From the NCBI GenBank assembly GCA_027623655.1, contig JAQBVG010000002.1, positions 1 through 64,000 of the forward strand: a stretch of DNA of 64,000 nucleotides, given 5' to 3'. The notes under the pieces are model-generated. The model was not told the DNA's origin. It made no database searches and was given only the letters and a program-made list of their open reading frames with translations. Both the position numbers and the translations under genes were made by a program. Below, one piece after another: positions 1-64,000 of this stretch. Each line of letters begins with the position of its first letter. The first letter of the stretch is position 1. Origin of the DNA: Chloroflexota bacterium (GTDB lineage: Bacteria > Chloroflexota > Dehalococcoidia > Lucifugimonadales > Lucifugimonadaceae).

Positions 1-63
1 CAGTGTTTACACACCCGGCAGATATATTCAGGCATATTCGCCTTCGGGCTTCCCTCCACTCTC

Positions 64-201
64 ATGCCAAGACGTACCTACCAACCGAAAACTCGCTACC
101 GCGCTCGCGTACACGGCTTTCGTTCAAGAATGAGCAGCAAGGCTGGCCGTGCGGTTCTGGCACGCCGCCGAGGTAAGGGCAGGCTGCGGCTTACCGTTTA
201 G
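64..201 (+). CDS. rpmH: 50S ribosomal protein L34
   Basis: Translated by hand: [45 protein letters not shown], canonical L34; immediately upstream of rnpA. Confidence 0.95.
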
Positions 202-215
202 GCAGGCCGTATCCA

Positions 216-596
216 TTGTCCATCTCGACCAGGCAGCGAATTCGCATGCCGGCGGAATTCCGCCATGTTCTGTCGCGCGGTAAACGCGCGTCTGGCGAAA
301 ACGCGAACGTTGCCGCGGTACCAAATGACCTTGGCTTCCCAAGATTCGGTCTCTCAGTGAGTAAGCGAGTTGGCACGGCGGTCACGCGGAATCTCGTAAA
401 GCGAAGAGTTCGAGGAGCCCTGAGCGAGATGAAAGTCGTCGGTGGCTGGGATGTTGTAGTCACAGCGAAACCGCTGTCATCCTCCGCGACTTTCGCAACA
501 CTCGCTCAGTCGATAGAAGGCTCACTCAGGCGCGTTGGCGTTCAAACAGGTCCCGCAGGTCCCGGTAATTTGGTGGAAGAGAGGGGGGACAGATGA
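216..596 (+). CDS. rnpA: Ribonuclease P protein component
   Basis: ORF 126 aa with RnpA-like FGLSVSKRVGTAVTRNLVKRRVR motif; TTG start; between rpmH and yidD. Confidence 0.93.
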   Translation: MSISTRQRIRMPAEFRHVLSRGKRASGENANVAAVPNDLGFPRFGLSVSKRVGTAVTRNLVKRRVRGALSEMKVVGGWDVVVTAKPLSSSATFATLAQSIEGSLRRVGVQTGPAGPGNLVEERGDR

Positions 597-817
597 TCCG
601 AACCCTTCTTCTGGCACTAATACGTGGCTACAGGGCCGCGATTTCGCCTTACATGCCCGGCCAGTGTCGTTACGACCCAACCTGCTCGGAGTTTGCCGCG
701 GAAGCAATTTCGACTCACGGTTCATTTAAAGGCTCGTGGATTGCGTTACTGAGGATAGGTCGGTGTCATCCCGGCCGCTCGCGGGGTTACGATCCCGTAC
801 CGGAAAAAAAGACCTGA
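593..817 (+). CDS. yidD: Membrane protein insertion efficiency factor YidD
   Basis: YRAAISPYMPGQCRYDPTCSEFAAEAISTHG signature; ATGA overlap with rnpA. Confidence 0.94.
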   Translation: MIRTLLLALIRGYRAAISPYMPGQCRYDPTCSEFAAEAISTHGSFKGSWIALLRIGRCHPGRSRGYDPVPEKKT

Positions 818-919
818 TGTTTAACTTGAAATCCATTCACCGTTTAGTCGCTGATAGCGGCTATTCCCTGATCAACCAACATAGTTCGGAGGCCTAGTAC
901 GCCACCGTCATTTATCACC

Positions 920-2200
920 ATGACCGGCCACCAAAAGGGCGGGTTAGAGAGAACAAGAAGAGTCAACGGAAGCCGAAAACGGCTGTCGGTGCTCGCCCTC
1001 CTGACGTTCGTCATGATCGTGTCCGCAGCCTGTATCGATGACCTGACGCCCGAAGGTGGGTGGTCAAGTCCTGTCGTTGAAAACGACAAATTGTTTGTCG
1101 GAAATCGAGATGGAAATCTCGTCAGGTTCGACCCGGCGACCGGGAACCTCGACCAGAACTGGCGGTACCCCCGTGGAGATGGACTGGGTGCTATTTACAG
1201 TAGCCCGGTGATTGTTGGTGACAAGATCTACGGCGCTGGGTATACCTGCCGTGGCGACAACTGCGATGGCGAAATATTCGCCCTGAACCTGGCGGACGGA
1301 TCGTCGATATGGGGCCAGACCGGTCTCGAGTTGAAAACGAAGTTAGTCGGACCGATCGGTATAGTTGGCTCGACGTTGCTTGTGGGCACTGGCGAACTCG
1401 GAGAAGAAGACGACGGTCCTGAGGGATACCTCTACGGGCTTGACGCGTCGACCGGAGCGTCGTCGATCGTGAAGTGGCGAATCGCCCTCGACGGCAACGC
1501 CTGGAGCGGGGTTGCTATCGACGGGTCAACCGCTTATGTAGGCACTACGGCCGGTACGATCTACGCGGTCGACACGTCTGACGCTGATCGGTTTAGCGCC
1601 GACCCTGATTCACGAATACTGTGGACGTTTGAGGCAGAGGGCGCTGTTGCAGGTCCGATTCTCGCCCGGGATGGCGATATTTTCTTTGGCGACCTGGGCA
1701 GTAATGTCTACAAATTGGACGCTTCGGCCAGGTCAGCATCTCCGACAATCTCACGCCTGAACACCGGGACAGGTGAGTGGAAGTTTGAAGCAGGCGCCTG
1801 GGGTTGGGCGAGGCCCGTGCTGGAGGGTGGGACCGTTTTTGTTTCGGTTCTCGATGGGACGATTTATGCTCTTGACGAGGCGACTGGTACAAAGAAATGG
1901 TCTGCAACGATCGACGGTCAGATTGTTGCGGCTCCAACGTTGTTTGATCGCAAACGAGGTGAAACTCGTGAACGAGCGCTGGCAGTTCCATCTGGCGAAA
2001 AAAACGTGCGGGTCATTTCAGTGATAGACGGCCGAGAGCTTGGCGTATTTGTCACTGACGAACCCGTGAAGTCCACGCCGCTGGTACATGGCGGAAACCT
2101 GTATGTCCACACTCTCAATGGTGATCTCAAATGGTTTTCTGTCGACGACACCAACCAGAGAGGGTGTATCGATTTGAAAGGCGGCGGACGATGCGACTAG
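920..2200 (+). CDS. PQQ-binding-like beta-propeller repeat protein, putative secreted protein or lipoprotein
   Basis: Hydrophobic N-terminal segment ending in Cys (LTFVMIVSAAC) and repeated [ILVY]Y[AG]LD..TG...W blades. Confidence 0.8.
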   Translation: MTGHQKGGLERTRRVNGSRKRLSVLALLTFVMIVSAACIDDLTPEGGWSSPVVENDKLFVGNRDGNLVRFDPATGNLDQNWRYPRGDGLGAIYSSPVIVGDKIYGAGYTCRGDNCDGEIFALNLADGSSIWGQTGLELKTKLVGPIGIVGSTLLVGTGELGEEDDGPEGYLYGLDASTGASSIVKWRIALDGNAWSGVAIDGSTAYVGTTAGTIYAVDTSDADRFSADPDSRILWTFEAEGAVAGPILARDGDIFFGDLGSNVYKLDASARSASPTISRLNTGTGEWKFEAGAWGWARPVLEGGTVFVSVLDGTIYALDEATGTKKWSATIDGQIVAAPTLFDRKRGETRERALAVPSGEKNVRVISVIDGRELGVFVTDEPVKSTPLVHGGNLYVHTLNGDLKWFSVDDTNQRGCIDLKGGGRCD

Positions 2201-2256
2201 CTGCCACCACAGATCGCCAGGAAATGAACACGACTTCGAACGGCTGGGCCATCTAA

Positions 2257-3225
2257 ATGGAAATATTTGGCATTCTCTGGCTCGAAGTAATCATGCGCCC
2301 GATGATCAATAGTCTTGCGCTGCTGTATCACGTTCTGTTCTCTAATTTCGGTCTCAGCATCATCGTTTTTACTGTCTTCATCCGAATCGTGATGATCCCG
2401 TTGACAGTGCGGCAAACCCGGCAAATGAAGAAGATGCAGGGTATTCAGCCGAAAATGAAGGCGATTCAGGAGAAATACAAGGGGAAGAAGGGCGACGCCC
2501 GCCGTCAGATGTCGTCCGAAACGATGGCTCTGTACAAGGAGGCCGGGGTAAGCCCGATAGGATGTCTCGGCCCAATGATCATCCAGATGCCAATCTGGAT
2601 CGGTTTTTATCGTGCAATTCTTCGCACAATGCCTTCGACACCGGAGGGGATGGCAAACCTGTCGGGACTGTTCTACGCATGGAACCCCGCGATCACATCA
2701 GTCCCATTCGACAGCCAGTTCCTGGGAATTTCGCTCGTGGACCTGGTATCAGCCGTAGCACTGCCGTGGAACTACGCGCTGCCGGTGCTGGTTGGAGCGT
2801 CGATGTTCCTGCAGCAGAAAATGACCATGAATCCGACATCGGATCCACGGCAACGCCAGACCAACCAGATGATGCTGTGGATGATGCCAATCATGTTCGG
2901 CGCATTCACCTGGCAATTCCCGGCTGGCCTGGCCATATACATACTGTTCTCAAACATTGTCGGCGTGATAATTCAATACTACGTCGGCGGAAAACAACCA
3001 GTAGAACTGTTCGGACGATCGTTCCTGGGTACCGAACAAAGCAGGGCCGAACGTGCTGCACAAATTGCGGCCGAAGCCCGCGGTGCCTCTAAGAAAATTG
3101 CGTCGAGTCCCGAGGAGTCAGATGACGATGACCAGAGTGCGGAAGTTCAGCGGAAAGACAGTCGACGAAGCGACCGAAATCGCCCTCAAAGATCTGGGCG
3201 TAGAACTCGAAGACGTCGACGTTAG
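2257..3225 (+). CDS. yidC: YidC/Oxa1 family membrane protein insertase
   Basis: GLSIIVFTVFIRIVMIPLTVRQTRQMKKMQ...QPKMKAIQEKYKG...YKEAGVSPIGCLGPMIIQMPIWIGFYRAI; very basic C-terminal tail. Confidence 0.95.
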   Translation: MEIFGILWLEVIMRPMINSLALLYHVLFSNFGLSIIVFTVFIRIVMIPLTVRQTRQMKKMQGIQPKMKAIQEKYKGKKGDARRQMSSETMALYKEAGVSPIGCLGPMIIQMPIWIGFYRAILRTMPSTPEGMANLSGLFYAWNPAITSVPFDSQFLGISLVDLVSAVALPWNYALPVLVGASMFLQQKMTMNPTSDPRQRQTNQMMLWMMPIMFGAFTWQFPAGLAIYILFSNIVGVIIQYYVGGKQPVELFGRSFLGTEQSRAERAAQIAAEARGASKKIASSPEESDDDDQSAEVQRKDSRRSDRNRPQRSGRRTRRRRR

Positions 3226-4126
3226 GGTAGTCAACCCTGGACGTTCAGGAATCCTGGGTTTCGGTGGCGAACCCGCCGTAATTGAAGTGGCATTGATCGC
3301 CGACGGCGATTCGGCTTTTTCGGATGATGAATTCGACGATTCCATTGAAGACCCACGAGCGAACGACGATTACGACGCGACTGCAGAACCCGAGTCGACG
3401 GACCCGGAGCGGTCACGCGAGGTCAGCGATGGCGGCATGCGAAGTCGTGATCGAGGCCGGGGGCGCGGTCGCGGGCGCGGCGGTAGAGGCCGCGAGCGTG
3501 ACAGCCGAAATCAAATTGACCAACCGCGGGCGGGTAGTGAAGCTACCGGTGCTGGTGATCGGTCAGATGACGACGATATGGAAGACCAGCCACAGCAGCG
3601 CGAGCGTTCCAACCAGGGTTTACGGACTCGACCAAATGGCGATACGAAGCCACGAGCGCCACGAGAGAGGGATGAGGAAGCCGAAGAGTTGGTGTCCCAA
3701 CTCCTGGACTATTTCCTTGGGGCGATGGGAGTTGTGGCCGACACCTATATTCGTGACAGCGATGAAGAGGATTCGATGGTCTTCGAGATCGAAGGGCAGG
3801 ATGCCGGTCTGCTGATCGGGCGACGAGGCGAAACGCTTCAGTCGCTCCAGTTCCTCGTTCGCATGGTCACAAGCCGCCAACTCGGTCGAAAAGCCTATGT
3901 GGTCATCGATATTGAAGACTATCGAGAGCGACGCGTGCAGATGCTACGGCGACTGGCACGTAGAACAGCCGGGAGAGTGGTTTCGAGCGGTCGTGAAGAT
4001 AGCCTCGAGCCGATGTCGCCGGCAGAACGTCGCATCGTTCACATGTCGCTGGCAGGCCACCCCGATGTTCGGACAGAGTCGGAAGGCGAAGGCAGCCAGC
4101 GACGGGTGGTCATATTCCCGAAGTAG
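3122..4126 (+). CDS. jag: Jag/KhpB-like KH-R3H RNA-binding protein
   Basis: FSGKTVDEATEIALKDLG Jag-N domain, GLLIGRRGETLQSLQFLV KH motif, C-terminal R3H-like region; overlaps the yidC 3' end by about 104 nt. Confidence 0.9.
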   Translation: MTMTRVRKFSGKTVDEATEIALKDLGVELEDVDVRVVNPGRSGILGFGGEPAVIEVALIADGDSAFSDDEFDDSIEDPRANDDYDATAEPESTDPERSREVSDGGMRSRDRGRGRGRGRGGRGRERDSRNQIDQPRAGSEATGAGDRSDDDDMEDQPQQRERSNQGLRTRPNGDTKPRAPRERDEEAEELVSQLLDYFLGAMGVVADTYIRDSDEEDSMVFEIEGQDAGLLIGRRGETLQSLQFLVRMVTSRQLGRKAYVVIDIEDYRERRVQMLRRLARRTAGRVVSSGREDSLEPMSPAERRIVHMSLAGHPDVRTESEGEGSQRRVVIFPK

Positions 4127-4279
4127 CGGACCTTGCCGCTGGTGCGTGCGCCAGAGGGATACTTCTCTTATAAAGCCGCCTTTGCAACTGGAAACTGCGC
4201 GGTTAGATTAGAGACATGAGGAGCGCTTTTTGACTCAATCTGTGCCTGTTGGGGCCCGTCGTCTCTGCGTCTCATCCCC

Positions 4280-5179
4280 GTGCAATTGCGGGCAAACAGC
4301 GAATCCGGTCCACAACCAGTGACTAATCAGTCGCCAGCACCATCGTTCGTCGCGATTGGTCATCTGACGTTCGATGTAAACGTCGTGGACAACGGTCAAC
4401 CGAGCCATCACACACCCGGCGGGGCCGCGGCTTTCGCTGCTCTGACTGCCGTGAAGCACGGGATGTCAGCCGGAATCGTGACGGCCGTGGATGAAGACTA
4501 TCCGGTTCGCGAAGTGCTGGCCGGCGTGGAGGTCCTGGCGTCGGAAAGTGAACACACTTCAACGTTTGCAAACTACTACGATGCGGGAAACCGGTCACAA
4601 GTACTTCTCGCCTCTGGCAGTAAGATTTCACGGAGGTCCGTACCGCTTGAATGGATTAGCCCGGATATTCTCTTCGCCGGTCCGCTTCTTCACGAACTCC
4701 CCACTGACTGCGTGAACTGGTTTGAAGCCCGTCTATCCTGCCTCGTACCTTCGGGTTGGCTGCGGCGATGGGGTCCCGATGGTGTAATAACCCACGGCAA
4801 CCGCCTTCCCCTTCCGGCCGGTAAGAAATGGAACATCGTGGTCGTTTCTGAGGCTGAAATTCGGGATCTGCCCGAGAAGCAGCTCTTTGGCCTGAGCGAG
4901 ATCGTTTGCGTGACACGGGGCGAAAAAGGAGCGCAACTCTGGCAAGACGGTATTTTGCTTGAAGTGCCGGCACTCCCGGCGACGCCGGTGGATGTCACCG
5001 GAGCCGGAGATATCTGGGCTGCAGCTTTCGTTATCGCACTGAGCGAACAGGTCGACCACTCGAATCTTCTTGAGGCCGGGCGCTACGCCTCCGCGGCAAG
5101 TGCAATCTCAATTGAATCGGAAGGGTTGATCGGCTGCCCATCGAGGGAACAGGTAGTCGAGCGTCTCAGGCGCTCCTAG
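4280..5179 (+). CDS. PfkB-family carbohydrate kinase
   Basis: GHLTFDVN...PGGAAAFAA N-terminus and DVTGAGDIWAAAF C-terminal PfkB signature. Confidence 0.8.
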   Translation: MQLRANSESGPQPVTNQSPAPSFVAIGHLTFDVNVVDNGQPSHHTPGGAAAFAALTAVKHGMSAGIVTAVDEDYPVREVLAGVEVLASESEHTSTFANYYDAGNRSQVLLASGSKISRRSVPLEWISPDILFAGPLLHELPTDCVNWFEARLSCLVPSGWLRRWGPDGVITHGNRLPLPAGKKWNIVVVSEAEIRDLPEKQLFGLSEIVCVTRGEKGAQLWQDGILLEVPALPATPVDVTGAGDIWAAAFVIALSEQVDHSNLLEAGRYASAASAISIESEGLIGCPSREQVVERLRRS

Positions 5180-5661
5180 GCAGATTTCAGGGCTTCGAGT
5201 GCCGCACCTTTATCGAGCAGTCCACCAGACTGCCGCCACAGGACTTCACCGTTGCGTCCGATGACAACGAATGTCGGAGTCAAGTAGGCTCGGTAGTCGC
5301 GAACGAGTTGTCCGGCAATTGCGTCCTGGACGTTCAGTTTGAGAATTTCGACATCGTCCGGTAGTTCACCCTCCAGCCTCTTGACGATGGGTTGTGAAGC
5401 AAGGCACGCGGCGCAGGAATTCGAGAAGAATTCCACGAAGACCGGCTTGCCTGAAGCGATCACGCTCTGTGCTTCCGATTCGCTGCCGACGTTGCTGTCA
5501 CCCGGCTGTAGCGCGAGTACCGCTACGAGTCCGATGATTCCAACCGATGTGTATAGAAGAATGCGTTTCCGCCAGGCTCGGACCGGCAAGAGTGCAAACA
5601 TTGCGATCATGAACCCGGGGATGGCGATGACGGCCGAATACTGGTTTACGAATTCAAACAA
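5176..5661 (-). CDS. Membrane-anchored thioredoxin-fold protein (CAAC active site)
   Basis: N-terminal TM segments then FVEFFSNSCAACLASQPIVKRLE...LTPTFVVIGRNGEVLWRQSG. Confidence 0.8.
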   Translation of the reverse strand: MFEFVNQYSAVIAIPGFMIAMFALLPVRAWRKRILLYTSVGIIGLVAVLALQPGDSNVGSESEAQSVIASGKPVFVEFFSNSCAACLASQPIVKRLEGELPDDVEILKLNVQDAIAGQLVRDYRAYLTPTFVVIGRNGEVLWRQSGGLLDKGAALEALKSA

Positions 5662-5780
5662 CTGTGATCCTCTTGCAGCTCAGGTGCGGGTCAGTTCTTT
5701 TCTGTGGCGAGCACGTCAGGTTAGATTCGGCGAATGCAAACAAGGCGCGAGAAAAGGCCTGCCCACGGGTGGATGGGCCA

Positions 5781-5820
5781 CCAGACAGGACCGAAATTCC
5801 CGGCCGGTGTTACCTGGCGT
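5781..5820. repeat. Copy 1 of a ~40-nt intergenic near-repeat
   Basis: ccagacaggaccgaaattcccggccggtgttacctggcgt; 33/40 identical to 7114-7153 by hand alignment, no gaps. Confidence 0.6.
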
Positions 5821-5893
5821 CACGAGCCCAGATTTCGATCAATTATGAAGTCCTCGGCACTGGTCGACCAAGCAAATAATTTGTTCAGAAACC

Positions 5894-6571
5894 TCAAACG
5901 GCCGACGGAATACTCGCAAACAGGCTCAACGCGAACCATCCCGGAAGGTCTCTGACGAGCTCTCGAGGTCCATCCATGGTCACCGAACCGCGCCGTATTG
6001 CAGCAACAAAATCGTCTCGTCCGAGCCAGATTTGATGGAGCGTCAGCGTGTCAGCCTCGATGCGGATATCCACCTCAAGCTCTGGATCCTGGTAGCAAAC
6101 CGACGGATGAGGTCTTTCAAACACAAGCCAATAGCGTTGTTCGTGCGATCCCCGAAGTTCGAACCGGGCAACCACTCGGCGGTCAGGCAATAGCTCAACG
6201 TTTATCCGCCTGTGCATGTCCCAGAACAGCAAATCAGGATTCAGGTCTCGCGGCCCGACATCATGATTCACCCATCGGTGGCCCCAATCCCCTAATCCCT
6301 TGACCACGTCGAACAACTCCGATCCGGCTTCAGTAAGGCGATACCTGGGCACTCCGGCAGTTCGATCGATGGACCGTCGGAGCAGTCCGGAGTCTTCCAG
6401 CGATCTCAAGCGTCGTTGTAACATCGAACGCGATATCCGGGGCAGTCCGCGTTCGAGTTCGTTAAATCGGTCGCTGCCCATTAGAAGTTCGCGGAGTATG
6501 AGCGGAGTCCATCTCTGGGCGAAGACTTCCGCGGCTTTTGCGATTGGGCAGAACTGTCCGTAATCTCTCAT
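5894..6571 (-). CDS. HxlR-family winged-helix transcriptional regulator with C-terminal SCP2-like domain
   Basis: MRDYGQFCPIAKAAEVFAQRWTPLILRELLMGSDRFNELERGLPRISRSMLQRRLRSLEDSGLL HxlR wHTH; internal ATG at 6571 preferred over ORF start 6631. Confidence 0.88.
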   Translation of the reverse strand: MRDYGQFCPIAKAAEVFAQRWTPLILRELLMGSDRFNELERGLPRISRSMLQRRLRSLEDSGLLRRSIDRTAGVPRYRLTEAGSELFDVVKGLGDWGHRWVNHDVGPRDLNPDLLFWDMHRRINVELLPDRRVVARFELRGSHEQRYWLVFERPHPSVCYQDPELEVDIRIEADTLTLHQIWLGRDDFVAAIRRGSVTMDGPRELVRDLPGWFALSLFASIPSAV

Positions 6572-6602
6572 CGCCACAACCCTATGCCCGTTAGTTTTAG
6601 CA

Positions 6603-6627
6603 GTCCAGTCCCAAAATAGAACTGGAC
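6603..6627. promoter_or_regulatory. Candidate operator: 7-bp perfect inverted repeat GTCCAGT-N11-ACTGGAC
   Basis: Read directly in the divergent intergenic region between the HxlR gene and the DUF4242-like gene. Confidence 0.5.
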
Positions 6628-6748
6628 ACATGTGGGCATGCTCTTAGACTTGGCATCGACGAGGAACAACGAACTCGTGAAGAACTCGTGGTGTTTCGTC
6701 GGGCTGGCAGAGTCGGGCCGCTACGATCCAAATACAAAGGAGAGGACG

Positions 6749-7000
6749 ATGCCCCTATTTATGGACGTTCATAAAAACGTCGAAGGACTCACAGAACAGG
6801 CGGTCGCGGGGGCGCACGCGAAAGACCTCGAGGTCCAGGCGGAGTATGGAGCGAAGTTTTTAAACTACTGGTACAACGCGGAAGATGGAACGGTCTTCTG
6901 TTTGTCGGAGGCTCCGAACTCTGAGGCTGCCCTGGCAGTTCACACCAATGGTCACGGTTTGGTCGCCGACGAAATAGTTCAGGTTACCGAGGGCCACTAG
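6749..7000 (+). CDS. DUF4242 / SCO4226-like small nickel-binding-type protein
   Basis: MPLFMDVHKNVEGLTEQAVAGAHAKDLEVQAEYGAKFLNYWYNAEDGTVFCLSEAPNSEAALAVHTNGHGLVADEIVQV; AAAGGAGAGG Shine-Dalgarno before the ATG. Confidence 0.75.
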   Translation: MPLFMDVHKNVEGLTEQAVAGAHAKDLEVQAEYGAKFLNYWYNAEDGTVFCLSEAPNSEAALAVHTNGHGLVADEIVQVTEGH

Positions 7001-7113
7001 GACTGTCGCCGGGTGGTTTGCTTCCAACGAGAGCAACTCGGTGCTGGAGCAAATCACCCAATCTCTACCGGCGCCAGTCGGTTGATCGATCAGATCAGGC
7101 GCGGACGTAGTCG

Positions 7114-7153
7114 CCATACAGGCCCGGAATTCCTGGCCGAGGTTACCTGCCGT
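7114..7153. repeat. Copy 2 of a ~40-nt intergenic near-repeat, containing near-palindrome GGCCcGGAATTCCtGGCC
   Basis: ccatacaggcccggaattcctggccgaggttacctgccgt; 33/40 identical to 5781-5820. Confidence 0.6.
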
Positions 7154-8142
7154 TTTGAGTCTGACTCTCGATCGACTGGAGGATGCCTCGCATATGGCCA
7201 ACACAGAAGGCCATGTACTCGCGCCCTTGCGGACTGTCGGTCGAGATGCGGTTCAGATGGTCATAGTCGATCACCCCGTCGTAGCCGACGTCGTTCAACG
7301 CCTTCGCCACGTCGTACATGTTGAGGTCACCTTCGTCCGGCATAACCTCTTCGTATTCGCCGTTCTCGGGAATCGTGCCTTTCACATTTCGAAAGTGAAC
7401 GTGAACAATCTTCTTCCCGAAGCGCTTGATACCTTCGAAAATGTCCTCGCCCGATTCGTAGCGAGTTCCGACGCAGAACGTCATTCCATTGTTTGCTGAG
7501 GGGATTTCGTCAAAGCCGATCGAACGCATCGAAGTTGTACAGGACCTGCGGCACGCCGTTGATCTTCGGGACCGGCAGGTCGTTTCCGTGCATGCCGATT
7601 TTCATGTTGTACTGGTCGGCGATCGGCATCACGTTTCGATAAATGTTGAGTGTGCCCTCCCAGATTTATTCGGCCGTGGGTGCGTCGTCGCGCAACGGCA
7701 TGTTGGCAAGCTGTCTTACGGTCATGCGATGATGCTGGTAGCCACCACGTCCTGTCACCCAGCTGTGGAATTCATCACGAAAGGGACGCAGGGTTGCCGC
7801 CTGAAAGCACTGGATGCCGAACATCGGAAGCCCGGCTTCACCGCAGAGCTCAGCGTTGACCTGTAGGTTTTCGATTTCTCTGTCGCCATCGGGAAGACCA
7901 AGGAAGGCATTCACGTAGTCGGGTCCCGACGTGTTGGCGCGTTCTATCTTCAGTCCCGCGTCATCAAGTTTTTCGATAACCGTCGCGAGACCCTCACGGC
8001 TGGCTCGCCCACCAGCCTCGCTGTAACCCGGCACCATGTCGAGAACGACGTCGACGTAGTCGACTCCGATCTGCTTAATGAACTTGAGATCTTCGGGACG
8101 GTCGATCCAGTCAGCGCTTATGCGGGTACCGATCCTGATCAT
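7143..8142 (-). pseudogene. Disrupted mannonate dehydratase / sugar isomerase-like TIM-barrel gene
   Basis: ORF 7666..8142 (MIRIGTRISADWI...) stops at TAA 7666-7668; the same frame continues IWEGTLNIYRNVMPIADQYNMKIGMHGNDLPVPKINGVPQVLYNFDAF; a frameshift at ~7515-7545 then leads into ORF 7143..7529 (FDEIPSANNGMTFCVGTRYESGEDIFEGIKRFGKKIVHVHFRNVKG). Confidence 0.75.
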
Positions 8143-8211
8143 GAATTCGCCTCCTAAGTGCGGGCCTGTTTCCTGGCGCGGCTGTGACTGTTCGTCGACC
8201 TGAAACCCGGC

Positions 8212-10320
8212 TTAGCCCGGTGTTGCGTTCAGTTCATTCAGTCGACTTTCCAGTACCGCAACCCTTGACGCCGGGGCGTTCAAATTCGTCGCCGCAAGTA
8301 TCGCATTCCGAAGGTGAGTCGCTGCCTCTGATCTTGCATCCACACCTGCGGCGACACTCGAGGCCATTTCGTAATACTTCATTGCACGATCGTGATCACC
8401 AGCCTCCGAGAAGTGATATCCGAGTCGATGCGCGTTGCCTTCAAGGTCTCCCTGGAAAATTGATTCCATAGCCTCAGCCACCTGAAGATGCAGTTCGCGC
8501 CGTCGTCGATGGAGTATCGAGCTGTAGGCGGCGTCCCGGGCTATTTCGTGCTTGAAGATGTACTGGAGATTGGGTAGCCGCATCTGCTCCTGGATCAGTT
8601 CCTGGCTCTCCAGTGTCGTAAGCTGCCTGTCGAGTTCGAGGGTGGAATCCGATATCTGGCCAAGAATGCTGTGGTAGAACGCTCGCCCGATAACAGATGC
8701 CAGCTGGAGCGTGGCTTTTGCCTCGCCCGTGAGCCGGTCCATACGCGCCATGAGAAGCGACTGGAGCGAATCTGGAATCTTCGCATCGGTAACGTCGCTG
8801 GATTCGTCCCACTCCAATCCCTCTTCTGTGTGACGGATCATCCCGTGATCGATGAACCACCTGACCACCTCTTCAACGAAGTAAGGATTGCCTTCTGACT
8901 TTCTGAGTACGAGATCTCGGGCATCGGCTGGAAAATTTCGAATATGGAGGAGCGCCGTGATCAGTTCGTTCGTGTGCTCATTGTCCAGGGGGTGTAGCGT
9001 AATCTCTGTGTAAATGTCGGGATACTTGCTTCTGACGACTTCCCGCAATCTCTGTGCTGGCGATTGCGGGTCGGGTCGGAACGCCAGTAGCAACAGGGTC
9101 GAGGAGCCTTTCACAATATCCATCAAGTGAACCACCAATTCCAGCGACGCGTCATCCGACCACTGGAGATCGTCGAAAACGACAATTAGTGGAGTTAGCT
9201 GAGCCTGTTGCAAAAAGGCCGGAGCGACAACGTCAAAGAGGTCTCGCTTAATCGATTCCGCGGGGTAATTGGGGGCGTCGTGTAGGACCTTTGCGGCAAT
9301 CATTTTTTCGATCGCGACACTACATAGCGACACTTCGCCGTCCGACCCTCCCATCGAGCGGAGCGCATCGTCTACTTTTGCGTGTATGACGCTGGGAGCA
9401 TCGTTCAGTTGGACATCGAATTTTTGGCGCGCCATGTTTTGGAATAGCGAGTAGGGGCGGCCCATATCGTAGGGAATACCCTGGCCGAAATCCCATGTGC
9501 GCTCTGGCATTGTTTTGAACCACTCACTCCGTAGTTCATCGAGTAACCGACTTTTGCCCAGTCCAGCGTCCCCAATCAGAGAAACGATCTGGCCAGTTCC
9601 GCTCTTGATCGATTCGGCCAGTCCGACGAGTTGACTGAACTCCTTGTCACGCCCAATCAGCGGAGCCACAAGACCCCTGGGCCGCTCAGTTCGCAGGCGG
9701 GTGCGGATGACGCGGTAAACATCGACCGGCTCCGCTTTGCCTTTCACTTCTATCCCGCCAAGCGGCTCGAGATCAAATACGCCCTCGATCAGCCGCTGGG
9801 TATCGGACGAGATCTGCAACGTCCCGGCCTACGCTGTCTGCTCCATCCTGGCGGCTACATTTACAGCGTCGCCCATCGCCGTGTACTCGGTAACGGCGGA
9901 GGAGCCTACGTCTCCGACGACCACCAGCCCGGTGTTGATTCCAATTCGGACGTTGAAATCCTGACCGTAGTCCTGACGGACACTTTCCCGAAGTTCGTTG
10001 ATACCGTCCAGGATTTCGAGGCCAGCCCGCACAGCCCGTTCAGGGTCGTCTTCATGGCTAACAGGTGCACCGAAGAAAGCCATCAGGCCGTCACCGGTGA
10101 ACTTTCCGACGGTCCCTTCGTAACGAAGGATCGGAGCCGTCATGTGCTCAAAGGCTTCATTCATGATGTCGACCCACTCTTCGGGATCGAACTGCTCGGC
10201 AAGCGAAGTTGAACTCACAACGTCGCAAAACAGCAGGCTGAGAACCCGACGCTCCCCCCGACTTGAACGGGAGCGTCCGCTGGAGCGGGTTGGCATGCTG
10301 GACGGCATCACATTTTCCAT
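8212..10320 (-). pseudogene. Class III adenylate/guanylate cyclase fused to AAA/TPR-type ATPase, interrupted by an in-frame TAG
   Basis: Cyclase part 9829..10320 (LSLLFCDVVSSTSLAEQFDPEEW...VGKFTGDGLMAFFGAP) ends ARMEQTA-TAG; same frame continues AGT-LQISSDTQRLIEGVFDLEPLGGIEVKGKAEPVDVYR, then Walker A GDAGLGKSRLLDEL in 8212..9819. Confidence 0.7.
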
Positions 10321-10474
10321 GTTTGTCTCACCTGGCCGGAGTCTACGCCGGGGTTGTTTACAGCCTTGGGTCGAATCGGTGCGAAATCAGTTTGGCCGGG
10401 TCGTGGAATCTTATCAATAAATACCTGTCGTTTATCACCCCGGGGGGTGGCAGGGGCCGACAGGGTACCCGTGC

Positions 10475-11095
10475 TCAACTCGAAGGCGGTCCGTTCAGCA
10501 GCGCACTCAGGGAATATTCGGCTTCGAAACGGCCGTCGAGTTCCAACCGATGTGTACAGAGTGTCACGTGATTGTGGTCGCATGTGGCGAGTATTTGCTC
10601 AAATCTATCGACAGTGGTGTTCCCGAAGAGAAGCAATACGGGCAGCACATGGCGTCGTTCAGCCTGGAAGATCGCAGCCTGATACCACAGCGCCTGCCTT
10701 AAACCATCGGACCATGAGTCGGCACGTTCGATTTCAATCACATGAGTCGGGAACTTTGAACTAAACCCGATCAGGAGATCGGCACGCTCTTTGCCGGTCC
10801 ACATTGCCGCCTGTTCTATTGCGTTTACGCCTGCCAGTCTGAAGATGCGAGTCACCTCTTCCTGGATTTCGGCTTCAGCCTTTTTCGGAATACCCTGGGC
10901 TGCGTCGAAGCCCTTCATGATTCCGTCTTTTAATGTCGCGTGGGACAGATTGAACTGGGACTCCCAGGCCGAATAGAGGGCCGCTTTTCGGGTGTTGCTG
11001 AGCTGGGACCAGCCGACTGCATCCGCCTCCTGATGGATGGTCGAGACAATCGTTTCTCGTTCGTGTTCCAGCAGTTCAGTCAGCGTTCGAGTCAT
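10475..11095 (-). CDS. Unrecognised protein, candidate PD-(D/E)XK-like restriction endonuclease partner of the adjacent methyltransferase
   Basis: RADLLIGF...THVIEIERADSWSDGLRQALWYQA: D...ExE followed by QxxxY; ATGA translational coupling with the methyltransferase. Confidence 0.5.
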   Translation of the reverse strand: MTRTLTELLEHERETIVSTIHQEADAVGWSQLSNTRKAALYSAWESQFNLSHATLKDGIMKGFDAAQGIPKKAEAEIQEEVTRIFRLAGVNAIEQAAMWTGKERADLLIGFSSKFPTHVIEIERADSWSDGLRQALWYQAAIFQAERRHVLPVLLLFGNTTVDRFEQILATCDHNHVTLCTHRLELDGRFEAEYSLSALLNGPPSS

Positions 11096-12036
11096 GGTTT
11101 CTTCACCACCGACGGCTTGAATTTTTTGCCGCTGGCGTGGGCCTCAAGCCGGTCCTGTGCCAGTTCGACGTACTCAGACGATACGTCGTAGCCAACAAAA
11201 TGGCGATGATTCTTGACCGCTGCGAGCGCCGTCGAGCCAGTCCCCATGAAGGGGTCGAGCACCACTTCGCCAGAGAACGTGTACAACTCAATTGCCCGCC
11301 GTGGCAATTCTTCCGGGAACGGTGCCGGATGTCCGACCTGTCTGGCTGATTGCGGGGCAAATTCCCAGACGCTTTTCGTGAATTCCAGGAAATCATCTCG
11401 TTTTATTGTCGCCTGGCGTCCTTCGAGCGGTTTTCTGCCGAAAGGGGCCTTCTGGAATACGAGAATGTACTCGTGCGTATCACGGAGGGTTGGATTTGAC
11501 GGCGACATCCAACTTCCCCATGCGGTCGAGCTCCCTGCACCCGCCGATTTGTTCCATATGATCTCCCCCCGCATATGAAATCCGGCAAGTGACGCCTGCT
11601 CGATGACGTAGGCGTGAAGAGGGATATAGGGTTTCCGGCCGAGATTTGCCACGTTTACAAGCGCGCGCCCGCCGTCGACCAATACTCTAAACGTCTCGCG
11701 TAATACGTTGCCGATAAGCTCCATGTACTGCTCATGCGTGAGATCGTCGTCGTAGTCTTTCCCTACGTTGTAGGGGGGAGACGTAACCATGAGGTGGACG
11801 GAACGGTCCGGAAGTTCCGTCATTCGCTCGCTGGAGTGAACGAATATACGGTCCAGGAACTCGGTCGGAATCGACTGTTCCGGCTCAGCCTTCCTGTCGA
11901 GGCTTGCCCGATCTTCCGGCTGAAGCGCGCGCGCATAGTACTCGGAAGAATCGTGGCTGAATCGCCCGTTGGTCCCAAAGCGCGAAGTGCTTGTGGGGCG
12001 CTGTTTGGGTGTGGATGTTGATCGACGTTGCGTCAT
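11092..12036 (-). CDS. Site-specific DNA methyltransferase (TSPPY catalytic motif, N4-cytosine/N6-adenine type)
   Basis: HLMVTSPPYNVGKDYDD catalytic motif precedes SAM-binding VVLDPFMGTGSTALAAVKNHRHFVGYDVS (beta-type order). Confidence 0.9.
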   Translation of the reverse strand: MTQRRSTSTPKQRPTSTSRFGTNGRFSHDSSEYYARALQPEDRASLDRKAEPEQSIPTEFLDRIFVHSSERMTELPDRSVHLMVTSPPYNVGKDYDDDLTHEQYMELIGNVLRETFRVLVDGGRALVNVANLGRKPYIPLHAYVIEQASLAGFHMRGEIIWNKSAGAGSSTAWGSWMSPSNPTLRDTHEYILVFQKAPFGRKPLEGRQATIKRDDFLEFTKSVWEFAPQSARQVGHPAPFPEELPRRAIELYTFSGEVVLDPFMGTGSTALAAVKNHRHFVGYDVSSEYVELAQDRLEAHASGKKFKPSVVKKP

Positions 12037-12269
12037 TTGTTACGGATGCTAGCAGTTAGCGCGCGCGAGCGCGAACCGGATTGGTCCCTGTTCGGGTCGG
12101 GCGCCGGGCAACGGCGTAATTGGGATGTCAATGCGGCGTGTGTGGCGGCGTGGCAATCGGCATTTGCTGAGGGGATTTCACGCGGACGACAGAACCGAAG
12201 CGCACAGTGATCAGCGATATCTCCACGCTGGCCTGGGGCTTCCTCAGGATTGCAGGAGTCAATCCGTGC

Positions 12270-14360
12270 CTAATCGGTTGCCTGATCCAGGATGCTGATC
12301 AAATCGACAGCGCGCTTGCTGCTGTCGGCACCTTTTGCAGAAATGCCCTCGTCGAACATCTGGATGCAGAACGGACACGATACTGCGACGGTCTCGGCGC
12401 CGGTTTCGAGGAATTGATCGGTACGCATATGATTCACCCGCTCGCCCTCCTCCTCCATCCACATCCGGCCGCCACCGGCTCCACAACAGAACGCTCGTTC
12501 CTTGTTGCGCTCCATCTCGACGAATTGCAGCCCCGGGATCGAGCTGATTATCTCGCGCGGGGCGCCGTATTCGCCGTTGTGCCGCCCCAGGTAGCAGGAG
12601 TCGTGGTAGGTGACTGTGCCGATCTTGCCAATGCCAGCCTCGGTCGGTTTCAGTTTGCCCCGCTTAAGTAAGTCACCCACAAACGCCGTGTAGTGGATCA
12701 CATCGTAGTTGCCGCCGAGCTGCGGATACTCATTTTTGATCGTGTTGAAACAATGCGGGCAGGTCGTAATGATCTTCTTGACGTCGTACTGCTTGAACGT
12801 CGCGATGTTTGTTTCTGCCTGCGTCAGGAACAGGTATTCGTTGCCCAGTCGGCGTGCCGGATCCCCTGTGCACGTTTCCTCGTCGCCGAGCACAGCGAAG
12901 TCGATCCCCGCTTTTTTTAACACCGACGTCATTGACCGTGTCGTATCGACGCCACGTTGTACGAGGGCGCCAGAACAACCGACCCAGAACAACACCTCAG
13001 ATTCGGGTTTTTCGGCCAGGGTTGGAATATCCAAACCGTCCATCCAGGAGGTGCGGGTAAGGGTTGTGCCACGCCAGGGATGGCCGCGCTGCTCGATCGA
13101 CTGGAGTGCGGATTGCGCAGTATCTGGTGTAGTAGCCTCTTCGAGTGTCAGGAACCGGCGCATATCGACGATCGTATCGATGTGGTTTATCTCGACCGGG
13201 CATGCGTCGAGGCAGGCGGCGCAGGTAAGGCAACTCCACAATGAGTCGTCCCCGACCGCGTCATGGACCATCGACCTGGCAGGCGCCGGTGGAGTTTCCC
13301 CCATCGGCGTTCCGAGGAGCACAGGGCTCCGCTCTTCCATATACCCACGCATATTCTGGATGACCGCCCGTGGCGACAACGGCTTGCCGGACGCCCAGGC
13401 GGGGCAGGCATCCTGGCACCGCCCGCAGTTCGTACATGCGTCGAAACTCAGAAGCTGGGTCCAGGGAAGATTCGGAATGTCTTTTGCCCCGAATGTTTCA
13501 AGAGTTTCAAAATCGCCCATCGGCTTTAGCGCCCCGCGGGGTCCGAGACTTCGGTAGTACCAGTTCATTGGACTAACGATCATGTGGGCGAATCGGCTGA
13601 ACCGCGCAGCTGCGTAGACGAACGCGGTTGCAAAGATCGCAGCGTGCACCCACCACGTCGCTGCGTGGATCGTTTCGAGGCCAGCAGGCGAAATTCCTGT
13701 TCCTAGAAATGCCTTCGCTACGATCCAGCCGACTGGAGACCAGCCGGCGATCGAGGGGTCGTACTGGACTGAAGAGGGATTCAGTTCGGTGGCTCCGATG
13801 CGAAGTCCTTCAATCAGGAACCCGCTTGCCAGCAGGCCGAACAGGAACGCCAGCACGATGCCATCGTCGAGCGCAGTGTTCAGGCGCCCGGGTCGCAACA
13901 CATATCGGCGCCATGCAGCCATCGACAGTCCGACCGCCGCCAGCAATCCGCCGAACACATCCCACACGAAGCCGAGTGGAACACGGGCGTGAACAGTAGG
14001 CCAGATCCAGTTCAAATATTTTTCGGCATTGAACTCGAGCGCAGCGATCGTTGTGGCGAGCAGCAGGACGGTGAATCCCCAGAAGATTGCGAAATGCATT
14101 ATTCCGGGGTAGAGATCGCGTCTGCGTACGAATTGCCTGTGGGCGAACAGGCCAGTGGTCAACAGTGAAAAAAATGCCTTCCAGCGTTTTTTGGTCGGGC
14201 CGAGATTTACATCAGTTCCGGCTGTGTGCCAGATCCGCCAGCGACGCCGAAGCGCATATGCGATCGACGCCAGCGCGATCGGGGCGACCAGGTAAACCAG
14301 AGCACCGGCGAACGGGTATCCGATATTCCAAAAATCTGTGCGCCCTGCGAAATCCGACAT
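12270..14360 (-). CDS. NarI-like membrane domain fused to 4Fe-4S and CCG (HdrD-like) domains
   Basis: N-terminal multi-TM region; CTNCGRCQDACPAW and CLTCAACLDACPVEI Fe-S motifs; two CCG-type Cys clusters (CPHCFNTIKNEYP; CCGAGGGRMWMEE; CPFCIQMF). Confidence 0.85.
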   Translation of the reverse strand: MSDFAGRTDFWNIGYPFAGALVYLVAPIALASIAYALRRRWRIWHTAGTDVNLGPTKKRWKAFFSLLTTGLFAHRQFVRRRDLYPGIMHFAIFWGFTVLLLATTIAALEFNAEKYLNWIWPTVHARVPLGFVWDVFGGLLAAVGLSMAAWRRYVLRPGRLNTALDDGIVLAFLFGLLASGFLIEGLRIGATELNPSSVQYDPSIAGWSPVGWIVAKAFLGTGISPAGLETIHAATWWVHAAIFATAFVYAAARFSRFAHMIVSPMNWYYRSLGPRGALKPMGDFETLETFGAKDIPNLPWTQLLSFDACTNCGRCQDACPAWASGKPLSPRAVIQNMRGYMEERSPVLLGTPMGETPPAPARSMVHDAVGDDSLWSCLTCAACLDACPVEINHIDTIVDMRRFLTLEEATTPDTAQSALQSIEQRGHPWRGTTLTRTSWMDGLDIPTLAEKPESEVLFWVGCSGALVQRGVDTTRSMTSVLKKAGIDFAVLGDEETCTGDPARRLGNEYLFLTQAETNIATFKQYDVKKIITTCPHCFNTIKNEYPQLGGNYDVIHYTAFVGDLLKRGKLKPTEAGIGKIGTVTYHDSCYLGRHNGEYGAPREIISSIPGLQFVEMERNKERAFCCGAGGGRMWMEEEGERVNHMRTDQFLETGAETVAVSCPFCIQMFDEGISAKGADSSKRAVDLISILDQATD

Positions 14361-14490
14361 GCCCGAATGAAGTCCTGTATTGGGGGAAAAGAAACGAGTA
14401 CCGGAAGTTTACGGATCACCTGCCGCCGTGTCGTGCCCCGGCTCCGCGGACAGCGTAGACCTCGGTGCCTGCCTGTCGAAACTCCCTGTG

Positions 14491-15540
14491 TCAGTTGACT
14501 ATGCGTGACCACATAAGCACAGATGAGCCAGTGATCAACCACAGGAATATGTTGATCAACAGGGGTTTGTCCTTGATCAACACTTCTTCCGGAGCCTCAC
14601 CGGCGTTCTGCGAGTGGATCAGGTACAGGTAGCGCATCACACCGTACGCGACGAAAGGAATGGTCAGCATCATTGAGTTGTTGTTGGGGACATTCGCCTC
14701 ACCGAGCCCGGTGCTGAACGTATACAGCGTGTAGGCAATTAACGTGGCCGTCGCCACTACATTGATGAGACTGTCGAGAAGCGGTAGCGAGTATTGCCGC
14801 AAAATAATGCGCTGCGACTCGGAATTGCTCCCCGCCGACTGGAGCTCGCCTCGTCGCTTTGCGAGAGCGAGGAACAGGGCACCGAGGGCTGTCACGACGT
14901 AGAGCCACGGCGAAATCGTAAGATCAAGTTCAGTTGCCGCCCCGGGAGGTCCGATTATGGCGTGGTCGATGGCAACCGAACCGGCAACAGCCCGTAATAC
15001 GAATCCTGAGGCCACCGTCATAACGTCGAGGAGCACGATGTTCTTCAGCCACCAACTGTAGGCGACGTTCGTGCCAAGATAGGTTGCGGCAGTGATGGCG
15101 AGCGGGACCGATATCGCGATCGCAGCAACCAGACCACCCACGATCATTACGAGCGCTATGGCGATCGCCCATCCTATTGATATTCGACCGGCGGCGATTG
15201 GTCGATTCCGCTTCCGAGGATGTGCACGGTCTCTCTCGAGATCGATCGAATCGTTAATGAAATAAACTGCCGCCGAAAGCAACACGAAAACTGCCAGAGC
15301 TGCGAATCCACGGCCGACAATTTCGGCCATGCCGACAATGTCGTCGCGGTAATACCAGATATTAACGGTGAAAAACAGGGGAACGAGCACCAGACCGTTT
15401 TTTACCATTTGCCGAGGGCGCGACTCCTCGATGATGGCCCTGATGGTCGGTACCCGTGCAGCCTGAATCGTGGTTTCCTGTTCTGCCGACATTTCAGCGA
15501 TGATAGGAGTATTTGAAATTTTGGGCCAGTTCAGGCCCAC
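14491..15540 (-). CDS. UbiA-family prenyltransferase, decaprenyl-phosphate phosphoribosyltransferase-like
   Basis: SRPRQMVKNGLVLVPLFF and YFINDSIDLERDRAHPRKRNRPIAAGRIS motifs. Confidence 0.8.
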   Translation of the reverse strand: MGLNWPKISNTPIIAEMSAEQETTIQAARVPTIRAIIEESRPRQMVKNGLVLVPLFFTVNIWYYRDDIVGMAEIVGRGFAALAVFVLLSAAVYFINDSIDLERDRAHPRKRNRPIAAGRISIGWAIAIALVMIVGGLVAAIAISVPLAITAATYLGTNVAYSWWLKNIVLLDVMTVASGFVLRAVAGSVAIDHAIIGPPGAATELDLTISPWLYVVTALGALFLALAKRRGELQSAGSNSESQRIILRQYSLPLLDSLINVVATATLIAYTLYTFSTGLGEANVPNNNSMMLTIPFVAYGVMRYLYLIHSQNAGEAPEEVLIKDKPLLINIFLWLITGSSVLMWSRIVN

Positions 15541-15559
15541 GCGCTAATTAGAAACATTT

Positions 15560-16327
15560 ATGCCTGCCAGCTCAAAAATACGGCTTGATCAACTCGTAGT
15601 GCAACTTGGACTCGCCCCTGACATCAGGGAAGCAGGTGCGCTTGTCATGGCAGGCAAAGTTGTCGTTGTTGGAGAACGGGCATCGCCAACGCCGGGCATG
15701 CAGGTTCAATCAGACGTCGAGATAACCGTTGCTCCAGAGAAACAGTTTGTTTCCCGTGGCGGAGAGAAGCTTGCCTATGCGCTGGACTCGTTCGGTATCG
15801 ACGTAGAAGGCGCAGTTTGTCTCGACGTCGGGGCGTCAACCGGGGGATTCACCGACTGCCTGTTGCAGAACGGAGCGAAACGCGTCTACGCAGTTGATAC
15901 GGGCCGAGGGCAATTGCACCAACGGTTGGTGCACGATCAGCGGGTCATTAGCATGGAACGCACAAATATTGCAGAGGGAGTTGAACTTCCAGAATCGATA
16001 GATTTCGTCGTCGCCGACGTTTCATTCACTTCTTTGAAAACTGTGTTGCCGTCGGCTTTTGAACACTTTGCCAGGTCAGGTGGTTCCACCGACTCGGGGC
16101 GTGCTGTTGTGCTTTTAAAACCCCAGTTCGAGGCGAAGAGAACAGAAGTGCCACGTGGAGGGGTAGTTGTCGATCCGATCGTTCACGCAGCGGTGATAGG
16201 GCGTTTCGTTAGGTGGGCTGGTGAATCTGGAGTTCGGATCAGAAACCTGAAGAGTTCAGGGATACTGGGAGACAAGGGAAACCGCGAGTTTCTTCTGCAT
16301 CTTCAGTACTCACCACCAGTCGGTTGA
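15560..16327 (+). CDS. tlyA: TlyA-family rRNA 2'-O-methyltransferase
   Basis: S4-like N-terminus (IRLDQLVVQLGLAPDIREAGALVMAGKVVV), CLDVGASTGGFTDCLLQNGAKRVYAVDTGRGQLHQRL. Confidence 0.9.
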   Translation: MPASSKIRLDQLVVQLGLAPDIREAGALVMAGKVVVVGERASPTPGMQVQSDVEITVAPEKQFVSRGGEKLAYALDSFGIDVEGAVCLDVGASTGGFTDCLLQNGAKRVYAVDTGRGQLHQRLVHDQRVISMERTNIAEGVELPESIDFVVADVSFTSLKTVLPSAFEHFARSGGSTDSGRAVVLLKPQFEAKRTEVPRGGVVVDPIVHAAVIGRFVRWAGESGVRIRNLKSSGILGDKGNREFLLHLQYSPPVG

Positions 16328-16356
16328 AAAAGGCATCAAGAAATTCATGAGTCGCG

Positions 16357-16386
16357 TTGACCGTCTCAGTTCAGGCAGGTTAAAAT
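16357..16386 (+). promoter_or_regulatory. Candidate sigma70-type promoter of purF (TTGACC-N18-TAAAAT)
   Basis: Hexamers read directly about 110 nt upstream of the purF start. Confidence 0.35.
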
Positions 16387-16496
16387 TAGTAGTTCAGTCG
16401 TCGATTATTTCGGGAGATATTTGACACTGCTGACATCGTCGACGCAATTTAGCGTCACGACAAATAGAACGGACCGAGCCAATCCTCGATGAGCCT

Positions 16497-17942
16497 TTGT
16501 CAGAGTCTCAAAGCCCGATCAACATCGAATCGAACGACAAGCCGCACGAGGCGTGTGGAATCGTCGGCGCATTTGTACCCGGCGAGAGCATAGCTCGCAC
16601 CACATTTTTCGGTCTGTTTGCGCTGCAACATCGTGGTCAGGAAAGCGCGGGAATCGCAACTTCTACCGGCGATCGGATTCACCTCAAGGCGCAAATGGGC
16701 CTTGTATCGCAGGTTTTCCGAGAAGAAACGATGGCGGGCCTTCCTGGTCATCTGGGTATCGGCCACACACGATACTCAACGATGGGTGGAAGCAAGGAGT
16801 ACAACGCTCAGCCATTGCTGGCCAACGGCCCGCGCGGCCAGATTGCCGTCGGGCACAACGGGAACGTGATTAACGCCGCCGAGTTACGCATCGAGATGGC
16901 GGAAGAGTACGGCTCAGTTTTCGACAAGACTTCAGACACCGAGGTCATCGCCGAGATTTACGCCAAGGCTCCCGGTAGCGATTGGTTCGAGGTGTCGGCC
17001 TACGCCATGCGCAGGCTCAAGGGCGCGTACTCGCTGGTAATCATGACGAAAGATCAGTTGATTGCCGTACGCGATCCGCTCGGGATACGCCCGCTATGCC
17101 TCGGCAAGTTGAACGGCGGGTGGATAGTCGCATCTGAAACAGCCGCGCTGGACAACCTCGGAGCCGAATTTGTAAGAGAACTCGGACATGGCGAAACCGT
17201 CGTCATCGATAAAGACGGTGTTAAATCGAAGATTTGGTCTGGCACACGGTCGAACCACGCGATGTGCGTATTCGAGCAGATATATTTCGCCCGACCCGAC
17301 AGCCTTCTAAACGGCGAACTTGCGTACGAAACTCGAAAGAGATTGGGCGCTGAGGTGTACCGCGAGCACCCTGTCGACGCCGATATAGTTGTTGGAATCC
17401 CCGACTCCTCGACACCACATGCTGTCGGGCTGGCTGCAGCCGCCAAGATCCCCTACACCGAGGCGATCATTCGAAATCGTTACGTTGGGCGTACCTTCAT
17501 CCAACCTGATCAAAAATCGCGTTCAGAAGGCGTGCAGACCAAGTTCAATCCGATGCGTGGAGTTATCGAAGGGAAGCGACTGCTGGTAGTCGATGACTCT
17601 ATCGTACGCAGTACTACGATCACCCAGGTAGTCAAGATGCTGCGTAGGGCTGGTGCGAAGGAGATCCATGTCCGGGTCGCTTCGCCACCAATAAAGTCGA
17701 CCTGTCACTTCGGTGTAGACATGGCCACGCTGGGTCAGCTAATTGCAGCGAACATGACCGTCGAAGAAATACGAGACTACATCGGCGCCGACTCTCTGGC
17801 TTACCTGTCGGTCGAGGGACTATTGAGAGCGGTACGAGCGCCGGACAACGCCTATTGCACCGGGTGTTTTACAGGTAATTATCCGATTCCAGTTCAGCTT
17901 GAAATGAACAAGCTTGGATTCGAAGTCGCCCCGGGCGTTTAG
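16497..17942 (+). CDS. purF: Amidophosphoribosyltransferase
   Basis: ECGIVGAF-type N-terminus (KPHEACGIVGAFVPGES), GHTRYSTMG, PRPP motif LLVVDDSIVRSTT; TTG start. Confidence 0.96.
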   Translation: MSESQSPINIESNDKPHEACGIVGAFVPGESIARTTFFGLFALQHRGQESAGIATSTGDRIHLKAQMGLVSQVFREETMAGLPGHLGIGHTRYSTMGGSKEYNAQPLLANGPRGQIAVGHNGNVINAAELRIEMAEEYGSVFDKTSDTEVIAEIYAKAPGSDWFEVSAYAMRRLKGAYSLVIMTKDQLIAVRDPLGIRPLCLGKLNGGWIVASETAALDNLGAEFVRELGHGETVVIDKDGVKSKIWSGTRSNHAMCVFEQIYFARPDSLLNGELAYETRKRLGAEVYREHPVDADIVVGIPDSSTPHAVGLAAAAKIPYTEAIIRNRYVGRTFIQPDQKSRSEGVQTKFNPMRGVIEGKRLLVVDDSIVRSTTITQVVKMLRRAGAKEIHVRVASPPIKSTCHFGVDMATLGQLIAANMTVEEIRDYIGADSLAYLSVEGLLRAVRAPDNAYCTGCFTGNYPIPVQLEMNKLGFEVAPGV

Positions 17943-18118
17943 TTTCCGGCAACCCCTCGGCGAAACAACCGCCGGGTATCGGGTCCTTTCAAGGCGTTTA
18001 GAAGGGACTTTGTACTCGGCAATCCCGCCTGGCAAACGTATACTTGTGGCCTGGTAATTTGGCGCCCGAAAATGGCTGGCGCAGCCCGATATGAATATCC
18101 CCACGAAGGCCCCGACGC

Positions 18119-19156
18119 ATGACTGAACGCCCGGCTGGAAAGACCTACGCTGATGCCGGCGTAGATCTCGACGCAGCTGCCTCAGTCAAGAACACCATAA
18201 AGAGTATTGCCGCTGCGACTCTGGGTAGCGCGGTGGTCGCGGGTCCAGGTGGGTTTGGTGGGGTGATCGACCCCGATCCAGCTGGCGACACCCTGCTTGT
18301 CGCGAGTACCGATGGGGTTGGCACGAAGCTTCGCATCGCAGATGCCCTAGGTAGACACGATACCGTTGGCGCCAGCATCGTTAATCACTGCATCAACGAT
18401 ATTTTACCCGCCGGTGCACGTCCTCTTTTCTTTCTTGACTACATCGGTCTCAGCCGGTTCGATCCCGTCAAGATTGCCGAGATCGTGTCTGGATTGGCGA
18501 AAGCATGCTCGGCGGCCGGCTGTGCTCTGCTTGGCGGCGAAACCGCCACGATGCCCGACATTTACCGTGGCAATGATTACGATCTCGCAGGCTTTATCGT
18601 TGGAACGGTTCGCAAGGATGCTCTGTTGAGGCCAGAAAACACACGAGCCGGCGACGTGATCCTCGGTCTGGCATCTGACGGCCTCCACACCAACGGGTAT
18701 TCACTGGTCCGATCGGTGTTCGATACAGACGCTAACCCTTCGGTGCTCGCAACCAACGTTCCCGAAACTTCTCACACTCTTGGCGAGATGCTTTTGCGCC
18801 CTCATCTCAGTTACCTCGACGCCATTGGACCGGTGCTCGACAGGATTCGCGGACTTGGCCATATTACCGGTGGTAGCTTCTACAAAAACATTTCCCGTGC
18901 TCTCGCCGACGGTCTTGGGGCAGACGTCGATATCTCGACGTGGGCCGTTCCACCGCTTTTCAACTTCATCCAGGAGACAGGGCGGATAGACGACAGGGAA
19001 ATGTTCCGAGTATTCAACATGGGTGTGGGTATGACGATCATCGTCGAACCTGGTCTGGCCGACGATGTCCTGAACAGTGTCCCCGGAGCATTCCGCATCG
19101 GCGATGTGGTGGAGCGCATGCCGGGTGAAGAGCGTACGAAATTGATCGGGTTGTAG
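18119..19156 (+). CDS. purM: Phosphoribosylformylglycinamidine cyclo-ligase
   Basis: YADAGVDLDAA...GFGGVIDP...VASTDGVGTKLRIA; GLGHITGGSFYKNISRAL. Confidence 0.96.
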   Translation: MTERPAGKTYADAGVDLDAAASVKNTIKSIAAATLGSAVVAGPGGFGGVIDPDPAGDTLLVASTDGVGTKLRIADALGRHDTVGASIVNHCINDILPAGARPLFFLDYIGLSRFDPVKIAEIVSGLAKACSAAGCALLGGETATMPDIYRGNDYDLAGFIVGTVRKDALLRPENTRAGDVILGLASDGLHTNGYSLVRSVFDTDANPSVLATNVPETSHTLGEMLLRPHLSYLDAIGPVLDRIRGLGHITGGSFYKNISRALADGLGADVDISTWAVPPLFNFIQETGRIDDREMFRVFNMGVGMTIIVEPGLADDVLNSVPGAFRIGDVVERMPGEERTKLIGL

Positions 19157-19210
19157 ATACTCGAGTGGCAAGACCGCGGTGCCTAGATCAGTGAAGGGTA
19201 CAAAACCAAG

Positions 19211-20767
19211 TTGAAGGCGCTTCTTTCTGCGTACGACCGAACCGGGCTGGTTGACTTCGCGCGGGTACTGGCAGCTGCAGGGACCGAGTTGATCAGCACG
19301 GGCGGTACGGCAAACGAACTTAGAAATGCCGGATTGACCATCACTGAGGTTGCCGACGTGACCGGGTCTCCAGAAATACTCGACGGTCGGGTCAAAACTC
19401 TGCATCCCCGGATCCACGGGGGGTTACTCGGTAAGCGAAGCAACCCTGGCCACGTGGCGGAAATGAAGGAACAGGGCATTGAGGGAATCGACGTTGTAGT
19501 GAACAACCTCTACCCGTTCCAGCAGACTATTGCTAATCCCGACGTAACAATCGACGAGGCACTGGAGAATATCGACATCGGCGGTCCGGCCATGACACGG
19601 GCAGCTGCAAAAAACTTTCCTGACGTGATTATCGTTGTAGACCCGGCAGACTACGCCAGGGTGGGCGAGATGATCTCGTCAGGGGCTGGCGTACCGATGG
19701 CGGAGCGTCGCCGACTTTCCGCAAAGGCGTTTCAGCATGTAGCGGCTTACGACACGCTGATCTCGGCATATCTACGAGAGCCTGAGACAAACGGTGAGAA
19801 CAAATTGGCGCTCTTTCCGGAAGAGATAACTTTCGGTTGGACCCGGGTTGCAATTCCGCGCTACGGCGAGAATCCGCACCAGGCCGGTGGAATCTATGCG
19901 ACGCCCGGCGAAAAGGGTGGGATCGTCAACGCGAAGAAGCTGCATGGCATCGACATGTCGTACCTCAACTACTTCGATGCCGACGCAGCCTGGGTCTCGG
20001 CAAATTCGTTCGACTCGCTGTTAGCTAGCGGGCAACACTGTGTTTCTATCGTGAAGCACGCTAATCCGTGCGGTCTCGCGATCGATGACAGCCAGGCCGA
20101 GGCCTATCGCAAGGCACTTGCCGGAGATCCTATATCTGCGTTCGGTGGGATCGTGGGATTCAGTTCGATCGTGACGGCAGAGACTGCCGATGCGATGCGG
20201 GGTCTCTTGCTCGACGTGATTGTCGCCCCGGGTTACGAACCGGAAGCCCTCGAAATATTCAAGAAGCGCAAGAGGACCCGAGTCCTCCAGGCAGAACCAT
20301 CAGCAACGCCGCTACTAACTGTGCGTAACGTCACCGGCGGCGCGTTGATCCAGCAACCCGACGCTATCGTAGAGGCTGCATCAACGTGGAAAGTCGTCAC
20401 TGAGAAAACCCCAACGGAACAGCAATTGGCCGACATGGCATTTGCCTGGAAGGCCTGCCAGCTCGTTCATTCAAACGCCATCGTGTTCGCGAAGGATTCG
20501 ATGCTTACGGGCATGGGCGCAGGCCAACCGAACAGGGCGATTAGCGTCTATCTAGCGGGTCGGGCCGCAGGTGAAAACGCGCACGGTTGCGTGATGGCAA
20601 GCGATGCTTTCTTCCCCTTCCCCGACGGAATTGAAACCGCTGCGGCGGCAGGCGCTGTCGCGATTGTTCAACCAGGTGGATCTGTGAAGGACGCCGAGGT
20701 AATTGAGGCCGCCGACCGCCTTGGACTTGTGATGCTGTTTACAGGCACCCGACACTTCTACCACTAG
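19211..20767 (+). CDS. purH: Bifunctional IMP cyclohydrolase / AICAR formyltransferase
   Basis: ALLSAYDRTGLVDFARVLAAAGTELISTGGTA; GRVKTLHPRIHGGLL; RYGENPHQ; C-terminal VMLFTGTRHFYH. Confidence 0.96.
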   Translation: MKALLSAYDRTGLVDFARVLAAAGTELISTGGTANELRNAGLTITEVADVTGSPEILDGRVKTLHPRIHGGLLGKRSNPGHVAEMKEQGIEGIDVVVNNLYPFQQTIANPDVTIDEALENIDIGGPAMTRAAAKNFPDVIIVVDPADYARVGEMISSGAGVPMAERRRLSAKAFQHVAAYDTLISAYLREPETNGENKLALFPEEITFGWTRVAIPRYGENPHQAGGIYATPGEKGGIVNAKKLHGIDMSYLNYFDADAAWVSANSFDSLLASGQHCVSIVKHANPCGLAIDDSQAEAYRKALAGDPISAFGGIVGFSSIVTAETADAMRGLLLDVIVAPGYEPEALEIFKKRKRTRVLQAEPSATPLLTVRNVTGGALIQQPDAIVEAASTWKVVTEKTPTEQQLADMAFAWKACQLVHSNAIVFAKDSMLTGMGAGQPNRAISVYLAGRAAGENAHGCVMASDAFFPFPDGIETAAAAGAVAIVQPGGSVKDAEVIEAADRLGLVMLFTGTRHFYH

Positions 20768-20792
20768 CCTAATCCCTGCTGACGTTATCGAA

Positions 20793-21527
20793 ATGCCAAC
20801 GACTGTCGACATCGTGATCCCGGTCCTCAATGAGGAGGTAGCGCTGCCGGTCTGCCTCGAAAAGTTGTACGCGTTCATAGCACAACACCCTGACCGGAAC
20901 TGGCGGGTCGTGGTTGCTGACAATGGCTCGACTGACAGAACGACAGCGATAGCGAACGAATTAGCAAGCCAGTATCAGGATCTTTCCATTTCACGACTTG
21001 AGTTGCGTGGCAGGGGCCGAGCGCTCAAACAGGCATGGACAATGAGTGACGCGGATGTTCGTCTCTACATGGATGTCGATTTATCGACCGATCTGAAAGC
21101 ATTGCCGAGTCTCGTAGGGGCGATCGCTGACGAGGGCTATGAGATTGCCATCGGTTCCCGACTTATGGCGGGATCCGAGGTTGTCAACCGGACACTGAAA
21201 CGTGAGATCACTTCCCGTGGATATAACGCATTGATCCACGTGTTGTTCCCATGCCCTGGATTTAGAGACGCTCAGTGCGGCTTTAAAGCCGTGTCGAAAC
21301 GTACCGCCGAGCAATTGGTGCCGCTCGCCAGGGATAACGCCTGGTTCTTCGATACCGAACTGCTGTTGCTGGCGAGGAAAGCCCGATACGCCATCAAAGA
21401 AATACCGGTCCACTGGGAGGATGACCCTGACACCCGGGTCAAAATCGTTTCAACCGCCTGGGAAGACATAAAAGGCCTGCTGAGACTGAGGTTCAAAGGG
21501 CGGCCGACACCATCATCGGCCACTTGA
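20793..21527 (+). CDS. GT2-family glycosyltransferase (dolichyl/polyprenyl-phosphate glycosyltransferase-like)
   Basis: VDIVIPVLNEEVALPVCLEKL...VVADNGSTDRT...RLYMDVDLSTDLKALPSLV. Confidence 0.87.
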   Translation: MPTTVDIVIPVLNEEVALPVCLEKLYAFIAQHPDRNWRVVVADNGSTDRTTAIANELASQYQDLSISRLELRGRGRALKQAWTMSDADVRLYMDVDLSTDLKALPSLVGAIADEGYEIAIGSRLMAGSEVVNRTLKREITSRGYNALIHVLFPCPGFRDAQCGFKAVSKRTAEQLVPLARDNAWFFDTELLLLARKARYAIKEIPVHWEDDPDTRVKIVSTAWEDIKGLLRLRFKGRPTPSSAT

Positions 21528-21604
21528 CCATCATTTCCAACGCTAGCTACAGTTGTTTACCGCGCAATCGCAACTATGGCTTCGCAGCGCAATAGCATCA
21601 AAAT

Positions 21605-22606
21605 ATGACTACTCCCGGCGACTTTGAGATCGCACGCTCGGTTCTAACCGGGTACACCGCAGATAACGAACTTCACAGGGCGTTGACCATACTCCGAAAC
21701 GAGGGGGTCAACCCCGAAGTCGCGGTTGAGGTTACTGCCGACCGCGACGGGATATTCTGTGGCATCACGGAAGTAAAGACACTTCTTGGACGGGTGCTGC
21801 CTGAAACCGGGCGAGAGGTGTGGGCGCTCGACGAGGGAGCCTCAGTCTCCGCCGGAGAAGTGGCCCTGCGCATACGCGCACCATACGCATCGTTCGGCCT
21901 GTTCGAAACGGCGATTCTGGGCACACTTGCTTCTTGCACCGGCTGGGCGACAGCCGCGAATGAGTGCGTTCAAGCAGGGGACGGAATTCCGGTAATCGGC
22001 TACGGCGCTCGACACGTTCATCCGCAGGTGGTTGGCGTAATGGACTATTCGGCGGTCGTCGGACACTGCGTCTCGACCTCATCGGTCGTGGGCCAACAAC
22101 TCCACGGATTGACTCCTTCCGGGACCATGCCGCACTCGATGGTGCTGTTGCTGGGCGACACCGTTCGATCGATCCTGGCGTTCGACAAGCACATGCCACC
22201 CGAGGTTCCGCGAGTTGCCCTCGTCGACACCTTCAAAGACGAGGCCGAAGAGGCCCTGGGAGTTGCCAAGGCGCTTCGTGAGCGACTTCGAGGAATTCGC
22301 CTGGATACACCAAAGGAGCGCGGGGGCGTAACACCAGATCTGGTACATGAGATCAGAGCTCGGCTTGATCAGGGTGGTTACAACCAGGTCGATATTTTCG
22401 TTAGCGGGGGTATCACGCCGGACCGTATTCGGGAGTTCGTGAAGGCCCAGGCCCCGGTGAGTGCTTTCGCAGTCGGCTACTACATTGCCGCGGCAAGCCC
22501 GGTGTCCTTTGCTGCCGATATAAAGGAAATCGAAGGCAGAAACGTTGCGAAGCGCGGGCGTATCCCCGGTCTGTCGGTCAACTCGAGATTGGTTCGAGTA
22601 CTTTAG
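21605..22606 (+). CDS. Nicotinate phosphoribosyltransferase-like protein
   Basis: ALRIRAPYASFGLFETAILGTLA; GARHVHP; LVDTFKDEAEEAL; IFVSGGITPDRIREF. Confidence 0.85.
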   Translation: MTTPGDFEIARSVLTGYTADNELHRALTILRNEGVNPEVAVEVTADRDGIFCGITEVKTLLGRVLPETGREVWALDEGASVSAGEVALRIRAPYASFGLFETAILGTLASCTGWATAANECVQAGDGIPVIGYGARHVHPQVVGVMDYSAVVGHCVSTSSVVGQQLHGLTPSGTMPHSMVLLLGDTVRSILAFDKHMPPEVPRVALVDTFKDEAEEALGVAKALRERLRGIRLDTPKERGGVTPDLVHEIRARLDQGGYNQVDIFVSGGITPDRIREFVKAQAPVSAFAVGYYIAAASPVSFAADIKEIEGRNVAKRGRIPGLSVNSRLVRVL

Positions 22607-24024
22607 TCCGCTTTAATCAGTTCGAGTCTGATGACCACATCGTGGTGAGGCTGAACTTTCGCCCACTCGGCAACTCGAGATCCAGATACCCAGGCGATAC
22701 CTTTCGCTGACTCAACGATCGGCACACGGCCTCGCCATCGTTCGGGAACTCCCTCGCCTACGAAGAAATCCTGCAGTTTGACGCGAGGTTCCATTCCGAG
22801 CGGTTGAAATCGATCGCCGTCTTTTCGATTCCGCAGGGACGGCATCAATTGTTGTAACTCCGGCGATGCGAAGGTTGCCCACCGGCTGTCTGGCTTGAGT
22901 GACTCCGGTCGTGGAACTATTTCGGCGGTCACCGAGAAATGTTTGTCGAGCCGCGTAGTTCCAGGGACGGTCATGGTTGTGGAGGTGATCGAATCCGGGA
23001 AGGGGCAATCATCGTCGCCAGCGGATCGAAATCCGAACGTATCGCGGTCGACAAAGAACAAAACCCGGTTTGGAAGATCGAGCGAAGTGCCGCTCTGGCC
23101 GATGACCAGATCGACCATGGCCGAAACATGCTTTTGCTCAAGGTCCAGCCCGTGACCAAGGTGATCCTCGTAGGTTCGCATGAGTATTCTGGCGATCAGA
23201 GATCGTGGGAGACCTGTTAGCCTCGACCGTAAATAATGTCCAGGGTTTCCACGAAGATCAGCCAGGTAATTCTCGACGGTCCAATCGACGATTTCGAGGT
23301 CGCTCGACACATTTTCAGCAAGCCGTGCCAGTGCTTCAGTCGCCCCGGGAACCACTTCGGCCAGCCGCGGTAACACGTCCAGTCTGATTCGGTTACGGGT
23401 GTACACCCGGCTCTCGTTCGACTCGTCAGATACCGGCACGATTCCGATCTGAGAGCAGAACAGGGCACAGTCGACTTTTGAGATGCCCAGCATCGGGCGA
23501 ATAATCGTAAAACCAACGCTCGATCCGGGGAGTTTGAGTGTAGACCGAACGCTCATGCCTGCTATTCCTTTGAGACCCGATCCCCGGGAAGCATGGAGAA
23601 GCACCGTTTCCGCCTGATCGTCCCGGGTGTGCCCGGTCACAACACCCAGGGCAGAACGCGAAACGACAAGCTTTGAAAGTTCATTGTAACGCGCCTCGCG
23701 TGCCGCCAGCTCGATAGAAATGGCCCGGCTTTTTGCAACTGCCCTGGCGTCAACCTCAGAAACGATGAATTCGAGACCCAGGGATTCGGAAATTTGCCTG
23801 GCTCTCAACTGATCGTGATCCGATGACTCGGGACGAATCTTATGATTCACGTGAGCACTCAGCAACTTGAAATTGCGCTGTTCAGCAAGCTTGGACAGTC
23901 CGGCGAGAAGCGCTGAAGAGTCGGGTCCTCCCGAGAAGGCGACAATCAAACTTGCTCCGTCTGGAACGTTTGCGTGAGCCAGTCCTGCACTCAATTGCTC
24001 AAGGAATTTTGAGTCGATGAACAT
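22603..24024 (-). CDS. tilS: tRNA(Ile)-lysidine synthetase
   Basis: LIVAFSGGPDSSALLAGL PP-loop; VTGHTRDDQAETVLLHASRGSGLKGIAGM; C-terminal domain RKDGDRFQPLG. Confidence 0.92.
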   Translation of the reverse strand: MFIDSKFLEQLSAGLAHANVPDGASLIVAFSGGPDSSALLAGLSKLAEQRNFKLLSAHVNHKIRPESSDHDQLRARQISESLGLEFIVSEVDARAVAKSRAISIELAAREARYNELSKLVVSRSALGVVTGHTRDDQAETVLLHASRGSGLKGIAGMSVRSTLKLPGSSVGFTIIRPMLGISKVDCALFCSQIGIVPVSDESNESRVYTRNRIRLDVLPRLAEVVPGATEALARLAENVSSDLEIVDWTVENYLADLRGNPGHYLRSRLTGLPRSLIARILMRTYEDHLGHGLDLEQKHVSAMVDLVIGQSGTSLDLPNRVLFFVDRDTFGFRSAGDDDCPFPDSITSTTMTVPGTTRLDKHFSVTAEIVPRPESLKPDSRWATFASPELQQLMPSLRNRKDGDRFQPLGMEPRVKLQDFFVGEGVPERWRGRVPIVESAKGIAWVSGSRVAEWAKVQPHHDVVIRLELIKAD

Positions 24025-24034
24025 CGGGCTCTGG

Positions 24035-25318
24035 CTATTTTGTGGGTTCAGGGACTTCCGTGAACCGCCTCACGCGTATGCTGTTGATCTTGGTCCCCTC
24101 GATTTCCGCGACCTGCATACTCAGGTTCCCGTAACGGACCCTGGTACCGGCAGAAGGCAGCCGCTGCGCCTGTGCGAGGAAGAACCCGGCAATGGTTTCG
24201 TAGTCTCCTTCGGGGATACCCAGGCCGAGCTCATCGTTCGCCTCGCCGATTTCGAGTCCGCCATCCAGCACGAACGTATTGCTGTTGATCGTCACGAAAC
24301 GGCGGTCGGGCTCCCGGCCCTCTTCGCGAGTGCGACCAACGATCTGTTCGATCAGCAGGGTCAACGTGATGATTCCAGCGATGCCTCCGAATTCATCGAC
24401 AACCAGCACGACTTTGTGCCCCGACTCTTGAATCTCTTCAAAAAGGTCATCCAGGCGCTTCGTTTCAGGCACGAAATAAGCCTCGCGCATCAGCTTGATT
24501 ACAGACTCACTGAAATTCAAGCCCGTCTCCGATATCGAAGCCAACACGTCTTTGATCGAAAGAATCCCGAGCACATCGTCATGGTTCGCGTCGTAGACAG
24601 GAAATCTTGTGTGAGGAAATGCTCGATACGTGTTCATGAACTCACGGAAGGTAGCGTCGGACTGAATCCAAACGATATCCGGCCGCGGGGTCATAACATC
24701 GCGCACTTCCATCTCGCCAAATTTAAATATGTTTTCAAGTAATTCGCCTGTCGATTCTTCAACCGTACCTTCGGCTTCCCCCAGGTCGATAAGAGTTCGG
24801 AGTTCTCCAGCAGTGACGATAGGGCTGGAAAACGACTCTTTGCCACCAAGCAGCCGTACGATACCTCGAGGGACAAGCGTGAATGCGAATACGACGGGCC
24901 ATGAAATGGTCATCATGACAAGCACGATGCGCGCGGTTGCCAGGGACCATCGCTCCGCGGCGACTACGGCAAGTGTTTTTGGCGTTAGTTCGCCGACGAT
25001 CACGATCAAGATAGTGGCGATTACCGTTGCTGAGACCGCGGCCAGCGCTGTGGGCTTGCCACCCCCGATTGTCGCGATCGCCAGTGTCGTGCCTACGGAG
25101 GCCACAGTGATGTTTACAAGGTTCCCTATGAGAAGAATGGTTCCGAAAAATTTCTCGTACTGGTCGAAAATACGGATTACAAATTTGGCCCGTGAATCGC
25201 CTTCTTCTCCCCGATGCTCGATTCTGAATCGACTGGCGCCGAGTACAGCTGCTTCCGTAGCACTGATAAACGCGCTACCCAGCAGCCCAATAACAATAAT
25301 TACGATCGAAGTTGCCAC
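24035..25318 (-). CDS. CNNM/CorC-type transporter (DUF21-CBS-CorC_HlyC)
   Basis: N-terminal TM DUF21 region, TPRPDIVWI CBS region, VVLVVDEFGGIAGIITLTLLIEQIVG, C-terminal FVLDGGLEIGEAND. Confidence 0.9.
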   Translation of the reverse strand: MATSIVIIVIGLLGSAFISATEAAVLGASRFRIEHRGEEGDSRAKFVIRIFDQYEKFFGTILLIGNLVNITVASVGTTLAIATIGGGKPTALAAVSATVIATILIVIVGELTPKTLAVVAAERWSLATARIVLVMMTISWPVVFAFTLVPRGIVRLLGGKESFSSPIVTAGELRTLIDLGEAEGTVEESTGELLENIFKFGEMEVRDVMTPRPDIVWIQSDATFREFMNTYRAFPHTRFPVYDANHDDVLGILSIKDVLASISETGLNFSESVIKLMREAYFVPETKRLDDLFEEIQESGHKVVLVVDEFGGIAGIITLTLLIEQIVGRTREEGREPDRRFVTINSNTFVLDGGLEIGEANDELGLGIPEGDYETIAGFFLAQAQRLPSAGTRVRYGNLSMQVAEIEGTKINSIRVRRFTEVPEPTK

Positions 25319-25445
25319 TTGATTCCATTAGCGCGGTCTCTGACTTAGGAGCCGCTGTCCGTGGTAACAAGTTTATCCGCCATCCGCCACCCGCACACAA
25401 CTTGAGAAAATCCCAAATTGCGCGGGTGCGGGGCAAACAGGTTAT

Positions 25446-26537
25446 TTATTCGGAAGTCGAGGCCAGTTCGGCATCACTCATGGGAGTGTGATCCTCTGTG
25501 ATCGCAGAATTTGATTCACCGGCGCGAATACTGGCCTCAATCTGGTCTCGGATGTCAGTGTTCTCTTTCAGGAATTGCCTGGAAGCCTCACGTCCCTGAC
25601 CCAGCCTCGTATCACCAAATGAGTAGAACGAGCCGCTCTTTTTTACAACCCCGATTTCAGTACCGAGATCGAGCAAGCTACCTTCTTTACTGATACCAGA
25701 TTTAAACAGAATCTCTATCTCAGCTTTTCGGAAAGGAGGGGCAACCTTGTTTTTGACAACCCTGGCCCGTACGCGGTTGCCGATAATTTCCTGTCCTACC
25801 TTGACAGCCTCGACCCTGCGAAGATCGATACGCACCGAACTGTAAAACTTGAGTGCTCGTCCGCCCGGCGTAACTTCCGGGCTTCCGAAGACCACACCGA
25901 CTTTTTCCCGGAGTTGGTTGATAAAAATACAGACCGTGTCGGTCTTGAGGATGATTCCAGTCAGTTTGCGCAAGGCCTGCGACATTATGCGAGCCTGCAG
26001 GCCGATCTGCATGTCACCCATGTTGCCTTCGAGTTCGGCTGAGGGGACAAGAGCTGCCACACTATCAAGGACGATGATGTCGAGCGCACCGCTGCGAATC
26101 AGATATTCCGTGATTTCGAGTGCCTGCTCGGCGGAGTCGGGTTGCGAAATCAGGAGCTTGTCGACATCGACGCCAATCACCTTTGCATATGACGGATCCA
26201 TTGCGTGTTCGACATCGATGAACGCCGCCTGACCGCCAGCAGCCTGGGCTTCGGCTACTACCGACATCGCCAGGGTTGTTTTACCGGCGGATTCTGCCCC
26301 GAATATCTCGATTATTCGACCACGTGGCAGTCCTCCAACGCCGAGTGCGAGGTCGAGAGCAATCGAACCGGTTGGAATGACCTTGATGGAGTTCGAAGCG
26401 CTCGATTCGCCCAGGCGCATAACAGCACCCCGACCGAACGCTTTTTCGATCTGTGCGAGCGCTAGCTCGAGAGTTTTATCTCGATCACTGCCAGTCCCGT
26501 TGACCGAGACCTTCGCCTGTTCTCTTTTAACAGCCAA
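25446..26537 (-). CDS. recA: Recombinase RecA
   Basis: [72 protein letters not shown] at 26535-26537 with GAAGGAAG SD preferred over the longer ORF start. Confidence 0.96.
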
Positions 26538-26653
26538 CGTCGCTCTTCCTTCTGCGCTAAATAGTGGCCGGATGAACGGGATCAAACACCCGCAACGAAA
26601 CGCAGATTAGCACAAGCGTTCTAATGCCGCAACAGGCCGATGTCACCCACTGA

Positions 26654-26671
26654 GAGAACGATAACGTTCTC
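26654..26671. promoter_or_regulatory. Inverted repeat GAGAACG-ATAA-CGTTCTC upstream of recA; possible SOS/LexA-like operator
   Basis: Perfect 7-bp dyad read directly, about 117 nt upstream of the recA start. Confidence 0.35.
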
Positions 26672-26713
26672 CCAGCCAGCCTGTTCTCAACACTTACGAG
26701 TCTGCTTCAGGAA

Positions 26714-27604
26714 TTACGACTCAAACTTTCGATTTGCGAAATCTATAAATGCCTGTGTGTGCCGTCCTCGGACCCGACCGGTTTCGTACACCAGTTTTAG
26801 ATCGCGTTCGAGTGAAACGCCGTCGATGCGTACCGCGGTTGTTGCCGTGCTGTGGCTTTTAGCAGCGTGCAGGCTCACGAACCCAACGCCAATATTTTGC
26901 GCGACCGCAGCGATGACCGCCTGAGTGCTTCCAAGCGTCATCGAAACCCTGTGCTCAGGTAGTTCGATACCTGCTGATGAAAGTGCCTGGACGAGCGTCT
27001 GCCACGTGCCCGAACCGCCTTCGCGTTCAATAATGTTTTCGTCGCGTAACTGGTCGATTGTGATCGATCGTTGATCAGCAAATCGATGATTGTTCGACAC
27101 AGCGAGGACAACTTCGTCTCTCGCGACAGCAACTGTCGAGTACCCGACCGCAGTTGCCGGCATGCCGGTGATGCCCAGATCCGCCTGGCGGTCACCGAGC
27201 GTTCGAGCTACCTGCGCGGAATCAGCGACCAGTACTTCGACCGAAATTCCAGGGTGCTGCTGGGTAAATGATGAAACCAATCCCGGGATGACGAATTCTG
27301 CCGGTGTCGAACTGGCAACAATTCTGATTACCCCGCTAAGCGCAGAAGGGTCGGGGCCGAACCGTGATACCAGTGCATCGAAATCAGAGAGCGTACGAAT
27401 CGCGAACTGCATGGACTCTCGCCCTGCGTCGGTGAGAATTGCCCCGGTGCCTCGACGTTCAAGCAGCCGCGTGCCCAGTTCCCGCTCCAGTCGTTGGATT
27501 TGCCTGCTCAAACCGGGCTGGCTCATACCCAAACGATCAGCAGCCCTGGTAAAACTCCCGGTTTCTGCAACTGCTTTGAGAGCCTCAAGCTCTGCAATAT
27601 TCAT
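26714..27604 (-). CDS. LysR-family transcriptional regulator
   Basis: MNIAELEALKAVAETGSFTRAADRLGMSQPGLSRQIQRLERELGTRLLERRGTGAILT HTH; LysR substrate-binding domain. Confidence 0.95.
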   Translation of the reverse strand: MNIAELEALKAVAETGSFTRAADRLGMSQPGLSRQIQRLERELGTRLLERRGTGAILTDAGRESMQFAIRTLSDFDALVSRFGPDPSALSGVIRIVASSTPAEFVIPGLVSSFTQQHPGISVEVLVADSAQVARTLGDRQADLGITGMPATAVGYSTVAVARDEVVLAVSNNHRFADQRSITIDQLRDENIIEREGGSGTWQTLVQALSSAGIELPEHRVSMTLGSTQAVIAAVAQNIGVGFVSLHAAKSHSTATTAVRIDGVSLERDLKLVYETGRVRGRHTQAFIDFANRKFES

Positions 27605-28023
27605 TATTTATGCACCCCAGACATCAATCTGTCCATTATCCGTGGTCGCCTGCTTCCATGCCCGTAACATGGTAAAACATTTCCTGCATTCAACTTATTT
27701 ATAAACAAAGGAATTGTGAGACTGCTGGGTGAAGTTTCAGTGAAATTCTGAGAACAATTACTAACGGTTATCGCGTACCGGTTGGTGCAGCTAGTGGAAC
27801 CGAGATAGCGCAGTCACCGGCTGATGCCTTGCGGTTTTCCGCATCGGGAAGGTATTACGCGTACGATGACGATCATGATTGAAGTCGAACATCGCCGTAT
27901 TTCGATGTTCGGGGACATGATCTTTTCGAAGAACAACGCCTCGCACCAGTCTCAAAAAAGGAGAGCCCCCGTGACACCATGCGTCCGAGGGCTCAACCAG
28001 TTATTGTCGTGCCGAACTATGCG

Positions 28024-29343
28024 CTAGAGACTCGTAGGTCGTGCCCCTAATGTTATCGAGATCGCAATTTCAACACCGTCCCTGAATACACCAACAACGA
28101 TGTCATCACCCGGCGCGGTGTTCAGTGCAAGGTAGGCGACCAGGTCGTCCATTGACTTCATCTTCACGGAGTCGATCGACACAATGACGTCGCCGTCCCA
28201 ATTTTCACGACCTTCAATAAGATTACCGTTGCTCGAACGACTGCCAGAATCCTGGCGGATCCCGACCCCGTCAGCAGGTCCACCGGGTGAAACTCTCATG
28301 ACCATTGCGCCGGTGAGGTTGCCCGGAAGATTGGCGTTCTCTCGTATTTTTATACCTACATCCTCACCACTGATCCCCATGAGGGCGTACTCGTGACTTC
28401 CGTCTTCGATCAACGAAGGTACTATGCGACTTACGAGATCTGCAGGTACAGCGAAGCCAACACCGGAGTTCTGCCGGGAGTCGCTTTGTATCTGCGTGTT
28501 CACCCCGATCACTGCGCCATCCATATCGAGTAACGGTCCTCCGGAATTGCCTGGATTTATCGCAGTATCGGTCTGGACGACGGCCGGTATCTGGTAACGA
28601 GAAAACCCGCTGAACAGCGTTCGGCTAACCGCACTCACGATTCCGGTGGTCATGGTGAACTCTTCACCGAACGGGTTCCCTAGGGCGATAGCCATTTCAC
28701 CTGGCCGAAGATCCGAAGAACTGCCGATTTTGAGAGGTACAAGCTCATGTTCGACGTCCATGAGCCTTATGACGGCCAGATCGGAGTCGGGGTCGAAAGC
28801 CACCATTTCTGCCCTGTATTCCCGGCCGTTAAAGAATTTAACGGTTATCGAGTTCGCTCCCTGGACGACGTGGTAGTTCGTCACGACGTGACCTTCGGTG
28901 TCCCACACAAACCCGGATCCCGATCCCTCACGCAGCGAGGTCCCGACGCGGATGAACACGACCGATTGAACGGCGGTTTCGTAAATGCCAGCAAGATGTG
29001 TGCCCTGGGCGGCTACGATCTCTGCAGGTGTGAGTTCATTGAAGCCTATATCCGCTATTTCAGGTAACGCATCGCCCGCAGGGCCGTCAGTGGTGGTGTC
29101 CTCGAAGATTGCCTGAATCGGAGTGTTTGAAGCTCCGGCTTCCGTCACCGGTGAATCTGCCCCTCCCCTCGCCACCTGTCCGGTGAAGGTAGACGCGCTC
29201 GCATCGACATTGGCTACCTGTTCAGCAGTGGGCGTGAGAGGATCGCCGGCATCCGTTGATCCGCTACAGGCGACCACCGCGACCGTGGCGAGCGCGACTG
29301 CACCGCCGATGAAAAATTTCTTGAGATTGTTCAAAATATTCAT
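28024..29343 (-). CDS. HtrA/DegP-like S1C serine protease with PDZ domain, putative lipoprotein
   Basis: VVACSGS N-terminus, TNYHVVQ / DSDLAVIRL / NPGNSGGPLLDMDG triad motifs, C-terminal PDZ. Confidence 0.93.
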   Translation of the reverse strand: MNILNNLKKFFIGGAVALATVAVVACSGSTDAGDPLTPTAEQVANVDASASTFTGQVARGGADSPVTEAGASNTPIQAIFEDTTTDGPAGDALPEIADIGFNELTPAEIVAAQGTHLAGIYETAVQSVVFIRVGTSLREGSGSGFVWDTEGHVVTNYHVVQGANSITVKFFNGREYRAEMVAFDPDSDLAVIRLMDVEHELVPLKIGSSSDLRPGEMAIALGNPFGEEFTMTTGIVSAVSRTLFSGFSRYQIPAVVQTDTAINPGNSGGPLLDMDGAVIGVNTQIQSDSRQNSGVGFAVPADLVSRIVPSLIEDGSHEYALMGISGEDVGIKIRENANLPGNLTGAMVMRVSPGGPADGVGIRQDSGSRSSNGNLIEGRENWDGDVIVSIDSVKMKSMDDLVAYLALNTAPGDDIVVGVFRDGVEIAISITLGARPTSL

Positions 29344-29507
29344 AATAGATTCGATGCGCCGCTCGACCGATCGATCAGCCGCAGGCTAGTGAGAAGGTGA
29401 CATCTAACTTACGCGGCGAATGTGTAACAATTTTGTGGGTAAATACGAATCCGGAGGGCCGTCGTTCGTACTTGACGATCGCCGCAATCGGATCTAGAGC
29501 AACCTGT

Positions 29508-31289
29508 CTATCTCTGCCAGCCCGTTGCGATCGGAAGGCGGCGGTCTTTTCCAAATGCCAGTCCGGTGATCTTGACACCCGGAGGTGACTGGCGCCGCTT
29601 GTATTCGTTGATGTCGACGAGGCGAATGATGCGTCGAATTACGGCTTCACTGGCCCCACCCTCAGGCAGTGCCTGCTCATGTTGAATGATGAGATCGGGG
29701 GCCATTCGTTCTTCGATGTACATGTGAATCACTCGGTCCAGTTGATCGTACGGAGGAAGAGAGTCCTTATCCAGTTGGCCCGGTCGCAATTCGGCACTCG
29801 GTGGTTTATTGATGATCGCCTGCGGGATTGGCGAATTTGGACCCCGCTTGTTGCGGTGCTCGCTGAGTTCGTAGACCACTGTTTTTGGAACGTCTTTTAT
29901 CACCGCGTAGGCGCCCGCCATGTCTCCGTACAGAGTTGCATATCCTGTGGCCATCTCGGACTTGTTTCCGGTTGTCAGGACCAGCCAGCCAAACTTGTTG
30001 GCGACTGACATCATCAGGTTTCCTCGAATTCGTGACTGCGTGTTCTCTTCGGCCACTCCGGGTTCAGTGCCTTCGAACACCTCGCTGAGCATTTCTTCGA
30101 AGGCGGCATGACCGGGCTCAATCGGTATTCGCCACAGCTCGACGCCAAGACGAGAACAGAGCTCTCTGGCGTCGAGAAGGCTGCCTTCCGACGAGTAACG
30201 AGAAGGCAGAGATATACCGACAACGTTTTCAGGACCGATCGCGTCCGAAGCAATCGCGGTGACCAGCGCCGAATCGATCCCGCCAGAAACAGCGATCGCT
30301 ACCTTTTCGAATCCTGTCTTTCTTACATAGTCACGAGTTCCCAGCATGAGTGCTCGATACACGGCTTCCAGTCTGTCCAGTCGATGGATCGAAAGCCCGG
30401 AGAGTTGTGGGAGGTGTTCCCGAACCTTCACATCGAGTGCATATTCCGAGGGCTGTCCGATGGAATCGAGCTCATCCTGCGGAACGGCGTAAGCCTGGTG
30501 CCGGTCACGCAATTTTTCCAGGCGAACGATATCAATATCGGCTACCAGAAGTGCTTCCTCGAATCGTGCAGCGGTGCCGATCAGCTCGCCGTCCGGGCCC
30601 GCCAGCATACTGCCGCCATCGAAAACGAGCTCGTCCTGGCCTCCGACCTGGTTGGTGTAGAGCGTAAAAACCCTGTTTCGTCGGGATAGGTCGGTGACGA
30701 TATCGACACGGTGGCCCTGCTTGCCCGACTCGTAAGGTGAAGCGTTCAGATTGACGATTATGTCGGCACCTGCGGCACGTTGGACTTCTGAAGGTCCGAG
30801 CGGCTCCCAGATGTCCTCACAGATGTTGACCCCAACCTTGATCCCGCGGATTGTCAGGACCGGGCAAGCGTCACCTGTTGAGAAGTACCGACGCTCATCG
30901 AACACGCCGTAATTTGGAAGATGAATCTTTCGGTAAGTGGTGACAATTTTGCCCCTGTGGAGCACCGCCGCGGCGTTGTACAGCTTGCCGTTGCGCGAGT
31001 CGACAAAACCGACCACTGCGACGATCTCACCCACCGATGCGGCTATCCGACCCAGTGCTGCCCTGTTTGCCGTGATGAAGTTGTCGTAGAGTACGAGGTC
31101 CTCAGGTGGATAACCGGTGATCGTCAACTCGGGGAACGCAACGAGATCCGCGCCCTGGCCAAGCGCGAGCGAAATCCATTCCTCGATCAGAAGGGCGTTT
31201 CCGTCGATATCTCCAACCGTCGTGTTTATCTGTGCGGCGGCGACACGCAGTTTTTTTGTCGAACCTGAAGCGACGGGATCGAAAGTCAT
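29508..31289 (-). CDS. nadE: Glutamine-dependent NAD+ synthetase
   Basis: N-terminal nitrilase domain (LVAFPELTITGYPPEDL; GVNICEDIWEP) and C-terminal VAIAVSGGIDSALVTAIA. Confidence 0.95.
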   Translation of the reverse strand: MTFDPVASGSTKKLRVAAAQINTTVGDIDGNALLIEEWISLALGQGADLVAFPELTITGYPPEDLVLYDNFITANRAALGRIAASVGEIVAVVGFVDSRNGKLYNAAAVLHRGKIVTTYRKIHLPNYGVFDERRYFSTGDACPVLTIRGIKVGVNICEDIWEPLGPSEVQRAAGADIIVNLNASPYESGKQGHRVDIVTDLSRRNRVFTLYTNQVGGQDELVFDGGSMLAGPDGELIGTAARFEEALLVADIDIVRLEKLRDRHQAYAVPQDELDSIGQPSEYALDVKVREHLPQLSGLSIHRLDRLEAVYRALMLGTRDYVRKTGFEKVAIAVSGGIDSALVTAIASDAIGPENVVGISLPSRYSSEGSLLDARELCSRLGVELWRIPIEPGHAAFEEMLSEVFEGTEPGVAEENTQSRIRGNLMMSVANKFGWLVLTTGNKSEMATGYATLYGDMAGAYAVIKDVPKTVVYELSEHRNKRGPNSPIPQAIINKPPSAELRPGQLDKDSLPPYDQLDRVIHMYIEERMAPDLIIQHEQALPEGGASEAVIRRIIRLVDINEYKRRQSPPGVKITGLAFGKDRRLPIATGWQR

Positions 31290-31301
31290 TGTGATTCGAT
31301 T

Positions 31302-32816
31302 CTATCGTCGAGACTGGTCGCCGTCGTTTTTCCCTGCGAGCGCCATGATCGGAGGTCGAGCGTAGCCGCTAACTGTCGGTAGTTGTGAACTGCCCATCAA
31401 AAAGATGTCGATCTGACGCGCGCAGCGACGACCACTGGCGATCGCGTGCACCACCAGCGACTGACCCCGCTGCATGTCGCCGCAAGCGAAAACTTTGTCG
31501 ACGTTGGTCATCATTTTACCGTTGGCAGCCACGTTGCCCTGAGCGTCGTAATTTACGTCTAGCGCATCGAGCAGACCATCATGTTGGGGGTGGAGGAATC
31601 CCATCGCAAGAAACACTGCGTCTGCCTCGATTGTGAACTCGCTTCCAGGGACTTCGTTCATGCTGAACCTCCCTGTCTCATCATCCCGGATCCACTCAAC
31701 CCTCGCGCAGTCCATCCTAGTTAGATTCCCCTTATCGTCGCCGACAAACCGTTTGGTGACCACGTTGAAATCCCGGAAACCACCTTCCTCGTGCGCGCTT
31801 GACGTCCTGAAGATCGTCGGCCACTGAGGCCACGGATTTGCCTCCGTTCTTGTTTCCTGGGGGCGAGGCATGATTTCCATCTGGATCACGCTACTTGCGC
31901 CCTGGCGGTGCGTGGTGCCCAGGCAATCTGCTCCCGTGTCACCGCCACCGATTATTACGACGTTCTTGTTCACGACATCGATGTTTTCCTCCGGAGGGAA
32001 CTCCTGCCCGCGCAGTTTGCGGTTCTGCTGTGTCAGGAATTCCATAGCGAAGTACACACCCTTCAGGTCACGGCCTTCCACCGGCAAATCTCGGGGCACA
32101 GTGGACCCACCTGAAAGACAGATTGCGTCGAACTCCGCGTGAAGCTCTTCGTGGGTAATGTCGACCCCGACATTTGTGTTCACGCGGAACACGACACCCT
32201 CGTCGCGCAACTGATTCGCACGCCGCTCGACGACACTCTTCTCGAGCTTGAATTCAGGGATGCCCAGCGCGAGCAGTCCACCGATGAATTCGTTTCGTTC
32301 AAAAACGGTCACGGTGTGTCCTGCGCGTGCCAGTTGTTGCGCGGCGGCCAACCCGGCCGGTCCCGACCCCACAACCGCAACTTTCTTTCCAGTTTTTTGA
32401 GCTGCAGGCTCGGGTTTGATCCATCCTTCTTTCCAGCCGCGATCGGCAATGGCTTTTTCGATCATTTCGATCGTTACAGGATCTGAATTGATCGACAGGG
32501 TGCAGGACGATTCACATGGGGCAGGGCAAACCCGACCAGTGAATTCTGGAAAATTGTTAGTCGCGTGAAGACGATGGATCGCCTCCTCCCAGTTGCCGTG
32601 ATAGACGAAATCATTGAACTCGGGAATCAAGTTCCCCAGTGGGCAACCTCCGTTACAAAACGGTACACCGCAATCCATACAGCGACTCGCCTGTCGACGA
32701 GCGTCAGAATCATTCCACGCCAGATAGACCTCTGACCAGTCGTTAATTCGTTCGGCCTTGCCACGGCGCGGTGGTGTGCGACGACCAGCCTCCATGAACC
32801 CAGTTACTTTACCCAC
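31302..32816 (-). CDS. gltD: Glutamate synthase small subunit
   Basis: GTG start gives MGKVTGFMEAGRR; RQASRCMDCGVPFC, GSGPAGLAAAQQLARAGHTVTVFE; 8-nt overlap with gltB. Confidence 0.95.
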   Translation of the reverse strand: MGKVTGFMEAGRRTPPRRGKAERINDWSEVYLAWNDSDARRQASRCMDCGVPFCNGGCPLGNLIPEFNDFVYHGNWEEAIHRLHATNNFPEFTGRVCPAPCESSCTLSINSDPVTIEMIEKAIADRGWKEGWIKPEPAAQKTGKKVAVVGSGPAGLAAAQQLARAGHTVTVFERNEFIGGLLALGIPEFKLEKSVVERRANQLRDEGVVFRVNTNVGVDITHEELHAEFDAICLSGGSTVPRDLPVEGRDLKGVYFAMEFLTQQNRKLRGQEFPPEENIDVVNKNVVIIGGGDTGADCLGTTHRQGASSVIQMEIMPRPQETRTEANPWPQWPTIFRTSSAHEEGGFRDFNVVTKRFVGDDKGNLTRMDCARVEWIRDDETGRFSMNEVPGSEFTIEADAVFLAMGFLHPQHDGLLDALDVNYDAQGNVAANGKMMTNVDKVFACGDMQRGQSLVVHAIASGRRCARQIDIFLMGSSQLPTVSGYARPPIMALAGKNDGDQSRR

Positions 32817-35800
32817 GACTGCCAACCTCTTCCCTGGTGCCAGGTGTTCCGTCCAAATTGCCGCCAACACCATTTGCCGCCGACCTGGCTGCCTGTCCAC
32901 GTAGCACCCGAGCGTAGTCTCGTGGGAGTACTTTTTTAAACTGCTTTACCGAGGTCGACCAGTCGGCAAGCAGCCGTGCCGCAAGCTTGCTATCCGTGTA
33001 TTCGAAGTGATTCTGGATCATGCTCCTGAGTTCACGGTCGTCATCGGAACCGGGTACTACGTCGAGAAGGTCCGCAATCGCGCGGTTAAACCTGGAGTTG
33101 AACGATCCATCTACATCGATAACGTAGGCCACTCCACCGCTCATGCCTGCTCCAAAGTTTCGACCCGTTTTACCCAGAACTGCAACACGACCGCCCGTCA
33201 TGTACTCGCAACCGTGATCGCCGACCCCCTCGACGACTGCATGAGCTGCCGAGTTACGAACCGCAAATCGTTCTCCGGCGAGTCCGTTCACATACGCCTC
33301 TCCGCCTGTCGAACCGTACAGGGCGACGTTACCGATAATGATGTTATCTTCAGCATCGTATGAACTGTTCGCTGGTGGTGTAATTATGAGCCGACCTCCG
33401 GAAAGGCCCTTTCCGAAGTAGTCGTTGGCATCACCTTCGATTTTGAAGGTAATACCTTTGACAGCCCAGGCACCGAAACTCTGCCCGGCCGATCCCTGGA
33501 ATGTGAAGTTGATAGCACCGTTGAGGAGACCCTCTTCACCGTGTTTCTTTGCGATTATTCCGCTCAACGTGGCGCCGACCGTGCGGTTGGTATTTTTAAC
33601 CTGCAGAGTCTGATTTACGGTCTTGCCTTCTTCAATTGCGGGCCGTGCCAGCTCGATCAACCGGTTGTCTAATGACTTGTTCAGACCGTGATCCTGCAGT
33701 ATCTGCTGGTAGGCGTGGTCGCTCGGCAGCACGTCCGGTTTCATGATGATCGGGGAAAGGTTGAGAGTTTTCGCCTTCCAGTGGTTGATATCGTCGCGGA
33801 CCTTCAGCCTGTCGACACGACCGATCATTTCGTTGACCGTGCGGAATCCCATCTTTGCCATGTGTTCGCGCAGACCTTCGGCGAGGAACATGAAGTAGTT
33901 GACAACGGCATCGGGGGTACCGGCAAACTTTTTGCGTAGCTCAGGGTCTTGAGTAGCGACACCAACCGAGCAGGTGTTCAGGTGGCATTTGCGTAACATG
34001 ATGCAACCCATCGAGATCAGTGCACCTGTGGCGATACCCCACTCCTCGGCTCCCAACAAAGCCGCCATCAGGACGTCTCGCGATGTCTTCATCTGGCCGT
34101 CGGTCTGCACCACGATCCGGTCTCGCAGCCCATTTGCAACGAGGACCTGCTGAGTTTCAGCCACACCAAGTTCCCATGGCAGCCCGGCATGGCGAATCGA
34201 ACTTAGCGGCGAAGCGCCAGTACCGCCAGAATCGCCAGAAATCAGAACTACATCGCCCTTACCCTTGGCCACTCCAGCCGCGATGATTCCGACACCGGCA
34301 GCTGACACAAGCTTGACGTGGACGCGTGAATCGGGATTCACGCTTTTCAGGTCGTGAATAAGTTGTGCAAGGTCCTCGATCGAGTAGATATCGTGATGCG
34401 GCGGTGGCGAAATCAACTCCACGCCGGGTGTCGTCTTCCTTATGTATGCGATGTAGTCCGAAATCTTCCGACCCGGGATTTCACCGCCTTCACCGGGTTT
34501 CGCACCCTGCGCCATCTTGATCTGGAGATCTCTGGCGTTGACCAGATAGTTGGTCGTCACACCGAATCGACCAGATGCCACCTGTTTGACGGCGCTTGAA
34601 CGTGAATCGCCGTTTGCGTCTGGTGAGAACCGAACCGGATCCTCCCCGCCCTCGCCGGTGTTCGACCGAGCATTTATACGGTTCGTCGCGATGGCCAGTG
34701 TCTCGTGGGCCTCGCGGCTGATTGACCCAAGCGAAATCGCGCCCGTGGCAAACCGCTCTGCGATCACCGAGGCGGGTTCCACTTCGTCGAGGGGGATGGG
34801 ATCACCGAAGATCGGCTCCAGCATGTTGCGGATCGTGACGTGCTCTTCACCTTCTTCGTCCGAGGCGGACTCAAACTGCTTGAACACCTCTGGATCGTTC
34901 CGGGTGACTGCGTCCTGTAAAAACGCGATCGTGTCCGGATTCCACATATGTCGTTCGCCGGTCGCTCTCCAGAGGTACAGACCACCGAGATCGAGTTTCA
35001 GGTTGGAGGGGATGCTGTCAGGGGAGTAAGCGCGCGAATGGTTCGCCAGTACATCAAGAGCGATTTCTTCTGTGCCAATCCCGCTGATGCGCGAGACGGT
35101 CCATGTGAAGAACTCGTTGACGAGCTCTTTTGAGAGTCCGAGCGCTTCAAATATCTGGGCGCCGATATAGCCCTGAAGGGTTGAAATTCCCATTTTGGCC
35201 ATCGTCTTAACGACGCCTTCTTCGATGGCTTCACGGAAGTTCTCTTCAGCCCTGTCCTGCCCGGGAATTCTCTCTTCAGCGGTCGGCCGTAACCGCAAAC
35301 CCACGATGGTTTCCATCGCGAGGTACGGATTTACCGCCGATGCGCCGTAGCCGAAAAGAGTTGCAAAATGGTGGACTTCCCGTGGTTCACCCGACTCGAC
35401 GATGATGTCGGCCTCTGCACGGGTCCTTTCACGAATCAGGTGGTGATGCACCGCACCGGTTGCGAGCAGCGAGGGTATGAACGCGTGCTCAGGATCGACA
35501 CCGCGGTCGGAAAGGATCAGCAGAGTGTAACCATCTTCGATGGCGCTGCTGGCCTCTGCCCGGATTCGGTCGAGTGCCACATTTAGTGCGTCTGTTCCGC
35601 CGGATACCGGGAACAGTGTCGAGATCGTCTTTGCTTTGACTCCCGGACGGGTCGATGCCTTTATTTTTGCCAACTCAGCGTTTCGCAGTACCGGATGGTC
35701 GATGCGAAGCGTCCGACAATGCAACGGTGTTGTTTCGAAGATGTTCGTTCTGCGGCCTGCGGGTACGGCGCGCTGCGTTACCAACTGCTCGCGAATCGCG

Positions 35801-37464
35801 TCCAGGGGAGGGTTCGAAACCTGTGCGAACGCCTGCTTGAAATAAGCGAACAGGGTTTGTGGCTTGTCAGAGAGGACGGCCAGAGGCGCGTCATTGCCCA
35901 TCGAGCCCTGGGGCTGGTGCGCCGTGATAGACATCGGACGGATCAACAAGCTCAGATCTTCACGGGAATAACCGAATGCCATTTGCCGACTGACAAGGGT
36001 TTTGATGTCTGTTCCAGGAACATTTTCGGCTTCTGGCAGAGATTCGATCGTTTCACGATTCTCCTCAAGCCATTCGCCGTAAGGATGCTGGCTTGAAATC
36101 CGATCGATGACTTCGTCTGGCTCGACGATACGCTGTTGCTTGAAATCGATCAGGAACATACGGCCCGGTTCGAGGCGCGAACGATATTTGATGTCTTTGG
36201 GATCAATGTTCAGCACGCCAGATTCGGATGCCATCACCAGTAGATCGTCGTTCGTGACCCAGTAGCGGAACGGTCGCAGACCGTTCCTGTCGAGAACGGC
36301 GCCAACCGCGTCGCCATCGGTGAACACGATCATTGCAGGGCCGTCCCACGGCTCCATGATGTTGCCGTGGTACTCGTAGAAATCCTTCACCTTCTGTGGC
36401 ATCGACTCGTGTCCAAACCAGGCGGCGGGCAGCAGCATTGCCGCGGTGTGTTCGACTGAACGGCCGGTCATGCGAAGAAGCTCGAACACGTTATCGAGCG
36501 AGGCGGTGTCTGATGGGTTGTCTGCTTCACAGATCGGAGTCAGCCGGGAGATCCTGTCGCCGAACAACGGCGATTGGAGCGTCCGCTCTCTCGCCTGCAT
36601 CCAGTTGCGGTTGCCCCTGACGGTATTGATTTCACCGTTGTGGGCCAGCATCCGGTAAGGATGGGCCAATTTCCATGAGCCGAGCGTGTTCGTCGAGAAC
36701 CGGGAGTGGACCAGGCCGAACGCACTGACCATCCTCGGATCCTGCAGATCGATGAAGAACTTACCAAGTTGATCGGTAAGGAGCATGCCCTTGTAGATGA
36801 GGGTGCGTGATGACCACGAGCAGACATAGAACTCGCGAAGCAACGTCTTCCGGGTTTCCGGGTCCTGCTCGGCGTTTAACAACTGCTTCTCGGCAGTCTT
36901 TCGTGCGAGGTACAGGCGGCGCTCCAGATCATCGCCCTCAAGACCGTCCGGCGCCACAACAAATAGCTGGGCAAACTCCGGCATGATCGCGCGGGCAGTG
37001 ACTCCAATTGCGGCAGGGTCGACTGGTACATCACGCCAACCCAGGACCTTCATGCCGTTGTCAATGCTTGCCGATTCCAGCGCGGTGCGAGCGGCCATGT
37101 TTAGCGACTGGTCGTTTGGAAGGAAACACATTGCAACGCCGTAACGACCCGCTTCAGGGAGGTTAATTCCTGCCTCCTGCGCCACCGAATTTATGAACCT
37201 GTCGGGCATTTGAATGGTGATACCCGCACCGTCTCCGGTCAGGGGGTCTGCCCCGGCGGCTCCGCGGTGACCGAGGTTGACCAACACCTCAAGCGCCTGA
37301 TCGATGATCTTGCGGGATCGCTCACCAGTGATATTGGCGACCATTCCGACGCCACACGCGTCGCGCTCCAGCTCAGGGACGTACAACCCGCGTTCACCAA
37401 TGTCTGTAAAATCGGGCAGCGTCGTCTCAGGTAGCTGATTAAAAATATTCCGGACTTCGGTCAT
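32809..37464 (-). CDS. gltB: Glutamate synthase large subunit
   Basis: DACGVGMVANITGERSR, HSRFSTNTLGSWKLAHPYRMLAHNGEINTVRGN, GGTGASPLSSIRHAGLPWELGVAE. Confidence 0.97.
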   Translation of the reverse strand: MTEVRNIFNQLPETTLPDFTDIGERGLYVPELERDACGVGMVANITGERSRKIIDQALEVLVNLGHRGAAGADPLTGDGAGITIQMPDRFINSVAQEAGINLPEAGRYGVAMCFLPNDQSLNMAARTALESASIDNGMKVLGWRDVPVDPAAIGVTARAIMPEFAQLFVVAPDGLEGDDLERRLYLARKTAEKQLLNAEQDPETRKTLLREFYVCSWSSRTLIYKGMLLTDQLGKFFIDLQDPRMVSAFGLVHSRFSTNTLGSWKLAHPYRMLAHNGEINTVRGNRNWMQARERTLQSPLFGDRISRLTPICEADNPSDTASLDNVFELLRMTGRSVEHTAAMLLPAAWFGHESMPQKVKDFYEYHGNIMEPWDGPAMIVFTDGDAVGAVLDRNGLRPFRYWVTNDDLLVMASESGVLNIDPKDIKYRSRLEPGRMFLIDFKQQRIVEPDEVIDRISSQHPYGEWLEENRETIESLPEAENVPGTDIKTLVSRQMAFGYSREDLSLLIRPMSITAHQPQGSMGNDAPLAVLSDKPQTLFAYFKQAFAQVSNPPLDAIREQLVTQRAVPAGRRTNIFETTPLHCRTLRIDHPVLRNAELAKIKASTRPGVKAKTISTLFPVSGGTDALNVALDRIRAEASSAIEDGYTLLILSDRGVDPEHAFIPSLLATGAVHHHLIRERTRAEADIIVESGEPREVHHFATLFGYGASAVNPYLAMETIVGLRLRPTAEERIPGQDRAEENFREAIEEGVVKTMAKMGISTLQGYIGAQIFEALGLSKELVNEFFTWTVSRISGIGTEEIALDVLANHSRAYSPDSIPSNLKLDLGGLYLWRATGERHMWNPDTIAFLQDAVTRNDPEVFKQFESASDEEGEEHVTIRNMLEPIFGDPIPLDEVEPASVIAERFATGAISLGSISREAHETLAIATNRINARSNTGEGGEDPVRFSPDANGDSRSSAVKQVASGRFGVTTNYLVNARDLQIKMAQGAKPGEGGEIPGRKISDYIAYIRKTTPGVELISPPPHHDIYSIEDLAQLIHDLKSVNPDSRVHVKLVSAAGVGIIAAGVAKGKGDVVLISGDSGGTGASPLSSIRHAGLPWELGVAETQQVLVANGLRDRIVVQTDGQMKTSRDVLMAALLGAEEWGIATGALISMGCIMLRKCHLNTCSVGVATQDPELRKKFAGTPDAVVNYFMFLAEGLREHMAKMGFRTVNEMIGRVDRLKVRDDINHWKAKTLNLSPIIMKPDVLPSDHAYQQILQDHGLNKSLDNRLIELARPAIEEGKTVNQTLQVKNTNRTVGATLSGIIAKKHGEEGLLNGAINFTFQGSAGQSFGAWAVKGITFKIEGDANDYFGKGLSGGRLIITPPANSSYDAEDNIIIGNVALYGSTGGEAYVNGLAGERFAVRNSAAHAVVEGVGDHGCEYMTGGRVAVLGKTGRNFGAGMSGGVAYVIDVDGSFNSRFNRAIADLLDVVPGSDDDRELRSMIQNHFEYTDSKLAARLLADWSTSVKQFKKVLPRDYARVLRGQAARSAANGVGGNLDGTPGTREEVGSRG

Positions 37465-37511
37465 GTTTTTCCTGGCGCAAAGATTCTATCGGTCAAGCTG
37501 GGATACCGACC

Positions 37512-38876
37512 TTACAGGTTTCGGTACTTCTCAACTTCGTAGTCGGTCACTGTATTGCTAAATTGCTGCCACTCAAGTCGTTTGTTTGCGAGGAAGTTTT
37601 CTTTCACGATCGGCCCAAGGGCGTGCTCAAGTAAGTCGCTGTCCTCCGCCAGGCGTATGGCTTCCTCCAGCGATCTTGGCAGGCGGACCACGCCACGATC
37701 GTTCAGTTCGGAATCGGACATCCGATAAACATCTGCCTCAAGAGGCTCTGGTAGTGGCATGTTTTTCTCGATTCCGTCGAGACCAGCAGCCAGCAGGACC
37801 GAGAACAACAGGTAGGGGTTTGCCGCTGGGTCTGGCGCACGGTATTCGACACGTATGCTTTCCTCGCGTCCCGGCCGATACGTCGGCACCCTGATGAGGT
37901 CGCCGAAATTACCGGTTGTCCATGAAGCAAATATCGGTGCCTCAAGACCCGGCAACAACCGTTTGTAGGAATTGACCCACTGGTTAGTCACGACACAGAT
38001 TTCGGCGGCGTGACGCATCAAACCGGCAATAAATTGTCGACCAATTTCGGAAAGATTGAGATCGGCGTCGGCATCGAAAAAGGCATTGTCGTCGCCTCTG
38101 AAAAGCGACATGTGCGTGTGCATTCCGGAGCCGTGGCGGTCACCGAACGGCCGGGGCATGAACGTCGCGTACCCTCCGTCGGCGGCAGCCAGCTCTTTTG
38201 CGATCACCTTGAATGTGATCACCGAATCGGCCATTGTTAGAGCGTTCGTGTGGCGGAGGTCAATTTCGTGTTGACCGCTCCCCACTTCATGGTGGCTGTG
38301 CTTTACGGGTATGCCCATTTGCTCGAGGGTCAACACTATGTCTCGACGGAGATCGGCACCTGTGCCGTCGACAGACGTCTGGTCGAAGTATCCACCCTTG
38401 TCCTGGTTAACCTCACGGTCTGGACCGTTCACTCCGCAGTAGTACTCGATTTCGGGTGCGACGTAGAACGTAAGGCCCATTTCGTAGGCTCGTGCGATAT
38501 TTCGGCGGAGGACCTGCCTTCCGTCGGTGACCGATTTATCACCCGACACCGTTTCAATATCGCAAAATAGCCTGGCGACCGCGTTTTTGCTCGGGCGCCA
38601 TGGCAAAACCTGGAACGTGGACGGGTCCGGCATGGCGACCATGTCTGTCTCATCGGCCCTGGTCAATCCCTCGACTGAAGCACCGTCGAAGCTGGCTCCG
38701 TTCCGAAGTACACCTTCGAGTTCGTCAACCGTAATTGCGAATCCTTTCAGTGTGCCAAGGATGTCGGTGAACCACAGCCTGATGAATTTCACGTCATGCT
38801 CGCGCGCCGAGAACAGGACGTATTTAATCGCCTCTTCGTCTATTCCCGGACGTATGTTTTCGGCAGTTTGGGTCAT
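37512..38876 (-). CDS. glnA: Glutamine synthetase
   Basis: VKFIRLWFTDILGTLKG, FDGASVEG, APEIEYY, MPRPFGDRHGSGMHTHMSL, adenylylation-region-like terminus. Confidence 0.96.
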   Translation of the reverse strand: MTQTAENIRPGIDEEAIKYVLFSAREHDVKFIRLWFTDILGTLKGFAITVDELEGVLRNGASFDGASVEGLTRADETDMVAMPDPSTFQVLPWRPSKNAVARLFCDIETVSGDKSVTDGRQVLRRNIARAYEMGLTFYVAPEIEYYCGVNGPDREVNQDKGGYFDQTSVDGTGADLRRDIVLTLEQMGIPVKHSHHEVGSGQHEIDLRHTNALTMADSVITFKVIAKELAAADGGYATFMPRPFGDRHGSGMHTHMSLFRGDDNAFFDADADLNLSEIGRQFIAGLMRHAAEICVVTNQWVNSYKRLLPGLEAPIFASWTTGNFGDLIRVPTYRPGREESIRVEYRAPDPAANPYLLFSVLLAAGLDGIEKNMPLPEPLEADVYRMSDSELNDRGVVRLPRSLEEAIRLAEDSDLLEHALGPIVKENFLANKRLEWQQFSNTVTDYEVEKYRNL

Positions 38877-38977
38877 GGTTGAACTGGCTAACGCAGTAAT
38901 TGGCGCGCGGTCGCTCGCACCGACCTCCCCTTCGACGTGGTCACTGGTCGATGGGGGAGTATTTGAAAATGTTTTCC

Positions 38978-38991
38978 GATTGTAAACAATC
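38978..38991. promoter_or_regulatory. Inverted repeat GATTGT-AA-ACAATC between the GlnR-like gene and glnA
   Basis: 6-bp perfect dyad about 100 nt upstream of the glnA start. Confidence 0.3.
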
Positions 38992-39168
38992 TAATTTGTG
39001 AGTGAAGCCCGGGATTATCTCTGGGTCTCCTGCAACTATTCGATAAAAAGAGTGGATCAACTATTTTGCTCTCGTGCGTGCGCTATACGCGCGCTACCTT
39101 TTACAGAAATGTTTCAATAGTTGGTTGTTTAGTCCTCACAGTTCCGGATTGGCTGAATTTTCGTACGT

Positions 39169-39846
39169 TCACTGATTCGCTGCAGGTGAGCGAAAGCGAT
39201 AGCCAACGTTCCACTGGGTTTCGATGAAATGATGGGTAACGTCGTCGATCTTGCTCCGTAGTCGCCGAATATGAACGTCGACTGTCCGGGTCCCGCCGAA
39301 GTAGTCGTACTCCCACACGCTTCGCAACAGTGATTCCCTGCTGAATACGCGATTGGGATTCGAGGCCAGGTACTTCAGCAGTTCATACTCCTTGTATGTC
39401 AGATCGACTTTGCGGTTCCGTAATGTCACCTCGTATCGATCACAATCGATCGTCAATTCGCCGTGGACTATAGTGTTTTGCGCTTCCACCGGTGTGTGCA
39501 TCGACATTGCGAGCTTCAAGCGCAGCACGACCTCTTCAGCGCTACAGGGAAGGAAGCAGAGCTCGATATCCTCCCTCGTCGCGCTAATTCCCTCCAGAGA
39601 GGTGACCGGCAGTATGACAACGACCGGTACACCGGCATCAGCTACTGCATGGACCAGGCCAGATGGCCCGCCTAGGCCTACTCCGGTCGCCCAGACCAGA
39701 GCACCTTCGACGCTTGAAGCCAGTTCGTCCTTGCTCGTTTCGGAGGTGAACTTTATTAACTGAAGCGATGAATTGAGCGCGCCTACAGCCGCCCGCAGGC
39801 GTTCCGATTCAGCATCTCCGAATCCCAGTAGCGCTATCGAACTCAA
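39169..39846 (-). CDS. OmpR-family atypical response regulator, GlnR-like
   Basis: C-terminal LTYKEYELLKYLASNPNRVFSRESLLRSVWEYDYFGGTRTVDVHIRRLRSKI...NVGYRF; N-terminal receiver lacks the usual phosphoacceptor context; upstream of glnA-gltBD. Confidence 0.8.
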   Translation of the reverse strand: MSSIALLGFGDAESERLRAAVGALNSSLQLIKFTSETSKDELASSVEGALVWATGVGLGGPSGLVHAVADAGVPVVVILPVTSLEGISATREDIELCFLPCSAEEVVLRLKLAMSMHTPVEAQNTIVHGELTIDCDRYEVTLRNRKVDLTYKEYELLKYLASNPNRVFSRESLLRSVWEYDYFGGTRTVDVHIRRLRSKIDDVTHHFIETQWNVGYRFRSPAANQ

Positions 39847-40039
39847 TTGATGACACCTGAACTCATCGGCGTACCGATCACGCCGCTACGCTGGGCTCAC
39901 CGACCTTCACATGCGATCGGCTACCGCCGTGTACGCACACGAAGCACTCAAGGTTATTGGTTTGTGGCGAATTTCACAACCATTTGCGATTCTGGCGCAG
40001 TCCAGATTGCGACACGCTGAAAAGAGCGGAGCTTTCGCG

Positions 40040-40069
40040 TTGACTTGCCGGCGTACCCATTCGTATACT
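40040..40069 (+). promoter_or_regulatory. Candidate sigma70-type promoter of the str operon (TTGACT-N18-TATACT)
   Basis: Hexamers read directly, 67 nt between the -10 end and the rpsL start. Confidence 0.55.
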
Positions 40070-40136
40070 TACCCTTCGTGGCCTGATCCAAATGGGTTGG
40101 GCACGGCTTATTGTGGCCTATTTTTTGGAGTAAATT

Positions 40137-40550
40137 TTGCCCACGATTAATCAACTCGTGCGCAATTCGCGTAAACAGAAGCGGCGCAAGCCTAAAACGC
40201 CTGCGCTTCGTTTCTCGTTTAATACCTTTGGCAGCAAGCTGGTAGAGCTTAAGAAAGGCAGCCCGCAGAAGCGCGGAGTGTGCCTTCAGGTTCGAACTGT
40301 CACCCCGAAGAAGCCGAACTCGGCTCTTCGCAAAGTAGCGCGAGTACGTTTGAGCAACGGGATGGAAGTTACGGCTTACATTCCAGGTGAGGGCCACAAT
40401 CTGCAGGAGCACTCCGTCGTGCTGATACGTGGCGGAAAAGTTCCAGATCTTCCTGGCGTTCGATATCACATAGTGCGCGGAACGCTGGATACAGCTGGCG
40501 TGGAAGATCGAAAACGCGGGCGAAGTAAGTACGGTACGACAAAGAGCTAG
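40137..40550 (+). CDS. rpsL: 30S ribosomal protein S12
   Basis: [17 protein letters not shown]...[27 protein letters not shown] start. Confidence 0.98.
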
Positions 40551-40568
40551 CTAAACAGTCCTGGTACA

Positions 40569-40602
40569 AACCGCCGCCTCTCTGGAAATCGGATAGGCGG
40601 TT
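40569..40602 (+). other. Intercistronic hairpin AACCGCC...GGCGGTT between rpsL and rpsG
   Basis: 7-bp inverted repeat, ~20-nt loop, read directly. Confidence 0.4.
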
Positions 40603-40674
40603 ATGTTTGCCAGTGGGGCTGCTTGCCAGCGAAGAATTTCCAGAACGAATTAGCGAAAGTAAAGAACAGAAGAA

Positions 40675-41145
40675 ATGTCACGCAGGCGTCGCGCGCATCG
40701 CAGGCACATAGCCCCGGACCCACAGTACGGGAGTGTCGAGTTGACTCGCTTCATAAACCGATTAATGGTCGGTGGTAAGAAGTCGGTCGCTCAGCGTGCG
40801 ACGTATGACGCCCTCGACATGCTTGCAAAGGAAACCAACAGGTCTGGCTTGGAAGTTTTCGAACAGGCAGTACGAAACGCAATGCCTGCACTCGAAGTGA
40901 AGCCCCGCCGAGTAGGTGGAGCAACATATCAGGTGCCGGTTGAAGTGCGTCCCGAACGTCGGGGTGCACTCGCGCAGCGGTGGCTCATTACCGCTGCGCG
41001 TGAGCGTTCGGGCAGGCCAATAGCCGACAGGCTTTATGCGGAACTGCTCGAGGCCTCTCGCGGTGGCGGCGTCGCGGTGAGGAGACGGGAAGACCTTCAC
41101 AGGATGGCTGAAGCGAACAGGGCTTTTGTCCACTACCGCTGGTAG
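40675..41145 (+). CDS. rpsG: 30S ribosomal protein S7
   Basis: MSRRRRAHRRHIAPDPQYGS...FINRLMVGGKKSVAQRATYDAL; VHYRW C-terminus. Confidence 0.98.
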   Translation: MSRRRRAHRRHIAPDPQYGSVELTRFINRLMVGGKKSVAQRATYDALDMLAKETNRSGLEVFEQAVRNAMPALEVKPRRVGGATYQVPVEVRPERRGALAQRWLITAARERSGRPIADRLYAELLEASRGGGVAVRRREDLHRMAEANRAFVHYRW

Positions 41146-41208
41146 GGAACTACTCAATTAAATTAGCCGCAAAACCGCCCCGATGATGGACTCACGGGGA
41201 CGGAATGA

Positions 41209-43302
41209 ATGGCAACTGGAATGACCACAATTTCCGAAAAGAAAACCGACCTGAAAAAGGTTCGGAACATAGGCTTTATAGCCCACATCGACGCCGGTAA
41301 GACCACAGTGACTGAACGCGTGTTGTTTTTCACTGGCGAGACTTACAAGATCGGCAATATCGACGAGGGCACGACCGTAATGGACTTCATGTCGCTCGAG
41401 CGCGAGCGCGGGATAACCATTGGATCCGCTGCCACGAACGTCAAGTGGGCCGGTCACCAGGTCAACATTATCGACACCCCCGGTCACGTTGATTTCACGG
41501 CCGAAGTAGAACGTAGCCTTCGAGTCCTCGACGGTGGCGTGGTCGTTCTCGAATCGGTTTCAGGTGTTCAACCTCAGTCGGAGACAGTCTGGCGCCAGGC
41601 CGACACTTACAAGGTCCCGCGACTCATTTTTGTGAACAAAATGGACCGACTTGGCGCTGATTTCGACTATGCCGTGCGAACGGTGCATGAGCGTCTCGGT
41701 GCTAACGCGGTCCCAATCCAGATACCCATGGGTGCCGAGTCGGAGTTCCATGGCCTCATCGACCTCGTTGCCCAGAAGGCGTATTCGTACGAAACGCCTG
41801 AAGCAATCGAGCACCAGATCACCGACATCCCTGCCGAATACAAGGATGCAGCTACCGCCGCTCGATTACACCTCGTCGAAAAGGTCGCCGAGACCGACGA
41901 CGACTTAATGTTGAAGTTCCTCGAGGAAGAAGAAATCTCTGATCAGGAACTCAAAGCCGCCCTGCGAAGGGCGACAATCGCTCTCAAGATCTTCCCGGTC
42001 TGTGTCGGGTCGGCTCTGCGACACCGCGGTATCCACCCATTGCTCGATGCTGTGATCGACTACCTGCCATCGCCACTCGATGTGGACGCTATCAGGGGCA
42101 TTGACCCTAACGATGAGTCGATCAAATTAGAGCGGATGCCGTCGCCGGACGACCCGTTGTCGGCCCTTGCATTCAAGGTGGTCACGGATCAACATGTCGG
42201 CCGTCTGGTCTACCTCCGGGTTTACTCCGGGGTGCTCGAAGCGGGTACTAATGTCTATAACTCGGCCACACGGTCTCGTGAGCGTGTGGGTCGGTTGATG
42301 GTAATGCACGCAGATTCTCGCGAAGAGAAGAAAAGTGCGGGGCCCGGCGAGATCGTCGCTGCGATTGGCCTGAAGGACACCGTCACCGGGCAAACACTCT
42401 GTTCGCAGGATCACCAGATCTCACTGGAAAAAATTTCATTCCCGGAACCAGTCCTTTCAGTCGCAGTTGAGCCCAAGACTCGAAGCGATCAGGAAAAGAT
42501 GTCGACTGCTCTTCTCCGTCTTGCTGACGAAGATCCGACGCTTGTCGTCTCAAGCGATGACGAAAGCGGCCAGGTGATTCTTGCCGGGATGGGTGAACTC
42601 CATCTGGATGTCATTGTCGAGAGGATGCGTCGAGAATTCGGTGTTGAAGCTACGGTTGGTGCCCCGCGTGTCGCTTACCGAGAAACTGTAACTGCCATTG
42701 CTACGGCACAGGGCAAACTTGTTCGGCAGACCGGTGGTCACGGACAGTTCGGTGACTGCACGCTCAGACTTGAGCCTCTTGAGCCGGGTGGCGGACTGCA
42801 ATTTGAGTCAGCAATTACCGGTTCGACGTTGCCGAAGGAGTATTTCAAGCCAATCGAGCAGGGATTCCGTGAGGCCGCCCGGTCGGGCGTACTCGCCGGT
42901 TACCCTGTCGTCGATCTGAAAGCGGTGCTCGTCGACGGTTCGTACCACGAAGTCGACTCCTCGGAAATGGCGTTCAAAGTAGCCGCCTCCATGGCGTTCA
43001 AAGCGGCCATGAGCAAGGGTAAGCCCGCTCTACTTGAACCGATAATGAATATTGAGGTCGTGACCCCCGCTGAATACCTGGGCGACGTACTCGGAGATTT
43101 GAATTCTCGACGATCCCAGGTTCAGAACATGGAGGCGCGAGGTGATGTGCAGGTAATTAGCGCATTCATCCCACTTGCGGAAACCTTCCAGTACGCCACC
43201 CATGTTCGATCGTTGACCACCGGTCGTGCCAGCTTCTCGATGGAGTTGGACCATTACTCGGCAGTGCCGAAAAATGTTGCAGAGAAAGTGACAGGGAACT
43301 AA
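41209..43302 (+). CDS. fusA: Elongation factor G
   Basis: VRNIGFIAHIDAGKTTVTERVLFFTGETYKIG, RERGITIGSAAT, IDTPGHVDFTAEVERSLRVLDG. Confidence 0.98.
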   Translation: MATGMTTISEKKTDLKKVRNIGFIAHIDAGKTTVTERVLFFTGETYKIGNIDEGTTVMDFMSLERERGITIGSAATNVKWAGHQVNIIDTPGHVDFTAEVERSLRVLDGGVVVLESVSGVQPQSETVWRQADTYKVPRLIFVNKMDRLGADFDYAVRTVHERLGANAVPIQIPMGAESEFHGLIDLVAQKAYSYETPEAIEHQITDIPAEYKDAATAARLHLVEKVAETDDDLMLKFLEEEEISDQELKAALRRATIALKIFPVCVGSALRHRGIHPLLDAVIDYLPSPLDVDAIRGIDPNDESIKLERMPSPDDPLSALAFKVVTDQHVGRLVYLRVYSGVLEAGTNVYNSATRSRERVGRLMVMHADSREEKKSAGPGEIVAAIGLKDTVTGQTLCSQDHQISLEKISFPEPVLSVAVEPKTRSDQEKMSTALLRLADEDPTLVVSSDDESGQVILAGMGELHLDVIVERMRREFGVEATVGAPRVAYRETVTAIATAQGKLVRQTGGHGQFGDCTLRLEPLEPGGGLQFESAITGSTLPKEYFKPIEQGFREAARSGVLAGYPVVDLKAVLVDGSYHEVDSSEMAFKVAASMAFKAAMSKGKPALLEPIMNIEVVTPAEYLGDVLGDLNSRRSQVQNMEARGDVQVISAFIPLAETFQYATHVRSLTTGRASFSMELDHYSAVPKNVAEKVTGN

Positions 43303-43305
43303 GGA

Positions 43306-43614
43306 ATGCCAGGACAGAAAATCCGGATCGTCCTAAAGGCGTTCGATCACCGGGTTCTAGATATATCAGCTCAGCAAATTATGGAAACAGCTGAACGAAC
43401 GGGAGCGCAGACATCGGGGCCGGTCCCGCTGCCGACATCGATACGTCGATTCGCGGTAATACGCGGACCGCACGTACATAAAGATTCACGCGAGTACTTT
43501 GAACTGCGTGTTCATAAACGGCTGATCGATATTCTCGAGCCAAGTTCGAAGACAATCGATTCGCTTACCCGCCTCAACGTCCCTGCAGGCGTCGATATCG
43601 CGATCAAGCTGTAG
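43306..43614 (+). CDS. rpsJ: 30S ribosomal protein S10
   Basis: [51 protein letters not shown]. Confidence 0.98.
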
Positions 43615-43648
43615 GGCAATCGGTTAGCAGAGTAAACAAGATAACGAA

Positions 43649-44272
43649 ATGACTATCGCTGGACTTCTCGGTCGAAAGATCGGAATGACAACCTACTACC
43701 ACGAGGACGGAACTGCAGAATCGGTTACGGCGGTCGAGGTCGGGCCATGTGTCGTCACACAGGTGAAGACAAAAGCGCGCGATGGCTACGAAGCCGTTCA
43801 GATCGGATTCAGTGCAGCCAGGAAACTAAGTTCGCCCGATGCCGGGCATCAGAGTCGTTCGGGCCGTAAGTTCGAGTACCTGCAGGAATTTGGAGTGGGC
43901 GATCTTTCCGAGTTTGAAGTGGGTCAGGAACTGAAGGCGAATGTATTTGCAGTTGGTGAACCGATCCAGGTGATCGGTTCATCCAAGGGCCACGGATTTT
44001 CAGGTGTCATCAGGCGGTGGAATTTCCACGGCGGTCCAAAGAGTCACGGTCAGTCCGATCGCTACCGTTCACCTGGTTCGATCGGTGCAGGCACGTCCCC
44101 CGGGCGCGTCTGGCCCGGGACGAAGATGAGCGGTCACTATGGTGTGGATCGAGTCACGGTCAAAGGCCTCAAGGTCGTCGCGACCGATACTGAAAAAAAT
44201 GTAGTGCTTGTTCGTGGCTCCATTCCCGGCGCCAAGAACGGCATTGTTCGAATCGAGAAGCAGAGCAAGTAA
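43649..44272 (+). CDS. rplC: 50S ribosomal protein L3
   Basis: GLLGRKIGMTTYYHEDG; SKGHGFSGVIRRWNFHGGPKSHGQSDRYRSPGSIGAGTSPGRVWPGTKMSGHYG. Confidence 0.98.
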   Translation: MTIAGLLGRKIGMTTYYHEDGTAESVTAVEVGPCVVTQVKTKARDGYEAVQIGFSAARKLSSPDAGHQSRSGRKFEYLQEFGVGDLSEFEVGQELKANVFAVGEPIQVIGSSKGHGFSGVIRRWNFHGGPKSHGQSDRYRSPGSIGAGTSPGRVWPGTKMSGHYGVDRVTVKGLKVVATDTEKNVVLVRGSIPGAKNGIVRIEKQSK

Positions 44273-44910
44273 TGGATCTGCAAGTAAAAGACAACAATGG
44301 CAACGTCGTCGGATCGGTCTCTGCAAGCGACCGAGTCTGGGGCGCGCCCAGCAATGACCCGCTGCTGCATCAGGCAGTAGTGGCACAACAGGCCAATAAA
44401 CGAAGCGGCACGCAGGACACCCAGACACGTTCCGACGTGAGCTTCTCCACGCGCAAGACCAGACCACAAAAGGGTGGAGGCGCAGCCAGGCAGGGTAGCA
44501 AACGGTCTCCGCTTAGAAAGGGTGGTGCTGTTTCTCACGGTCCGCACCCTCGAAGCTACCGTCAGCGATTGCCGAAAAAAATGCGCCGACAGGCGCTACG
44601 CGTCGCCCTGTCTGACAAGGTTCGAGAGGACAGCCTGATAATTCTTGATGTACTCAAACTCGATGCTCCCAAGAGCAGCATCATTCGGGACATCGTGACC
44701 GCGCTCAACCTCAAGGGCCGGACACTTATCGTTACAGGTGCCACGGATCATAATGTGATTAAATCGGCCGGAAACCTGCCCGGTGTGTACGTCCAGTCGG
44801 CTTCGTTGATGAACCCGCTGGAAGCGGCCACGGCTTCCAACCTCGTGATCACCCAGGAAGCTGTCGCGGCCATCGATGGACTCTGGGGATCTGACGGGGG
44901 TGTGAAGTAA
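44272..44910 (+). CDS. rplD: 50S ribosomal protein L4
   Basis: TRKTRPQKGGGAARQGSKRSPLRKGGAVSHGPHPRSY; TAATG overlap with rplC. Confidence 0.96.
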   Translation: MDLQVKDNNGNVVGSVSASDRVWGAPSNDPLLHQAVVAQQANKRSGTQDTQTRSDVSFSTRKTRPQKGGGAARQGSKRSPLRKGGAVSHGPHPRSYRQRLPKKMRRQALRVALSDKVREDSLIILDVLKLDAPKSSIIRDIVTALNLKGRTLIVTGATDHNVIKSAGNLPGVYVQSASLMNPLEAATASNLVITQEAVAAIDGLWGSDGGVK

Positions 44911-45194
44911 TGAATCGTGCAAGCGTGCTGAAGCGACCGATTGTGACTGAGAAGACCACACTGCTTGGCGAGTCCGGGCGTTATGTATTTGAAGTCGAAT
45001 CAAGCGCGAGCAAACACGATATTGCCCGCGCCGTCGAGTGGGCATTCAACGTTAAGGTAGTCAACGTAAACACGATGAACGTGACGGGCAAAATGAAGCG
45101 ATACGGCCGTCGGCCGACGAAACAGCCTGATTGGAAGAAAGCCGTCGTGGCACTGGCCGCGGGCGACACAATCCAGTTGTTTGAGGGAGCCTAA
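44910..45194 (+). CDS. rplW: 50S ribosomal protein L23
   Basis: LKRPIVTEKTTLLGESGRYVFEV...KRYGRRPTKQPDWKKAVV. Confidence 0.97.
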   Translation: MNRASVLKRPIVTEKTTLLGESGRYVFEVESSASKHDIARAVEWAFNVKVVNVNTMNVTGKMKRYGRRPTKQPDWKKAVVALAAGDTIQLFEGA

Positions 45195-45197
45195 CCG

Positions 45198-46025
45198 ATG
45201 GGCCTGAAGCAATATAAGCCAACATCCCCTGGACGTCGCGACACAATCGCGGACGACTTCAAGGACATTACTAAAGGCAAACCCGAAAAGTCTCTGCTCG
45301 CCCCTCTTTCAAACAAGGGCGGACGAAACAACCACGGGAAGGTTACAACCCGTCACCAGGGTGGTGGACACAAGCGCCGATACCGAATCGTCGATTTCAA
45401 GCGCGACAAGTCCGGCGCAGCCACCATTATGTCGGTCGAATACGATCCAAATCGGACTGCCCGTATCGCTCTGGTGCAATATGAGGATGGAACGAAGCGA
45501 TACATTGTTTCGCCGAACGGTATCGCTGTCGGTGACGCAGTTCAGAGTGGCGATGAGACCTCTGTCACTACCGGTAACAGTCGGTCGCTTGGATCGCTAC
45601 CAACAGGCACACCGATTCATAACGTTGAAGTCACCCCCGGCAAGGGTGGTCAGATGGTGAAGAGCGCCGGTGCCGTCGCGCAGGTGATGGCCCATGAAGG
45701 TGGGTACACGCTCGTGCGACTGCCGTCGGGCGAGATGCGCCGTTTGCTCAGTGACTGTCTTGCTACTGTCGGCCAGGTCTCAAACCTCGACCACAAGAAT
45801 GAGAAACTGGGCAAAGCAGGACGTAGTCGTCATCGTGGTCGGCGCCCGACAGTCCGAGGGTCGGCAATGAGCCCGAATGCGCATCCACATGGTGGTGGTG
45901 AAGGCCGAGCCGGAATTGGAATGCCTGGGCCTAAAACCCCATGGGGTAAGCCAGCACTCGGCAAGCGCACACGTCGCAACAAGAGCACGAACAAATTTAT
46001 TCTCAGGCGGAGGTATGACCGCTAG
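45198..46025 (+). CDS. rplB: 50S ribosomal protein L2
   Basis: [81 protein letters not shown]. Confidence 0.98.
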
Positions 46026-46062
46026 AGACCGTTAGGTAGTTGGCAGTCGTTACGAGCAACAG

Positions 46063-46341
46063 ATGTCCAGATCAATCAAAAAGGGTCCGTACGTGGATCC
46101 AAAGCTGATGAAAAAGGTAAACGCGATCCAGGCGGTCGGTTCACGAAGTGTGATCCGGACGTGGGCGCGTGCCTCGATGATCATGCCGGAAATGGTTAGT
46201 CTCACCATCGGCGTTCACGACGGGCGTCGATTCATGCCGATCCTTATTACAGAGAATATGGTTGGTCACAGACTCGGTGAATTCGCGCCGACACGCACCT
46301 TCCGAAGTCACGTCGGCAGATCCGATAGGACGACGGGTTAG
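46063..46341 (+). CDS. rpsS: 30S ribosomal protein S19
   Basis: [36 protein letters not shown]. Confidence 0.98.
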
Positions 46342-46343
46342 TC

Positions 46344-46679
46344 ATGGCAATTGCACGAACTAAAAATGTAGGTATTTCTGATTACAAGCTGCGGCTTGTT
46401 ATGGATCAGGTCAGGGGCAAAATGGTTAGCGAAGCTATTCCGATGCTCCGCTATATGCCCAGCCCGGCAGCTGCTGAAATTCTAAAAATTCTCAATGCGG
46501 CGACGGCGAACGCTGAACACAACGATCTTCAGTCTCGGGAAGACTTGAAGATCGTCCGGGTCACTGCGGACAAGGCGACATGGATTCGACGATTCAGGCC
46601 AAAGGCCCGCGGACGTGTCGGAGCGTTCGATAGACCAACATCCCACATCACGATAGAAGTCGACGAGGTTAGGAACTAG
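46344..46679 (+). CDS. rplV: 50S ribosomal protein L22
   Basis: YKLRLVMDQVRGKMVSEAIPMLRYMPSPAAAEILKILNAATANAEHN. Confidence 0.97.
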   Translation: MAIARTKNVGISDYKLRLVMDQVRGKMVSEAIPMLRYMPSPAAAEILKILNAATANAEHNDLQSREDLKIVRVTADKATWIRRFRPKARGRVGAFDRPTSHITIEVDEVRN

Positions 46680-46681
46680 GT

Positions 46682-47461
46682 ATGGGTCAAAAGACACACC
46701 CGATCGGGTTCCGACTCGGCGGCGTACAGGACTGGCGGGCACACTGGTTCGCCAGCAGAGGCTCGGATTACCGTCGCCTCGCTGAGGAAGACCACAAAAT
46801 TCGCGGTCTGATCCAGGACCGCTATGCGGAGTCCGGTGCTATTTCACGTGTTGAAATTGAACGTGGCGCCCAGGATCTTGTGGTCACGATCAACACTGCC
46901 CGCCCTGGGATTATCATCGGGCGGGGTGGCACGCGGGTCGATGATCTTCGCGGTGACCTTGAAAAACTCACCGAGAAACGGGCGCGCTTGAATATTCAGG
47001 AAATACGTCAACCCGAACTCGACGCCACTCTTGTTGGGCAGTCGATAGCTGAGCAACTTGAACGCCGTGTAGCTTACCGACGTGCAGTACGACTCTCGAT
47101 GCAACGAACAATGCAGTCGGGAGCGCTCGGTATCAAAGTCGTCGTTTCAGGTCGACTGGGTGGTGCCGAAATTGCCAGGAACGACAAGCAGAAAGAAGGG
47201 CGAACACCCCTCCACACGCTGAGAGCTCAGATCGATTTTTCAGTCACACATGCCAAGACCAGTTTCGGCGTAATTGGGATCAAGGTCTGGATCTACACTG
47301 GAGACATGATTCCTTCCGCGGAAAACTTGCGAGCCCGGTCAATGGCACGCCTTGCGCTCGGAGCGACCCAGGAAGCTCAGAGCAGTGGTAACAGCGGAGG
47401 CGGACGTGGAGGCAGGGGATCGTCTTCCCGTGGCGGTGACGATGACGGGGGCGCCGGTTAA
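46682..47461 (+). CDS. rpsC: 30S ribosomal protein S3 with short Gly/Arg/Ser-rich C-terminal extension
   Basis: [40 protein letters not shown]; tail [26 protein letters not shown]. Confidence 0.97.
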
Positions 47462-47463
47462 CT

Positions 47464-47880
47464 ATGCTTCAGCCAAAACGATCTAAATTTCGAAAAGAAC
47501 ACCGTGGTCGTATGAACGGGATTCGCACCAAGGGATCTACGATCGTCAGCGGAGAGTTCGGCCTCAAGGCGGAAGAGCCAGGTTGGGTTACCGCACGCGA
47601 GATCGAAGCCGCAAGACGTGCCATCACGGGTTATGTAAAACGTGGTGGGCAAATGTGGATTCGATTGTTTCCTTCAAAGCCCATCAGCTCCCGACCCGCA
47701 GAAACCCGCATGGGTGGCGGAAAGGGAGCAGTTGACCAGTGGGTGGCTGTCGTCAGGCGCGGACGAATACTTTACGAAATTGCCGACGTGCCAGAAGAGG
47801 CTGCCAGGGAAGCTCTTCGTCGTGCTGCTCACAAACTGTCAATCCCAACGAAAATCGTATCCCGGAACGAAGAAATTTAG
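47464..47880 (+). CDS. rplP: 50S ribosomal protein L16
   Basis: [25 protein letters not shown]-like [34 protein letters not shown]. Confidence 0.97.
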
Positions 47881-47937
47881 GAATGCCTGACGCAGGTCGG
47901 CCGATGCCGACAATGTCTCGCAAAAGCGAACAATACG

Positions 47938-48162
47938 ATGCGAATTAGCGAAGTCAGAGAAATGAACGATACCGAACTCGACAAAGAGCTCGGAGAGCAA
48001 GAACGCGCCCTGATGAACCTGCGGTTCCGTAAGGCGACGCTTCAGTTGACAAATACAAACGAACTCTCGAATACGCGAAAAACGATTGCCCGAATAAAGA
48101 CCGTGGTTCGTGAACGAGAGATCACCGCGAAGATAACCACCCTCAAGGGTGAAGGAGCTTAG
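47938..48162 (+). CDS. rpmC: 50S ribosomal protein L29
   Basis: MRISEVREMNDTELDKELGEQERALMNLRFRKATLQLTNTNELSNTRKTIARIKTVVRER. Confidence 0.95.
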   Translation: MRISEVREMNDTELDKELGEQERALMNLRFRKATLQLTNTNELSNTRKTIARIKTVVREREITAKITTLKGEGA

Positions 48163-48163
48163 G

Positions 48164-48487
48164 TTGGCGCGCAAACAGCAGACCGGCACAGTTTTGAAAG
48201 ATCAGAACGACAAGAGCGTCGTGGTTGGCGTTTCTTGGCTGCAGCGCGACCGAATTTATAAGAAGGCCCGGCGCAAATTATCGAAGTTCGTCGTTCACGA
48301 CGAAAACAACTCAGCGACAGTTGGCGACCGTGTTCTTATAGAGCAGTCACGACCGATTTCCAAGACCAAGCGATGGCGGCTGGTCAACATCATCGAAAAG
48401 ATCGATGTCGCCGAAGTTCAACCTTCTGATATTGATTCTGAAGCTGCGCTCTCGGGCGCAACCGAGTCTGATGAGTCTGAGGACTAG
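48164..48487 (+). CDS. rpsQ: 30S ribosomal protein S17
   Basis: TTG start; KQQTGTVLKDQNDKSVVVGVSWLQRDRIYKKARRKLSKFVVHDENNSATVGDRVLIEQSRPISKTKRWRLV. Confidence 0.95.
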   Translation: MARKQQTGTVLKDQNDKSVVVGVSWLQRDRIYKKARRKLSKFVVHDENNSATVGDRVLIEQSRPISKTKRWRLVNIIEKIDVAEVQPSDIDSEAALSGATESDESED

Positions 48488-48493
48488 AGCGAA

Positions 48494-48862
48494 ATGATTC
48501 AGCGAGAAACAAGACTCAAAGTCGCCGACAATTCAGGAGCCAAAGAAGTGCTCTGCATAAACATTGTCGGCGGAGGCGCGCGCCGGTACGCATCACTCGG
48601 AGATGTTATTACCTGCGCGGTAAAAGATGCACAACCCGGCGGCACGGTTCAGATGCACGAGGTCGTGAAAGCCGTCGTGGTTCGAACAGCAAAAGAAGTT
48701 CGACGCAACGACGGTTCATATATTCGATTCGATGACAATGCATGCGTGATAATCGGTGAAGATCAAAACCCTCGAGGAACTCGAATATTTGGCCCTGTAG
48801 CCCGCGAATTGCGAAACAAGCAGTTCATGCGCATTGTGTCGCTGGCACCGGAGGTTTTGTAA
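48494..48862 (+). CDS. rplN: 50S ribosomal protein L14
   Basis: [45 protein letters not shown]. Confidence 0.98.
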
Positions 48863-48865
48863 ACC

Positions 48866-49180
48866 ATGGCCCAGACACGAATCAAACGGGATGACCAGGT
48901 ACTGGTTATCTCCGGAAAAGACAAAGGCAAGCGAGGCACTGTGGTCAGGGTCCTGAAAGACGAAGGCCGTGTGGTTGTCGAAGGCGTGAACATGGTTACG
49001 CGCCACATTAAGCCACGACCGGGAGTGGCGCAGACCGGAATTGTTCTGGGCGAAGCTCCGCTTTCACTATCAAATGTAATGCTCATCGATCCAGAGACCG
49101 GTAAAGCCGGTCGAACTGGTCAGAGAGTCCTGGAAGACGGGACGAAAGTTAGGGTGGTCAAGAGTGGCAAACGCTCCTGA
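48866..49180 (+). CDS. rplX: 50S ribosomal protein L24
   Basis: [25 protein letters not shown]...[15 protein letters not shown]. Confidence 0.97.
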
Positions 49181-49955
49181 CGAAAATATAACAGAAGAAG
49201 CAGTAGCCAAGAAAAAGCCCGCTGTAAAGGCGAAGGCTGCGGCTAAGAAGTCGGCTGCCAGGAAGCCTGCGGCGAAAAAGGCCGCGGCCGAGAAACCCGC
49301 TGCGGTTTCGGCGACGCCAGCTGCCAGTGAAAAAGTCGCGTCTGCGACGAAGTCACCGACAAAAACTGCGCGGCCGGAAATTGCTGTCCGCGTCCCACGT
49401 ATGAAACAGATTTACCGGGACGAAGTCGCCGAAGTTCTAAAGCGTGAGTTCGGCTATAAGAACCCGATGCAGATCCCGACGATCGAAAAGATCACGTTGA
49501 ACATCGGACTTGGCGAAGCTCTCGACAGCAACTCGGCCGTAGGTGCCGCTACCGGAGACCTTCAGAAGATTTCCGGTCAGAAACCCACGGAAAATCGTGC
49601 CAGGGTATCGATTGCGAACTTCAAATTGCGTGAAGGATCGGTGATCGGCACGTCGGTAACTCTTCGTGGAAGGCGCATGTGGCAGTTCCTTGATCGTTTG
49701 GTGAACATCACCCTTCCTCGGACACGTGACTTCCGCGGCATCAGTCGAACAGCGTTTGACGGACGCGGGAACTATTCCCTGGGTATGCGAGATCAGTCGA
49801 CTTACCCGGAGATTGACTACAATGAAATTGACAGGATGCGAGGTATGCAGGTGACCATAGTCACATCTGCACGCACCGACGAAGAGGGACGGCGACTCCT
49901 CGAGTTGCTCGGCATGCCGTTCATGCACGTTGATGAACCCGTTGCCACTTACTAA
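49164..49955 (+). CDS. rplE: 50S ribosomal protein L5 with Ala/Lys-rich N-terminal extension (~79 aa)
   Basis: Core [40 protein letters not shown] from codon 80; open GTG-initiated extension [32 protein letters not shown]. Confidence 0.93.
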
Positions 49956-49975
49956 TTTGTTTGGAGTTATTTGTA

Positions 49976-50281
49976 TTGGCTAAAAAGTCGATGATCGAAA
50001 GAGAAAAACGTCGCCAGAAGATGGTGGATGCTTACGCCGACCAGCGCAAAGAATTGCGCGGTATTTCGATCAACATCAATCGAACATCCGACGAAAGGTT
50101 CAGCGCCCGCCAGAAACTGGCGAGTCTGCCAAAGAGTTCTTCCAAAAACCGTCTCCGCAACCGTTGTGCTGTAACGGGACGACCCCGGGGCTACATGCGC
50201 TTCTTTGGCCTTTCAAGAATCAAATTTCGCGACCTTGCGTTGAAGGGCGAACTGCCCGGAATTCGCAAGGGAAGCCTGTAA
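49976..50281 (+). CDS. rpsN: 30S ribosomal protein S14, Cys-less long form
   Basis: TTG start MAKKSMIEREKRRQKMV; NRCAVTGRPRGYMRFFGLSRIKFRDLALKGELPGIRKGSL, no CxxC zinc motif. Confidence 0.96.
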   Translation: MAKKSMIEREKRRQKMVDAYADQRKELRGISININRTSDERFSARQKLASLPKSSSKNRLRNRCAVTGRPRGYMRFFGLSRIKFRDLALKGELPGIRKGSL

Positions 50282-50316
50282 CAGAAGTTATCTAACTAAC
50301 AAGAGAATCGATCAAG

Positions 50317-50718
50317 GTGCCAGTAACAGATCCTATAGCCGACATGATCACCAGAATCCGCAACGCGGTGCAGGTGCGACATGAGTCCGTCGACGTTCCA
50401 GCGTCTCGGATGAAGTCTTCCCTTTTGAAGCTCCTTTCCGAAGAGGGTTTTATTGAAGGTTTCTCAGTAAGCGAAGAAGACTCGATCGAGAAAAACATGG
50501 AAGTCCGACTTCGCTATTACGAAGACAAAACCCCTGTTATCCAGGGGCTCAAGCGAGTCAGCAAACCCGGTCTCAGGGTTTATGTTGGCAAGAACGAAGT
50601 GCCCAGGTATTTCGGAGGTCTCGGTGTCGCGTTCATGTCGACATCTAAGGGTGTAATGACTGGTCAACAGGCTCGTCGACAGGGCGTTGGTGGAGAGTTG
50701 CTTTTCTACGTCTGGTAG
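50317..50718 (+). CDS. rpsH: 30S ribosomal protein S8
   Basis: PVTDPIADMITRIRNAVQVRHESVDVPASRMKSSLLKLL; C-terminal GVGGELLFYVW; GTG start. Confidence 0.97.
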   Translation: MPVTDPIADMITRIRNAVQVRHESVDVPASRMKSSLLKLLSEEGFIEGFSVSEEDSIEKNMEVRLRYYEDKTPVIQGLKRVSKPGLRVYVGKNEVPRYFGGLGVAFMSTSKGVMTGQQARRQGVGGELLFYVW

Positions 50719-50768
50719 AACCGCAGTGATCCTTATTAGTAATTCGTATTAACGAGAGAAGATCTAAA

Positions 50769-51317
50769 GTGTCTCGAATAGGTAGAGCCCCGATAACTGT
50801 TCCGAGTGGAGTCGATGTGAAAATCGACGGCACAACGGTCACGATCAAAGGCAAAGTTGGTGAGCAGTCACGAACCTTACCAGCGACGATGAAGATCGTC
50901 CTGAAAGACGGCGTTATTACAGTGGCCCGCCCCAGTGACGAGCCAGATCAACGCGCTCTTCACGGTCTGACCCGCAGCCTGTTGCAAAACATGGTGGTCG
51001 GAGTATCGGACGGCTTTTCGAAGCGACTTGAACTCATTGGCACCGGTTACCGGGTCCAGCAGAAGGGCAAGGCGCTGGAGATCAACGTTGGCTACTCGCA
51101 TTCAATCGATATTTTGCCGATGGGTGACAACACACTGGCTGCGGAAGGTCAGACTTTCGTCGTTGTGAGCGGACCTAGCAAGGAAGATGTGGGCGAGCAG
51201 TCTGCTCGGATACGCAAGCTACGAAAGCCGAATCCGTACACAGGCAAAGGTATTAAGTACTCGGATGAGGTAATTCGCCGCAAAGCTGGTAAGACAGCCG
51301 TAGGCTCCGGTAAGTAA
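50769..51317 (+). CDS. rplF: 50S ribosomal protein L6
   Basis: [65 protein letters not shown]. Confidence 0.98.
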
Positions 51318-51319
51318 AT

Positions 51320-51673
51320 ATGGGTAACAGGAAGTACGACACACGAAAACGGTGGATCAGGCACAGGCGCGTGCGAAAAACGGTGCGCGGCGTTGCCGAT
51401 CGACCTCGGCTCGCTGTATTTCGCAGCAGCAGCCACATCTATGCCCAGGTTATCGATGACGATCGCGGTCACACGCTGGCGTCGGCTGCTTCACTGGCGC
51501 TTGAAAACACTGACACTAAAACTGCAGCGGCAAAGGCCGTTGGTGAGGCGGTTGCCCGGAAGGCGTTGGCGGCCGGAGTTACCAGGGTCGTTTTTGATCG
51601 CGGTGGCTACAAATATCACGGTAGAGTGAAGGCGTTGGCTGATGCCGCACGCTCAGAAGGACTTAGCTTCTAG
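51320..51673 (+). CDS. rplR: 50S ribosomal protein L18
   Basis: [59 protein letters not shown]. Confidence 0.97.
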
Positions 51674-52390
51674 ATGGTCACGACTCAGAACGGATCTTTC
51701 GAAGATTCACGCGACAGCGGCAACGAAGATAGTGACGGTGGTCGCAGCTTTGCCGGCAGGCGTGGCTCCGGCGGTGGTCGTGGCCCTGGCGGTCCCGGTG
51801 GCCGGGGTGGTCGCGGGTCTGGTGGCAGTTCCCGAGACTCAGGTGGGCCCGGCGGTGAACGCCGAGGTCGTCGCCCGAGGCGCGAGGACGAAGACTCGGG
51901 TCTTGTCGAACGCGTTGTGAAAATCCGAAGAGTGTCCAAGGTCGTTAAGGGTGGTCGCCACCTGACATTTAATGCGATGGTCGTTGTTGGCGATGGTAAT
52001 GGCAACGTAGGTGCTGCGCTCGGCAAAGCCGGGGCAGTGCCGGACGCCGTTCGCAAAGGTACGTCGTACGCCAAAAAAGAGATGAGGCACGTAGCTCTCC
52101 GTGGATCGACGATTCCGCACGAAATCACGATGAAATTCTCGGGCGCCAGAGTGCTATTGAAGCCGGCCGCTCCCGGAACTGGCGTGATCGCCGGTGGTGG
52201 AGTTCGCGCTGTGATGGAAGCAGTTGGCGTCAAGGATGTTCTTTCAAAGACATTCGGCTCACCCAACATCATCAATATCGTAAAAGCTACGCTGGCCGCA
52301 CTCGATCAACTCAGAGACCCGGCCGCTGCAATCGAGCGACGCAGGAACTTCGGTGTAGCTGCTGGCTCCACAAACGAAGCTACTTCGTAG
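51674..52390 (+). CDS. rpsE: 30S ribosomal protein S5 with Gly/Arg-rich N-terminal extension (~75 aa)
   Basis: Core LVERVVKIRRVSKVVKGGRHLTFNAMVVVGDGNGNVGAALGKA; extension [26 protein letters not shown]. Confidence 0.96.
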   Translation: MVTTQNGSFEDSRDSGNEDSDGGRSFAGRRGSGGGRGPGGPGGRGGRGSGGSSRDSGGPGGERRGRRPRREDEDSGLVERVVKIRRVSKVVKGGRHLTFNAMVVVGDGNGNVGAALGKAGAVPDAVRKGTSYAKKEMRHVALRGSTIPHEITMKFSGARVLLKPAAPGTGVIAGGGVRAVMEAVGVKDVLSKTFGSPNIINIVKATLAALDQLRDPAAAIERRRNFGVAAGSTNEATS

Positions 52391-52406
52391 AGACGTCAGG
52401 AACCAC

Positions 52407-52589
52407 ATGTCACAGTTACGCATTACACAAATTCGCAGCGCAATTGGCACCAGGCCAGTTCAACGAGCCACGTTGAAGGCCCTGGGACTCCACAGAATCC
52501 GCCATCAAGTTGTTCAAGACGACAATCCTGTAATACGCGGAATGATCAAAAGAGTCGTTCACATGGTTACAGTCGAAGACTCGAAGTAG
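52407..52589 (+). CDS. rpmD: 50S ribosomal protein L30
   Basis: LRITQIRSAIGTRPVQRATLKALGLHRIRHQVVQDDNPVIRGMIKRVVHMVTVE. Confidence 0.96.
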   Translation: MSQLRITQIRSAIGTRPVQRATLKALGLHRIRHQVVQDDNPVIRGMIKRVVHMVTVEDSK

Positions 52590-52653
52590 CCATTTCCGTT
52601 GTGGGGCGGTTCGATCTGCCCCGGCACCAGCAATTAAGTAAAAACACGAAACA

Positions 52654-53139
52654 ATGCCCGGACTTCATCAACTCAAATCACACAAAAATGCCAACAGGGA
52701 CCGCAAGCGCGTAGGCCGCGGTAACGGTTCCGGCACAGGCACCTACTCCGGTCGAGGTTCCAAGGGCCAGAAACAACGCGGGAGCGTTCCGTTCCTGTTT
52801 GAAGGTGGACAGCTACCGCTTATCAAACGGCTGCCTCACATGCGTGGCTTCACGAACATATTCAGGGTTGAAACTGCCGCTGTGAACATCGCCTCGCTCG
52901 AAGGGCTGAAAAGCGGCTCTGCAGTAACTCCGGAATCGCTCATAGAAGCGCGCTTGATCCACAAGAAGGACCAGCGAGTCAAGATCCTGGGTAACGGCGA
53001 TTTGACCAAAAAGTTAACTGTTTCGGCCCACGCCTTCAGCAAATCAGCGAGAGCGAAAATAGAGTCCGCTGGCGGCAGCGTAGTAGTTATCGACGCCCCC
53101 GATTCTGACAAGGTCTTGAAGTCCGAATCGGCTGAATAA
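52654..53139 (+). CDS. rplO: 50S ribosomal protein L15
   Basis: RKRVGRGNGSGTGTYSGRGSKGQKQR; FEGGQLPLIKRLPHMRGF. Confidence 0.97.
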   Translation: MPGLHQLKSHKNANRDRKRVGRGNGSGTGTYSGRGSKGQKQRGSVPFLFEGGQLPLIKRLPHMRGFTNIFRVETAAVNIASLEGLKSGSAVTPESLIEARLIHKKDQRVKILGNGDLTKKLTVSAHAFSKSARAKIESAGGSVVVIDAPDSDKVLKSESAE

Positions 53140-53141
53140 GT

Positions 53142-54497
53142 ATGACCCAGGCCAAACAAACATCTGAATCTGCGGTACCTGCGCTTTTCCGTGCTGCAGC
53201 AGATGCATGGCGCATTCCGGATCTAAGATTCAGAATTCTCTTCACGCTGGGGATTCTCATCCTCTTCAGGTTCTTCGCTCACGTTCCTGTGCCGGGTGTC
53301 GATCGGGAAGCACTTGCGGCCGCTTTCGAAGCGAACCCCTTGCTCGGATTCCTGGACCTGTTTTCTGGCGGTGCACTTCGAAATCTTTCGATAGCCGCCC
53401 TGGGCGTTTACCCGTATATCACAGCGTCGATTATTCTCCAGATACTGACGCCAATCATCCCCACGCTCAAAAACCTTTCACAGGAAGGTGAGGGCGGCCG
53501 CCAGGCCATCAATCGGTACACTCACTACCTGACTGTCCCGCTCGCTTTCCTGCAGGGTTACGGCCAACTGAACCTGTTCGCTGGCGGATTCGTGTCGCAC
53601 AGCGGTCCCGCGATCAGCGGTATCGGACTCGGTTCAGACACGCTGAACACCCTGGCAATCCTCACTGCCATGACAGCCGGAACGATGCTTCTTGTCTGGA
53701 TGGGCGAGCTTGTGACTGAGAAGGGTATCGGCAACGGGATATCGTTGATCATATTTGCCGGTATCGTTTCGACTTTGCCGCAGGTAGTTGGCCAGTTGTG
53801 GCTGCTCCGCGACCAGGTTTTCCAGGTCGGCATGCTGATATTTATTGCGATCGCCATCGTTTACCTCATTGTTTATTTCGCTGAAGCGCAGAGGAGAATT
53901 CCTGTCCAGTACGGCCGGAGTGTTTTCCGTGGCGGTCAGATGTACAGACAATCGGGCGCGACGCATATTCCGCTTCGCGTCAACGCAGCCGGAATGATCC
54001 CGCTAATCTTTGCGTTCTCGATCCTGATCCTGCCTTCCGTGATAGCCAGCTACTTCAATGACGGTTCAGGCGGTTTCATCGCCACCGTAGCCAGCTTCTT
54101 CCAGAACTCTTTCGGTCCCACCAGCACCATCTACTGGATAGCTGTGTTCCTGCTCGTCGTGATATTTACGTTCTTCTACACACTCGTGGTCCACAACCAG
54201 CAGAATCTTGCTGAAAACCTGCAAAAAAATGGCGGGTTCGTACCGGGAATTCGCCCCGGACCACCGACCAGGGTGTACCTGATGCGTGTCGTATTGAGAA
54301 TCACCTGGGGTGGTGCGCTCTTCCTTGGCTTCATCGCCATCATGCCGTTCCTCGCCCAGCTGGTAACGAATCTTCCAAACGCTACCACGATCATCCAGAG
54401 CACAAGTTTGCTCATCATGGTCGGCGTTGCTCTCGATACGATGCGACAGTTGGAATCGCAGCTCCTGATGCGTAACTACGAGGGATTCGTCCGCTAA
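53142..54497 (+). CDS. secY: Preprotein translocase subunit SecY
   Basis: DLFSGGALRNLSIAALGVYPYITASIILQILTPIIPTLKNLSQEGEGGR...TLVVHNQQNLAENLQKNGGFVPGIRPG. Confidence 0.98.
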   Translation: MTQAKQTSESAVPALFRAAADAWRIPDLRFRILFTLGILILFRFFAHVPVPGVDREALAAAFEANPLLGFLDLFSGGALRNLSIAALGVYPYITASIILQILTPIIPTLKNLSQEGEGGRQAINRYTHYLTVPLAFLQGYGQLNLFAGGFVSHSGPAISGIGLGSDTLNTLAILTAMTAGTMLLVWMGELVTEKGIGNGISLIIFAGIVSTLPQVVGQLWLLRDQVFQVGMLIFIAIAIVYLIVYFAEAQRRIPVQYGRSVFRGGQMYRQSGATHIPLRVNAAGMIPLIFAFSILILPSVIASYFNDGSGGFIATVASFFQNSFGPTSTIYWIAVFLLVVIFTFFYTLVVHNQQNLAENLQKNGGFVPGIRPGPPTRVYLMRVVLRITWGGALFLGFIAIMPFLAQLVTNLPNATTIIQSTSLLIMVGVALDTMRQLESQLLMRNYEGFVR

Positions 54498-54515
54498 CGA
54501 GCGGAACTGCAGAAC

Positions 54516-55175
54516 ATGCGCATCGTTCTATTAGGTCCGCCCGGCGCGGGCAAAGGCACACAGGCACGCCGACTCGCAGAGTCGACGGGTATGAACCATC
54601 TCTCGACCGGCGACATGCTTCGCGGCGAGGTGGCATCGGGCACAGAACTGGGATTGCTGGCGAAGTCGTACATGGACCGGGGTGATCTTGTCCCCGACTC
54701 GAATATCATCTCCATGATTCAAATCCACATCGGCGACCCGGCTGGGGTGTTGCTCGATGGTTTCCCGCGTACTGTCGTGCAGGCGGAAGCCCTCGACGAA
54801 GCACTAAAGCAAGCTGGTACTCCCATCGATAAAGTCGTACATATGTCAGTTGATACCGATGAATTGATCCGACGTCTTTCAAGCCGGGCACTGTGCACAG
54901 ATTGTCAGACTCCGTACAACCTGGAGTCGAGTCCACCTGCAGTACCCGGTAAATGTGACAGATGCGGCGGGGCAGTTGTAGTTCGAGATGATGACAAACC
55001 GGAAGCTGTTTCGAACCGGATGAACGTGTATCGACAACTCACTGAACCGGTGCTCCACTATTACAGGTCACGCGGCGATGTGGTCGAAATTGACGCTATC
55101 GGGACGCCTGACGAGGTTTTTGCAAAGCTTTCTCAGTCAATTGGTGCAGGCAATTCCGGCAGGCCGTCGAACTAA
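54516..55175 (+). CDS. adk: Adenylate kinase
   Basis: MRIVLLGPPGAGKGTQARRLAESTGMNHLSTGDMLR; DGFPRTVVQAEAL; C4 lid CTDCQTPYN...CDRCGG. Confidence 0.98.
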   Translation: MRIVLLGPPGAGKGTQARRLAESTGMNHLSTGDMLRGEVASGTELGLLAKSYMDRGDLVPDSNIISMIQIHIGDPAGVLLDGFPRTVVQAEALDEALKQAGTPIDKVVHMSVDTDELIRRLSSRALCTDCQTPYNLESSPPAVPGKCDRCGGAVVVRDDDKPEAVSNRMNVYRQLTEPVLHYYRSRGDVVEIDAIGTPDEVFAKLSQSIGAGNSGRPSN

Positions 55176-55211
55176 TTCCAAGATTGGGATATACTTAGGG
55201 GTGAATGTTCT

Positions 55212-56009
55212 TTGAGCGGTGAATCGACGCCCAGTTTCGCTCCGAGCGATAGACCGGCTCCGGGTGCCATGTTAAAGACGGCACGGGAGTTGGAAATTAT
55301 GCGCGAGGCGGGACGAATCGTCGCGTTTGCCGTCCGAAAATCGTTCGAAGCGTTGGAGCAGGGCATTACGACCCGTGAACTTGACGACATCGCTCGTCGG
55401 GCCATCGAGTCGGAAGGTGCGGTACCCGGATTTCTGGGACTTTACGGTTTCCCCGCAACAGCGTGTATATCGATAAATGAAGAGATTGTTCACGGAATAC
55501 CGGGTGACAGGGTCGTCCAGTCAGGCGATTTGGTGACACTGGACTGCGGTGCCGTGGTCGACGGGTACAACAGCGACCTTGCGGTAACGCAGGTTGCTGG
55601 TTCTTCAACAAGTGCGAAGGATGACCTGATCAACACCACCCGTGAGTCACTGAATAAGGGGATCGAAGCGGCCAGACCCGGTAACCGGGTAGGCGATATT
55701 TCAAACGCCGTCGAGAGCTATGTGCTCCCGAAGTCTTATGAACTGGTACGAGAGTATGTAGGACACGGCATTGGCAGGAACTTGCACGAGCCGCCACAGG
55801 TGCCGAACTTTGGGCCAGCCGGCCAGGGTTTGGTACTGCGGCCGGGTCTGGTACTTGCGATAGAGCCAATGGTCAACGTTGGCAAATGGAAAACACGGAT
55901 GCTTGATGACGGATGGACCGTCGTCACCGAAGATGGTGCGCTTTCGTGCCACTTTGAGCACACCGTGGCGATAACGGAGGACGGACCGGCGGTTCTAACA
56001 GTTGAATAG
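55212..56009 (+). CDS. map: Methionine aminopeptidase type I (start may be the internal ATG 55269)
   Basis: ELEIMREAGRIVAFAVRKSFE; CISINEEIVHGIPGDRVVQSGDLVTLDCGAVVDGYNSDLAVT; GHGIGRNLHEPPQVPN. Confidence 0.95.
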   Translation: MSGESTPSFAPSDRPAPGAMLKTARELEIMREAGRIVAFAVRKSFEALEQGITTRELDDIARRAIESEGAVPGFLGLYGFPATACISINEEIVHGIPGDRVVQSGDLVTLDCGAVVDGYNSDLAVTQVAGSSTSAKDDLINTTRESLNKGIEAARPGNRVGDISNAVESYVLPKSYELVREYVGHGIGRNLHEPPQVPNFGPAGQGLVLRPGLVLAIEPMVNVGKWKTRMLDDGWTVVTEDGALSCHFEHTVAITEDGPAVLTVE

Positions 56010-56042
56010 CAACGAACAGAACACATAGGGACGTAAGATTAT

Positions 56043-56261
56043 TTGGCAAAAAAGGAAGCAATCGAAGTCGAAGGTCTGGTTAATGAGGCGTTACCTAACG
56101 CTTTCTTCAAGATCGAACTTCCTAACGGACACGAAGTTCTTGCGCATGCTTCGGGGAAGATTCGAAAGAACTTCATCCGAATCCTGCCAGGAGACAAGGT
56201 CCTGGTCGAGTTGTCGACCTACGACCTGACACGGGGTCGGATTACATACCGGTTCAAGTAA
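56043..56261 (+). CDS. infA: Translation initiation factor IF-1
   Basis: [73 protein letters not shown] start. Confidence 0.98.
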
Positions 56262-56290
56262 CCGCCACCAGAGACGAACAGAGTCAGATC

Positions 56291-56407
56291 ATGAAAGTAA
56301 AAGCATCGGTCAAGGCAAAGCATCCCGGAAGCAAAATCGTCCGTCGGAAGGGCCGCGTCTACGTAATCAACAAACTGACCCCACGCCTCAAAGCGCGGCA
56401 GGGCTAG
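56291..56407 (+). CDS. rpmJ: 50S ribosomal protein L36, Cys-less (C-) form
   Basis: Translated by hand: [38 protein letters not shown]; absent from the ORF track because of length. Confidence 0.95.
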
Positions 56408-56432
56408 TCGAACAACAGGAGAAATCGTCCTT

Positions 56433-56816
56433 ATGGCGATCATCGCCGGCGTAAATATTCCGGATAATCAGAGACTCGAAATCGCACTGACGTCAATCTA
56501 TGGCATCGGTCGGACCACATCGAAGAAGATCGTGGACGACGTGGGCATGGAAGACACTACTCGCGTTCGGGATCTATCTGAAGAGGACCTGGCTCGAGTG
56601 CGAAGTGCCGTCGACAGGAGTGGCCTGTTGATCGAAGGTGATCTTCGCAGAGAGACCCAGTTGAACATCCGGCGGCTCACGGACATTCAAACTTACCGTG
56701 GAATTCGCCACCGCCGTGGTCTGCCCGTGCGCGGACAGCGAACGAAAACGAACGCCCGGACCAAGCGTGGTCGCCGTCAGACGGTCGCCGGCAGGAAACG
56801 GGTATCGGCCGGTTAG
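56433..56816 (+). CDS. rpsM: 30S ribosomal protein S13
   Basis: [52 protein letters not shown]. Confidence 0.98.
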
Positions 56817-56909
56817 GCCAGTACAGGCTTACGCACGGTACACCCGAACTATTTGACACCAATTTTGACCGAATTCGTCGTATAGGGAAAACAAGATAAA
56901 GAAAGAACT

Positions 56910-57293
56910 ATGCCAAGGCAGCGAACACGAAAGCGCGAGAAAAAATTTGTCCCACAGGGCAAGGCTTACATCAGCGCGACATTTAACAACACGCTCATTT
57001 CGTTGACCGACCCACAGGGCAACGTAATTTCGCAGAGCAGCGCGGGTGCCATGGGCTTCCGCGGCTCCAGAAAGTCAACAGCTTTCGCAGCTCAGCGTGC
57101 CGGTGAAACGGCAGCGCGGACGGCCATCGAACACGGGCTTAAAACGGTGAACGTCATGGTCAAAGGTCCGGGTTCAGGTCGTGAGGCCGCAATACGAGCA
57201 ATCCAGGGTGCGGGGATCCGGGTCATCTCCATAAGAGACGTGACACCTGTCCCCCACAATGGCTGTCGACCACCAAAGAAGCGTCGAGTTTAG
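56910..57293 (+). CDS. rpsK: 30S ribosomal protein S11
   Basis: [61 protein letters not shown]. Confidence 0.98.
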
Positions 57294-57396
57294 AAACCGT
57301 CATCCATCGGGTACTGCGCTTTGCCAGACAGTTATCCGTATCGGTCGACACCAACAAGTTATGAAAACAAGCCAAGACGAGTAACCAGGAAACTAG

Positions 57397-58023
57397 ATGG
57401 CACGGTACACCGGACCTAAATGCAAGAACTGCCGACGCTTCGGAATGAAGCTCTGTTCGCGTCCTTCAGGCAAATGTGCGTGGGAGCGACGTAAGAGCTC
57501 GCCAGGTGACAAGTCGACACAGCAGCGTCGCCGACGGATTTCCGAATACGGTACGCAGTTGCGAGAAAAACAGAAAGCACGCGCAATTTATGGCGTGTTG
57601 GAACGGCAATTTCTCAACTACTACAAAAAAGCGAGTCGACTGGAAGGTGTCACGGGCGACCGTCTGCTCCAGTTGCTTGAGACCCGATTGGACAACGTTG
57701 TCTACCGGCTCGGATTTGCCGATTCCCGACCACAATCCCGTCAGATCGTCAGTCACGGTCACATCAGGGTGAACGGAAAAAATGTGAACATTCCTTCGTA
57801 CCAGGTGAAAGCGGGAGACCGCATAAGCTGGCGCGACAGGTCCAGGGAAACCGGACTGTTCGAGATCGTTTCTGCCGGCATGGGTGCTAATTCAATAGTC
57901 CCGAGCTGGCTCAATGTCGATTCAGAAAAAGCGATCGGCGAAGTCGTAACGCTGCCAAAGCCAAACGACGTCGAACTCAGTATCGATACACGTCAAATAG
58001 TGGAGTATTACTCCAGGAGGTAG
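57397..58023 (+). CDS. rpsD: 30S ribosomal protein S4 (with 4-Cys cluster)
   Basis: MARYTGPKCKNCRRFGMKLCSRPSGKCAWERR; EYGTQLREKQKARAIYGVLERQF; VSHGHIRVNGKNVNIPSYQVK. Confidence 0.98.
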   Translation: MARYTGPKCKNCRRFGMKLCSRPSGKCAWERRKSSPGDKSTQQRRRRISEYGTQLREKQKARAIYGVLERQFLNYYKKASRLEGVTGDRLLQLLETRLDNVVYRLGFADSRPQSRQIVSHGHIRVNGKNVNIPSYQVKAGDRISWRDRSRETGLFEIVSAGMGANSIVPSWLNVDSEKAIGEVVTLPKPNDVELSIDTRQIVEYYSRR

Positions 58024-58032
58024 TTCGCGCCG

Positions 58033-59094
58033 ATGCTCGAACGAATGTACGGCATTACTCCTCACGAAGAGTTGCCACCACCGGTTCCAGAGGTCCCTGA
58101 CCTCTCAATATCAATCCAGGAAAACGAAGAGACCTACGGCCGTTTCGTCGCAGAGCCGCTTGAACGCGGTTGGGGTGTCACTATTGGCAACCCGCTGCGA
58201 CGATCGTTGCTCAATTCCCTCTCCGGAACCGCCATTACCTGGGTCAAGATCGACGGCGTGCTCCACGAGTACTCGTCCGTAAAGAACATGCGCGAAGAGG
58301 TCGTCGAATTCCTGCTCAATGTCAAGGGTATTCGGTTGCGCTCTCTCGCCAATCGTCCCGGTCGACTTCGTCTCGAGGTCGATGGCGAGGGTGAGGTTCG
58401 GGCTGGCGACATAATGGCAACTGCCGATTTCGAGATCGTCAACCCGGAACATCATCTCGCGACTCTCGATAATCCTGCCGCGCGACTCTCTGTCGAATTC
58501 AACGTCGAACAGGGCGTCGGTTACGAACCGGCAAGCCACGAAGACGGGCTGCCGATCGGTGTTCTGCCGGTCGATGCGATCTACACGCCCGTCCGCAAGG
58601 CGAACTTCTCGGTCGAGGCGACCCGCGTCGGCCAGCGATCCGATCTCGAACGACTGGTCGTTGAAGTATGGACCGACCGGACGATTACGCCGCTTGATGC
58701 GGTCCAGTCAGCCGGAAAATTGCTGTCGGAAAGATTTTTCCTGTTCACCCGTCTCGATAAGGAGCCGGATCCAGTAGACAGGCCAGGTTCTGAAATCAAC
58801 GTCACGTCAGAGGTGTTCAACACGCTGGTCGAGACACTGGCACTTTCAGCCAGGACACTCAACTGCCTGAAGCGCGCCGGGATCAATCGGGTCGGCGAGG
58901 TTCTGCAGATGCCGAAGGGCGATCTTCTGAAGATTCGAAACTTCGGACAGAAGTCTCTCGACGAACTGTACGACAAACTTGCCGAACGAGACTTCCTGCC
59001 CCAGGACAGCCCGGAAGACGATGTAGATCTCGATTCGGAAGACGACGATCTCGATGATTTGGACGATCTGGAGGACGAGACCAGTGAGGCATAA
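58033..59094 (+). CDS. rpoA: DNA-directed RNA polymerase alpha subunit with acidic C-terminal tail
   Basis: RFVAEPLERGWGVTIGNPLRRSLLNSLSGTAIT; NCLKRAGINRVGEVLQMPKGDLLKIRNFGQKSLDEL; tail DDVDLDSEDDDLDDLDDLEDETSEA. Confidence 0.98.
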   Translation: MLERMYGITPHEELPPPVPEVPDLSISIQENEETYGRFVAEPLERGWGVTIGNPLRRSLLNSLSGTAITWVKIDGVLHEYSSVKNMREEVVEFLLNVKGIRLRSLANRPGRLRLEVDGEGEVRAGDIMATADFEIVNPEHHLATLDNPAARLSVEFNVEQGVGYEPASHEDGLPIGVLPVDAIYTPVRKANFSVEATRVGQRSDLERLVVEVWTDRTITPLDAVQSAGKLLSERFFLFTRLDKEPDPVDRPGSEINVTSEVFNTLVETLALSARTLNCLKRAGINRVGEVLQMPKGDLLKIRNFGQKSLDELYDKLAERDFLPQDSPEDDVDLDSEDDDLDDLDDLEDETSEA

Positions 59095-59437
59095 AGTATC
59101 GGGTCGAAGACTCGGCAGAGCCTCTGGTCCGCGACGGGCGATGTTCCGGATTATGGTTACAGACCTGCTCCGGCACGGCCAGATCAGGACCACGGTTGCT
59201 AAGGCGAAAGAAATTCGACCAATGGCCGAAAAGATGGTCACCCTCGCCAAGAATGGCACGCTCCATGACCGCAGACTGGCTGCCGCCTTTATAACTGATA
59301 GCAGTGTTGTGAGGTCGGCCTTCGAAGATCTCGGCCCCCGGTATAAGGACCGGGCCGGTGGCTACACGCGTATCACTCGTATAGGTGTTCGTGCAGGCGA
59401 TGCGGCTGAAATGGCTGTGATCGAGTTTGTCGACTAA
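59084..59437 (+). CDS. rplQ: 50S ribosomal protein L17
   Basis: GTG start overlapping the rpoA end: [56 protein letters not shown]. Confidence 0.96.
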   Translation: [117 protein letters not shown]

Positions 59438-59460
59438 AACGAACAGGTCAGTAAAGAGCG

Positions 59461-60270
59461 ATGCGTTTTGGACTGGTTGTGGAGTACGACGGAACAGACT
59501 TCCACGGCTCACAACTCCAGGCTAACGCGAGGACTGTTCAGGGCGAATTGGAAAGCGCCCTGGCGCGGCTCTTCAACAAAAATATAAGAGTGCACTTTGC
59601 GAGTCGAACAGATGCGGGAGTGCACGCGAAAGGGCAGGTCGGGTGCTTCGATGAGGAAACCGACATGCAGGCGGATCAGATCAGGAAAGCGGTGAACCAC
59701 TACATGACAAAAGATGTGCGCATTCGGTGCGCACAAATTGTCCCGGATGGCCCAAACGGGTTCGATCCTCGTGGTGACGCGTCATCTCGCAATTACGTGT
59801 ACAAGTTCAATGATGCCCGGTCTGAACCCGCAGTTGATCGCAATTTCGTGACGCACGTCCGACGGAGCCTCAATGACGTGGCGATGAACGATGCCAGCAA
59901 GTGCCTGGTCGGATCGCACGATTTTGCTGCTTTTGCGGGACCGGGGACGCCGCCTGATGCTTCGACTCGACGAAACGTCGAAGCTGCCTCAGTCTCGAGA
60001 AACGGCAATAACGTCGAATTCAGGATCACAGCCAACGCATTTATGCACCAGCAAATTCGCAGACTCGCCGGTGTGCTTTATAGCGTCGGCACCGGTAAAA
60101 CATCGACGAACGCGGTCAAGGACTTGCTCGATCGTCATGAACGGGGGGTTGCAGCCCACGTAATGCCTGCACATGGGCTCTACCTGGAGAACATTTCATA
60201 CAACGGCACGGGTGAGTGTGGATTACCAGCACTATCACTCCCGATTTCCGTTAGTCCGAGCGTAAACTAG
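59461..60270 (+). CDS. truA: tRNA pseudouridine(38-40) synthase
   Basis: MRFGLVVEYDGTDFHGSQLQANARTVQGELESAL; HFASRTDAGVHAKGQV. Confidence 0.96.
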   Translation: MRFGLVVEYDGTDFHGSQLQANARTVQGELESALARLFNKNIRVHFASRTDAGVHAKGQVGCFDEETDMQADQIRKAVNHYMTKDVRIRCAQIVPDGPNGFDPRGDASSRNYVYKFNDARSEPAVDRNFVTHVRRSLNDVAMNDASKCLVGSHDFAAFAGPGTPPDASTRRNVEAASVSRNGNNVEFRITANAFMHQQIRRLAGVLYSVGTGKTSTNAVKDLLDRHERGVAAHVMPAHGLYLENISYNGTGECGLPALSLPISVSPSVN

Positions 60271-60303
60271 AGTGCTGAAAATTCCGGGAATTCACGTTTA
60301 ATC

Positions 60304-61125
60304 ATGGTTACCAAGCTAAAACAATACAACCCGAAAGCCGCAGAACTGGTGAACGACTGGCAGGTCCTTGACGCCAGTGGTCAGGTTCTGGGGCGACTCG
60401 CAACCCAGGTGGCGACATTCCTGATGGGCAAACATAAGCCCGACTATGTGCCCCATCTGCTCACAGGCGATTTCGTTGTGGTAATAAACGCAGCCGAAAT
60501 CAAAATCACCGGCCTCAAGGCTGAACAAAAGATTTACAAGCGTTACAGCCAGCATCCGGGAACTCTAAAAGAGATCTCATACGATCGCATACAGGAGAAA
60601 TTCCCCGAACGGATCATCGAAATGGCCGTGAAGGGTATGCTGCCGAAAAACAAACTCGGGCGAAGAATGCTCAAGCGGCTCAAGGTCTATGCTGGTGCGG
60701 AGCACCCGCACTCCGCGCAGGTGCTCGGTTCAGAGCGCCGAGAAGAGCGTGAAGCAAAGGCTGCGGCCAAAGCTGAAATCGCAGCCGCAGCAGTGGCAAA
60801 ATCTCCCGCGAAGAAAACCGCCACCGCACCGGTATCGGCGAAAGCCGAAGCTCCGGTTGGAGAGACGGGCATCGCCGCTGCAGTAATGGAAGCTGTTGAA
60901 GCTGCGCCCAGTAAGCCTGTTGCCAAAAAGGCTCCGGCAAAGAAAACCACAGCTGCTAAGAAATCCACCGCCGAGAAGGCTACTGCGAAAAAAGCGCCTG
61001 CGAAGAAAGTCGCAGAAAAAAAACCTGCTGCCAAGAAAGCAACAGCTGCGAAAAAGCCAGCAGCCAAGAAAACCACAGCAAAAAAGACAACAGCCGCTAA
61101 ATCAAGCGACTCAGGAGAGAAATAG
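60304..61125 (+). CDS. rplM: 50S ribosomal protein L13 with ~130-aa Ala/Lys/Pro-rich C-terminal extension
   Basis: Core DWQVLDASGQVLGRLATQVATFLMGKHKPDYVPHLLTGDFVVVINAAEI; tail KKAPAKKTTAAKKSTAEKATAKKAPAKKVAEKKPAAKK. Confidence 0.97.
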   Translation: MVTKLKQYNPKAAELVNDWQVLDASGQVLGRLATQVATFLMGKHKPDYVPHLLTGDFVVVINAAEIKITGLKAEQKIYKRYSQHPGTLKEISYDRIQEKFPERIIEMAVKGMLPKNKLGRRMLKRLKVYAGAEHPHSAQVLGSERREEREAKAAAKAEIAAAAVAKSPAKKTATAPVSAKAEAPVGETGIAAAVMEAVEAAPSKPVAKKAPAKKTTAAKKSTAEKATAKKAPAKKVAEKKPAAKKATAAKKPAAKKTTAKKTTAAKSSDSGEK

Positions 61126-61521
61126 TTGACTCAGCAGCAGTACTACTACGGCACAGGTCGTAGGAAGACCGCCATCGCACGTGTGAGGATTTACAACACA
61201 CCGGGTGGCTCTACGGTCAATGGCAAGCCAATCGATGAAGTCTTTACGGTCGGTGCCTGGCTCCGGCAAGCAGTCGGACCACTCCGGGCGGCGAACCTCG
61301 CCGACAAGGTGACCGTTGTTGCCAGGACTCACGGTGGCGGTGGAGCCGGTCAGGCGGGTGCATTTGCTCACGGACTCGCCCGCGCTCTCGTTGTGATGGA
61401 TGAAAATCTACGAAAACCCCTTCGTGAAGCCGGTCTCATGACTCGTGATTCCCGAATGAAAGAAAGCAAGAAGTACGGGTTGAAGAGGGCCAGAAAGGCC
61501 CCGCAGTACACCAAGCGTTAA
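61126..61521 (+). CDS. rpsI: 30S ribosomal protein S9
   Basis: YYYGTGRRKTAIARVRIYNTPGG; C-terminal KYGLKRARKAPQYTKR; TTG start. Confidence 0.98.
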   Translation: MTQQQYYYGTGRRKTAIARVRIYNTPGGSTVNGKPIDEVFTVGAWLRQAVGPLRAANLADKVTVVARTHGGGGAGQAGAFAHGLARALVVMDENLRKPLREAGLMTRDSRMKESKKYGLKRARKAPQYTKR

Positions 61522-61553
61522 GTCGCACCAGTCCTGGCATTTCGCCGAACAAC

Positions 61554-61585
61554 ACAGAAGCCTCGAACATTTTCGAGGCTTCTGT
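61554..61585 (+). terminator. Strong hairpin, putative terminator of the ribosomal supercluster
   Basis: ACAGAAGCCTCGAA-CATT-TTCGAGGCTTCTGT, 14-bp perfect stem, 4-nt loop; weak following T-tract. Confidence 0.7.
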
Positions 61586-61672
61586 GATTTCAGTTCAGTT
61601 TGTAATACCGGGCAGATAGGCCCATACAGGATCCTTGAGGAGAGTTGGTCGGTGCAAACTTCTCAAAGGGAA

Positions 61673-62527
61673 CTACCCGAACTCGATCGCGACACAGCGT
61701 GCCAGGCCTGCGAGATCTGCCAGTAAAGAGATTGACGCATTCGGGAATTGTTGATGTGCAAGCTGCAGCACCGCGTCGGCTATCGGCGGGTCGATCTCGA
61801 TGTAGGCGGCACTGAATTCCGGCTTCAATGCACCACGAATACCTGTCAAAAGCGGTCTGATGACATCGAGTCCATCTTCGCCTCCGTCCAGCGCCAGGGC
61901 GGGCTCCCGGGTCACTTCAACTTGAAGATCCGCCATTGCCCCCCTGAGGATATACGGTGGGTTCGAAACGATGACGTCGAATTTGGATTTAAGAGGCTCT
62001 AACAGGTTGCCCTCGTAGAGTTCGATCTCAGCCCCGAGGGCGGTAGCATTCTGACTGGCTACCTCCATGGCTCCAACAGAAATGTCGGTTGCTTCAACGA
62101 TGGCCGAAGGCAATTCGAGAGCGAGCGATATTGCGATGGCGCCTGAACCCGTGCAGATATCTGCAATTCGGGGTGATTCAATCCTGTACGAGCGTACAAA
62201 CTCGATCGCCTGCACGACCAGCTGTTCTGTTTCCGGTCGTGGAATGAGTACCCTGGGATCAACATTGAATCGTCGTCGAAAAAACTCAACGTTGCCCGTG
62301 ATGTACTGCAGCGGTTCTCGCTCCAGGCGACGGGCCAAAAGCCCTTCCAGGTGATCGAGTTTAGCGACCGGTGGCGGGTCCGGCAGACGACCCAACTGCT
62401 CCTCAGCGCTCCATCCGAATGCATGCCGGATCAACAGTCTCGCGTCCATTCCAGCGTCACTTATTCCTGCATTCGAGAGACGCCCGGCGATGGACTTGAT
62501 CAGGACAGAAACCGACTCGGTGGTCAT
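61673..62527 (-). CDS. prmC: Peptide chain release factor N5-glutamine methyltransferase
   Basis: RVLIPRPETEQLV, IADICTGSGAIAISLALELP, FDVIVSNPPYI. Confidence 0.95.
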   Translation of the reverse strand: MTTESVSVLIKSIAGRLSNAGISDAGMDARLLIRHAFGWSAEEQLGRLPDPPPVAKLDHLEGLLARRLEREPLQYITGNVEFFRRRFNVDPRVLIPRPETEQLVVQAIEFVRSYRIESPRIADICTGSGAIAISLALELPSAIVEATDISVGAMEVASQNATALGAEIELYEGNLLEPLKSKFDVIVSNPPYILRGAMADLQVEVTREPALALDGGEDGLDVIRPLLTGIRGALKPEFSAAYIEIDPPIADAVLQLAHQQFPNASISLLADLAGLARCVAIEFG

Positions 62528-62544
62528 TGGACGAGCGACCCTTG

Positions 62545-63627
62545 TCAGCCTGCAACAGCGGCCAGTTTGCGCGCCTGTTCCTCTTGAAGCAGGGCGTCGA
62601 TGAAACCATCGAGGTCGCCGCTCAGAACCTGCGGCATCTGATGACTTGTGTATCCGATGCGATGGTCGGTAATGCGAGACTGTGGAAAATTATAGGTGCG
62701 GATCTTCTCGGAACGATCGCCGGTTCCGACCTGGGATTTGCGGTTGGCGCTGATCTCGGCCTGCTGTTTCCGCAACTCCATGTCCCACAATCTCGAACGG
62801 AGGATTTCCATTGCCTGCAACTTGTTCTGCATCTGAGACCGCTCGTTCTGACATTGCACAACAAGTCCAGTGGGCAAGTGGGTAATTCGGATGGCCGTTG
62901 CCACTTTGTTGACGTTCTGGCCTCCTGCACCCCCCGAATGGAACACATCGATCTTGATGTCGTTGTCCTCAATTTTGACGTCGACTTCCTCGGCTTTCGG
63001 CATTACGACAACGGTTGCGGTCGAAGTGTGAATGCGGCCCTGCGACTCAGTTGAGGGGACTCTCTGCACCCGGTGGACTCCACTTTCGAGGTGAAGCCGC
63101 TGGTACGCACGTTCACCCTCGAGCTCGAACGTAACTTCTTTGATACCACCTACCCCGGTGTCGTTCTGGTTGAGCACTTTCAGTTTCCACTTGCGGGTTT
63201 CCGAGTAGCGCTGGTACATACGAAAGATCTCGGCTGCAAACAAACCTGCTTCATCGCCTCCGGCACCCGCTCTAATTTCAACAACCGCGTCGGCGAGTTC
63301 GGTTTCATCTTTCGGGAGTAATTCAAGCCGAATTGCAGCCGTTGTGGACTCGAGCTTCGCCTGGAGTTCTGTGACTTCAAGGTTCGCCATTTCCAGTACT
63401 TCCGGGTCGTCCTCTTCGGCAACAATCTCTTGGGCGCCTTCAAGATGGGACTGGGTACGCGTCATCTCGTTCCAGAGTTCAACGATCTGCTGTAGTTGGC
63501 TGTATTCGCGACCCAGTCTCCGAATCGCGTTGGGATCCGACGCTGTTTCGGGTTGAGACATAAGCCGCTCAACCTCACCGTGTCGATCGGCGATTTCTTT
63601 GAGACGGATTTCCATTGATTGCTGCAT
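62545..63627 (-). CDS. prfA: Peptide chain release factor 1
   Basis: EIRAGAGGDEAGLFAAEIFRMYQRYSE; FHSGGAGGQNVNKVATAIRITHLPTGLVV. Confidence 0.96.
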   Translation of the reverse strand: MQQSMEIRLKEIADRHGEVERLMSQPETASDPNAIRRLGREYSQLQQIVELWNEMTRTQSHLEGAQEIVAEEDDPEVLEMANLEVTELQAKLESTTAAIRLELLPKDETELADAVVEIRAGAGGDEAGLFAAEIFRMYQRYSETRKWKLKVLNQNDTGVGGIKEVTFELEGERAYQRLHLESGVHRVQRVPSTESQGRIHTSTATVVVMPKAEEVDVKIEDNDIKIDVFHSGGAGGQNVNKVATAIRITHLPTGLVVQCQNERSQMQNKLQAMEILRSRLWDMELRKQQAEISANRKSQVGTGDRSEKIRTYNFPQSRITDHRIGYTSHQMPQVLSGDLDGFIDALLQEEQARKLAAVAG

Positions 63628-63739
63628 GATTCGAGGGTACCAGTATTCGTGAAATGAGCGGGGTTAAGAGCCATACGGACCGGGGTGTCAGAATCTGTGC
63701 CCGTGGCAACACGATTCGTGACGATCGACCTGAAACCAG

Positions 63740-64000
63740 CTACCGGTCGCCCGCGGTCCCGTTACCCACACACCTGGTTTGGTTCAGACGAACGTGCTCG
63801 GCGATCGACACGGCGTCCAGGGTTACTTCCGACTGTCCGCCGTCTTCTGCCAGGCTCTTTATTGAAACGACACCCTGTTCAATTTCCCGGTCGCCAAGTA
63901 TCACCACGTTGGCGGCGCCGAGGTTGTTGGCGTAACGCATTTGCGCCTTCATCGACCGTTTCGGAGCGAGAATCGTCGAAATATCGGATGCCCGGAGACC
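63740..64000 (-). CDS. hisS: Histidyl-tRNA synthetase, C-terminal part; runs off the window edge
   Basis: Minus strand ILAPKRSMKAQMRYANNLGAANVVILGDREIEQGVVSIKSLAEDGGQSEVTLD resembles the HisRS anticodon-binding domain. Confidence 0.8.
   Translation of the reverse strand, partial: GLRASDISTILAPKRSMKAQMRYANNLGAANVVILGDREIEQGVVSIKSLAEDGGQSEVTLDAVSIAEHVRLNQTRCVGNGTAGDR

What the first reader, a model, noticed from the sequence alone, without database searches (positions are those of the whole stretch)
10475..12036. Candidate undescribed restriction-modification-like module: TSPPY methyltransferase coupled to a D...ExE...QxxxY protein
Seen: the methyltransferase (TSPPY before DPFMGTGS) ends in an ATGA overlap with a 206-aa ORF whose sequence I do not recognise. 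That ORF has RADLLIGF-(n)-VIEIER then RQALWYQA, i.e. D...ExE plus a QxxxY. Established: PD-(D/E)XK nucleases tolerate an ExE variant (BamHI), QxxxY occurs in RecB-like nucleases, and MTase/REase genes are commonly adjacent. Inference: the ORF is the cognate endonuclease or another methylation-dependent effector. Its helical N-terminus could be a DNA-recognition or dimerisation domain.
Basis: partly seen in the sequence, partly recalled or inferred. Interest (0 to 1): 0.72.

Follow-up and report, generated by a model that had tools for sequence, protein, structure and literature searches.

The report
Nuclease-like partner of SAR202 DNA methyltransferase
A DNA-methylating enzyme that a family of ocean bacteria (SAR202) has inherited for a long time is, in one genus only, always translated together with an undescribed small protein that looks like a DNA-cutting enzyme; either an unusually stable restriction system or a methylation-linked housekeeping nuclease, and existing PacBio reads of a cultured strain could help decide.

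Summary
A beta-class DNA methyltransferase (TSPPY, DPFMGTGS; PF01555) overlaps by 4 bases a 206-aa ORF ("P206") that matches no Pfam, NCBIfam, PADLOC or PDB entry. P206 is present, intact and directly downstream of the methyltransferase in all 19 held genomes of the genus (SAR202; includes cultured Ca. Lucifugimonas marina JH1073) and in 0 of 57 other genomes of the family. D106, E121, E123, Q134 and Y138 are invariant. Residues 74-138 match phage Cas4-like PD-(D/E)XK mini-nucleases (hhalign E 1.7e-6, far above shuffles), with the catalytic Lys replaced by Glu (ExE, as in BamHI). So the nuclease-like reading is supported; cutting is not shown. New facts: the methyltransferase is vertically inherited and solitary in most sister genera; orthologues elsewhere sit beside ThaI (CGCG) endonucleases, so CGCG is its predicted site; P206 is unrelated to ThaI and evolves as slowly as core genes. 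That is unlike patchy, fast-lost restriction systems, and CGCG avoidance does not track P206. Best reading: a genus-fixed restriction-modification-like pair with a novel endonuclease family (about 0.45); main rival: a domesticated methylation-linked nuclease or DNA-binding partner.

The parts
11092..12036 (-). beta-class site-specific DNA methyltransferase, 314 aa (order motif IV TSPPY then motif I DPFMGTGS; SPPY suggests N4-cytosine)
   Evidence: PF01555 E=6e-45; PADLOC MTase_II PDLC03350 E=7e-116; PDB 2zie putative modification methylase E=6e-37 and N4-cytosine enzyme 8s9n; matches in 48/76 genomes of the family
11770..11784 (-). motif IV TSPPY (residues 85-89)
   Evidence: sequence; present in all orthologues aligned over that region
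11233..11256 (-). motif I DPFMGTGS (residues 261-268)
   Evidence: sequence; DPFMGTG[ST] in all 19 loci of the genus
11092..11095 (-). ATGA start/stop overlap of the two genes
   Evidence: ATGA or TAATG overlap in 17 of 18 other loci of the genus
10475..11095 (-). P206: 206-aa nuclease-like partner protein, undescribed family
   Evidence: no Pfam/NCBIfam/PADLOC/PDB match; 19/19 genomes of the genus, 0/57 of the rest of the family
10877..11095 (-). P206 N-terminal helical domain (residues 1-73), absent from the phage mini-nucleases; possible recognition or dimerisation part (inference)
10625..10876 (-). P206 PD-(D/E)XK-like core (residues 74-157)
   Evidence: hhalign E=1.7e-6, probability 90, residues 74-138; H74-87 E91-97 E104-112 E115-124 H125-144 E151-157 in the second model
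10778..10780 (-). predicted catalytic D106
   Evidence: invariant in P206 and in phage mini-nucleases
10727..10735 (-). E121-I-E123, ExE in place of ExK
   Evidence: E121 invariant in all 31 rows; E123 aligns with the Lys of the phage enzymes
10682..10696 (-). Q134...Y138, QxxxY motif
   Evidence: invariant in all 31 rows

Best explanation
The two genes are one translationally coupled module. The methyltransferase marks a short site (predicted CGCG, probably N4-methylcytosine). P206 is a divergent PD-(D/E)XK-type nuclease: a helical N-terminal domain followed by a Cas4/RecB-like core with D106, E121-x-E123 (Glu in place of the usual Lys, as in BamHI) and QxxxY. Most likely it acts as the endonuclease partner that cleaves DNA lacking the mark, taking the place that ThaI-type endonucleases hold beside related methyltransferases. 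In this genus the pair became a fixed, vertically inherited core feature. Shown: gene pairing, conservation, distribution, profile relation to PD-(D/E)XK nucleases. Inferred: base and site of methylation, DNA cleavage, dependence of cleavage on methylation.
For: Same-strand overlapping genes kept in the genus. P206 in 19/19 genomes of the genus and never without the methyltransferase. Profile match of P206 74-138 to phage mini-nucleases, score 42.3 against at most 22.2 in 100 column shuffles, aligning E74, R104, D106, E121, Q134 and Y138. All 19 members match phrog_5928, best E=2.5e-4, and some match PDDEXK_15 weakly. Model core has the expected topology; best viral-library structure match is a PD-(D/E)XK nuclease, E=2e-4, probability 1.00. 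Methyltransferase orthologues at about 55-61% identity have a ThaI endonuclease (PF15514) in the same position in five loci. Lys replaced by an acidic residue is a known PD-(D/E)XK variant (PMC1189080).
Against: No activity data. The methyltransferase is solitary in most sister genera, so it does not need a nuclease. P206 evolves as slowly as a core gene (dN 0.096 against 0.109 for the methyltransferase and 0.200-0.258 for UbiA and TlyA) and is never lost in the genus, unlike typical restriction systems (compare PMC6471742). CGCG observed/expected is 0.55-0.60 in some genomes of the genus but 0.82-0.94 in others, overlapping genera without P206. QxxxY cores are typical of RecB, Cas4 and HsdR rather than of small Type II enzymes (own knowledge). 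The unbiased structure model was poor, and the better one used an alignment that contains the phage nucleases.
Confidence: 0.45

Rival explanations
1. P206 is a domesticated, methylation-linked housekeeping nuclease or repair factor (works like Vsr beside Dcm, or like a RecB/Cas4-type processing nuclease), not a restriction enzyme. It acts on damaged, mismatched or hemimethylated sites made relevant by an ancestral core methyltransferase.
For: Vertical inheritance of the methyltransferase in the family (26 of 27 rows one clade, 99/96), genus-specific and then fixed P206, core-gene rate of evolution, RecB/Cas4-type QxxxY core, no consistent site avoidance.
Against: No Pfam match to Vsr or another repair family at E up to 10. 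The usual reason for Vsr, deamination of m5C to T, does not apply to m4C (own knowledge). Kin of the methyltransferase pair with true endonucleases in the same position.
Confidence: 0.28
2. P206 is catalytically inactive: the Lys-to-Glu change marks a lost active site. It is a DNA-binding or regulatory subunit that helps the methyltransferase find or release its sites, or controls its level.
For: The catalytic Lys is replaced in all 19 members, while every phage relative aligned keeps it. Translational coupling would give a fixed ratio.
Against: The other active-site positions E74, D106, E121, Q134 and Y138 stay invariant. ExE is compatible with catalysis (PMC1189080). The same methyltransferase is conserved without P206 in sister genera.
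Confidence: 0.17
3. P206 is not a nuclease at all; the D...ExE...QxxxY pattern is coincidental and its fold is something else.
For: First, unbiased model has a low-confidence C-terminal half. No PDB fold match at E<=0.001. Single-sequence profile hits are weak.
Against: Profile comparison far above 100-200 shuffled and reversed controls; concordant weak hits from independent libraries.
Confidence: 0.1

Closest known systems
phrog_5928 / phage Cas4-like mini PD-(D/E)XK nucleases (about 120 aa, next to a helicase gene)
   Same: Core motif E...R-x-D...(I/V)E-x-[K/E]...RQ...Y; profile match E=1.7e-6 over residues 74-138
   Different: Phage proteins lack the helical N-terminal domain, keep Lys at the third catalytic position, and sit beside helicases, not this methyltransferase
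ThaI Type II restriction-modification system (CGCG; PF15514 endonuclease)
   Same: The methyltransferase is an orthologue of ThaI-linked methyltransferases (about 55-61% identity); endonuclease of similar size in the same downstream position
   Different: P206 has no relation to ThaI by profile comparison (probability 0.1); ThaI occurs in only 1 of 76 genomes of the family
BamHI-type ExE endonucleases
   Same: D...ExE arrangement with Glu in place of Lys (BamHI from own knowledge; variant described in PMC1189080)
   Different: No sequence match to any PDB chain, BamHI included; P206 adds QxxxY
Conserved orphan methyltransferases (Dam, CcrM, cyanobacterial M.Ssp6803II, haloarchaeal CTAG enzymes)
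   Same: Vertical, family-wide retention of a mostly solitary methyltransferase
   Different: Here one genus has a fixed, translationally coupled nuclease-like partner
Dcm-Vsr pair
   Same: Overlapping genes of a cytosine methyltransferase and a PD-(D/E)XK-like endonuclease that is not a restriction enzyme (own knowledge)
   Different: No sequence match to Vsr; methyltransferase is the beta-class SPPY type, not the m5C type

Membership tests
PD-(D/E)XK nuclease superfamily | detectable profile relation to members | tested here: met
   hhalign E=1.7e-6, probability 90; maximum of 100 shuffles 22.2 against 42.3
PD-(D/E)XK nuclease superfamily | D...(D/E)xK active site | tested here: inconclusive
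   D106 and E121 invariant; Lys is Glu (E123) in all 19, a known but uncommon variant
PD-(D/E)XK nuclease superfamily | alpha-beta-beta-beta-alpha-beta core fold | tested here: inconclusive
   Topology seen at pLDDT about 64-83 in a model built with phage relatives in the alignment; viral match E=2e-4; no significant PDB match
RecB/Cas4-like nucleases | QxxxY motif after the ExK strand | tested here: met
   Q134 and Y138 invariant in 31 rows
Type II restriction-modification system | methyltransferase of an R-M-linked family next to an endonuclease gene | tested here: inconclusive
   Methyltransferase met; partner nuclease-like but not a known endonuclease
Type II restriction-modification system | endonuclease cuts the unmethylated site of the methyltransferase | not testable with these tools
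   needs biochemistry; indirect test by CGCG avoidance was inconclusive
ThaI restriction-modification system | PF15514 endonuclease | tested here: not met
   P206 unrelated; PF15514 absent from all 19 genomes of the genus
Orphan (solitary) methyltransferase | no linked nuclease | tested here: not met
   true in most sister genera, but not in this genus, where the nuclease-like P206 is always linked
Vsr endonuclease | match to the Vsr family | tested here: not met
   no Vsr family among Pfam hits up to E=10 for 19 members

The most novel reading that the evidence does not exclude
P206 founds a new family of methylation-coupled nucleases with a BamHI-like ExE site on a Cas4/RecB-type core, which was recruited to a long-established solitary methyltransferase and became an obligatory, vertically inherited genome-maintenance or self-recognition module of a SAR202 genus rather than a mobile restriction system.
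Probability: 0.25. Interest if true: 0.72.

Novelty: new variant of a known kind. Interest (0 to 1): 0.5.

Why it matters
It reverses the usual story in which orphan methyltransferases are relics of restriction systems: here an old, mostly solitary methyltransferase has a nuclease-like partner in one genus, and the pair is as conserved as core metabolism in an abundant, barely cultivated ocean lineage. It also gives a first testable epigenetic system in SAR202 and a candidate new endonuclease family. One member of the genus is in culture and was sequenced on PacBio RS II (PMC10444878), so the methylation side can be tested from existing reads if the kinetic data were kept.

Tried and rejected
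AlphaFold2 with the 19 close P206 homologues alone: poor C-terminal half (block pLDDT 30-57), not usable. P206 as a distant ThaI endonuclease: rejected. Remains of ThaI genes after solitary methyltransferases: none found. P206 homologues in phages, plasmids or viral contigs by direct search: none. Vsr, NCBIfam, PADLOC and PDB sequence matches for P206: none. Avoidance of CGCG as a sign of active restriction: variable within the genus, inconclusive; GGCC is equally depleted in the same genomes. Recent horizontal arrival of P206: not supported by composition, since its GC follows each host. Fold search in the PDB: PD-(D/E)XK entries among the top hits but none significant. Literature on SAR202 methylation: the cultivation paper mentions no methyltransferase or restriction; the 2022 marine metaepigenomics paper is not held.

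Full report
Observation. The methyltransferase is PF01555, PADLOC MTase_II, closest in the PDB to 2zie and next to N4-cytosine enzymes. Motif order (TSPPY before DPFMGTGS) makes it beta-class; SPPY suggests N4-cytosine (established knowledge, not tested). P206 has no match in Pfam, NCBIfam, PADLOC or PDB sequences; only a weak PHROG hit.

Distribution. Eighteen further species loci encode P206 at 79-89% identity, all SAR202/Dehalococcoidia, all with the same methyltransferase directly upstream and, where the contigs reach, the same Fe-S oxidoreductase and UbiA genes beyond it. A family-wide profile search finds P206 in 19 of 19 genomes of the window's genus and 0 of 57 genomes of other genera; it was absent from samples of the class and phylum outside this genus and from phages, plasmids and viral contigs. 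The two sets of genus genomes probably overlap and are not independent. G290, with one contig of 3,094,136 bases, has the length of CP046147.1, the cultured Ca. Lucifugimonas marina JH1073.

The methyltransferase is older than the pair. It has matches in 48 of 76 genomes of the family, nearly all of them close orthologues. On a tree 26 of 27 family rows form one clade (99/96) with genera largely coherent. In several genera it sits beside the same Fe-S oxidoreductase gene as here, so the locus is ancestral, but P206 is missing and the downstream neighbours differ. In a sample of 400 Chloroflexota, orthologues at 45-61% identity are patchy (22 genomes). Five methyltransferase loci have a ThaI endonuclease (PF15514; E down to 1e-94 for the four scanned, the fifth by similarity) directly downstream: G257 of this family plus four outside it. 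ThaI recognises CGCG (established), so CGCG is the predicted site. PF15514 is otherwise absent from the family (1 of 76). P206 is not a ThaI relative.

What P206 is. All 19 members match phrog_5928, best E=2.5e-4; some match Pfam PDDEXK_15 weakly over residues 70-163. Phage homologues of a phrog_5928 member are annotated as Cas4-like or PD-(D/E)XK nucleases, mostly next to helicases. Profile-profile comparison aligns P206 residues 74-138 with them: first set E=5.2e-5, score 34.2 against a maximum of 22.1 in 200 column shuffles and 14.0 reversed; larger set E=1.7e-6, probability 90, score 42.3 against 22.2 in 100 shuffles. E74, R104, D106, E121, Q134 and Y138 are invariant across P206 and the phage enzymes; the catalytic Lys of the phage enzymes is Glu123 in P206. 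Replacement of Lys by an acidic residue is a described variant (PMC1189080). A first model from P206 homologues alone was poor except for the N-terminal helices. A second model, with phage relatives in the alignment and therefore biased, shows helix, three strands, helix, strand at block pLDDT of about 64-83; its best viral-library match is a PD-(D/E)XK nuclease (E=2e-4, probability 1.00), and its PDB matches are not significant.

Selection. Against the window, P206 has mean pN 0.090 and pS 0.81 (saturated), dN 0.096; the methyltransferase 0.109, the oxidoreductase 0.108, UbiA 0.200, TlyA 0.258. The start/stop overlap is ATGA or TAATG in 17 of 18 other loci; the exception, L012, has a broken methyltransferase frame in a metagenome assembly and could not be scored. 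GC content of P206 follows each host.

Restriction footprint. CGCG observed/expected is 0.55-0.60 in three genomes of the genus (one of the two most depleted tetramers), 0.69 in one, and 0.82-0.94 in four others including the window's genome; genera with the methyltransferase alone give 0.77-0.80, the ThaI carrier 0.83 and a GC-rich genome without the methyltransferase 0.82. Avoidance therefore does not follow P206. GGCC shows the same pattern. This neither shows nor excludes restriction.

Interpretation. Pairing, conservation and the nuclease-type core are shown. That P206 cleaves DNA, and that methylation of the shared site blocks it, are inferences. A nuclease-like gene in the position that a ThaI-type endonuclease holds beside related methyltransferases favours a restriction-modification-like pair (0.45). 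Fixation, slow evolution and a RecB/Cas4-type core favour a domesticated methylation-linked nuclease (0.28); the Lys-to-Glu change leaves room for an inactive DNA-binding partner (0.17). Restriction systems are usually patchy and orphan methyltransferases conserved (PMC6471742); this pair shows the second pattern with a partner typical of the first.

Limits. Most genomes are metagenome assemblies. The search outside Chloroflexota could find only close relatives of P206 (one search used short exact peptides), so distant homologues elsewhere are not excluded. Site and base of methylation are predictions. Whether P206 was gained by this genus or lost by all the others was not resolved, though loss in every other genus would need many events.

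Noticed in passing
window 8212-10320, minus strand: A nucleotide cyclase plus AAA_16 ATPase gene (PF00211, PF13191) is interrupted by an in-frame TAG between ...ARMEQTA and AGTLQISSD...; a pseudogene, a strain-specific stop or an assembly error.
   Followed up: partly
window 7143-8142, minus strand: A mannonate dehydratase (UxuA, PF03786) appears split over two ORFs in different frames, suggesting a frameshift.
   Followed up: no
window about 5894-10320: About 4.5 kb (HxlR regulator, SCO4226-like protein, UxuA, cyclase-ATPase) lies between P206 and the thioredoxin-like gene 5179-5661, which in the other loci of the genus follows P206 after roughly 120-370 bases; the inserted genes had no match in those loci.
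   Followed up: partly
G290, G298, G306, G292 (same genus): GGCC is as strongly depleted as CGCG (observed/expected 0.46-0.61), which may point to another methylation or restriction activity.
   Followed up: no
L071 (G304:C160:4845-5192): A phrog_5928 mini-nuclease lies after an ASCH-like ORF and a DPPY-type methyltransferase ORF, a phage-like cluster in the same genus.
   Followed up: partly
L010, L015, L016, L018, P206 residues 111-196: Weak matches of the P206 C-terminal half to DUF6997 (PF22518, best E=0.0035), a domain of unknown function.
   Followed up: no
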